DNA of 37,251 bases, taken from contig JAHEMV010000003.1 of the NCBI GenBank assembly GCA_024643455.1, positions 1 to 37,251 of the forward strand, written 5' to 3'. The notes beneath the pieces are model-generated. The model was not told the DNA's origin, made no database searches, and saw nothing but the letters and a program-made list of their open reading frames with translations. The DNA is from Cytophagales bacterium. GTDB taxonomy: Bacteria; Bacteroidota; Bacteroidia; Cytophagales; Cyclobacteriaceae. Positions 1 through 37,251 of the stretch are shown piece after piece (positions within the stretch are counted from its first letter, which is position 1; each line of letters begins with the position of its first letter). The translations under genes were made by a program, and so were the position numbers.

Positions 1-2
1 TG

Positions 3-227
3 AAACCAGCGCCTTTTTGTATTTTCGACGAAGTCGATGCTCCTTTGGATGATGCCAACATAGATAAATTCAATAACATCGTTCGCAAATTTTCCGAAGA
101 ATCTCAGTTTATAATTGTGACCCATAATAAGCGGACAATGGCCAGTACTGACGTAATATATGGCATTACAATGATCGAGCAAGGTGTATCAAGAGTTGTC
201 CCAGTTGACCTTCGCGAATTGGAATAA
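3..227 (+). CDS. smc: Chromosome segregation protein SMC, C-terminal fragment (5' truncated by window)
   Basis: Frame from nt 3 reads KPAPFCIFDEVDAPLDDANIDKFNNIVRKFSEESQFIIVTHNKRTM...; Walker B/D-loop (FDEVDAPLDDAN) and H-loop (IVTHNK) of SMC ATPases. Confidence 0.9.
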   Translation, partial: KPAPFCIFDEVDAPLDDANIDKFNNIVRKFSEESQFIIVTHNKRTMASTDVIYGITMIEQGVSRVVPVDLRELE

Positions 228-546
228 ATCGATTTTCCTTTCCTTTATTAAAATAACCCATCTCAAAATAATACCATTTTAATCTCTTGTTTTAATACAT
301 GCTTTGGGCGAGATAATTTTTAAATTATAAATCTGTTCATTGTACTTTGCTCCAAAATATTACATCGTAATTAGCCTGTCCTGATTTAGCTAAATGCCTG
401 ATTTAGAATCAAAAAAATGCCTTATCTTTAAGTTCTTATTTTATTAAAGTTATAGTTGAAGTACAGTATTTAATGGATTAAGATTTTTCGGGCTTCTAGG
501 CCAATATTAATTTGGTTATTATCCTAAATGATATAGTCGTTTTTTA

Positions 547-1272
547 ATGAATTTAAAACTAAAATTATTTTTTTTCTATTCTCTCTATTTGACCACTTAT
601 GCTATAGGCCAAGAGGTTGATAGTATTTCTGTGACCAGGACAGATGACCTTTTTATAGTGAAATACGATTTCAACAAAGGTGAAGAAGGCGTGGATTATG
701 AGTTATATCTTTACGGTTCACATGATAATTTTTCTACTCCCCTCAAATACACAACTGGTGACGTCGGTAAAAAAATAAAAATTGGTGCAGGGAAAGTTAT
801 TTATTGGAATGCAAAAAAGGAACTGGGAAATTTTAAAGGTGATTTTACCCTTAAAATAAAAGGGTCAAATTATATACCATTTGTGACCTTTAAAAATATA
901 AATAAGGATCTGTCAATTAAACGAGGTAATACTTTTGATATCCGATGGGAGACATCTGAAAAAACGAGTACAGTATTATTTAAGATTCAACGATATGGCG
1001 TTCCAATATTGGATGCTCAAGTTGTTAATAATAATGGCCTTTTCTCTTGGGAGATCCCTGCTAAAGTTAAACCTGGAAAAGGATATACTGTACAAATTAT
1101 GGATAAAGAAAATTCACTTCGCGAAGAAACAAGTGAAGAATTTATCCTCAGAAGAAAGGTTCCATTAGCCTATAAAATTATTCCAATGGCAGTACTGGCT
1201 GGAACAGCAGCAATTCTATTATCAACTGAAGAAAAAACAGGTATACCAGATCCACCAGCACCACCCTATTGA
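547..1272 (+). CDS. Exported protein with Ig-like/KNH-like (Ser-Thr-rich GPI-anchored type) domain and C-terminal TM segment
   Basis: N-terminal signal-like hydrophobic stretch; GDVGKKIKIGAGKVIYWNAKKELGNFKGD and GNTFDIRWETSEKTSTVLFKIQRYG...FSWEIPAKVKPGKGYTVQI motifs; C-terminal hydrophobic KIIPMAVLAGTAAILL plus Pro-rich tail. Confidence 0.6.
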   Translation: MNLKLKLFFFYSLYLTTYAIGQEVDSISVTRTDDLFIVKYDFNKGEEGVDYELYLYGSHDNFSTPLKYTTGDVGKKIKIGAGKVIYWNAKKELGNFKGDFTLKIKGSNYIPFVTFKNINKDLSIKRGNTFDIRWETSEKTSTVLFKIQRYGVPILDAQVVNNNGLFSWEIPAKVKPGKGYTVQIMDKENSLREETSEEFILRRKVPLAYKIIPMAVLAGTAAILLSTEEKTGIPDPPAPPY

Positions 1273-1279
1273 TAAATAA

Positions 1280-4200
1280 ATGCGAAACAAACTATATACA
1301 TATAGCAAGATCCTAAAACCATTTTTATTAATGGCTTTTGTGTTTGCATTTAATTTTTTAAAAGCTGATAACACCCAAACGCTTACCAGCCTAACATTAC
1401 AATCTATAAAATCAGGTGCTGGTGATGCTTCAACTTCAATCGTATATAATTCTTTAAAGAATGAATATTTCGCCGTTTACAGTGATTTTGATCCGAGCTG
1501 CTCAAGTAAACAAAAACTTTACGGCGTCATCGTCAATGCTATTACTGGATTAGCCACCGGACCTGGTTTTCCTATTTCTGCATGTGATAAAAAAGCGTCT
1601 GACCCACAAGTCATTTTCAACAGCAAACAAAATGAATACGCCATAGTATATAAATCGTCCGAAGGCGCTGGAACAAAAATATTATTTCAAATCGTGGATG
1701 CTACTAACTATTCTTTAAAACAAAACATTGAGTTGGCCAGTAAATCTCTCGGAGATCCATATGAAAATAATTCTATACATTTTTCTTCCAACGTTAATAT
1801 TTATTCAGTCGGTTTTCATGAAATTATCAGCTCCACTGACACCAAGTTAAAAATCAATTATATTAATTCTTCAACAAAAACATTAGCAGCTTACAGTTCA
1901 CTTATTGATAAAAATGCATTCGCACCTCAAAATGATGGAGTGAAGCACGCACAATTATTAAATGTAAATGGAAATTTATTTTCTTGTTTTGAATTAAAAT
2001 TAACAAGTGGATCAGAAATCTGGGGTGGTTTATTTAATCCAAGTTCTGGACAAATAATAAATAGTTATTTTCAGATTAGCCCAAGCCCAACTGGAGAAAT
2101 AAAATATATCAACCCATCTCCCACTCTAAACACTACTTCCAATGAAATATTGGTGGTGTATGAAAAATCACATTTGCAAATAACTACTGCTTCGTTGAAT
2201 GAAAAAATCAGAGCTCAAAAAATTAACGGCAATACTGGTGTTCGCATTTCTCCTAATGATATTTCAGTAACAAATCTTCCCACGGGACTAAATCCTAACG
2301 AGGATGCAAAATTTCCGTCTGTTGTTTATAGTTCGCTCAGTGATGAATTTATGATCTTTTTTTATGGAGATAAATGGATCAATGCCGACAATAACTATTA
2401 TGATACTTATTTACAAAGAGTGAACACGAGTGATCTATCGCCAATTGGCACGCAAAGCACTTTGGTTATCGAGGATATTGGTACGGCTATCGTAGATAAC
2501 AATACATTAAGAAGATTGGGCTTTGCTCACAATACCAAGAATAATCAATTCTTACTGGGATGGAATACTGTAACTACAAACATAGTACAATCGCAAATAT
2601 GGAGATATAATAATAATTTACCTGGGAATCCTGCTGTTTCCACGCTAGCTCAAAACGAAAATATACCTATAGGTTCCACATTTGCAACACTCACAGCCAG
2701 TGACCCAGATCCTGAAGATGCAAATCTTACGTTTTCTTTTGGAAGCGGAGTTGGCGGTGAAGACAATAGCTATTTCACCATCTCAGGGAATACTTTAAAG
2801 GTGGCTAAGAACCTTAATTTTGAAGAATCATCCACAAGAAAAATTAAAGTAAAAGTTACGGACAGCCATGGAAAAACAACTGAAAAACCTTTTGTCCTGA
2901 CGATTAACAACATCAATGAAAAGCCGACCAATCTGTCTTTATCAGGCACACTTTCGGTAGAGGAAAATGCCCCTGTCGGCACCTTTACTTCGATTATTTC
3001 CGTTGTGGACGAAGATTTTGGTGAAACCCATACATATACTTTAGTAGCTGGCGATAGCGCTGAACACAACAGTAATTTTTCTATAAATCCAGGGACAAAT
3101 ATTTTAAAACTAACAAAAGAGCTAAACTACGAAGCAACCCCAAAACAATTTGTACGAATTATGGCTACAGACAATGGTGGTTCAACAGAAGTAAAAGGTT
3201 TCATGATACAGGTGATTGATATCAATGAAAAGCCTGAAGATTTGGCGTTATCGACCTCTATTTTTCCTGAAAATGATCTCCTCACAATGGCTTCAGTAGA
3301 GGTAATCGATCCAGATTTCAATTCAAATTATTCAGCAGTATTGACATCCGGTGTTGGCGATGACGATAATAATTTATTTGCAGTTGAAAATAATAAATTG
3401 AAACCTCGTGTAGCACTCAATTTTGAGGCTAAAAGCAGCTACTCTGTAAGAATAAAGGCTTCTGATGGAATTTATGATACTTCTAAGCAATTTACCATAA
3501 CAGTCAAAGATGAGAATGATAAGCCGGACAGCATCGAAATTAGCAAAACAAAAATTTTGACTGGGCAAGATGCTGGAACAATAGTCGGTTATCTTACTAC
3601 TTATGATCAAGATTTAGGTGACACACATATTTATCAACTGATAGAGGGCGGTTCAGTATTTTTTATTACTGGCTCAGAACTAAGAATATCAAGTTCACTG
3701 ATATACGATGAATTAATACCGGAAAATAATTTTTATTCTATAAAAATCCGCTCAACCGATTTGAGTGATGGAATAAAAGAAGAATACTTTCAAATTGAGG
3801 TCGTGCAATTTATTGATGAAATACCGCCAGAAATTAATGGTTTGGAAAATGTACCTGATCATTTTTCAGAAAATGCATCTTCATTTAAAATAGACGTAAA
3901 TGTATCCGACAATGAAAAACTTGATAAAACTTATTTTTATTGTAGGAAAATAAGATCCACTGATCAGTTTGAAGATCGTTCAGACTTAATTCTACTTGAT
4001 GCTATTGATCAAAAACTAATGCAGGTAGAAGTAAACCTTAGTGCCGATTTAATGGATGAAATGGGTCTGGAGTATTACTTTAAAATCATAGATGCATATG
4101 AAAATGAAACCATTTCAGACACTTCCTATTTGTATAAGACTTATATATCCAAATTATTTGAACCAACAGCAAGAACCTATAATGGCACATTAGAATCCTA

Positions 4201-5446
4201 TAAAATTATTGCAAATCCATTTGATCTCGAACCAAACAAAATATCAGTAATATTTAGTGATTATGAATCTTCAACTAAAGATACCTGGCGACTTTTTAAC
4301 TATGATAATGGAAAACCAAATGAAGTTGGCAATACACCTAATTTGCCTTTGACTCAGGGAAAAGGATATTGGTTTAATAAATCAAAAGAATTAAGCCAAC
4401 CCATTTCATTTGACAAAGCCCCAAATCCTAAATACAATAAAGCTCATCCATTTCAAATGGTATTGAAACAAGGCTGGAATATGATCGGAAATCCATATCC
4501 ATTTGAGATTAATTGGGATGATGTGATAATCTATAACAATATCACCGATGAACCAATGGAACTTAATATATATAATGGGTCTTATAAAACAACGATTACG
4601 CTTAAGGAATTTGAAGGAGCATTAGTCTGGGTAGAAAACCCAAAAAGTATAAAAATTCCATTACATAATTTAAGTGAATCCGGTGGAAGAATTGCAAATA
4701 AGTCCGAATCAGGAGAAGGGTGGCTGGTTAGTATTGCTATTGACAATGGTAAATCAAGAAATGAACTCGGTGGTTTAGGAATGCATACTCAAGCCGACGG
4801 ATCGTATGATTATTACGATCGCCCGCTCTTACCACGATTTATAAAAAACCTGGATATTTCATTTAATCATCCAGAACATTTTGCCAAAGCTTTTTCCAGA
4901 GATGTTGTTGATTTACAAGATAATCACATATGGGAGTTTGTCGCTGCTACAAATTATGATGAAAACAAGGTGACCTTGAGTTGGAACGCTCATGATCTTT
5001 TCGATTCACCAAATATGCTGATTCTTTATGATGTGCTCAATGATAAAATCATAGACATGAAAGCCACTTCGCAATACAAGATAACACTGAATCAATCGGC
5101 GCCATTTAAGGCTCTGTATGGCAACGAAGTCTTTATAAAGGATGCATTAAGTAAAATTAAAACTCAGGCTCTTACGCCCTATCCTAATCCGTTTAATCAA
5201 TTGGTCAGTTTCCCAATTAACCTTCCATTTTCTACGAACAAATACAATATAGAATGTGGCATTTATAACCTGATGGGTAAAAAAGTATTTGAAAGAAAAA
5301 TAGAAAACATCGAATCCGGACTTTTTAGTTTGGACTGGGATGAAGAACAAACGAAAATGATTAACCAGGGAATTTATATATACAGCATAAAAGTTACGAA
5401 TGGATTTTTAACAAATAATTTCCATGGAAGAATTGTTAAAAACTAG
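1280..5446 (+). CDS. Large exported cadherin-repeat protein with T9SS type-A C-terminal sorting domain
   Basis: Signal peptide; repeated cadherin-like units (NENIPIGSTFATLTASDPD, LNFEESSTRKIKVKVTDSHGKTTEKPFVLTINNINEKPTNLSLS...); C-terminus TPYPNPFNQLVSF...GIYIYSIKVTNGFLTNNFHGRIVKN. Confidence 0.85.
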   Translation: MRNKLYTYSKILKPFLLMAFVFAFNFLKADNTQTLTSLTLQSIKSGAGDASTSIVYNSLKNEYFAVYSDFDPSCSSKQKLYGVIVNAITGLATGPGFPISACDKKASDPQVIFNSKQNEYAIVYKSSEGAGTKILFQIVDATNYSLKQNIELASKSLGDPYENNSIHFSSNVNIYSVGFHEIISSTDTKLKINYINSSTKTLAAYSSLIDKNAFAPQNDGVKHAQLLNVNGNLFSCFELKLTSGSEIWGGLFNPSSGQIINSYFQISPSPTGEIKYINPSPTLNTTSNEILVVYEKSHLQITTASLNEKIRAQKINGNTGVRISPNDISVTNLPTGLNPNEDAKFPSVVYSSLSDEFMIFFYGDKWINADNNYYDTYLQRVNTSDLSPIGTQSTLVIEDIGTAIVDNNTLRRLGFAHNTKNNQFLLGWNTVTTNIVQSQIWRYNNNLPGNPAVSTLAQNENIPIGSTFATLTASDPDPEDANLTFSFGSGVGGEDNSYFTISGNTLKVAKNLNFEESSTRKIKVKVTDSHGKTTEKPFVLTINNINEKPTNLSLSGTLSVEENAPVGTFTSIISVVDEDFGETHTYTLVAGDSAEHNSNFSINPGTNILKLTKELNYEATPKQFVRIMATDNGGSTEVKGFMIQVIDINEKPEDLALSTSIFPENDLLTMASVEVIDPDFNSNYSAVLTSGVGDDDNNLFAVENNKLKPRVALNFEAKSSYSVRIKASDGIYDTSKQFTITVKDENDKPDSIEISKTKILTGQDAGTIVGYLTTYDQDLGDTHIYQLIEGGSVFFITGSELRISSSLIYDELIPENNFYSIKIRSTDLSDGIKEEYFQIEVVQFIDEIPPEINGLENVPDHFSENASSFKIDVNVSDNEKLDKTYFYCRKIRSTDQFEDRSDLILLDAIDQKLMQVEVNLSADLMDEMGLEYYFKIIDAYENETISDTSYLYKTYISKLFEPTARTYNGTLESYKIIANPFDLEPNKISVIFSDYESSTKDTWRLFNYDNGKPNEVGNTPNLPLTQGKGYWFNKSKELSQPISFDKAPNPKYNKAHPFQMVLKQGWNMIGNPYPFEINWDDVIIYNNITDEPMELNIYNGSYKTTITLKEFEGALVWVENPKSIKIPLHNLSESGGRIANKSESGEGWLVSIAIDNGKSRNELGGLGMHTQADGSYDYYDRPLLPRFIKNLDISFNHPEHFAKAFSRDVVDLQDNHIWEFVAATNYDENKVTLSWNAHDLFDSPNMLILYDVLNDKIIDMKATSQYKITLNQSAPFKALYGNEVFIKDALSKIKTQALTPYPNPFNQLVSFPINLPFSTNKYNIECGIYNLMGKKVFERKIENIESGLFSLDWDEEQTKMINQGIYIYSIKVTNGFLTNNFHGRIVKN
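2623..3820 (+). repeat. About four tandem divergent cadherin-like repeats within the 1388-aa ORF (approximate limits)
   Basis: Recurring 'GxxxDNxxFxIxxNxLKxxxxLNFExxxxxxxRIKxxDxxGxxxxxFxIxVxDINEKP' unit about every 100 aa in the translation. Confidence 0.7.
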
Positions 5447-5470
5447 AATGATTACATCGGTTAAAACATC

Positions 5471-6673
5471 ATGCTTATGAAAACATTTACAACATTAATA
5501 TTGATTTTAGCATTTTCAGGTGCATTTGCTCAAAAAAATAATTTTTCAGGAGAGACAAAAGAGTTTTACTTGGATTTTACAACCGCTTCATTGGACAATA
5601 CAATATCTTCTCTTCCTGAAATAATCTGGAAAAATCCCACGGTAAAAAATGCAACAATAGACACAAGAAGGTACAATTTAAAATTAAATGTACGCTCAGG
5701 TAAGGTGTTGGAAGATGTAAATGTTTATCTGAATGACTACTCCGTGATAAAGCAAAGAGGATTTGAAGTTGTTTCGGTAAAATCGCTGAATGACTTTGAA
5801 CGAACTGTTGATACTGAAATATTGTTGCGTCCCGGTGAAAATACCATTCGGGTTACTGCCACTAATAAAGAAGGCGGTACAAGCACTTCATTTAGAACAA
5901 TTAATGTTTTTATGGATGACCTTCAGGATAGTGTGCTAAACCGAAAAGATTTTGCATTGTTATTTGCAACAGACGAATACGAAAATTGGGATGACCTTCA
6001 AAATCCCATCAATGATGTTACTACAATTGCAGCAGAGCTAAAGGCGATTTATGGATTTGAAATTGAAATTGTAAAAAATCCTACAAAAAGGGAAGTACTT
6101 CAAAAACTGAGGGAATACACTAAAAAAAGCTATATGCCCAATGATCAATTGTTCATTATGTTTGCAAGTCACGGGTATTATGACCAGGTATTTAACCAAG
6201 GATACCTTGTTTGTACAGATTCTAAAATAACCGATGAGGAGCGATTATCATATATTCCCCACAACAATTTGCGAGGTATTATAGACAACATTCCTAGCAA
6301 GCATATCTTTCTTGCTATGGATGCCTGTTTTGGCGGGACCTTCGATCCTTTTATCCGATCCTCTGCCCATCGTGGTTATGGAGAAAAAAATGATGAATTG
6401 GATAATTATGAATATATAAGCAGAAAGTTAAAACTTAAAACCAGGAAGTTCCTTACTTCAGGAGGTAAAGAATATGTCTCAGATGGAAGACCAGGTCAAC
6501 ATTCACCTTTTGCCAGAAAAATGCTTGAAGCAATTCGTTCATATGGCGGATCTGATAATATACTGACCATATCGGAAATAAAATCATTCGTTGAAAAAAT
6601 AGACCCAGAGCCAAGATTTGGTGAATTCGGCACAGATCAACCTGGTAGCGATTTTATTTTTGTTGTGAAATAA
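5471..6673 (+). CDS. Exported caspase-family (peptidase C14) cysteine protease with N-terminal Ig-like region
   Basis: Signal peptide MKTFTTLILILAFSGAFAQ; caspase p20 motifs LLFATDEYENWDDLQNPINDVTTIAAEL, FIMFASHGYYD (His, CAC 6170-6172), IFLAMDACFGGTFD (Cys, TGT 6326-6328). Confidence 0.85.
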   Translation: MLMKTFTTLILILAFSGAFAQKNNFSGETKEFYLDFTTASLDNTISSLPEIIWKNPTVKNATIDTRRYNLKLNVRSGKVLEDVNVYLNDYSVIKQRGFEVVSVKSLNDFERTVDTEILLRPGENTIRVTATNKEGGTSTSFRTINVFMDDLQDSVLNRKDFALLFATDEYENWDDLQNPINDVTTIAAELKAIYGFEIEIVKNPTKREVLQKLREYTKKSYMPNDQLFIMFASHGYYDQVFNQGYLVCTDSKITDEERLSYIPHNNLRGIIDNIPSKHIFLAMDACFGGTFDPFIRSSAHRGYGEKNDELDNYEYISRKLKLKTRKFLTSGGKEYVSDGRPGQHSPFARKMLEAIRSYGGSDNILTISEIKSFVEKIDPEPRFGEFGTDQPGSDFIFVVK

Positions 6674-6676
6674 TAA

Positions 6677-8050
6677 ATGAAACTACTTCCTATAGCCTTT
6701 TTCTTGATTATAAATTATAATCTTTCAGCCCAGCTATACAGCACCGGGCTGATTTTTAATGATGGTAATTATAAAAAAGCCCCAATTCGAGCAAATCTTT
6801 ATGGTGATGAATTTAAAGATTTACCATCATCCTACTCATTAAAAGAGTATTGCCCCAGACCTGGGAATCAACTTCAGTTGAACACTTCTCCTTCCTGGGC
6901 TACAACCTGGAGTGCCGCATCCATCCTGATGGCACAAAAAAATGAATGGACAAATACACAATTGATTACCCAAAATACACTTTCACCTGCATATAATTAT
7001 TATCATATAAGAAAGCCAGAAGATGAAAGTTGCGAAGCAGGAGCTGATCTATTCGAAGCCTTACAGTTTTTAAAAAACAGCAAAGCAAGAACCTATGAAG
7101 ATTTTTTAGAATTTTGTCCTAGGGGAATCCCCGAAGATATAATTCCAAAAAAAAATGAAGGCCAAATAAGTGATTTTGTCAAATTATTTGATCAAAACCA
7201 TCCTGATGACTTTAAATTAAATGCGGTTAAAAAATCAATTTCTGAAAATTATCCAGTAGTTATAGGCATGTACTGCCCTCCTTCTTTTTTCAATGCAAAA
7301 AATTTCTGGCAACCCGGCGAAATGTTTAGCACTGATTATCCTGGGCATGCTTTATGTGTTATTGGATATGATGACAATAAATTTGGTGGTTCTTTTGAAC
7401 TAATAAATAGCTGGGGCAGCAGATGGGGTAATGATGGATTCATTTGGATTCGATATACAGATTTTGTGTATTTCACAAAATACGCTTATGAGGTTTTTAA
7501 TATTAGAAAGGACCAAAATGACAACTATACGTTTTCTGGATTTATAAACTTAAAGCTAAATACGGATAATGAAATAAAAATTGAAAAGAAAGAAAATGGA
7601 ATATTTCAAACACTGTCTCCATTAAAAACAGGCACCTTTTTTCGTCTCTATCTTGAAAATACAGATCCTGCATTTGTCTATGTATTTGGAATGGACGCGT
7701 CGAATATATTCTTTAGAATTTTTCCCAATCTGGACTCTCTTAGCCCTGCTCTGTTATACCCAACAGAAAGGAGTGTAATACCGGGAGAAGATAATTATAT
7801 TAAAATAATTGACGAGCCGGGAGAAGAAAAATTATACATCCTGTATAGCAAGGAGCCTATTGATTTTGGCCAACTTATTAGTAACCTTAGTAAATTTCCA
7901 GGTGATGTATCAGAAAATCTTGATGCTTTGTTGATGGGTAAACTAATTGACTCAAAAGAAATTACGTGGAATAATAATGGCATTGGATTTAGTGCTGAAA
8001 GCAAAGTAAAGACTGCTATTTTAATTCAAATTCAGATCGATCATATATAA
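6677..8050 (+). CDS. Exported papain-fold (peptidase C1) protein, predicted catalytically dead, with DUF4384-like C-terminal domain
   Basis: C1 motifs GHALCVIGYDDN and LINSWGSRWGNDGFIWIRY; expected Gln/CGSCWAF region reads SPSWATTWSAAS (no catalytic Cys). C-terminal KTGTFFRLYLENTDPAFVYVFGMD...FRIFPN...VIPGEDNYIKIIDEPGEEKLYILYSKEPID resembles DUF4384. Confidence 0.75.
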   Translation: MKLLPIAFFLIINYNLSAQLYSTGLIFNDGNYKKAPIRANLYGDEFKDLPSSYSLKEYCPRPGNQLQLNTSPSWATTWSAASILMAQKNEWTNTQLITQNTLSPAYNYYHIRKPEDESCEAGADLFEALQFLKNSKARTYEDFLEFCPRGIPEDIIPKKNEGQISDFVKLFDQNHPDDFKLNAVKKSISENYPVVIGMYCPPSFFNAKNFWQPGEMFSTDYPGHALCVIGYDDNKFGGSFELINSWGSRWGNDGFIWIRYTDFVYFTKYAYEVFNIRKDQNDNYTFSGFINLKLNTDNEIKIEKKENGIFQTLSPLKTGTFFRLYLENTDPAFVYVFGMDASNIFFRIFPNLDSLSPALLYPTERSVIPGEDNYIKIIDEPGEEKLYILYSKEPIDFGQLISNLSKFPGDVSENLDALLMGKLIDSKEITWNNNGIGFSAESKVKTAILIQIQIDHI

Positions 8051-8093
8051 AAAACTAATTCCGATTATTCATTTTCACTTTATCCAATTTGAC

Positions 8094-8101
8094 TATTTTT
8101 G
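8094..8101 (+). promoter_or_regulatory. Putative -7 box (TATTTTTG) for pgi
   Basis: Matches Bacteroidota TAnnTTTG; imperfect TTTC at 8073-8076 with 17-nt spacer. Confidence 0.35.
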
Positions 8102-8134
8102 CTGATTCATTATGAACGTCAAAAAATAGTTGTC

Positions 8135-9787
8135 ATGTTAAAAAATATAAATCCTACCCATACGCAAGCCTGGAAGAAGCTTGAAAAACATTTTGATACT
8201 GCAAAGGGCCTACAATTAAAGGAACTTTTTGAAAAGGATAAAAACCGTTTCGCAAACTATTCATTAAAGTTTGAAGATTTCCTTATTGATTATTCAAAAA
8301 ATATCATAACGGAAGAAACATTGACGTTACTCCTGGATTTTGCCAAAGAAGTTAAGTTGGAGCAAGCTATAACTGATATGTTTAATGGCGACAAAATAAA
8401 TCAAACAGAGGGTAGAGCTGTATTGCATACTGCACTGCGCAATCAGTCAGATCGAAAAATATTGGTCGATGGTAAAGATGTAATGCCTGAAGTCAGGAAT
8501 GTGTTAAACAAAATGAAATCGTTTTCAAATCAGATCATTTCTGGAAATTGGAAAGGCTACAGTGGAAAACCCATTTCTGATATCGTGAATATAGGTATTG
8601 GAGGTTCAGATCTCGGCCCACTTATGGTTACAGAAGCTCTTCGACCATATAAAAAAGAAAACATCTCTGTGCACTTTGTTTCCAATGTAGATGGAACTCA
8701 CATTGCAGAAACCTTAAAAAACCTTAACCAGGAAACCACTTTATTTCTTGTTGCTTCAAAAACCTTTACTACTCAAGAAACTATGACCAACGCATTTACT
8801 GCAAGAAAATGGTTTTTAGAGGCGGCTCAAAATGAGGAACATATTAAGAAACATTTTGCAGCACTTTCGACAAATAAAAAATCAGTCGAAGCTTTTGGTA
8901 TAGATTCAAATAATATGTTTGAGTTTTGGGATTGGGTTGGAGGAAGATATTCTCTTTGGTCGGCCATTGGCTTGTCTATTGCCTGTACTGTTGGATTTGA
9001 AAATTTTGAGAAATTATTATTGGGAGCGCACAGAATGGACGAGCATTTCAGAGCCACACCATTTGACAAAAATATCCCAGTGATACTGGCGCTTATTGGT
9101 ATTTGGTATAATAATTTTTTCGGCGCTGACACAGAAGCTATTCTGCCATACGATCAATATCTCCATCGATTTGCAGCGTATTTCCAACAAGGTAATATGG
9201 AAAGTAATGGAAAATATATAGATCGAAATGGCAAAAAAGTAGAATACCAAACTGGCCCGATAATTTGGGGTGAACCAGGGACAAATGGACAACATGCTTT
9301 TTATCAATTAATTCATCAAGGAACAAAAATGATCCCTTGTGATTTTATAGCTCCGGCAAATTCACAGAATCCGATTGGCGACCACCATCAAAAATTACTT
9401 GCAAATTTTTTCGCACAAACAGAGGCGCTAATGAAAGGAAAAACAAAAGCTGAGGTTATTGCGGAATTGAAAAAAGCTGGCAAAAGTGATAGCGAAATTG
9501 CCTTTCTCGCTGAATTCAAAGTATTTGAAGGAAACAAACCAACAAACTCAATTATATTTGATTTACTCACTCCTGAGACACTTGGAAGTCTAATTGCCAT
9601 GTACGAACATAAGATTTTTGTACAAGGAGTTTTATGGAATATTTTTAGTTTTGATCAGTGGGGAGTTGAATTAGGTAAACAATTAGCAAATCAAATTTTA
9701 CCTGAACTGCAAAATGAGAAACTAGTTGATTCTCATGATTCTTCAACAAATGGATTGATTAACTCCTATAAAGCAATGAGAAAGTAA
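8135..9787 (+). CDS. pgi: Glucose-6-phosphate isomerase
   Basis: [84 protein letters not shown] at 8135 ([16 protein letters not shown]) preferred over the upstream TTG at 8099. Confidence 0.97.
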
Positions 9788-9796
9788 AATAAAATC

Positions 9797-9835
9797 AATA
9801 TGAATTAACTTGTTACAAACGAGTTAATTCATATT
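9797..9835. terminator. Bidirectional hairpin between convergent pgi and 9813-10241
   Basis: 14-bp perfect inverted repeat AATATGAATTAACT / AGTTAATTCATATT (9797-9810 / 9822-9835), 11-nt loop; AT-rich without a long T-run. Confidence 0.55.
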
Positions 9836-10241
9836 CCAAATTATTATTAGCATCCCTTTCCGCACCCTTTTCCTTTATAATAAACGATTGAGCATTTGCA
9901 TCAGGGAGCTGAATTATTTCGTATTTTTTAATTTCAGACTCATTGGATAAAAGTAAAACCGATTTTGATCTATCAATAGTCCAACTTCCTTGCTCTTTAC
10001 TATCATCATTCCTTACACGTACATAAGTCCCGTCAATATTAAGTGTGAGCTTATTGAAGGTTGGGTATTGCAGCACTAAATCTTTTTCATATTTCTCACC
10101 CACATTTGCCACCTGCCAAGTATCAGAAATAAAAGCATAATTGATTTCAGTACCGTCTTCACTAAAACCGCTTGAAAATACAATAGCCCAAACTATTACT
10201 TGTAAAACTAAAAAATTAAAAATTGTGGTTTTCATCGACAA
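9813..10241 (-). CDS. Small exported hypothetical protein, lipocalin-like fold possible
   Basis: Signal-like N-terminus; DTWQVANVGE...FNKLTLNIDGTYVRVRNDDSKEQGSWTIDRSKSVLLLS pattern typical of lipocalin-like beta barrels. Confidence 0.55.
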   Translation of the reverse strand: MSMKTTIFNFLVLQVIVWAIVFSSGFSEDGTEINYAFISDTWQVANVGEKYEKDLVLQYPTFNKLTLNIDGTYVRVRNDDSKEQGSWTIDRSKSVLLLSNESEIKKYEIIQLPDANAQSFIIKEKGAERDANNNLEYELTRL

Positions 10242-10676
10242 AAATGCATTTAACTATTTTTTTATTTTAACAGTACAATTTTAAGTTTTTTAATTAGATA
10301 TAACCGTTACACATTAATAGCATAAATGTTAAATGTATGTTTTTTATACACTTTTTAGTAAAATTCACTTGAACGGTGTGTATTAATCGAAAAGCTTAAC
10401 TATCTGGTAGTCAATAGAATTCGCCAAATCATCAAAATTTTGCCGGAACAGCAATAAAATCTCATTTTTTCATACTTAATCAGTACTTTTTACCTAATAA
10501 TCATATAATTAAAAGAAATAGTGAAATAATTAAGCCCTAAACAAAAAACATCAATTCCATTAAATAATTATTGCATTGATATTATGCTCATTTTATTTAT
10601 ATAAGAGATGATTTTGGTCAAAAAATAATTATGCAACTGTGATAATCAGATTTATAGTTTTTATAATTAAATAATT

Positions 10677-11966
10677 TTACTTATTTCCAATCATATCAGC
10701 TACAAATTTGGGTAATACAAAAGATGCTTTGTGGACATCATAACTATAATAAAGCAATTTATTTTTTGAACAAAAATTTCTAATTTTTTCTTCTTTCAAA
10801 AAATCAAACGGATTAAGATCGCCCTTTGAAGAAAATGAAAAACTCCACATACCAGAAGGAAAGGATGGTAAATACATTAAATAGCAAAACACGTGATCTG
10901 GTCTAAAAATCTTATTATAACATTGAAAAACACTCTTGAAAATATGTTGATTATACCTGGGTGATTCGCTTTGTGTAATCATGATTCCCTCGGGCTTCAA
11001 AATCCTATAAATATCCTTGTAAAAACGCTCTGTAAATAATCCCTCACTAGGACCCTCCGGATCATCGGAATCTATAATTGCAATATCATATAATTCAGAT
11101 TTACAGCTTTTTACAAAATTAACTCCATCTTCTACTTTAATCTTTACTCTTTTATCATTTAATGATTTTGAAATATTAGGTAAATATTCTGTTGACGCTT
11201 TTATTACAAATTCATCAATTTCTACCAAATCAATGCTTTGTACACATTCATGTTTCAATAGTTCACGGATTGTGCCACCATCACCACCACCAATCACCAG
11301 GATATTTTTGGGATTAGGGTGTGAAAAAACAGGGACATGAGCAATCATTTCGTGATATACGTATTCATCTTCTTCAGCACATACAATTTTCCCATCCAAA
11401 ACAAGGATTTTACCGAATGCTTCGGTTTGAAATATCTCTATTTTCTGAAACTGTGATTTGTGAAAATACAGCCGTTCACCGCTATGTCTGAGTGATAGCG
11501 CAAGATTTTCATTCCGTTCTGTAAACCAAATATTTCTGAAGGTTTTGGCTTCCTGCAAAATTGAATCGGATTGCTTTTTATTGATGAGTTTGCGATCATT
11601 TTTTTTTGGTAACAATAAATTGCTCTGACCACGATTTAACTCAATCGTAGATCCATGTGATGCTTCAAAATCAGCTTTTAAACTTTCGTATGCAATCCAA
11701 GGATCAATCGTATCGCCACATGTATAGATGTCAATAGATGCATAACTATATTCTGGCCAACAATGAATGGAAAAATGACTCTCTTGAATAACAATAACAC
11801 CTGAAACCCCCAATGGGGAAAAGTGATGAAAAGTAGAATTTATTACAGTAGCTCCGGCTTTTTCCGCTGCTTCCAGCATACTTTTCTCTACAAAAGAAAC
11901 ATCATCGATTTTTTCAATATCACAACCATACAACTCTGCAATGATATGTCTTCCTAATGCTGTCAT
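10677..11966 (-). CDS. speDE: SpeD-SpeE fusion: S-adenosylmethionine decarboxylase + spermidine synthase
   Basis: N-terminal MTALGRHIIAELYGCD...ESHFSIHCWPEYSYASIDIYTCGD (pro-enzyme cleavage Glu-Ser); C-terminal KILVLDGKIVCAEEDEYVYHEMIAHVPVFSHPNPKNILVIGGGDGGTIRELLKH...IIDSDDPEGPSEGLFTERFY. Confidence 0.92.
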   Translation of the reverse strand: MTALGRHIIAELYGCDIEKIDDVSFVEKSMLEAAEKAGATVINSTFHHFSPLGVSGVIVIQESHFSIHCWPEYSYASIDIYTCGDTIDPWIAYESLKADFEASHGSTIELNRGQSNLLLPKKNDRKLINKKQSDSILQEAKTFRNIWFTERNENLALSLRHSGERLYFHKSQFQKIEIFQTEAFGKILVLDGKIVCAEEDEYVYHEMIAHVPVFSHPNPKNILVIGGGDGGTIRELLKHECVQSIDLVEIDEFVIKASTEYLPNISKSLNDKRVKIKVEDGVNFVKSCKSELYDIAIIDSDDPEGPSEGLFTERFYKDIYRILKPEGIMITQSESPRYNQHIFKSVFQCYNKIFRPDHVFCYLMYLPSFPSGMWSFSFSSKGDLNPFDFLKEEKIRNFCSKNKLLYYSYDVHKASFVLPKFVADMIGNK

Positions 11967-12473
11967 TTAACTGGAGGTTGAAAAATCATCAGGTGAAGTA
12001 TAATATTCAAATGATGCATTTTCTTTAGAAACTAATTTCCATTCGTTTGCACCAATTGATATTTTCACAATGCCACTGGGTTCTAAGCCATCAAAATGAT
12101 GCCCTGTTAGATGCTCAACAAAATAGGTAAGTACTGGATTATGTCCTATCAATACCACTTTATTCCATTCATTGTTCAAATCCAACAGTATATTTTCAAT
12201 AATTCGTACAGATGCTTCATATAAATCGGATATTATAACCGTTTTTGAAATATCATAACTCAACTGATCGGCAATCAGTTCTGCGGTCTGTACAGCCCTC
12301 AAAGCGCTACTACAAATTATTGCATCAATATCGCCATTCTTCTTATAAAGGTATGCGCCAAGACGCGATGCTTGTTGAAGACCTTCGGGTAGGAGTTCCC
12401 GATCAATATCCTTCGCCCCTATTTCCGTTTGTTTGGCCTTTGCATGTCGGACAACAAATAATGTTTTTCCCAT
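11967..12473 (-). CDS. sixA: SixA-like phosphohistidine phosphatase (histidine phosphatase superfamily)
   Basis: LFVVRHAKAKQTEIGAKDIDRELLPEGLQQASRLG; SSALRAVQTAELI; VLIGHNPVLTYFVEHLTG. Confidence 0.88.
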   Translation of the reverse strand: MGKTLFVVRHAKAKQTEIGAKDIDRELLPEGLQQASRLGAYLYKKNGDIDAIICSSALRAVQTAELIADQLSYDISKTVIISDLYEASVRIIENILLDLNNEWNKVVLIGHNPVLTYFVEHLTGHHFDGLEPSGIVKISIGANEWKLVSKENASFEYYTSPDDFSTSS

Positions 12474-12583
12474 GGTTTAATTAAAAGTTAGATGAACTAA
12501 TCATGTGCATCAAAATAGATCAATTTGCTATTTTAATAAATTTTTATTGATATTTGGGCCTTTATAAAAAAAACAGGTTGTAA

Positions 12584-14899
12584 ATGTCGAAGAATCTAGT
12601 AATCGTTGAGTCACCAGCAAAAGCTAAAACTATAGAGGGATATTTAGGGAAAGATTATAAAGTAGTCTCGAGCTATGGGCACGTCAGGGACTTACCTAAA
12701 GGCGACATGGCAATAGATGTTAAAAATGGGTTTAAACCCACATATGAAATCTCCAAAGACAAAAAAGATATAATAAAAAATCTTAAAAATGATGTCAAAG
12801 GAGCTGAATTAATCTATCTGGCGAGTGACGATGACCGTGAAGGAGAAGCGATCTCATGGCATCTTAAAGAAGCCCTGAAACTGGATGATTCCAAAACAAG
12901 ACGAATAGTATTTAGGGAAATTACCAAAAATGCAATCCTTAATGCTATAAAATCTCCACGAGGTTTGGACCTGGATTTGGTAAATGCACAGCAAGCCAGA
13001 AGAATCCTTGACCGACTTGTTGGTTTCGAGATTAGTCCGATTCTATGGAAAAAAATAAAAAGAGGATTGTCTGCAGGAAGGGTTCAGTCAGTTGCTGTTC
13101 GGTTAGTAGTTGAGCGTGAGCGTGAAATTGAAAAATTTGATGTGGATTCATTTTTCAAAATATCTGCATTATTTAATTTAGAAGAAGGCAAAAAGTTAAA
13201 AGCAGAATTAAGCAAAAAGTTAGATAAAGAATCGGAGGCACTTGAATTTCTAAATAAGTGTTTAGGAGCTGAGTTTAAAATCAGCAAACTGGAAAAAAAA
13301 CCAGCTAAAAAAACAGCTGCAGCACCCTTTACGACTTCCACATTACAACAGGAAGCTAGCAGGAAATTAGGATTTTCGGTATCACAGACCATGTCTGTTG
13401 CGCAAAAACTATATGAGTCAGGGAAAATTTCTTATATGAGGACGGACTCTTTAAATTTGTCTCAGGAAGCAATTGATGGAGCAAAATCTGCCATTGTACA
13501 ATTATTTGGTTCTGAATATGTGGATTCGCGCCAGTACAAGAACAAATCGAAGTCTGCACAGGAAGCTCACGAAGCGATCAGGCCTACAAACTTTATGAAT
13601 CAAAATGCCGGATCAAATAGTAATGAACAGCGGTTATATGATCTGATTTGGAAGCGAACCGTTGCCTCTCAGATGGCTGATGCACAGATAGAGCGAACAA
13701 TAGCCACAATAAGCATTTCCACAACCAAAGAAAATCTCACTGCTCAAGGAGAAGTAATCAAATTTGATGGATTTTTAAAGGTTTATATTGAATCTACAGA
13801 CGATGATGATACAAATGGCGAAGATCAAGGTATGCTACCACCATTAGCCATTGGTCAAATTTTAGATCTTAACCATATGCTCGCTAAAGAAGGATTTACT
13901 CGATCTGCTCCAAGATACACAGAAGCCAGCCTGGTAAAAAAACTTGAAGAGATGGGCATTGGAAGACCTTCAACTTATGCCCCCACGATAACCACGGTTC
14001 AGAAAAGAGAATATGTTTTAAAAGAATCAAAAGAAGGCACAGAAAGAACTTATCTAGAATTTGTATTGGAAAATGGGAAAATTTCAAAAAATAAAAAGAC
14101 TGAAATAACCGGAGCTGAAAAAAACAAGCTTTTCCCAACAAATACGGCAATGATTGTTAACGATTTTCTTATTGGCCAATTCCCCAATATCATTGATTAT
14201 TCCTTTACTGCAAATGTAGAAAAGGAACTTGATGAAATCGCAAATGGGAATTTGTTATGGGACAAAATGATTAAAGAATTTTATGGAAGTTTTCATTCCG
14301 ATGTAAAGACCTCAGAAAACGTAAGTAAGTCAGATATTGGTGCCTTACGTGAGCTAGGTGTTGACCCAAAAACAGGAAAAAATATATATGCCAGATTGGC
14401 AAGATTTGGACCTTGTGTACAATTGGGCGAACTAGAAGATGAAGAAAAACCACGTTTTTCCAGCCTGCGCAAAGGGCAATTAATTGAAACAATCACTTTA
14501 GATGATGCATTGGAACTTTTTAAACTACCTCGTATTGTTGGATCTTTTGAAGATAAAAATATAGACGCAAATGTTGGAAGATTTGGGCCTTATGTACGCC
14601 ATAATAGCAAATTCTATGGTTTGAGCGAAGGCGATGACCCGCTAACAATTACTGAACAACGGGCTATCGAACTCATCGAATTAAAAAGAATTGACGATGC
14701 CAGTCGCGTTATAAAAAGCTTTGATGAGGATGAAGATTTTCAAATCTTAAAAGGAAAATGGGGGCCATACCTAAAAGCTGGCAAAAAGAACGTCAAACTA
14801 CCAAAAGATAAAACACCAGAAGACCTTTCGTATGCTGATTGTGTTTTACTTGCGGAAAATGCACCAGAAAAAAAACGAGGAGGTCGAAAGAAAAAATAA
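12584..14899 (+). CDS. topA: DNA topoisomerase I (type IA), C-terminal Topo_C repeats and Lys-rich tail
   Basis: LVIVESPAKAKTIEGYLGKDYKV, DDDREGEAISWHL, LSAGRVQSVAVRLVVERE, SYMRTDSLNLS, AHEAIRPT, IGRPSTYAPTI. Confidence 0.97.
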   Translation: MSKNLVIVESPAKAKTIEGYLGKDYKVVSSYGHVRDLPKGDMAIDVKNGFKPTYEISKDKKDIIKNLKNDVKGAELIYLASDDDREGEAISWHLKEALKLDDSKTRRIVFREITKNAILNAIKSPRGLDLDLVNAQQARRILDRLVGFEISPILWKKIKRGLSAGRVQSVAVRLVVEREREIEKFDVDSFFKISALFNLEEGKKLKAELSKKLDKESEALEFLNKCLGAEFKISKLEKKPAKKTAAAPFTTSTLQQEASRKLGFSVSQTMSVAQKLYESGKISYMRTDSLNLSQEAIDGAKSAIVQLFGSEYVDSRQYKNKSKSAQEAHEAIRPTNFMNQNAGSNSNEQRLYDLIWKRTVASQMADAQIERTIATISISTTKENLTAQGEVIKFDGFLKVYIESTDDDDTNGEDQGMLPPLAIGQILDLNHMLAKEGFTRSAPRYTEASLVKKLEEMGIGRPSTYAPTITTVQKREYVLKESKEGTERTYLEFVLENGKISKNKKTEITGAEKNKLFPTNTAMIVNDFLIGQFPNIIDYSFTANVEKELDEIANGNLLWDKMIKEFYGSFHSDVKTSENVSKSDIGALRELGVDPKTGKNIYARLARFGPCVQLGELEDEEKPRFSSLRKGQLIETITLDDALELFKLPRIVGSFEDKNIDANVGRFGPYVRHNSKFYGLSEGDDPLTITEQRAIELIELKRIDDASRVIKSFDEDEDFQILKGKWGPYLKAGKKNVKLPKDKTPEDLSYADCVLLAENAPEKKRGGRKKK

Positions 14900-14903
14900 G
14901 TTC

Positions 14904-15596
14904 ATGAAAAAAATCGTTGTCCTTTCAGGAGCAGGGGTTAGTGCAGAAAGCGGAATAAAAACATTCCGCGATTCTGGAGGATTGTGGGAAGGATATGATG
15001 TGATGGATGTTGCATCTCCTGAAGGTTGGTCAAAAGACCGAGAATTGGTGCTCAATTTTTATAACGAACGTCGAAAAATTGCCATCTCTGCAATTCCCAA
15101 CCAGGGCCATCAAATAATTGCCGAGTTGGAACAATCCTTTAATGTGACCGTCGTAACGCAAAACGTAGATAACCTCCATGAAAAAGCTGGATCGACCAAA
15201 GTTATTCATCTTCATGGAGAACTATTTAAATCTCGTAGTACGGTAGATCCCAACCTAATTTATGACATAACGGGTTGGGAATTGAAGTCTGGAGATACTT
15301 GTGAAAAAGGGTCTCAATTGCGCCCGAATATAGTTTGGTTTGGTGAATTGGTACCTATGATGAATGTCGCAATTGAAGAAACACTATCTGCAGATATTTT
15401 TATTGTAATAGGCACATCTTTACAGGTATATCCTGCTGCGGGTCTTCTGGAATATGTCAAATCCTCATACCCCAAATTTATCATCGATCCGAATATGCCC
15501 AATATTCCCATGAGACCCAATCTTACTTTGATTCAAGAAGTTGGGAGTGTAGGTATGAAAAAAGTACAAGAAATCCTTATGAAGGAATACCTTTAG
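14904..15596 (+). CDS. cobB: NAD-dependent protein deacylase (sirtuin, Sir2 family)
   Basis: VVLSGAGVSAESGIKTFRDSGGLWEGYDVMDVASPEGW, VVTQNVDNLHEKAGS, HLHGELF, RPNIVWFGE, IGTSLQVYPAAGL. ATG at 14904 (MKKIVVLSGAG) preferred over 14832. Confidence 0.92.
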   Translation: MKKIVVLSGAGVSAESGIKTFRDSGGLWEGYDVMDVASPEGWSKDRELVLNFYNERRKIAISAIPNQGHQIIAELEQSFNVTVVTQNVDNLHEKAGSTKVIHLHGELFKSRSTVDPNLIYDITGWELKSGDTCEKGSQLRPNIVWFGELVPMMNVAIEETLSADIFIVIGTSLQVYPAAGLLEYVKSSYPKFIIDPNMPNIPMRPNLTLIQEVGSVGMKKVQEILMKEYL

Positions 15597-15671
15597 AGCC
15601 ACATTTCCAATTTGATATTAATTCTCTTCCTTTTTGGTTTTCAATAAAAATGAAATCAAAAAGTTCTTATC

Positions 15672-15701
15672 TTTGATCTAACTGATCTGATACTATTTTT
15701 G
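15672..15701 (+). promoter_or_regulatory. Putative Bacteroidota promoter TTTG-N18-TATTTTTG
   Basis: TTTG at 15672-15675 and TATTTTTG at 15694-15701, 18-nt spacer; matches TTTG...TAnnTTTG consensus. Confidence 0.5.
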
Positions 15702-15709
15702 CAAATTTT

Positions 15710-17236
15710 ATGATACAACGTGTTTTTTTATCCGGTTCTATAATTCTCCTATTCTCAATTCAAGGATTCAGTCAATCTTCTTTAGTTACAGAATATAATG
15801 CTGATAGCACAATTCGATCTGAAGGAATGATCGATGAAGCCAATCTTAAGCAAGGGAACTGGTCCTATTATAATAACACAGGAAATCTGGTACAAATGGG
15901 ACGTTTTAACGATAATATGCGGACAGGTATGTGGCTTGCGTATGATTTATCAGGAAATATTATTATGGAAACCTACTTTGAAAACGATATATCAAATGGA
16001 ATCCTTCGGAAATATTATCCAGGAAGGAAAATTAAGGAAGAGGGTGAAATTAATGCAGACATACGGGTTGGAGATTGGAAGGAATATTATCAAAATGGTA
16101 AAATAAAGCTAATTGGTAATTATATGAACGGACTTAAAGTTGGCAAATGGAGATATTACTTTGAGTCAGGTCATCTTCAAAGTGAAGCACTTTATACTAG
16201 TGATTCCCTCAATGGTAAATTTATTACGTATTTTCCGATTATAGGAACAAAGGAATTGGAGATGGAATATGTAATGGGTAAAAAGTACGGAAAGTATGAA
16301 GCCTATTACGAGAATGGCCAGCTTAAGCGTACTGGAGTTTATCAAAATGATAAAGAAATCAGCGATTGGAAGGAATACTATGAAAATGGTTTTGTAAAAG
16401 CTGAAGAAAAATATATTGATGGCCTTCCAAGTGGTAAATGGACTTATTATTATCCCTACTCTGGCATTCTGAAAGAAATTACTTTTGAAAACGGATTGCT
16501 TGAAGGAGTGTATATTGAAAATTTTGAAGACAATAGAAAAAGTGTTCGTGGGCAATATAAAAATGGAATGCGCATTGGAACCTGGTACAATTATCATGAA
16601 AATGAAAAAATATTTTCATTCGGAGAATATGAAAATGATCTGAGAAACGGTAATTGGAAATATTTTGACGATAAGGGAAATCTAATGGCTGAAGGAAATT
16701 TTGAAAATGACAAAGAACAAGGTCAATGGTTTTTTTATTATCCTAATGGGGTTCTTAGGGCCATCGGATCATATAAAGAAGGAAAAGAAGATGGATTATG
16801 GGGCAATTTTCATGAAAATTCCATGTTGAAGCTGGAAGAAACCTGGCAGGATGGAAAATTACTTAGCACAGGTCCTTTCTTTACCGCATACGGCGATTCG
16901 TTACCATCAGGAACACTTAAAAACGGCGAAGGGACACTTAAAAAATATGCCAATGACCAATCATTATTAGAGGAGTTGACTTATAAAAATGGTGCAAAAA
17001 ACGGCCCTGCCAAGTTGTACAATGAAAAAGGTGAGTTTGCGGCAGAAGGGAACTATGTGGCCAACAAAAAAGATGGTCTTTGGAAGTATTATTATAGCAA
17101 TGGAAATGTAGAATCTCAGGGGAACTATAAAGAAGATCAACTTGAAGGACTTTGGGTTTTCTTTAGTAAGTCTGGAAAAGCAATTGATAAAAAGGACTAT
17201 ACCAAACTTAGAAAACTGGAAGAAAGCCTTGAGTAA
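15710..17236 (+). CDS. Exported MORN/YwqK-type repeat protein
   Basis: Signal peptide; many copies of G-x-W-x-Y-Y-x-x-x-G-x-L-x-x-x-G-x-Y-x-x-x-x-x-x-G. Confidence 0.85.
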   Translation: MIQRVFLSGSIILLFSIQGFSQSSLVTEYNADSTIRSEGMIDEANLKQGNWSYYNNTGNLVQMGRFNDNMRTGMWLAYDLSGNIIMETYFENDISNGILRKYYPGRKIKEEGEINADIRVGDWKEYYQNGKIKLIGNYMNGLKVGKWRYYFESGHLQSEALYTSDSLNGKFITYFPIIGTKELEMEYVMGKKYGKYEAYYENGQLKRTGVYQNDKEISDWKEYYENGFVKAEEKYIDGLPSGKWTYYYPYSGILKEITFENGLLEGVYIENFEDNRKSVRGQYKNGMRIGTWYNYHENEKIFSFGEYENDLRNGNWKYFDDKGNLMAEGNFENDKEQGQWFFYYPNGVLRAIGSYKEGKEDGLWGNFHENSMLKLEETWQDGKLLSTGPFFTAYGDSLPSGTLKNGEGTLKKYANDQSLLEELTYKNGAKNGPAKLYNEKGEFAAEGNYVANKKDGLWKYYYSNGNVESQGNYKEDQLEGLWVFFSKSGKAIDKKDYTKLRKLEESLE

Positions 17237-17256
17237 TTCGCATCCAAGAAAATATA

Positions 17257-18903
17257 CTACTGCTTAATCAGTTTTTTCGTTTGATTAAGATTTCCAGATT
17301 CAAAGCGATATAAATATGTGCCATTTCTAAACGACTTCAAGTCATACGTAACGTGATGTAATCCAGCTTCTTTATACTCGTTTAAGATTGTTCCTACCAA
17401 TCTGCCTTGAATATCAAGAAGTTCCAGTTTAACCATTCCATCCGTATTGATCCGATAACTAAATACCGTTTTATCCACTACAGGATTAGGATAGCAATCT
17501 TCCAAAAAATTCCGTTCAGAGAAAAAACCTTCCTTGGTCCCAGTAATACCATTTCCAATAATCGGAAGCCGGGAATCGACCCAATCCGACAATAGGGTTG
17601 CCTCAACAGCTTCGCTATCTGCCTCGAGCCAGTCAACAACTGCGGCAGTAAATACTTGTCTGTAATCATGTTGATAGACGAGATTTCCATTATCAAGATT
17701 ACTAAGATCTGGATTAGTACCTGTAACACCTGGTTTCACCATTTTACCAAACACAAACATTGGTGCAGCTGTACCATGGTCGCTTCCATAACTCCCATTG
17801 GAATACGCACGTCTTCCAAATTCAGAAAACGTCATGGTCAATACTTTATCTTCCAGTCCCAATTCCTTAAGATCATCTTGAAATGCTTTCATGGCGGAAG
17901 AAATATGATAGAGCAAGGCAGCATGTGTTCCCATGGTAGCATCATACGACTCTACCTGTTCAGCATGGGTATCAAACCCTCCAAGCCGTGCTAAAAATAT
18001 TTTTGTTTTCACTCCACCGCTTAACAATCGAGCAATCATTTTCATTTGAGGCGCCAGGCGGTTTTTTATTCGTCCTGATGGTGCATTTAGAGGGTACAAA
18101 TCAGGGTATGTTACATTTTGGCTATTACTTCCTTTCTCATATACTTCTTTTAACCTTCCAGCATATTGATTGGATTTTTCCTCAATATCCATTATCCATT
18201 TTAACTCCTCACCATAATGTGTATTCGTAATAGAATCAGGAGGAAGGCCACCTACACTTGTGACCAGATCATAAAATTGTTCTGGATTTTGGATAGAAAT
18301 AGCGGTTGGAATCCCATTATTCCGATGAAAAGCTAGTGAAACGCCATTACCAATTTCAATTGCTAAAGGATCTGGCATTTCCGGGTTAGGATAACTTTCA
18401 GGATATCCTGGATACTCATGATCCAGATATCTACCCATCCAGCCTGACGGAAGATACTCATTGTAATCACCACCCATAAACCAAATATCACGGCTTCTAA
18501 AATGCGAGCCATTGACATTTTCATATGCTACATTTTGTACAATATTCATTTTACCCTGATCATACAATTCCTTCATATGAGTAAGATCGGGATGCAAACC
18601 AACCTGATCTGCAGCACTAAGCGAAGAATCCAAATCAATAAATTTCCTTTTTCCATTATCAGGAATAGCAAGATTTGGCCTCAGGTTATAATACTCTGCA
18701 TATTGTTCGATGGGAATTACCGTATTTAAGCCATCATTCCCTCCATGAAGCTGAATGAGAATCAGTACTTTGTCATTATTGCTGGATGCGGCAAGTCGAT
18801 ATAAAGGTGCAGATTTTGCCAAAGCACTTAAAGGCAAACTATTCAACAAAAATGGTGATCCTGCAACTAATGGTAATTTTCTTAAAAAACCTCTTCTTCT
18901 CAT
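17257..18903 (-). CDS. DUF1501 family protein with T9SS type-A C-terminal sorting domain
   Basis: MRRRGFLRKLPLVAGSPFLLNSLP, LILIQLHGGNDGLNTVIP, GGFDTHAEQ, TFSEFGRRAYSNGSYGSDHGTAAPMFVFG; C-term CYPNPVVDKTVFSYRI...NGTYLYRFESGNLNQTKKLIKQ. Confidence 0.9.
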   Translation of the reverse strand: MRRRGFLRKLPLVAGSPFLLNSLPLSALAKSAPLYRLAASSNNDKVLILIQLHGGNDGLNTVIPIEQYAEYYNLRPNLAIPDNGKRKFIDLDSSLSAADQVGLHPDLTHMKELYDQGKMNIVQNVAYENVNGSHFRSRDIWFMGGDYNEYLPSGWMGRYLDHEYPGYPESYPNPEMPDPLAIEIGNGVSLAFHRNNGIPTAISIQNPEQFYDLVTSVGGLPPDSITNTHYGEELKWIMDIEEKSNQYAGRLKEVYEKGSNSQNVTYPDLYPLNAPSGRIKNRLAPQMKMIARLLSGGVKTKIFLARLGGFDTHAEQVESYDATMGTHAALLYHISSAMKAFQDDLKELGLEDKVLTMTFSEFGRRAYSNGSYGSDHGTAAPMFVFGKMVKPGVTGTNPDLSNLDNGNLVYQHDYRQVFTAAVVDWLEADSEAVEATLLSDWVDSRLPIIGNGITGTKEGFFSERNFLEDCYPNPVVDKTVFSYRINTDGMVKLELLDIQGRLVGTILNEYKEAGLHHVTYDLKSFRNGTYLYRFESGNLNQTKKLIKQ

Positions 18904-18915
18904 CTCAAATGGTGG

Positions 18916-20553
18916 TTAAAATAATTGGTATTCTGGTGATTGGATTAACGTGTTGATCAGATTTTCCAGGTGAAAAATCACCTGAAAATCTTCGCCATCA
19001 ATTATCGTGGCTACCCAATCTACTTCGTCAACATCGATTAATAGTGTAGATTTAAAGTAATCGAAACGTTCTGCAGTGATGGCCTCAGGCAATAAATAAT
19101 CTACAAAAAAAGTGACTATGGCTTGAGGAGAGTTCAAATCAATGCCTTCAGCCTCGCAATATGGTAATATATTTAATTTATAAAGTATTGAATCATTTTC
19201 ATCTTTGGCTCCCAAAAGCAAATCAGTTGATATCTGATATCTTCGAGCAAGATTATTAACTGTTATCCAATTACGATTAAATGCTGGTTCCTGATAGTAC
19301 GCTTCATATCCAGCAACGTCAAAAGGTTCATAAAAATCCAAGCCCTGATTGGCAAGTTTACTGAAAATCAGATCATTATATGCTGCATAAAATCCAGCTA
19401 AATCGACTTGTGGATCAGGAAGTTGCATATTAAAAAAGCGTAAAGTTCCCAGTACAATTTCCATTGGAGATTTTATAATGCCCCCCCTGTTATCGTCAAT
19501 TTCCGTTCCGTTATCAATATCAAAAAAGTGAGTACTGGAAAACAATTGTTCCAAAACAGGTTTAACCTCAAATTCATTTGCAATAAAAGTTTGGGCCAGT
19601 GGACCTATTATATCATTTTCAATTTCCGCTGTGATATCATAATAAACAAAGAAGCGATACAACCTCCTACAAATATACCTTGCTGTTGCTTCCTGATTGA
19701 AAATCATTGTAATCAGTTGATCCAACTCATCCAACGCTGCATCTTTTGACGCTTTATCGCCAATTAATTCATTGGGCTGAATAACGGTATTCTGAAATCG
19801 TCCACTAAATGTTTTAACTGAGGCATCATGGTTTGATGCAATATTTCCGCTACCGCGCACAATCCCCATTGCTACTTCTGTATCAGGATCTATATTACTA
19901 TAATCCAAATCCACATTATATCCAGAGAGCACTTTTGAAGACGCTATCACATCGCTTTCTGTATAGTTTGTATAATCATCTGGTCCAACCTGATCTCCTT
20001 TGCCTATCGTAAAAAGTTCAAAAAACTCTCTAGCAAAATTTTCATTTGGTCTGCCGACATCATTCAATCTGCCATCCAAATGCACCAACATGGCGTTGTC
20101 ATAGCAGATTTTTTTACTGAGTTCTTTAAAGTTACCCAGTGCATAATATCTAAAAAGTTTAAGTTGATAGTAAATGGCTGTGCCACTATTAATTCTGGAG
20201 GAAATTGTAGTAAAATGTGTATGATAAAACCAAGCCATCCGATCAATAATGGAATTTTCAGATGTTTTCATCAAATCAGCCCACCACGCAAATGTCATTT
20301 TCATCAAATCCGATTCATCACTATTTGCACCAGTTGGTTTTGGATTTACCCATGCTTCTCCTGTCGCTACATCCAAAGGTGGCGAAGCTGGCAATTTTTC
20401 TTCCAATAACAGAGCTAGGGCTTGATTAATATTATAGTTTGAAAATGTATCTATATCTGATCTGGAAGGACCAAATGTAGTTCTTCTTAGCAAATGAGCA
20501 GCGTTTTTTCTTCCTAAAGGAGACGTTAATGCAATTGGATTCAGGGACGACAT
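18916..20553 (-). CDS. DUF1800 family protein
   Basis: AAHLLRRTTFGPSRSDIDTF, MAWFYHTHFTT, NENFAREFFELFTIGKGD, GIIKSPMEIVLGTLRFF; 12 bp from the DUF1501 gene. Confidence 0.9.
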   Translation of the reverse strand: MSSLNPIALTSPLGRKNAAHLLRRTTFGPSRSDIDTFSNYNINQALALLLEEKLPASPPLDVATGEAWVNPKPTGANSDESDLMKMTFAWWADLMKTSENSIIDRMAWFYHTHFTTISSRINSGTAIYYQLKLFRYYALGNFKELSKKICYDNAMLVHLDGRLNDVGRPNENFAREFFELFTIGKGDQVGPDDYTNYTESDVIASSKVLSGYNVDLDYSNIDPDTEVAMGIVRGSGNIASNHDASVKTFSGRFQNTVIQPNELIGDKASKDAALDELDQLITMIFNQEATARYICRRLYRFFVYYDITAEIENDIIGPLAQTFIANEFEVKPVLEQLFSSTHFFDIDNGTEIDDNRGGIIKSPMEIVLGTLRFFNMQLPDPQVDLAGFYAAYNDLIFSKLANQGLDFYEPFDVAGYEAYYQEPAFNRNWITVNNLARRYQISTDLLLGAKDENDSILYKLNILPYCEAEGIDLNSPQAIVTFFVDYLLPEAITAERFDYFKSTLLIDVDEVDWVATIIDGEDFQVIFHLENLINTLIQSPEYQLF

Positions 20554-21007
20554 AGCAACAAATTGAATTAAAACTTATATAAAGTTTTTAAAATGAATTT
20601 TTAAAATTCAGGAATTTAATGATAATACCAGCGTCAAAGCTCCTAAATTTCTTACTTCATTAGCTTTATAAGCTTTTAGAAATCTATGACTTTGATCCTC
20701 TTATAGTTCCTGTAAACTTTAAAAATGGGACTATTAAATTGGTAAAATAACGCCACGCATCTCAAATTTTGATCCGTAATGACCGCATTTTATTTTTTTC
20801 CTTACATGAAATATACTTTTTTAGACAAGCCAATGATGGATATCTGATATGAACAAGAATTATAAAATATTAAGGGAATAATGGGTATAAAAAAACAGTA
20901 TAAGAAAATATTTAGAAATGGTGATAACTCAATTTTATCAGGAAAAAAAAGAAAGAAGGGATTTTAGATTTCAAGGATATTGATTGTGCTTTAAAAAGCA
21001 AACAAAA

Positions 21008-21032
21008 ATGGCACCTCATTTAGAGGTGCCAT
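21008..21032 (-). terminator. Intrinsic terminator downstream of the minus-strand TIM-barrel gene
   Basis: 10-bp perfect stem ATGGCACCTC/GAGGTGCCAT, 5-nt loop; TTTTTGTT follows on the minus strand. Confidence 0.8.
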
Positions 21033-21051
21033 CATAGTATTATTAATTGAA

Positions 21052-21972
21052 TTAAAAACTATCACTTTCTTTATACGCTGCGATAAGTCGTTTCTCACCT
21101 TCTAGGCCGTCTAATAAAATTCCGTGTTCCATTCCTAGGACGAAATCTGTGCTTCTTCCATGAATGAATTTGAATACATTTTTAAAGTTTATTTCCCCTG
21201 TTGTCGGTTCTTTTCTTCCGGGGTTGTCACCAATCTGGAAATAACCGATTTCATCCCATGTTAGTTCTATATTATGGATCAGATTACCTTCATTTTTTTG
21301 CATATGATAGATATCATATAAAATTTTGCAAGAGGGACTATTTACAGCCTTACAAATCATAAAGGTTTGTTCGGAAGTACGCAAATATAAGTCTGGCGAA
21401 TCCGATAATGGTTCCAATACCATAACCAAACCATGCGGCTCCAGTATCTCTGCTCCTCTGCGCAATGCTTCAATTACATTAGCATCCTGTATTCCTATTG
21501 GCAGGTTTCTTTCATATCCACCTGGTACGACAGTCATCCATTTGGCATTTACACGCTTTGCTACTTCTACGGCCCTTCTGCAGCCATCTAAGAATATATC
21601 AATGTATTCTTTCTTTCCGGCGGCCAGTGTATTTTCCATATTGCCACCTTTATCGACTACAAATACACCCATAGTCATATTGAGTTGAGCTAGGGCCTCT
21701 CCTATTTTTGTTTGTAACGATTCATTCCTTCCCATCATACCGTTATCTTCAAAGGCTGTAAAACCCTGATCTGCCATAAAATGAAGTTGATCAATAAGAT
21801 CATTCCCAGCTGAGTTTTTAAACATGCCAAAATGTGGTGCATATTTTAGTTGAAATCCAGCTTCTGCTTTTCCAGCTTTATTTATTGTATTCATAGCCAT
21901 ACCTGAGCCAACACTTAAAGTTGTAGCTCCAGCGGTCAAAACACTATTTTTAAGAAAATTTCTTCTTTTCAT
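21052..21972 (-). CDS. Exported sugar phosphate isomerase/epimerase (hydroxypyruvate isomerase-like TIM barrel)
   Basis: Tat-like N-term MKRRNFLKNSVLTAGATTLS; QLHFMADQGFTAFEDNGMMGR; VLEPLSDSPDLYL; LYDIYHMQKNEGNLIHNIE; FQIGDNPGRKEPTTGEINF. Confidence 0.85.
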   Translation of the reverse strand: MKRRNFLKNSVLTAGATTLSVGSGMAMNTINKAGKAEAGFQLKYAPHFGMFKNSAGNDLIDQLHFMADQGFTAFEDNGMMGRNESLQTKIGEALAQLNMTMGVFVVDKGGNMENTLAAGKKEYIDIFLDGCRRAVEVAKRVNAKWMTVVPGGYERNLPIGIQDANVIEALRRGAEILEPHGLVMVLEPLSDSPDLYLRTSEQTFMICKAVNSPSCKILYDIYHMQKNEGNLIHNIELTWDEIGYFQIGDNPGRKEPTTGEINFKNVFKFIHGRSTDFVLGMEHGILLDGLEGEKRLIAAYKESDSF

Positions 21973-22023
21973 TTTTTGTTCTATTTATCAAAAAATTCAA
22001 TTTTAAGTTAAGCATAAACAAAA

Positions 22024-22062
22024 ATCCCGAAGCTTTTTCTTGTTGAAATTTGGCTTCGGGAT
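22024..22062 (-). terminator. Hairpin terminator downstream of the Gfo/Idh/MocA gene
   Basis: 10-bp perfect stem ATCCCGAAGC/GCTTCGGGAT; minus strand continues into TTTTTGTTT. Confidence 0.7.
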
Positions 22063-22081
22063 ATTGCTCGATGTTTAATTA

Positions 22082-23407
22082 TTAAAACACCAATGATTTA
22101 CCAGGAACAGCAATTGGATAAAATCCATCACTATCTGGCATCACTGGAGGATTATCACTCCATGAATTAACTGCAGGCATCAGTTGAATATTTGAAGCAA
22201 GAGCGTCATCCATTTTCACTTCAAGACCTGAATATGTTGCATATCGACCTAGAATAGAGGACATAGTTGACATTGCTCCATAATGTAAATCATTAATTAC
22301 ACCACCATTACGAATAGAAGCAAATAATTCATCATGCTCTACCTGGTAAGGATTTGGATCATCCTTATCACGATGTTTGTAAATACTGTTTCCTTTGTGG
22401 TCATTTATTGCTCCACCAGAATCAAAGTCTGCTAAACCTTTCGTTCCAACTATGGTCTCAGACACTTTGCTCATACAACCTTTAATATGTCGACATTGAC
22501 TATTTAAAATAGTTCCATCTGCATATTTAAATTCTACATAGTGATGATCAAATATTTCACCATATTCTTTACCTGTTCTTACCTGGCGGCCTCCCATACC
22601 CTGAGCTGAGACAGGAAAAGCACCTTTAACCCAGTTAAACACATCAATATTATGAATATGCTGCTCAACGATATGATCTCCACATAACCAGTTAAAATAA
22701 TACCAGTTTCGCATTTGATATTCCATCTCACTATATTCTGGTTTTCTTTCTCTAACCCATACTCCGCCTCCATTCCAATATACTTGGCCAGAAATCACAT
22801 CACCTATAGCTCCGTCATTAATTCGTTTTAAAATTTCACGATAGCTTGTTTGGTAATGTCTTTGCAAGCCTACAACAATATTGAGTTTTTTGGTTTCAGA
22901 AACCTTGATCAAATCGAGAACTTTTCGAATACCCGCTGCATCAGTACCTAATGGTTTTTCACAAAATACATGCTTATTTTGATTGATACATTCTTCGAGG
23001 TGATATGGTCTAAAACCAGGAGGTGTTGCCAAAATCACTACATCAGCATCTTTAATTGCATCCTTATATGCATCAAATCCAACATATTTGTTTTCCTCTG
23101 CAATCTTGATGTTTTTCTTTCTGTCTTCAGAAAGTTCAGAATTCATTATGCTATTTAAGCTGCTATCAATATTATCCTTAAAGGCATCCGCCATAGCGAC
23201 AAGTTGAACATCTGCATCAGCGGTAAGGGCTTGCACAGCAGCTCCAGTACCTCTTCCTCCGCAACCGACAAGAGCCAGTTTAAGTTTTTTAGCTTGTGGA
23301 TTTACATAGGCACTTGCCCCAATTGGTAAACCGGCCATCATCACACCTCCTGTAACCATGGCAGTTCCCTTCATAAAATTTCTTCTGTCAATTTGTTTGT
23401 TTTTCAT
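22082..23407 (-). CDS. Tat-exported Gfo/Idh/MocA family oxidoreductase
   Basis: DRRNFMKGTAMVTGGVMMAG; LKLALVGCGGRGTGAAVQAL; NKHVFCEKPLGTD; VVGLQRHYQTSYREILKRINDGAIGDVISGQVYWNGG. Confidence 0.92.
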   Translation of the reverse strand: MKNKQIDRRNFMKGTAMVTGGVMMAGLPIGASAYVNPQAKKLKLALVGCGGRGTGAAVQALTADADVQLVAMADAFKDNIDSSLNSIMNSELSEDRKKNIKIAEENKYVGFDAYKDAIKDADVVILATPPGFRPYHLEECINQNKHVFCEKPLGTDAAGIRKVLDLIKVSETKKLNIVVGLQRHYQTSYREILKRINDGAIGDVISGQVYWNGGGVWVRERKPEYSEMEYQMRNWYYFNWLCGDHIVEQHIHNIDVFNWVKGAFPVSAQGMGGRQVRTGKEYGEIFDHHYVEFKYADGTILNSQCRHIKGCMSKVSETIVGTKGLADFDSGGAINDHKGNSIYKHRDKDDPNPYQVEHDELFASIRNGGVINDLHYGAMSTMSSILGRYATYSGLEVKMDDALASNIQLMPAVNSWSDNPPVMPDSDGFYPIAVPGKSLVF

Positions 23408-23454
23408 TTCAGGTTCATATTTATGTTAAAAAATTATTTTAATTCCGACTCAAT

Positions 23455-24501
23455 TTACTCATCCAAAACCATTGAAAAAAATTCTTTGATTTCTTCTTGC
23501 GACATTTCTTTTGCTGGACGGACAACTCTTAGCCCAAGAAACGGCGCATCGGTGTTCCACCAAAAGCTTTTTGGGATTTGGGGATCGCGTTTTTGCCATT
23601 CCTTTTTTGACATCAATCTATCTGATGATCTCAATGCTTCCGGATCATCATTCCAGGATCCACCTTTTACTGTTCGTGGATGAAGGTTATCTGGTATCCT
23701 CCACGGGTTTATTGCACCATCTTTAATGGTCGTGTAAAAATCTTCCTGATATTGATCTAATGTCCATTCAGCAACATTTCCATGCATATCATACAAACCC
23801 CAGGGATTAGGTTTTTTCTGGGCAACCTCATGATACTTATCTTCACTATTATCCCAGTACCAAGCATAATCAGTTAATTCTTTTACATCATCGCCAAAGG
23901 AATAAGCAGTTTGTGTTCCGGCTTTACAGGCATATTCCCATTCTGCTTCTGTAGGAAGTCTATAAAATTTCCCTGTAACTTCAGAAAGCCATTTACAAAA
24001 ATTTAATGCTGCAAACTGCGTCATGGAAATCGCTGGATAATTAATTTTCCCCATACCAAAACTAGGATCCAAATATGGTGTACTAGGCCTGGTTACCGCA
24101 TCTGCATGTTCTTTACTATTTTCTGATCGATATCCAACCAACGCACTTTTTTCGGTATCTATAAATAATTCGAAGAGATCCCAGGTTGCTTCAGTCTCCA
24201 TCATCCAAAAAGCATCCAATTTGATTTTCTTCTGTGCCCCTTCATCTGAATCTCTATTTGCTTCAGTTTCAGGACTACCGATCATAAATTCCCCTGCTTG
24301 AATAGGTAGCATATTAAAAGCAACATCTGTGGCTTCTATCGATTCTGCGTATTTGGAAAACGCTTGGTCTTCAGAGATTTCTGCATCAGAATTTTCTGAT
24401 GCAATTTTATCTACATTATTAAAGGAAAGAGATATAATTGCTACTGTAAGCAAGGTTATATAAAAAAGTGATTTCTGTTGCTTCATTATTATATAATTCA
24501 T
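23455..24501 (-). CDS. SUMF1/formylglycine-generating-enzyme-fold exported protein, catalytic Cys pair apparently absent
   Basis: FNMLPIQAGEFMIGSPETEANRDSDEGAQKKIKLDAFWMMETE, YRLPTEAEWEYACKAGT, NPWGLYDMHGNVAEWTLD, TVKGGSWNDDPEALRSSDRL. Confidence 0.85.
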   Translation of the reverse strand: MNYIIMKQQKSLFYITLLTVAIISLSFNNVDKIASENSDAEISEDQAFSKYAESIEATDVAFNMLPIQAGEFMIGSPETEANRDSDEGAQKKIKLDAFWMMETEATWDLFELFIDTEKSALVGYRSENSKEHADAVTRPSTPYLDPSFGMGKINYPAISMTQFAALNFCKWLSEVTGKFYRLPTEAEWEYACKAGTQTAYSFGDDVKELTDYAWYWDNSEDKYHEVAQKKPNPWGLYDMHGNVAEWTLDQYQEDFYTTIKDGAINPWRIPDNLHPRTVKGGSWNDDPEALRSSDRLMSKKEWQKRDPQIPKSFWWNTDAPFLGLRVVRPAKEMSQEEIKEFFSMVLDE

Positions 24502-25100
24502 TTTGATACAATTAATTCAAATTTAATTTCTACTTCTTCGCCGGTAACAATTTGACCAAACATTGCTGAAGGTGGTTCCATATCATAATCTTTCATATTC
24601 AATTTATATGCACCGGAAAAGCTCAACATTTCTTCAGAAAGAACCAGTCCATTGACAGGGAATGTAACCTCTTTAGATTTACCTGCAATGGTTAATGTAC
24701 CTTTACTTTGAACAGTAAAAGCTTCCCCTGTAGACTCACTAACTTCATTATTGTTTAAATCAAAAATGATTTCCGGGAATTCTTCAGATTTAAGTGCATC
24801 GTATGTCTTCTTGTCCATTGTTGCCCCTCTAGGGCTGATAATACTTTTTACTGGAACAACGACATGTACCGTTTTAATAATTTCGCCCTTCTTAACTTTA
24901 CCTTTATTAATCATATTATTACCAACCTCTACAAAACCGTTTACCGTTTTTACTTCACTTGTCCAATCATGCAGCGTTGATGTTCCTGTAACAGTCATTT
25001 TAGTAGAGTCACCTACATTGTATTTGACGGTTTGTGCTACACCTAAAACATAGAAGGTCACAAATAATGTGGATAAAAAAAATACTCTATACTTATTCAT
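24498..25100 (-). CDS. YceI family protein
   Basis: TVKYNVGDSTKMTVTGTSTLHDWTSEV; TYDALKSEEFPEIIFDLNN; KGTLTIAGKSKEVTFPV. Confidence 0.88.
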   Translation of the reverse strand: MNKYRVFFLSTLFVTFYVLGVAQTVKYNVGDSTKMTVTGTSTLHDWTSEVKTVNGFVEVGNNMINKGKVKKGEIIKTVHVVVPVKSIISPRGATMDKKTYDALKSEEFPEIIFDLNNNEVSESTGEAFTVQSKGTLTIAGKSKEVTFPVNGLVLSEEMLSFSGAYKLNMKDYDMEPPSAMFGQIVTGEEVEIKFELIVSK

Positions 25101-25145
25101 TTTTTATTTGTTTATAATTTAATATCAATTAATAAGCCAAAATTT

Positions 25146-25595
25146 TTATTTGGTTAAAGAAGCTCTAACGGCACTGACCTCACTGATAGTAACTGCATCT
25201 TCATTATTCCCAAAATTTGATCTAATGTAAGTAAGAACATCAGCAATCTCTTTATCTCCAAGATAATCTAATTTTGCCATCACATTATTAAATGGCTCTC
25301 CATTTACTATTATTGGTCCTTCCAATCCTTTTAATACATTCTCAATCATTTTTGTCTTATCTCCTATCCATTCAGTTTTTACCAATGTTGGATATAATCC
25401 CGGAACTCCTTGACCATTTTCCATATGACATGCTAAACAAAATTGCATGTAAATCATTTTTCCAGGATGAGTCTTCTGCATCGGCTCAGTCTTTTTTACC
25501 TGCTCTGGAGGTTTTTTCGTTGACTCTTTTTTGGATTCCGAACATGAACTAATAATAAAAACAAACACAAAAATTAAACCGTAAATTCCTTTCAT
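25146..25595 (-). CDS. Lipoprotein c-type cytochrome (single heme)
   Basis: Lipobox-like FIISSCSES; heme motif CLACH in GKMIYMQFCLACHMENGQGVPGLYPTL; distal GEPFNNVMAKLDYLGDKEIADVLTYIRSNFGN. Confidence 0.88.
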   Translation of the reverse strand: MKGIYGLIFVFVFIISSCSESKKESTKKPPEQVKKTEPMQKTHPGKMIYMQFCLACHMENGQGVPGLYPTLVKTEWIGDKTKMIENVLKGLEGPIIVNGEPFNNVMAKLDYLGDKEIADVLTYIRSNFGNNEDAVTISEVSAVRASLTK

Positions 25596-25949
25596 TCTTT
25601 AAAAAATCAATACCTGCCCAAATTAAAATCATTCGATGCTGAAAAACAAAAATGTAAATCATTCAATGACAAAGACCTAAATCTTATTTTTCTTTTCTTC
25701 CCAATATAATCCTCAATTTCATGATTTCGAAAACCAGAAGGCTGATTTGATTAAGTTAATAAATGAAAAATTTATTTCAAGTTCATTATTTACATATTGC
25801 AATTTTAAATCCTAGATCAAATACTTTTCAATTATTTAATAAGGGAAATATATTCATTTATATATTGATCACAAATCGCGGATTTACCCTTAATAAACAA
25901 ACTCCTAATTTTTATTAATTTGCACCTTCTTCACAATAATTAATAGAAA

Positions 25950-27398
25950 TTGAAAAATAAGCAAAATCTACATTCTGTATTCGAAAATTGGTCAGGTGAA
26001 AAAACTACACAACTAATCATCATCCCTCAGTCTGGATCATATCGTGAATATTACCGAATAATAGGAGATCAAAAAAAAGCGATAGGCGTTTATAATGAAG
26101 ACATAAAAGAAAATAAAGCTTTCCTTAGTTTCACCAAGCATTTCTATTCTTTGGGATTACCTGTACCAGAAGTACTTTCAGAACATGCCGATGGGAAAAC
26201 CTATCTTTTATCTGATTTGGGAGATGAAGCATTATTTGATTTCTTACACAAAAAACGAAGTCAGGTAGGAGTATTCCCGGGATCAGCTATTAAAGCTTAT
26301 AAGGATGCACTTATTGAATTGCCTAAATTTCAGATTCTTGCTTCACAAAAACTTGATTATTCGGTTTGTTATCCAAGGTCTGCATTTGACAAACAATCCA
26401 TGATATGGGATTTGAGCTATTTTAAATACTATTTTCTCAAATTAGCAAAAATTCCATTCGATGAACAATTATTGGAAGATGACTTTGCACGATTTATATC
26501 ATTTCTTCTTGAAGCCGATTCCAACTATTTTCTATATCGTGATTTTCAATCTAAAAATATCATGATGTTGGATGGCAAACCACATTTCATCGATTATCAG
26601 GGCGGAAGAAAAGGGGCATTGCAATACGATGTTGCATCCCTCCTATACGATTCCAAAGCAAATATCCCTGCTGATATCAAAGATATTTTACTGGATCACT
26701 ACCTGGCAGTATTGGGAAATTATATTGCCTTCGACAAAAATAAATGGTTGGAATTCTATAGGGCTTTTGTTTTGATTCGTCTGATGCAAGCTATGGGTGC
26801 TTATGGTTTCAGAGGATTTTATGAGCGAAAAACACAATTTCTAAAAAGTATCCCTTACGCGCTCAAACAACTAGATAACATTATAAATTCGGATCTTTTT
26901 CCGCCAGGATTTCCATACATGGAAAGTGTTTTGAGGAGTCTTACATCTTCCAAACAATTACTCAAATATCGACAGGAGTTTAATACGCTTGTTCCCTTAC
27001 AAATCGATTTGTTAAGTTTTTCATACCACAAGGGTTTACCAGTAGAAAATCATGGCCATGGTGGTGGCTTTATTTTTGATTGCAGAGGCATCCATAACCC
27101 TGGAAGATATGAGCGGTTTGCAAATAAAAACGGTAAAGACAAAGAAGTACATGAGTTCCTGAAAACTGGCGGAGAGGCAGATGAATTTCTTAACAATTCC
27201 ATTCAGCTGGTAGAACAAACCATTGATAAATATTTAAATCGGGAATTTAAACATCTTCAAATAGCTTTTGGATGCACAGGTGGTCAACACAGGTCTGTCT
27301 ATTGTGCGGAACAGATGGCAGATATTCTTTTAGAAAAATATGAAGATAGAGTGCAAATCAATTTAATCCACCGGGAACTCGAAGAAATACCATCATGA
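25950..27398 (+). CDS. Fusion of AmgK-like sugar kinase (APH fold) and RapZ C-terminal domain
   Basis: APH part: LYRDFQSKNIMMLDGKPHFIDYQGGRKGALQYDVASLLYD; RapZ-C part: LLSFSYHKGLPVENHGHGGGFIFDCRGIHNPGRY...IAFGCTGGQHRSVYCAEQMADILLEKY. TTG start. Confidence 0.82.
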   Translation: MKNKQNLHSVFENWSGEKTTQLIIIPQSGSYREYYRIIGDQKKAIGVYNEDIKENKAFLSFTKHFYSLGLPVPEVLSEHADGKTYLLSDLGDEALFDFLHKKRSQVGVFPGSAIKAYKDALIELPKFQILASQKLDYSVCYPRSAFDKQSMIWDLSYFKYYFLKLAKIPFDEQLLEDDFARFISFLLEADSNYFLYRDFQSKNIMMLDGKPHFIDYQGGRKGALQYDVASLLYDSKANIPADIKDILLDHYLAVLGNYIAFDKNKWLEFYRAFVLIRLMQAMGAYGFRGFYERKTQFLKSIPYALKQLDNIINSDLFPPGFPYMESVLRSLTSSKQLLKYRQEFNTLVPLQIDLLSFSYHKGLPVENHGHGGGFIFDCRGIHNPGRYERFANKNGKDKEVHEFLKTGGEADEFLNNSIQLVEQTIDKYLNREFKHLQIAFGCTGGQHRSVYCAEQMADILLEKYEDRVQINLIHRELEEIPS

Positions 27399-28138
27399 AA
27401 GCAATGATATTTGCTGCCGGACTTGGCACAAGGCTCAAACCAATAACCAATGACCGCCCTAAAGCGATGGCGGAAATAAATGGTACAACATTGCTAGAGA
27501 TTACCATCAGAAGGTTAATTAATCATGGATTTAAGGACATTATTATCAATGTGCATCATTTTGCAGATCTGATATTGGAGTTTTTAGATTCAAAAAAGAA
27601 TTTCGACGTTAATATTCAGATATCCGATGAGCGTATGCAACTATTGGATACGGGTGGAGGATTAAAGAAAGCTTCGTGGTTTTTTGATGATAACACCCCT
27701 TTTCTTGTGCATAACGTGGATACACTAACGAATGTGAACCTGGCAGATTATTATAGCTTTCATATAAAAAACAAAGCACTTGCAACCCTGCTCGTGCGTC
27801 ATCGACCCGGAAGCAGGTTTTTTCTTTTTAATGAAAATAAAAAACTCTGTGGTTGGGAAAACACGGTAACAAAGCAGAAAATCATTTCAGTTTTTTCAAA
27901 TTCAGCATTGGAGCAAATTGCATTTTCTTGTCTCCATTTTATTGACCCTTCCATTTTTTCACTAATTCACGAAAATGGCTGTTTTTCCATCATTGATGTA
28001 TATTTGAGATTGGCAAAAAACCATGATATTTATGGCTACGTAGATGACCAATCGTACTGGCTTGATGTCGGCACACCTGAAAAATTGAAAAGAGGGGAAT
28101 TGGAAATAGATATCGAAAAACTAATTGCTACAAATTAA
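27395..28138 (+). CDS. Sugar nucleotidyltransferase, MurU-like (N-acetylmuramate-1-phosphate uridylyltransferase candidate)
   Basis: MKAMIFAAGLGTRLKPITNDRPKAMAEINGTTLLE; HNVDTLTN; QSYWLDVGTPEKL; 4-bp overlap with the upstream kinase gene. Confidence 0.8.
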   Translation: MKAMIFAAGLGTRLKPITNDRPKAMAEINGTTLLEITIRRLINHGFKDIIINVHHFADLILEFLDSKKNFDVNIQISDERMQLLDTGGGLKKASWFFDDNTPFLVHNVDTLTNVNLADYYSFHIKNKALATLLVRHRPGSRFFLFNENKKLCGWENTVTKQKIISVFSNSALEQIAFSCLHFIDPSIFSLIHENGCFSIIDVYLRLAKNHDIYGYVDDQSYWLDVGTPEKLKRGELEIDIEKLIATN

Positions 28139-29910
28139 TCCTCAGAAAACTCCTTTAGCATTTTACGATATTTTGAAAATACATTGGCCCGTGAAACAAA
28201 TCCAATATATTTTCCATCTTCTAAGACAACAATGTTGAATTGTGCCGTTTTCTGGAATTTTTCAACTATATCTTCCATTGAATCGTCTTTCTTTGCCGAG
28301 GTCATTGGAGCATTCATAAGACTGGAAACCATCACTTTATTATATAATTCAGGTTTAAAGATCACATCCCGAATATCATTGAGATGCACAACACCATAAA
28401 AAACTCCTTCATCGTCAACTACTGGAAAAACATTTCTTTTGGATGTTGTTATCACTTTTACTAATTCCCCAAGGTTGGCATCTTTGTGTATGGTACTAAA
28501 TTTTGTCTCAAGCATATCATTAACATTCATCAATGAGATGACCATTTTGTCTTTATCATGTGTAAAAAGGTGACCACGCCTGGCCAACTGCCTGGTATAT
28601 ACTGAGGTTTTAACAAAATATGTGATCGTTGTATAGGATATCGTGGAAACGATCATCAAAGGAATAAATAAATTATATCCACCTGTAAGCTCTGCAATCA
28701 AGAAAATTGCAGTAAGAGGCGCGTGCAATACTCCCGCCAGTAATCCACACATTCCAATGAGTGCGAAATTGCTTGAAACGACAGATTCATAGCCTGAGAA
28801 TTTTAAAACTTCGGCTAAAAAAAGTCCGGTATTGGCTCCCAGAAAAAGGGTAGGTGCAAATATACCACCAATTCCCCCTGCTCCGAAAGTAACTGAAGTT
28901 GCAAAACTTTTGAAAAAAATCACTGCCATAAACATTATTAGTATGGCAAATGTGTTCTCCCTGTAAGAATAGAACATGCTGTTTTTAAAAAGTTGGGTGT
29001 AATCACCTTTCAAACTGGAACTAACCACATCGTATCCTTCACCATATAATGATGGCAAAAAGAATAATAATACACCAAGTATGACTACACCCGCAATCAA
29101 TTTTGTATACCAGGCCGGAATTTTATCAAATGTATCCTCAACAAAATTGTAAATCCTAGTGAAACTTAGCGAAACCAATCCTGCTATAATTCCTAACAGA
29201 ATATAAAAGGGGATATTTGCTAAATTGAATTTTTCCGCTACTTCAAATGTATAAACAGAAAACTGACCCATAAACACGTATGAGACAAGGGCCGCAGTGA
29301 TAGAAGAAATAAGCAGTGGTACCAAAGCTGCAGTCGTCAGATCAAGCATTAGCACCTCTATAGCAAAGATTATCGCAGCTATGGGTGATTTGAAAATTGC
29401 AGACATCGCTCCTGCACTCCCACATGCTAATAACAAGGTTATTCTCCTATAATCCAGTTTAAGTACACGCCCAATATTTGATCCAATGGCTGCTCCTGTA
29501 GACACAGTCGGCCCCTCCAATCCAACTGATCCTCCAAAACCCACTGTTAATGAACTTGTGATCACTGATGCAAACATTTGATAAGGTTTCATCAAACTAC
29601 TATCTCGGGAAATAGCATATAATACGTTTGGAACTCCATGACCTACGGGTTTTCTTAATATAAATTTTATAAAAACAACCACAATTAGTAAGCCGATACC
29701 AGGATAAATAAAATAAGAGTAATTATGAATTTCGTCAGAAAAACCCCTTGTAAGCATCAATTCAATATATTTTACGGATCGTTTGATGATTACTGCTCCG
29801 ATTCCTGAACCAATCCCAATTATGATGCTGAGAAGCATCACAAACTTAGAATCACTAATATGATTTCTCCGCCATATCAAAAACCTGGTAAGCAGTCCAA
29901 CTTTTGTCAT
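28135..29910 (-). CDS. ClC family chloride channel/antiporter with C-terminal CBS pair
   Basis: GFGGSVGLEGPTVSTGAAIGSNIGR, FKSPIAAIIFAIEVL, TFGAGGIGGIFAPTLFLGA, MCGLLAGVLHAPLTAIFLIAELTGGY; CBS-like FPVVDDEGVFYGVVHLNDIRD. Confidence 0.92.
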   Translation of the reverse strand: MTKVGLLTRFLIWRRNHISDSKFVMLLSIIIGIGSGIGAVIIKRSVKYIELMLTRGFSDEIHNYSYFIYPGIGLLIVVVFIKFILRKPVGHGVPNVLYAISRDSSLMKPYQMFASVITSSLTVGFGGSVGLEGPTVSTGAAIGSNIGRVLKLDYRRITLLLACGSAGAMSAIFKSPIAAIIFAIEVLMLDLTTAALVPLLISSITAALVSYVFMGQFSVYTFEVAEKFNLANIPFYILLGIIAGLVSLSFTRIYNFVEDTFDKIPAWYTKLIAGVVILGVLLFFLPSLYGEGYDVVSSSLKGDYTQLFKNSMFYSYRENTFAILIMFMAVIFFKSFATSVTFGAGGIGGIFAPTLFLGANTGLFLAEVLKFSGYESVVSSNFALIGMCGLLAGVLHAPLTAIFLIAELTGGYNLFIPLMIVSTISYTTITYFVKTSVYTRQLARRGHLFTHDKDKMVISLMNVNDMLETKFSTIHKDANLGELVKVITTSKRNVFPVVDDEGVFYGVVHLNDIRDVIFKPELYNKVMVSSLMNAPMTSAKKDDSMEDIVEKFQKTAQFNIVVLEDGKYIGFVSRANVFSKYRKMLKEFSED

Positions 29911-30081
29911 TAAAAAAAAATTATAGCTTAATCATACAATGGAAGCAAATATAGAATCTATATTTAAAAGGATATTATGAATTGACACTTAAAAGTGATA
30001 AAAAATGTTGTAGAGAACCAAATTTGTATTATTTGTTTTAATAACACAATTATCTAAAACCAAAGTGACCTTTAAATTAAG

Positions 30082-31140
30082 CTAGGGCGCTTTACTTAAA
30101 TCATTATGATACCAGGCTGAAATAATTTTTTCAACTGGTTTATGCTGAGGTGTATAATCTGAATTGATATAATCAAAATCATGTTGCTGTTCAGGATACC
30201 ATTTCCACAAAAAACCACCCTGAAACCAGGATTCATTCCAAAATGTTTCGAACAATGCCGTATACGCATTTTCCTGAGCTTGAAAATTTGCCTCACTTTT
30301 AGTTCCATATTGGTCCAGTTCCCACTGATTCCCTGCAGCTTTATTAATGCTTCGGTATCCATACTCGGTAAAGACCAAAGGTTTTTGATACTTTTTGCAA
30401 AGATTATACAGCGATCGTTTTTCTTTAATCCAAGATGATTTCAAAACATTGACAGACGGTGTTTCGTCTTCAGACAATGGAAAATATGCATTTATTCCAA
30501 TAAAATCGACCTGATCCCAAAAATGAACCTGCTTATAATTGTCCCAGTTAGCAGCATACGTAATTTTCCCCTTGTAAACAGTTCTTACTTTCATGATTAA
30601 TTCAGGCCAAAATTCAGGTCGTTCTTTTACTGCATTGTTGAATTCCAGACCTACACAAAATGCCTCTACTTCCAGGGAATCAGCAATTTGTGCGAAATGC
30701 AAAATATACGTTTCATAACTCCTTTCCCATGTTTGCCAATCCTCTTCAGAATTTAATCTGAATTCCCCAGTCCAACCTTGACCTTTAATCCATACATGGG
30801 GTTTCATCATAATCTTTAACTTTTGCTGTTTAGCTGATTCGATTGATTTTATAATTCCAGGACTTTTTTCTCCCCACCATTGTCGTTCATCGTCATAGTT
30901 AATTTGAGGCGTTTCCTGGCTGCAAAAAGCATAAGGCATAATGGCAATCCAATTTGCATTGATTTGTTTAAGTGATGAGAATGGGTTTTCAGTATATTCT
31001 TTTGACGGAGCAACAACACTAACACCATCCATCTGTTCTATTTCACCCCCTGCTACAATTTCATTTTTCGTAATACTAATCAAGGTGAGGAAAATAAGTA
31101 ACGCGACAAATACAGGGAAAACAAGTTTGCTACCAGGCAT
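30082..31140 (-). CDS. Membrane-anchored/exported glycoside hydrolase, GH113-like TIM barrel
   Basis: N-terminal TM; NANWIAIMPYAFCS, KIMMKPHVWI, EAFCVGLEFNN, ITYAANWDNY, VDFIGINAYFPLSEDE, PLVFTEYGYRS. Confidence 0.75.
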   Translation of the reverse strand: MPGSKLVFPVFVALLIFLTLISITKNEIVAGGEIEQMDGVSVVAPSKEYTENPFSSLKQINANWIAIMPYAFCSQETPQINYDDERQWWGEKSPGIIKSIESAKQQKLKIMMKPHVWIKGQGWTGEFRLNSEEDWQTWERSYETYILHFAQIADSLEVEAFCVGLEFNNAVKERPEFWPELIMKVRTVYKGKITYAANWDNYKQVHFWDQVDFIGINAYFPLSEDETPSVNVLKSSWIKEKRSLYNLCKKYQKPLVFTEYGYRSINKAAGNQWELDQYGTKSEANFQAQENAYTALFETFWNESWFQGGFLWKWYPEQQHDFDYINSDYTPQHKPVEKIISAWYHNDLSKAP

Positions 31141-31260
31141 GGAATATGGTGGTTAATAATGTATTCAATAACTTATAAATATATGAAATCTAAACCATTC
31201 TTTAAATTTAGCGTTTTAAAAATTTATCAATTCATTAGCCTTCAAAATTAAGCGAAAAGA

Positions 31261-31734
31261 ATGAAGTACTTATTTATCCTGGTAATACTGGTTTTAGGAA
31301 AAAGTGACACCCCGCCCTTAAACAAGAAGGTAGTAAAATACATTGATACGGTCATTGGTAAAAAAGTCGACCGTGGAGAATGCTGGGATCTCGCCGCTGC
31401 TGCGCTCGATTATGCAGGGGCATACCTGGATCGAAGCAATCAAAAAAACATTTATGTTTTTGGTAAAGTAATTAATCCAAAGCAAGAAGAAATTTTCGAG
31501 GGTGATATTATCCAGTTGGAAAATGTAAAAATAGAATACACAAAAGATGACGGGATTTATACAGAGTCCATGCCTCACCATACCGCAATTGTTTATGAGG
31601 TATTGGATAAGAGTCATTTTAAAATTGCGCATCAAAACACCAGCTTTAGTGGAAAAAAGGTTGGTATCAGTGAATTTAGATTGAGTGATTTAAAGAAGGG
31701 AAAAATAATATTTTACAGACCTTACAAAAAGTAA
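31261..31734 (+). CDS. Small exported protein, possible CHAP/BBC1-AIM3-like cysteine-proteinase fold
   Basis: Signal-like N-term; GKKVDRGECWDLAAAALDYAGA ... GDIIQLENV ... HHTAIVYEVLDKSHFKIAHQN: Cys near N-term and conserved-type His after GD(I/V)(I/V)Q. Confidence 0.5.
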   Translation: MKYLFILVILVLGKSDTPPLNKKVVKYIDTVIGKKVDRGECWDLAAAALDYAGAYLDRSNQKNIYVFGKVINPKQEEIFEGDIIQLENVKIEYTKDDGIYTESMPHHTAIVYEVLDKSHFKIAHQNTSFSGKKVGISEFRLSDLKKGKIIFYRPYKK

Positions 31735-31844
31735 AATCCCTTTTGAAGATTCCTTTTGAATTGGAAATAAATCAACTTGAATTACCATTAATATTAAATA
31801 ATGGGAAATTCATGATTTTTGACGAAAATATTTAAGCTCAATTC

Positions 31845-31875
31845 TTTGAAATTAAAATATAATCCTCGACTTTTG
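31845..31875 (+). promoter_or_regulatory. Putative ilv promoter TTTG-N19-GACTTTTG
   Basis: TTTG 31845-31848 and GACTTTTG 31868-31875 (one mismatch to TAnnTTTG), 19-nt spacer. Confidence 0.35.
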
Positions 31876-31925
31876 TTTCCTCGTAAATAAACAGAAGAAA
31901 ATTTTAAGAAATAGATATAATTTAA

Positions 31926-31991
31926 ATGAAAGTATTGTCATCTATAGTAGTTCTAGTCCTTTCTGTCGTGGTCCTCATTAACGGTGCATGA
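31926..31991 (+). CDS. ilv operon leader peptide MKVLSSIVVLVLSVVVLINGA (21 aa)
   Basis: ATG 31926 to TGA 31989-31991; 13 of 21 residues are V/L/I; sits directly upstream of antiterminator/terminator pairings and ilvD. Confidence 0.85.
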   Translation: MKVLSSIVVLVLSVVVLINGA

Positions 31992-32056
31992 AGAGAAAGG
32001 TATGCTATAGACATAAAACACTAAAACCTTTCTCCAAAACAGAAAGGTTTTTTTTT
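31958..32056 (+). promoter_or_regulatory. Transcription attenuator (1:2, 2:3 antiterminator, 3:4 terminator) upstream of ilvD
   Basis: Region 1 CCTTTCT 31958-31964; region 2 GAGAAAGGT 31993-32001; region 3 ACCTTTCTC 32026-32034; region 4 AGAAAGGTTTT 32041-32051. 1:2 is 7 bp, 2:3 is 9 bp, 3:4 is 11 bp, all perfect and mutually exclusive. Confidence 0.85.
32023..32056 (+). terminator. Intrinsic terminator of the ilv attenuator
   Basis: AAAACCTTTCT (32023-32033) / AGAAAGGTTTT (32041-32051), 7-nt loop CCAAAAC, U-tract to 32056. Confidence 0.88.
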
Positions 32057-32063
32057 AATCAAT

Positions 32064-33737
32064 ATGGGAAAAAATATAAACAAATTTAGCAGTAAAATCA
32101 CCCAGGACGAAAGCCTTCCTGCAGCCCAGGCAATGCTTTATGCTATTGGCATGAAGGATGCCGATATGAAAAAAGCACAGGTTGGAATAGTTAGCACCGG
32201 ATACCAGGGGAATCCATGTAATATGCACTTAAACGGTCTGGCTGACCAAATCAAAAAGGGTGTAGATCAAAATGGGCTAATGGGACTAATCTTTCATACT
32301 ATTGGTGTGAGTGACGGGATTACCAACGGAACCGAGGGAATGAAATATTCCCTGCCCTCAAGAGAGCTTATTGCGGATTCGATTGAAACGGTTGTCAGTG
32401 CTCAGTTTTATGATGCAGTCGTTTCTGTTGTTGGTTGTGATAAAAATATGCCAGGTGCTATGATTGCAATGGGTCGATTAAACAGGCCGGGGATATTGGT
32501 ATATGGCGGAACAGTAAAAAAAGGTTCATGGAAAGGAAAAGATTTAAATATTGTTTCTGCCTTTGAAGCCTATGGAGAAAAACTTGCCGGAAAAATAAGC
32601 GATGAAGATTACAAGGGTATAATTAAAAATTCAATCCCCGGAGCTGGCGCTTGTGGGGGCATGTATACAGCAAATACCATGGCTGCGGCAATAGAATGCC
32701 TGGGAATGAGCCTCCCCTATTCTTCCTCCAATCCTGCCATCAGTGATGAAAAAGGGCATGAGTGTTTTGACATTGGCAAAGCAATTAAGCACCTATTGGA
32801 AATTGATCTGAAGCCAAGAGACATTATGACCAAGGCCTCATTTGAAAATGCCATTTCTTTGATAATGGCATTAGGTGGTTCTACTAATGCTGTTTTGCAT
32901 TTGTTGGCTATGGCAAAATCAGTTGAAATAGAGCTTAGTATAGATGATTTTCAGCGAATAAGTGATAAAACTCCATTTATTGCGGACTTGAAGCCAAGTG
33001 GAGAATATCTGATTGAAGATCTACATCATATAGGCGGAGTTCCAGGAGTTATGAAAATGTTACTTAAAGAAGGATACTTCGACGGTAATTGCATGACAGT
33101 TACCGGTAAAACACTGGGCGAAAATCTTGAGGTTATTGAGGATCTTAAAAAAGGGCAAAAAATCATCCGACCTTTTAGCGATCCGATTAAACCAGTTGGT
33201 CATATTCAAATTCTCTATGGTAATTTGGCAGAGGAAGGAGCTGTTGCAAAAATAACTGGAAAAGAAGGAGAAGTTTTTAAAGGTCCAGCTATTGTTTTTG
33301 AAGATGAATTTGAGGCTGTTAAAGGAATTGGCACATCGGTTAAAAAAGGTGATGTAATTGTTATCCGATATTCAGGGCCAAAAGGCGCTCCCGGGATGCC
33401 AGAAATGCTGAAACCTACAGGTGCTGTTATGGGTGCAGGGCTTGGAAAAGATGTCGCATTAATTACTGACGGAAGGTTTTCTGGCGGATCTCACGGTTTT
33501 GTGGTTGGCCATATCACACCTGAAGCCTCTGAGGGTGGAATGATCGGATTATTAAAAGATGGCGATATCATCACAATCGATGCCATTAATAACCGTTTGG
33601 ATGTATCCCTTTCTGAGGAAGAAATAAAGTTAAGAAAAAGTAAATGGAAGAAGCCCGCTTACAAGGCTTCCACTGGAATATTAAAAAAGTTTATTGACAC
33701 CGTATCTACAGCCTCAACAGGTTGTGTTACCACCTAA
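32064..33737 (+). CDS. ilvD: Dihydroxy-acid dehydratase
   Basis: [88 protein letters not shown]. Confidence 0.97.
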
Positions 33738-33748
33738 AATTACATATT

Positions 33749-35488
33749 ATGGGACAGATGGAAACGTTAAAAAAATCATCGGCCGGAATTGCTAAAAAGA
33801 AAATGAGAATAACAGGCTCAGAAGCTGTAATTCTTTCCTTACTCGAAGAGGGAGTAAGCACGATTTTTGGTTATCCCGGCGGTGCAATTATGCCAATTTA
33901 TGATGCATTATATGGCTACAAAGATAAATTAAACCATCTTTTGGTCAGGCATGAACAAGGAGCTGCACATGCAGCTCAGGGTTATGCTCGAGTTACTGGA
34001 CAAGTTGGCGTATGCTTTGCTACAAGTGGACCAGGTGCAACAAACCTGATAACTGGAATTGCCGACGCACAAATTGATTCAACTCCTATTGTTTGCATAA
34101 CCGGACAGGTTCCGGCACACTTATTAGGCTCAGATGCATTTCAGGAGTCAGATGTGTTAGGAATATCTATGCCAGTCACCAAGTGGAATTTTCAAATAAC
34201 AAAACCAGAAGAGATTCCTGCAGCAATTGCACGTGCTTTTTATATTGCCAGGACTGGGCGTCCCGGGCCTGTATTACTGGACATTACAAAAAATGCACAA
34301 TTTGGCGAATTGGATTTTGAATATATTCCTTGTGAAAAAATCAGAAGTTATCATCCATACCCTGTAATAAATGACCAGGACATACTGGATGCTGCAAAAA
34401 TTATAAATAGTGCTAAAAAGCCATACATCCTCTCAGGACACGGTGTATTAATTTCAGGTGCAGAAAAGAAAGTCCTTGAGCTTTCAGAAAAAGCCAATAT
34501 CCCAGTAGCCTCTACCCTACTTGGATTGTCATCATTTCCTCCGGATCATCCGAATTATGTTGGTTATTTAGGCATGCACGGCAACTATGGCCCCAATGTG
34601 CTGACCAACGAATGTGATGTGTTAATTGCAATTGGGATGCGATTCGATGACAGAGTTACAGGTGATGTAAAAAGATATGCAAGACAAGCTAAAGTAATTC
34701 ATATAGAAATTGATCCTGCTGAGATTGATAAAATTATAAAAACAGAAGTAGGAATTAATGCTGATGCTACACAGGCTTTAGATCGGCTTATTCCCCATAT
34801 CAAAAAGTCGAACCATAACGAATGGATAAATGAATTCCGGAAATTGGATAAAATCGAGTATGAAAAAGTAATTAAACACGATATTTATCCTACCGGAAAT
34901 GACATCAAAATGGGTGAAGTCATTCGATTGATTTCAGAAATATCCAAGGGTGAGGCCATTGTCGTAACAGATGTTGGTCAACACCAAATGATTGCCTCCA
35001 GATATTATAAATTCAGAAAACCGAATCATATCGTAACGTCAGGAGGCTTGGGAACAATGGGATTTGCATTACCTGCAGCTCTGGGTGCCCAACTTGGAAA
35101 GAAAGACGAAAAAGTAATTTCGATTTCAGGTGATGGTGGCTTTCAAATGACAATTCAGGAATTAGGTACTATTTTCCAGTACAACATCCCGGTTAAAATT
35201 GTAGTTTTGAATAATAACTTCCTTGGAATGGTTAGACAATGGCAACAGTTGTTCTTCGAAAAAAGGTACTCCTTTACAGAAATGACTAATCCGGATTTTG
35301 TAAAAATTGCGGATGGTTATGGGATCAAATGTAATCGAGTAAGTCAGCGTGAAGATTTAGAAAATGCTTTGCAAACCATGTACGACCACGACGGCCCCTA
35401 TTTCCTTGAAGTAAAAGTTGAGATGGAAGAGAATGTATTTCCAATGGTACCATCAGGAGATTCTGTTTCTAATATTCGATTGGAATAA
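33749..35488 (+). CDS. ilvB: Acetolactate synthase large subunit
   Basis: [67 protein letters not shown]; ThDP motif [35 protein letters not shown] at 33749 preferred. Confidence 0.97.
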
Positions 35489-35503
35489 TAAAAACTTAAA
35501 GAA

Positions 35504-36103
35504 ATGACAGATATATATCAAGATTCAACAGATCAACAGGTCGAAAAGCAGTTTACCGTTTCGATCCTGACTGAAGATAAACCTGGACTACTTAATACAG
35601 TAACAATTGTATTTACCAGAAGAAAACTTAACATCGACATGATCAATGTTTCTGCCTCTGAAGTGGAAGGAGTAAGTAGATATACTATTGTCCTTACTAC
35701 CACGAAAGACCAGGTAGAAAAAGTAGTTAAACAAATACGTAAACATGTTGATGTTCTCGGAGCTTTTGTTTATGAAGAAGATGCTATCCATTATCAGGAA
35801 ATCGCTTTATACAAAGTGCCTACAGAAATTTTTATGGGAGGCATAGAAGTAGAGGCAATCGTAAGAGCAAACAACGCTCGAATTCTTGTAATAGAAAGAG
35901 ATTATACGGTAATCGAAAAGACGGGCCACAAGGAAGAAACGACAGCACTTTTTAAAACATTAAAAAAGTATGGAGTGCTTGAGTTCGTAAGATCAGGAAG
36001 AATTTCGGTTTCAAAATCAAAAAGAAAGACTGAAACCTTCCTTGAAGAACTAGAAAAATCAACAACACATAGTTTAAATAATAATAACGGAACAATAAAT
36101 TAA
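35504..36103 (+). CDS. ilvN: Acetolactate synthase small subunit
   Basis: FTVSILTEDKPGLLNTVTIVFTRRKLNIDMINVSASEVEGVSRYTIVL (ACT domain); follows ilvB. Confidence 0.93.
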   Translation: MTDIYQDSTDQQVEKQFTVSILTEDKPGLLNTVTIVFTRRKLNIDMINVSASEVEGVSRYTIVLTTTKDQVEKVVKQIRKHVDVLGAFVYEEDAIHYQEIALYKVPTEIFMGGIEVEAIVRANNARILVIERDYTVIEKTGHKEETTALFKTLKKYGVLEFVRSGRISVSKSKRKTETFLEELEKSTTHSLNNNNGTIN

Positions 36104-36104
36104 A

Positions 36105-37151
36105 ATGGCAAAAATCAATTTTGGTGGCGTCGAAGAAAACGTAGTGACGCGAGAAGAATTCCCTTTGGCAAAAGCAAGGGAAGTAATGAAAAACGAAACT
36201 ATAGCAATTATTGGTTATGGCGTCCAGGGACCTGGTCAGGCTTTAAACCTCAGAGACAATGGCTTTAATGTAATTGTTGGTCAAAGAAAACCCTCAAAAT
36301 CCTATGACAAAGCATTGAAAGACGGATGGGTTGAAGGCAAAACCTTGTTTACCATTGAAGAAGCGCTTCAAAAAGGAACAATTATATTCTATCTTCTTTC
36401 AGATGCTGCCCAAATTGCAATGTGGCCGACCGTTAAAAAACACTTAACTGAAGGAAAATCACTTTATTTTTCTCATGGATTTGGTATTACTTATAAAGAA
36501 AGAACAGGTATAATTCCTCCATCAAATGTAGATGTAATGCTCGTGGCACCTAAAGGATCAGGAACAAGCTTAAGGAGGTTGTTTGTTGAAGGAAAAGGAT
36601 TGAATTCAAGTTTTGCTATCCATCAGGATTACACAGGTAAGGCAAAAGATAAAGTGGTTGCTTTAGGTATTGGTGTTGGTTCAGGCTATCTTTTTGAAAC
36701 TACTTTCAAAAAGGAAGTATATAGTGATCTGACCGGTGAAAGAGGAACGCTAATGGGTGCAATTCAAGGCATTTTTGCAGCACAATATGACCTGTTAAGA
36801 AGCAAAGGGCACTCCCCTTCAGAGGCATTTAATGAAACAGTAGAAGAAGCTACTCAATCGCTTTATCCTTTAGTTGCAGAAAATGGCATGGATTGGATGT
36901 ACGCCAATTGTTCTACAACCGCACAGCGTGGAGCTTTGGATTGGTGGAAGAAATTTAGGGACGCTACAGCACCTGTTTTCAAAGAACTTTATGAAAGTGT
37001 GGCTGCTGGTCAAGAGGCACAAAAATCCATTGATTCAAATAGTCAGGATGACTACAGAGTTAAATTGGAAGCTGAATTGAAAGAGATGAGGGAGTCAGAA
37101 ATGTGGATTACCGGTGCCGCGGTCCGGAAATTAAGACCAGAAAACAATTAA
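36105..37151 (+). CDS. ilvC: Ketol-acid reductoisomerase
   Basis: IAIIGYGVQGPGQALNLRDNGFNVIVGQRK; DVMLVAPKGSGTSLRRLFVEGKG; DLTGERGTLMGAIQGIFAAQYDLL; YANCSTTAQRGALDW. Confidence 0.96.
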   Translation: MAKINFGGVEENVVTREEFPLAKAREVMKNETIAIIGYGVQGPGQALNLRDNGFNVIVGQRKPSKSYDKALKDGWVEGKTLFTIEEALQKGTIIFYLLSDAAQIAMWPTVKKHLTEGKSLYFSHGFGITYKERTGIIPPSNVDVMLVAPKGSGTSLRRLFVEGKGLNSSFAIHQDYTGKAKDKVVALGIGVGSGYLFETTFKKEVYSDLTGERGTLMGAIQGIFAAQYDLLRSKGHSPSEAFNETVEEATQSLYPLVAENGMDWMYANCSTTAQRGALDWWKKFRDATAPVFKELYESVAAGQEAQKSIDSNSQDDYRVKLEAELKEMRESEMWITGAAVRKLRPENN

Positions 37152-37162
37152 AATTCATTACT

Positions 37163-37195
37163 AAATGGAAGGACAACAATTCCTTCCATTTTTTT
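37163..37195 (+). terminator. Hairpin with short T-run between ilvC and leuA-like gene
   Basis: 11-bp perfect stem AAATGGAAGGA/TCCTTCCATTT (37163-37173/37181-37191), 7-nt loop, T5. Confidence 0.75.
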
Positions 37196-37216
37196 CAAAA
37201 TTAAAATATTTACAAG

Positions 37217-37251
37217 ATGGCTGATAGATTATATATATTCGATACTACGCT
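37217..37251 (+). CDS. leuA: 2-isopropylmalate synthase-like N-terminus (truncated by window end)
   Basis: ATG at 37217: MADRLYIFDTTL, matching the start of LeuA/homocitrate-synthase family (RLYIFDTTLRDG); follows ilvDBNC. Confidence 0.65.
   Translation, partial: MADRLYIFDTT

Follow-up and report, generated by a model that had tools for sequence, protein, structure and literature searches.

What governs transcription into the branched-chain amino acid genes at the end of this contig? In the 37,251 nt stretch of DNA that was analysed (the window), which comes from a 719-contig genome of the order Cytophagales, ilvD, ilvB, ilvN and ilvC share one direction, and the gap preceding ilvD contains a short leader ORF. 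Another 100 nt of contig follow ilvC; in the sister genomes G001 and G002 leuA comes after ilvC. The operon comprises:

32064-33737, + strand: ilvD, dihydroxy-acid dehydratase (TIGR00110, 719 bits, cut-off 618)
33749-35488, + strand: ilvB, acetolactate synthase large subunit (TIGR00118, 749 bits)
35504-36103, + strand: ilvN, acetolactate synthase small subunit (TIGR00119, 98.7 bits, cut-off 56.9)
36105-37151, + strand: ilvC, ketol-acid reductoisomerase (TIGR00465, 319 bits)

Our data from sequence analysis and RNA folding models indicate that positions 31926-32056 are very probably a classical ribosome-mediated transcription attenuator of the ilvDBNC(-leu) operon.

Leader ORF and pairing segments upstream of ilvD

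The first-pass annotation had placed a leader ORF, four segments and a U-tract terminator in this gap, and direct reading of the sequence found all of them at the positions given there. The elements of the region are:

31845-31875, + strand: promoter-like site TTTG-N19-GACTTTTG of the Bacteroidota type (-33 TTTG / -7 TAnnTTTG), with one departure
31926-31991, + strand: leader ORF of 21 codons, MKVLSSIVVLVLSVVVLINGA*, from ATG (31926-31928) to TGA (31989-31991)
31941-31949, + strand: distal part of segment 1, TCTATAGTA, in codons 6-8; predicted to pair with 32003-32011 (MFE fold, duplex prediction)
31944-31979, + strand: codons 7-18 (I V V L V L S V V V L I), where a stalled ribosome is predicted to lead to the antiterminator (ribosome-masking fold)
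31958-31964, + strand: proximal part of segment 1, CCTTTCT, in codons 11-13; pairs with 31994-32000
31993-32001, + strand: segment 2, GAGAAAGGT, which adjoins the stop codon; 5' arm of the putative antiterminator
32003-32011, + strand: distal part of segment 2, TGCTATAGA; 3' arm of the outer 1:2 helix
32023-32034, + strand: segment 3, AAAACCTTTCTC; alternative partner of segment 2 in the antiterminator and of segment 4 in the terminator
32041-32056, + strand: segment 4, AGAAAGGTTTT (32041-32051), and U-tract (T-run 32048-32056); 3' arm of the predicted intrinsic terminator

The leader peptide contains 7 Val, 4 Leu and 2 Ile (13 of 21 codons), and codons 7-18 consist of 6 Val, 3 Leu and 2 Ile codons plus a single other one (11 of 12 V/L/I). 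Sensing of all three branched-chain tRNAs, as proposed earlier, is plausible, judging by this codon content. The ORF at 31926-31991 has no Shine-Dalgarno-like sequence, and its context is A-rich. Shine-Dalgarno initiation is mostly unused in Bacteroidota.

The core segments form helices of 7 bp (1:2), 9 bp (2:3) and 11 bp (3:4). The core of segment 3, ACCTTTCTC, spans 32026-32034, and the full terminator arm, AAAACCTTTCT, spans 32023-32033. Pairing of CCTTTCT with segment 2 had been noted before and was recovered by folding and duplex prediction, but the 1:2 helix is longer than described: an outer helix between TCTATAGTA and TGCTATAGA makes it a two-part hairpin of about twice the length. A scan of positions 31500-32400 of the + strand found just one terminator-like site, the 3:4 hairpin. 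With its U-tract, it is a predicted intrinsic terminator 5' of the first structural gene, ilvD, and lies within the 72 nt between the leader stop and that gene.

The promoter-like site implies a putative transcription start near 31880-31885. Its pattern was found 4 times across the window, with 4.0 expected by chance, so that its weight comes solely from conservation: TTTG-N19/20-nAnnTTTG occurs at the matching position in 8 relatives.

Conservation in relatives and covariation of the helices

Relatives were surveyed with a detector for an ATG ORF of 8-40 codons, at least 6 and at least 38% of them V/I/L, that has a terminator no further than 110 nt away. Of 138 distinct regions upstream of ilvD, 46 had such a leader with terminator, compared to 0 of 1380 dinucleotide shuffles and 1 of 138 reverse strands. 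Given the numbers for real upstream regions and shuffles, the combination is not a product of chance. In the window's genus, every member with a complete ilvD upstream region has the leader (e.g., MKILSSIVLLVLSVVVLIYDA and MKTLISISLLLLTVVVVNGA). Cultured carriers include Runella aurantiaca (L146) and Neolewinella agarilytica (L143). The 43 distinct leaders analysed belong to Cytophagales, Saprospirales, Chitinophagales and Balneolaceae; they were picked by V/I/L content, so their overall composition is partly built in, while the positional and pairing tests are exempt from this. The leader stop lies about 65-240 nt from ilvD in relatives, again with a U-tract terminator in between. Pairwise differences among five leaders of the same genus amounted to 33, 18 and 10 at codon positions 3, 1 and 2, respectively, in an ORF that is also constrained by base pairing, and the sole length change among these five (L004) is one whole codon. 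Sequence comparison shows that a predicted V/L/I leader attenuator is widespread in Bacteroidota, where little is on record.

Pairing was assessed by an alignment-free partner-permutation test, which compares duplex energies of segments within their own sequence and across sequences for the 43 leaders. Own partners reached -13.8 kcal/mol for 2:3 (permuted: -9.0 kcal/mol), -17.2 kcal/mol for 3:4 (permuted: -9.1 kcal/mol) and -16.8 kcal/mol for 1:2 (permuted: -13.0 kcal/mol), and in each case none of 2000 permutations attained the observed mean. The control helices 1:3 and 2:4, which are not called for by the model, gave no signal in these 43 leaders (557 and 386 of 2000 permutations). The permutation test ignores relatedness; as an answer to this we offer the null result for the control helices and thinning of the 43 leaders to 33, which left the outcome unchanged. 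All three helices that had been described as mutually exclusive thus covary across the 43 distinct leaders.

A sequence-only alignment of 18 leaders showed 97.5% paired cells for 3:4 and 16 double-sided changes (0 of 500 shuffles). For 2:3, there were 6 double-sided cells (1 of 500) despite misaligned rows, and one pair of this helix was AU in 10 rows, UA in 3 and GC in 2. In several rows, MAFFT put segment 2 in the wrong place, and the alignment-based count for 2:3 is therefore a lower bound; for the same reason the alignment-free test carries the weight. The three segments 2/3/4 read AGAAAGG/CCTTTCT/AGAAAGG in the window, GAATGG/CCATTC/GAATGG in L014 and GAGGCGC/GTGCCTC/GAGGCAC in L045; from locus to locus, the three segments change in concert. 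The first-pass annotation had made conservation in close relatives its own refutation check, and the outcome did not refute it: across the 43 leaders the leader itself, its stop position and the three helices are kept with compensatory changes.

Control codons, modelled switch and alternative explanations

To model the switch, we folded the RNA left free by a ribosome at each codon, whose leading edge was set 11-15 nt beyond the codon in the A site. As long as segment 4 had not been made, stalling at codons 7-18 gave P(2:3) values of about 0.7-0.98. With the ribosome at the stop, P(2:3) dropped to about 0; 3:4 formed with the ribosome at codon 21 or at the stop, and an untranslated leader formed 1:2 and 3:4. 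This calculation reproduces the attenuation logic put forward in the first-pass annotation, in which stalling leads to 2:3 and a ribosome at the stop to 3:4. Once segment 4 is present, many stall positions favour 3:4 at equilibrium (P(2:3) 0.07-0.55), so antitermination would hinge on the order in which the segments are made during transcription, just as the classical model has it.

The placement of control codons and stop fits this switch: in the model, segment 2 becomes available upon a stall and is masked by a ribosome that completes the leader. In the 43 leaders, 65% of the antitermination-competent codons were V/I/L, compared to 9% of the later codons, and a modelled ribosome at the stop abolished the antiterminator in 39 of 43. 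Counted back from the stop, positions -5 to -15 are 65-86% V/I/L and the final three codons 12-14%. Where the V/I/L run ends correlates with where the competent stretch does (rho 0.53, n=33); L088, L135 and L143 have a longer non-V/I/L tail, and their competent stretch ends earlier too.

Relative to gene usage, GTC, GTG and CTC are preferred in the window leader and its relatives. GTC makes up 50% of the Val codons in leaders of the genus, compared to 12% in nine window genes, and CTC accounts for 23% of Leu codons in all leaders, compared to 5% in the same nine genes. This preference for rare codons may reflect the choice of sensitive tRNA isoacceptors, and pairing constraints could contribute.

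According to the proposed mechanism, RNA polymerase would start near 31885, and a ribosome would translate the 21-codon leader behind it. When charged Val-, Leu- or Ile-tRNA is low, the ribosome would stall at codons 7-18 and cover segment 1; segment 2 could then pair with segment 3 as soon as this emerges, and the polymerase would proceed into ilvD. With charged tRNAs available, the ribosome would reach the stop and mask segment 2, and formation of 3:4 would result in termination at about 32056. Without translation of the leader, 1:2 and 3:4 should form and transcription should stop as well. The transcription start, leader translation, termination at 32056 and the starvation response are parts of the model that we infer.

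A co-directional ORF (31261-31734) lies upstream, and the 3:4 hairpin makes a good terminator; it might merely serve as the intrinsic terminator of that gene, with the leader ORF and the other helices being coincidence. However, the hairpin is located about 290 nt past the upstream ORF and also past the conserved promoter-like site. In relatives, the leader, 2:3 and 3:4 are kept together next to other or no co-directional upstream genes, and 1:2 and 2:3, which both covary, would be needless for a plain terminator. On the position of the hairpin, the covariation and the gene context in relatives we rejected this explanation, which has only a very slight chance of being correct. The presence of a U-tract terminator in the 72 nt between stop and ilvD (about 65-240 nt in relatives) also speaks against the idea that the short ORF works via translation (re-initiation, unmasking of the ilvD start) or via Rho instead of intrinsic termination. 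Leader genes near structural genes were indeed proposed to help re-initiation (PMC4833913), and codon changes in the Streptomyces ilvB leader were without effect despite an attenuator-like region (PMC1262725). Such a mechanism would not call for a distinct antiterminator arm in covariation with that of the terminator; it is very unlikely to apply here, and a model based on re-initiation only was rejected, since it leaves both this arm and the intervening terminator unexplained.

Terminator/antiterminator pairs are used by metabolite riboswitches and T-boxes as well, and either could act independently of leader translation. In the window no Rfam family, T-box included, matched at gathering score, and the T-box covariance model gave no match at E<=5 either. 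No conserved aptamer-like core was seen outside the switch helices, while conservation extends to the V/I/L codons and to the position of the stop. A riboswitch or T-box was therefore rejected and has next to no probability. Neither gathering nor relaxed Rfam thresholds yielded a usable match for the window leader; the best sub-threshold match was Phe_leader (RF01859; 23.9 bits versus a gathering score of 55), itself a leader-peptide attenuator.

Operon-head position, tandem units and known systems

The leader sits at the head of the operon: of 49 leader-bearing loci, 0 have a gene of the same direction no more than 130 nt upstream of ilvD, compared to 55 of 92 others, where this gene usually encodes an IlvE-like aminotransferase (about 300 residues; the name is based on its sequence). 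Where an ilvE-like gene heads the operon, leader and terminator typically precede that gene, and in 36 units before ilvE the 2:3 pairing beat 500 of 500 permutations. The window itself has a single attenuator unit, while nine loci from three genera (L018, L021, L052-L054, L061-L064) have tandem units before ilvE. Each tandem unit has its own V/I(/T/A)-rich leader, antiterminator and U-tract terminator, and ilvE comes next. In L052 these are MKNIIVIALAIITEVTVTSGRE and AAAGCGTCATTCCCAACAGGATGGCGCTTT, followed by MITTIVTVLAIVIITIIGDT and AAAGCCTTTCTCCAATGAGAAAGGTTTT. L052-L054 and L061-L064 belong to one genus, and L018/L096 are listed together among the tandem ilvE-upstream loci. The second tandem leader in L061, L062 and L064 seemingly starts with GTG or TTG.

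Other leaders were seen in the course of this analysis. In L145 (Marinicella, Gammaproteobacteria), a similar leader, MNFIANLINNVVVVILVIIGPRVW, precedes ilvE beside a Bacteroidota-like ilvD; horizontal transfer of operon and attenuator together is possible. Upstream of leuA in L153 (G009), a Leu-rich leader with TTG start, MNKRYSLSLNLLALLLDML*, is followed by a terminator, GGCCATTC...GAATGGTC, and a T-run; leuA and ilvD are on different contigs in this genome. His-rich leaders (e.g., MLQVGYFLHFHHHHCS and MHPVGSFLHFHNHHHCSK) lie upstream of hisG in five loci of the same genus (L166, L169, L173, L171, L170) and in the window genome (G000:C360, ~7100-7283). They are flanked by AGTGGG...CCCACT, which could pair across the ORF, and no U-tract terminator is present; possibly, this arrangement is of a different, perhaps translational, design. 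In L171, a GC-rich palindromic repeat, TGCCTATCCTGCCTCGCCTGCAGGCGGGCGGACAGGCAGGCA, is inserted in the His leader ORF with the frame kept. The His leaders of other genera (L164 and L172, MITMAVITGLRHAHYHFHHSSSEE and MKSSILHSSVFCAKTTFGNVFHIHHSS) have a small CCTCGT...GAGGAA hairpin at the stop codon.

The ilv attenuator described here resembles the enterobacterial ilv/leu/thr/trp/his attenuators in its placement before a biosynthetic operon, the end-product codons in the leader, the mutually exclusive 1:2, 2:3 and 3:4 helices, the U-tract and the stop beside segment 2. It differs in the lack of a Shine-Dalgarno sequence at the window leader, the Bacteroidota-type promoter, the short 9-bp antiterminator and the AU-richness of the leader. 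We detected no sequence similarity to enterobacterial leaders (none of the Rfam leader families reached its gathering score). We consider it reasonably likely that Bacteroidota and their neighbours own a widespread branched-chain attenuation without recognisable sequence kinship to the enterobacterial one, located at the operon head (ilvD/ilvE) and, in several genera, in tandem before ilvE.

Two general points weigh against the model: Bacteroidota make little use of Shine-Dalgarno initiation, and tight transcription-translation coupling is not known to be proven for them. Conservation of the attenuator implies a coupling of transcription and leader translation close enough for switching of a terminator in these mostly Shine-Dalgarno-less bacteria, and such coupling thereby becomes directly testable. 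The attenuator also offers a way to approach amino-acid regulation from sequence in this large phylum, whose annotation is poor and where ORFs and RNAs of this kind are matched by no Rfam family.

A literature search on Bacteroidota, leader peptide and attenuation found no paper. A comparative study by Vitreschak et al. (2004, FEMS Microbiol. Lett. 234:357) reportedly mentions some attenuators in Bacteroidetes/Chlorobi. In 2010, leader-peptide systems were stated to have been known only in Proteobacteria and Actinobacteria before the Firmicutes example of that study (PMC2965389). Bacteroid-trp RNA (RF01692, PMC2864571) is a cis-regulatory candidate of Bacteroidetes whose name points to tryptophan genes, and it did not match the window at gathering score. 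Actinobacterial ilvB leaders (Corynebacterium, Streptomyces; PMC1262725, PMC11857589) likewise have a short ORF with runs of Ile/Val/Leu and a terminator before ilv, but these ORFs overlap the terminator hairpin, whereas the window ORF ends before the terminator and has the full four-segment logic. Within the same phylum, the transcriptome of Flavobacterium psychrophilum gave "strong clues" that operons for amino acids are preceded by leader-peptide attenuators; the main text of that report contains no ilv leader, segments, covariation or control-codon analysis (PMC9723704).

The proposed mechanism is known classical attenuation, already hinted at for Flavobacterium (PMC9723704). The tandem loci before ilvE, outside the window, share with the tandem attenuators of Salmonella mgtCBR the presence of two short leader ORFs in one leader. 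The mgtCBR system, which was called singular, responds to ATP and proline signals with additive effects (PMC3641672), while both ilvE tandem units are V/I-rich and each has its own U-tract terminator. It is possible that this form is a new variant of tandem leader-peptide attenuators.
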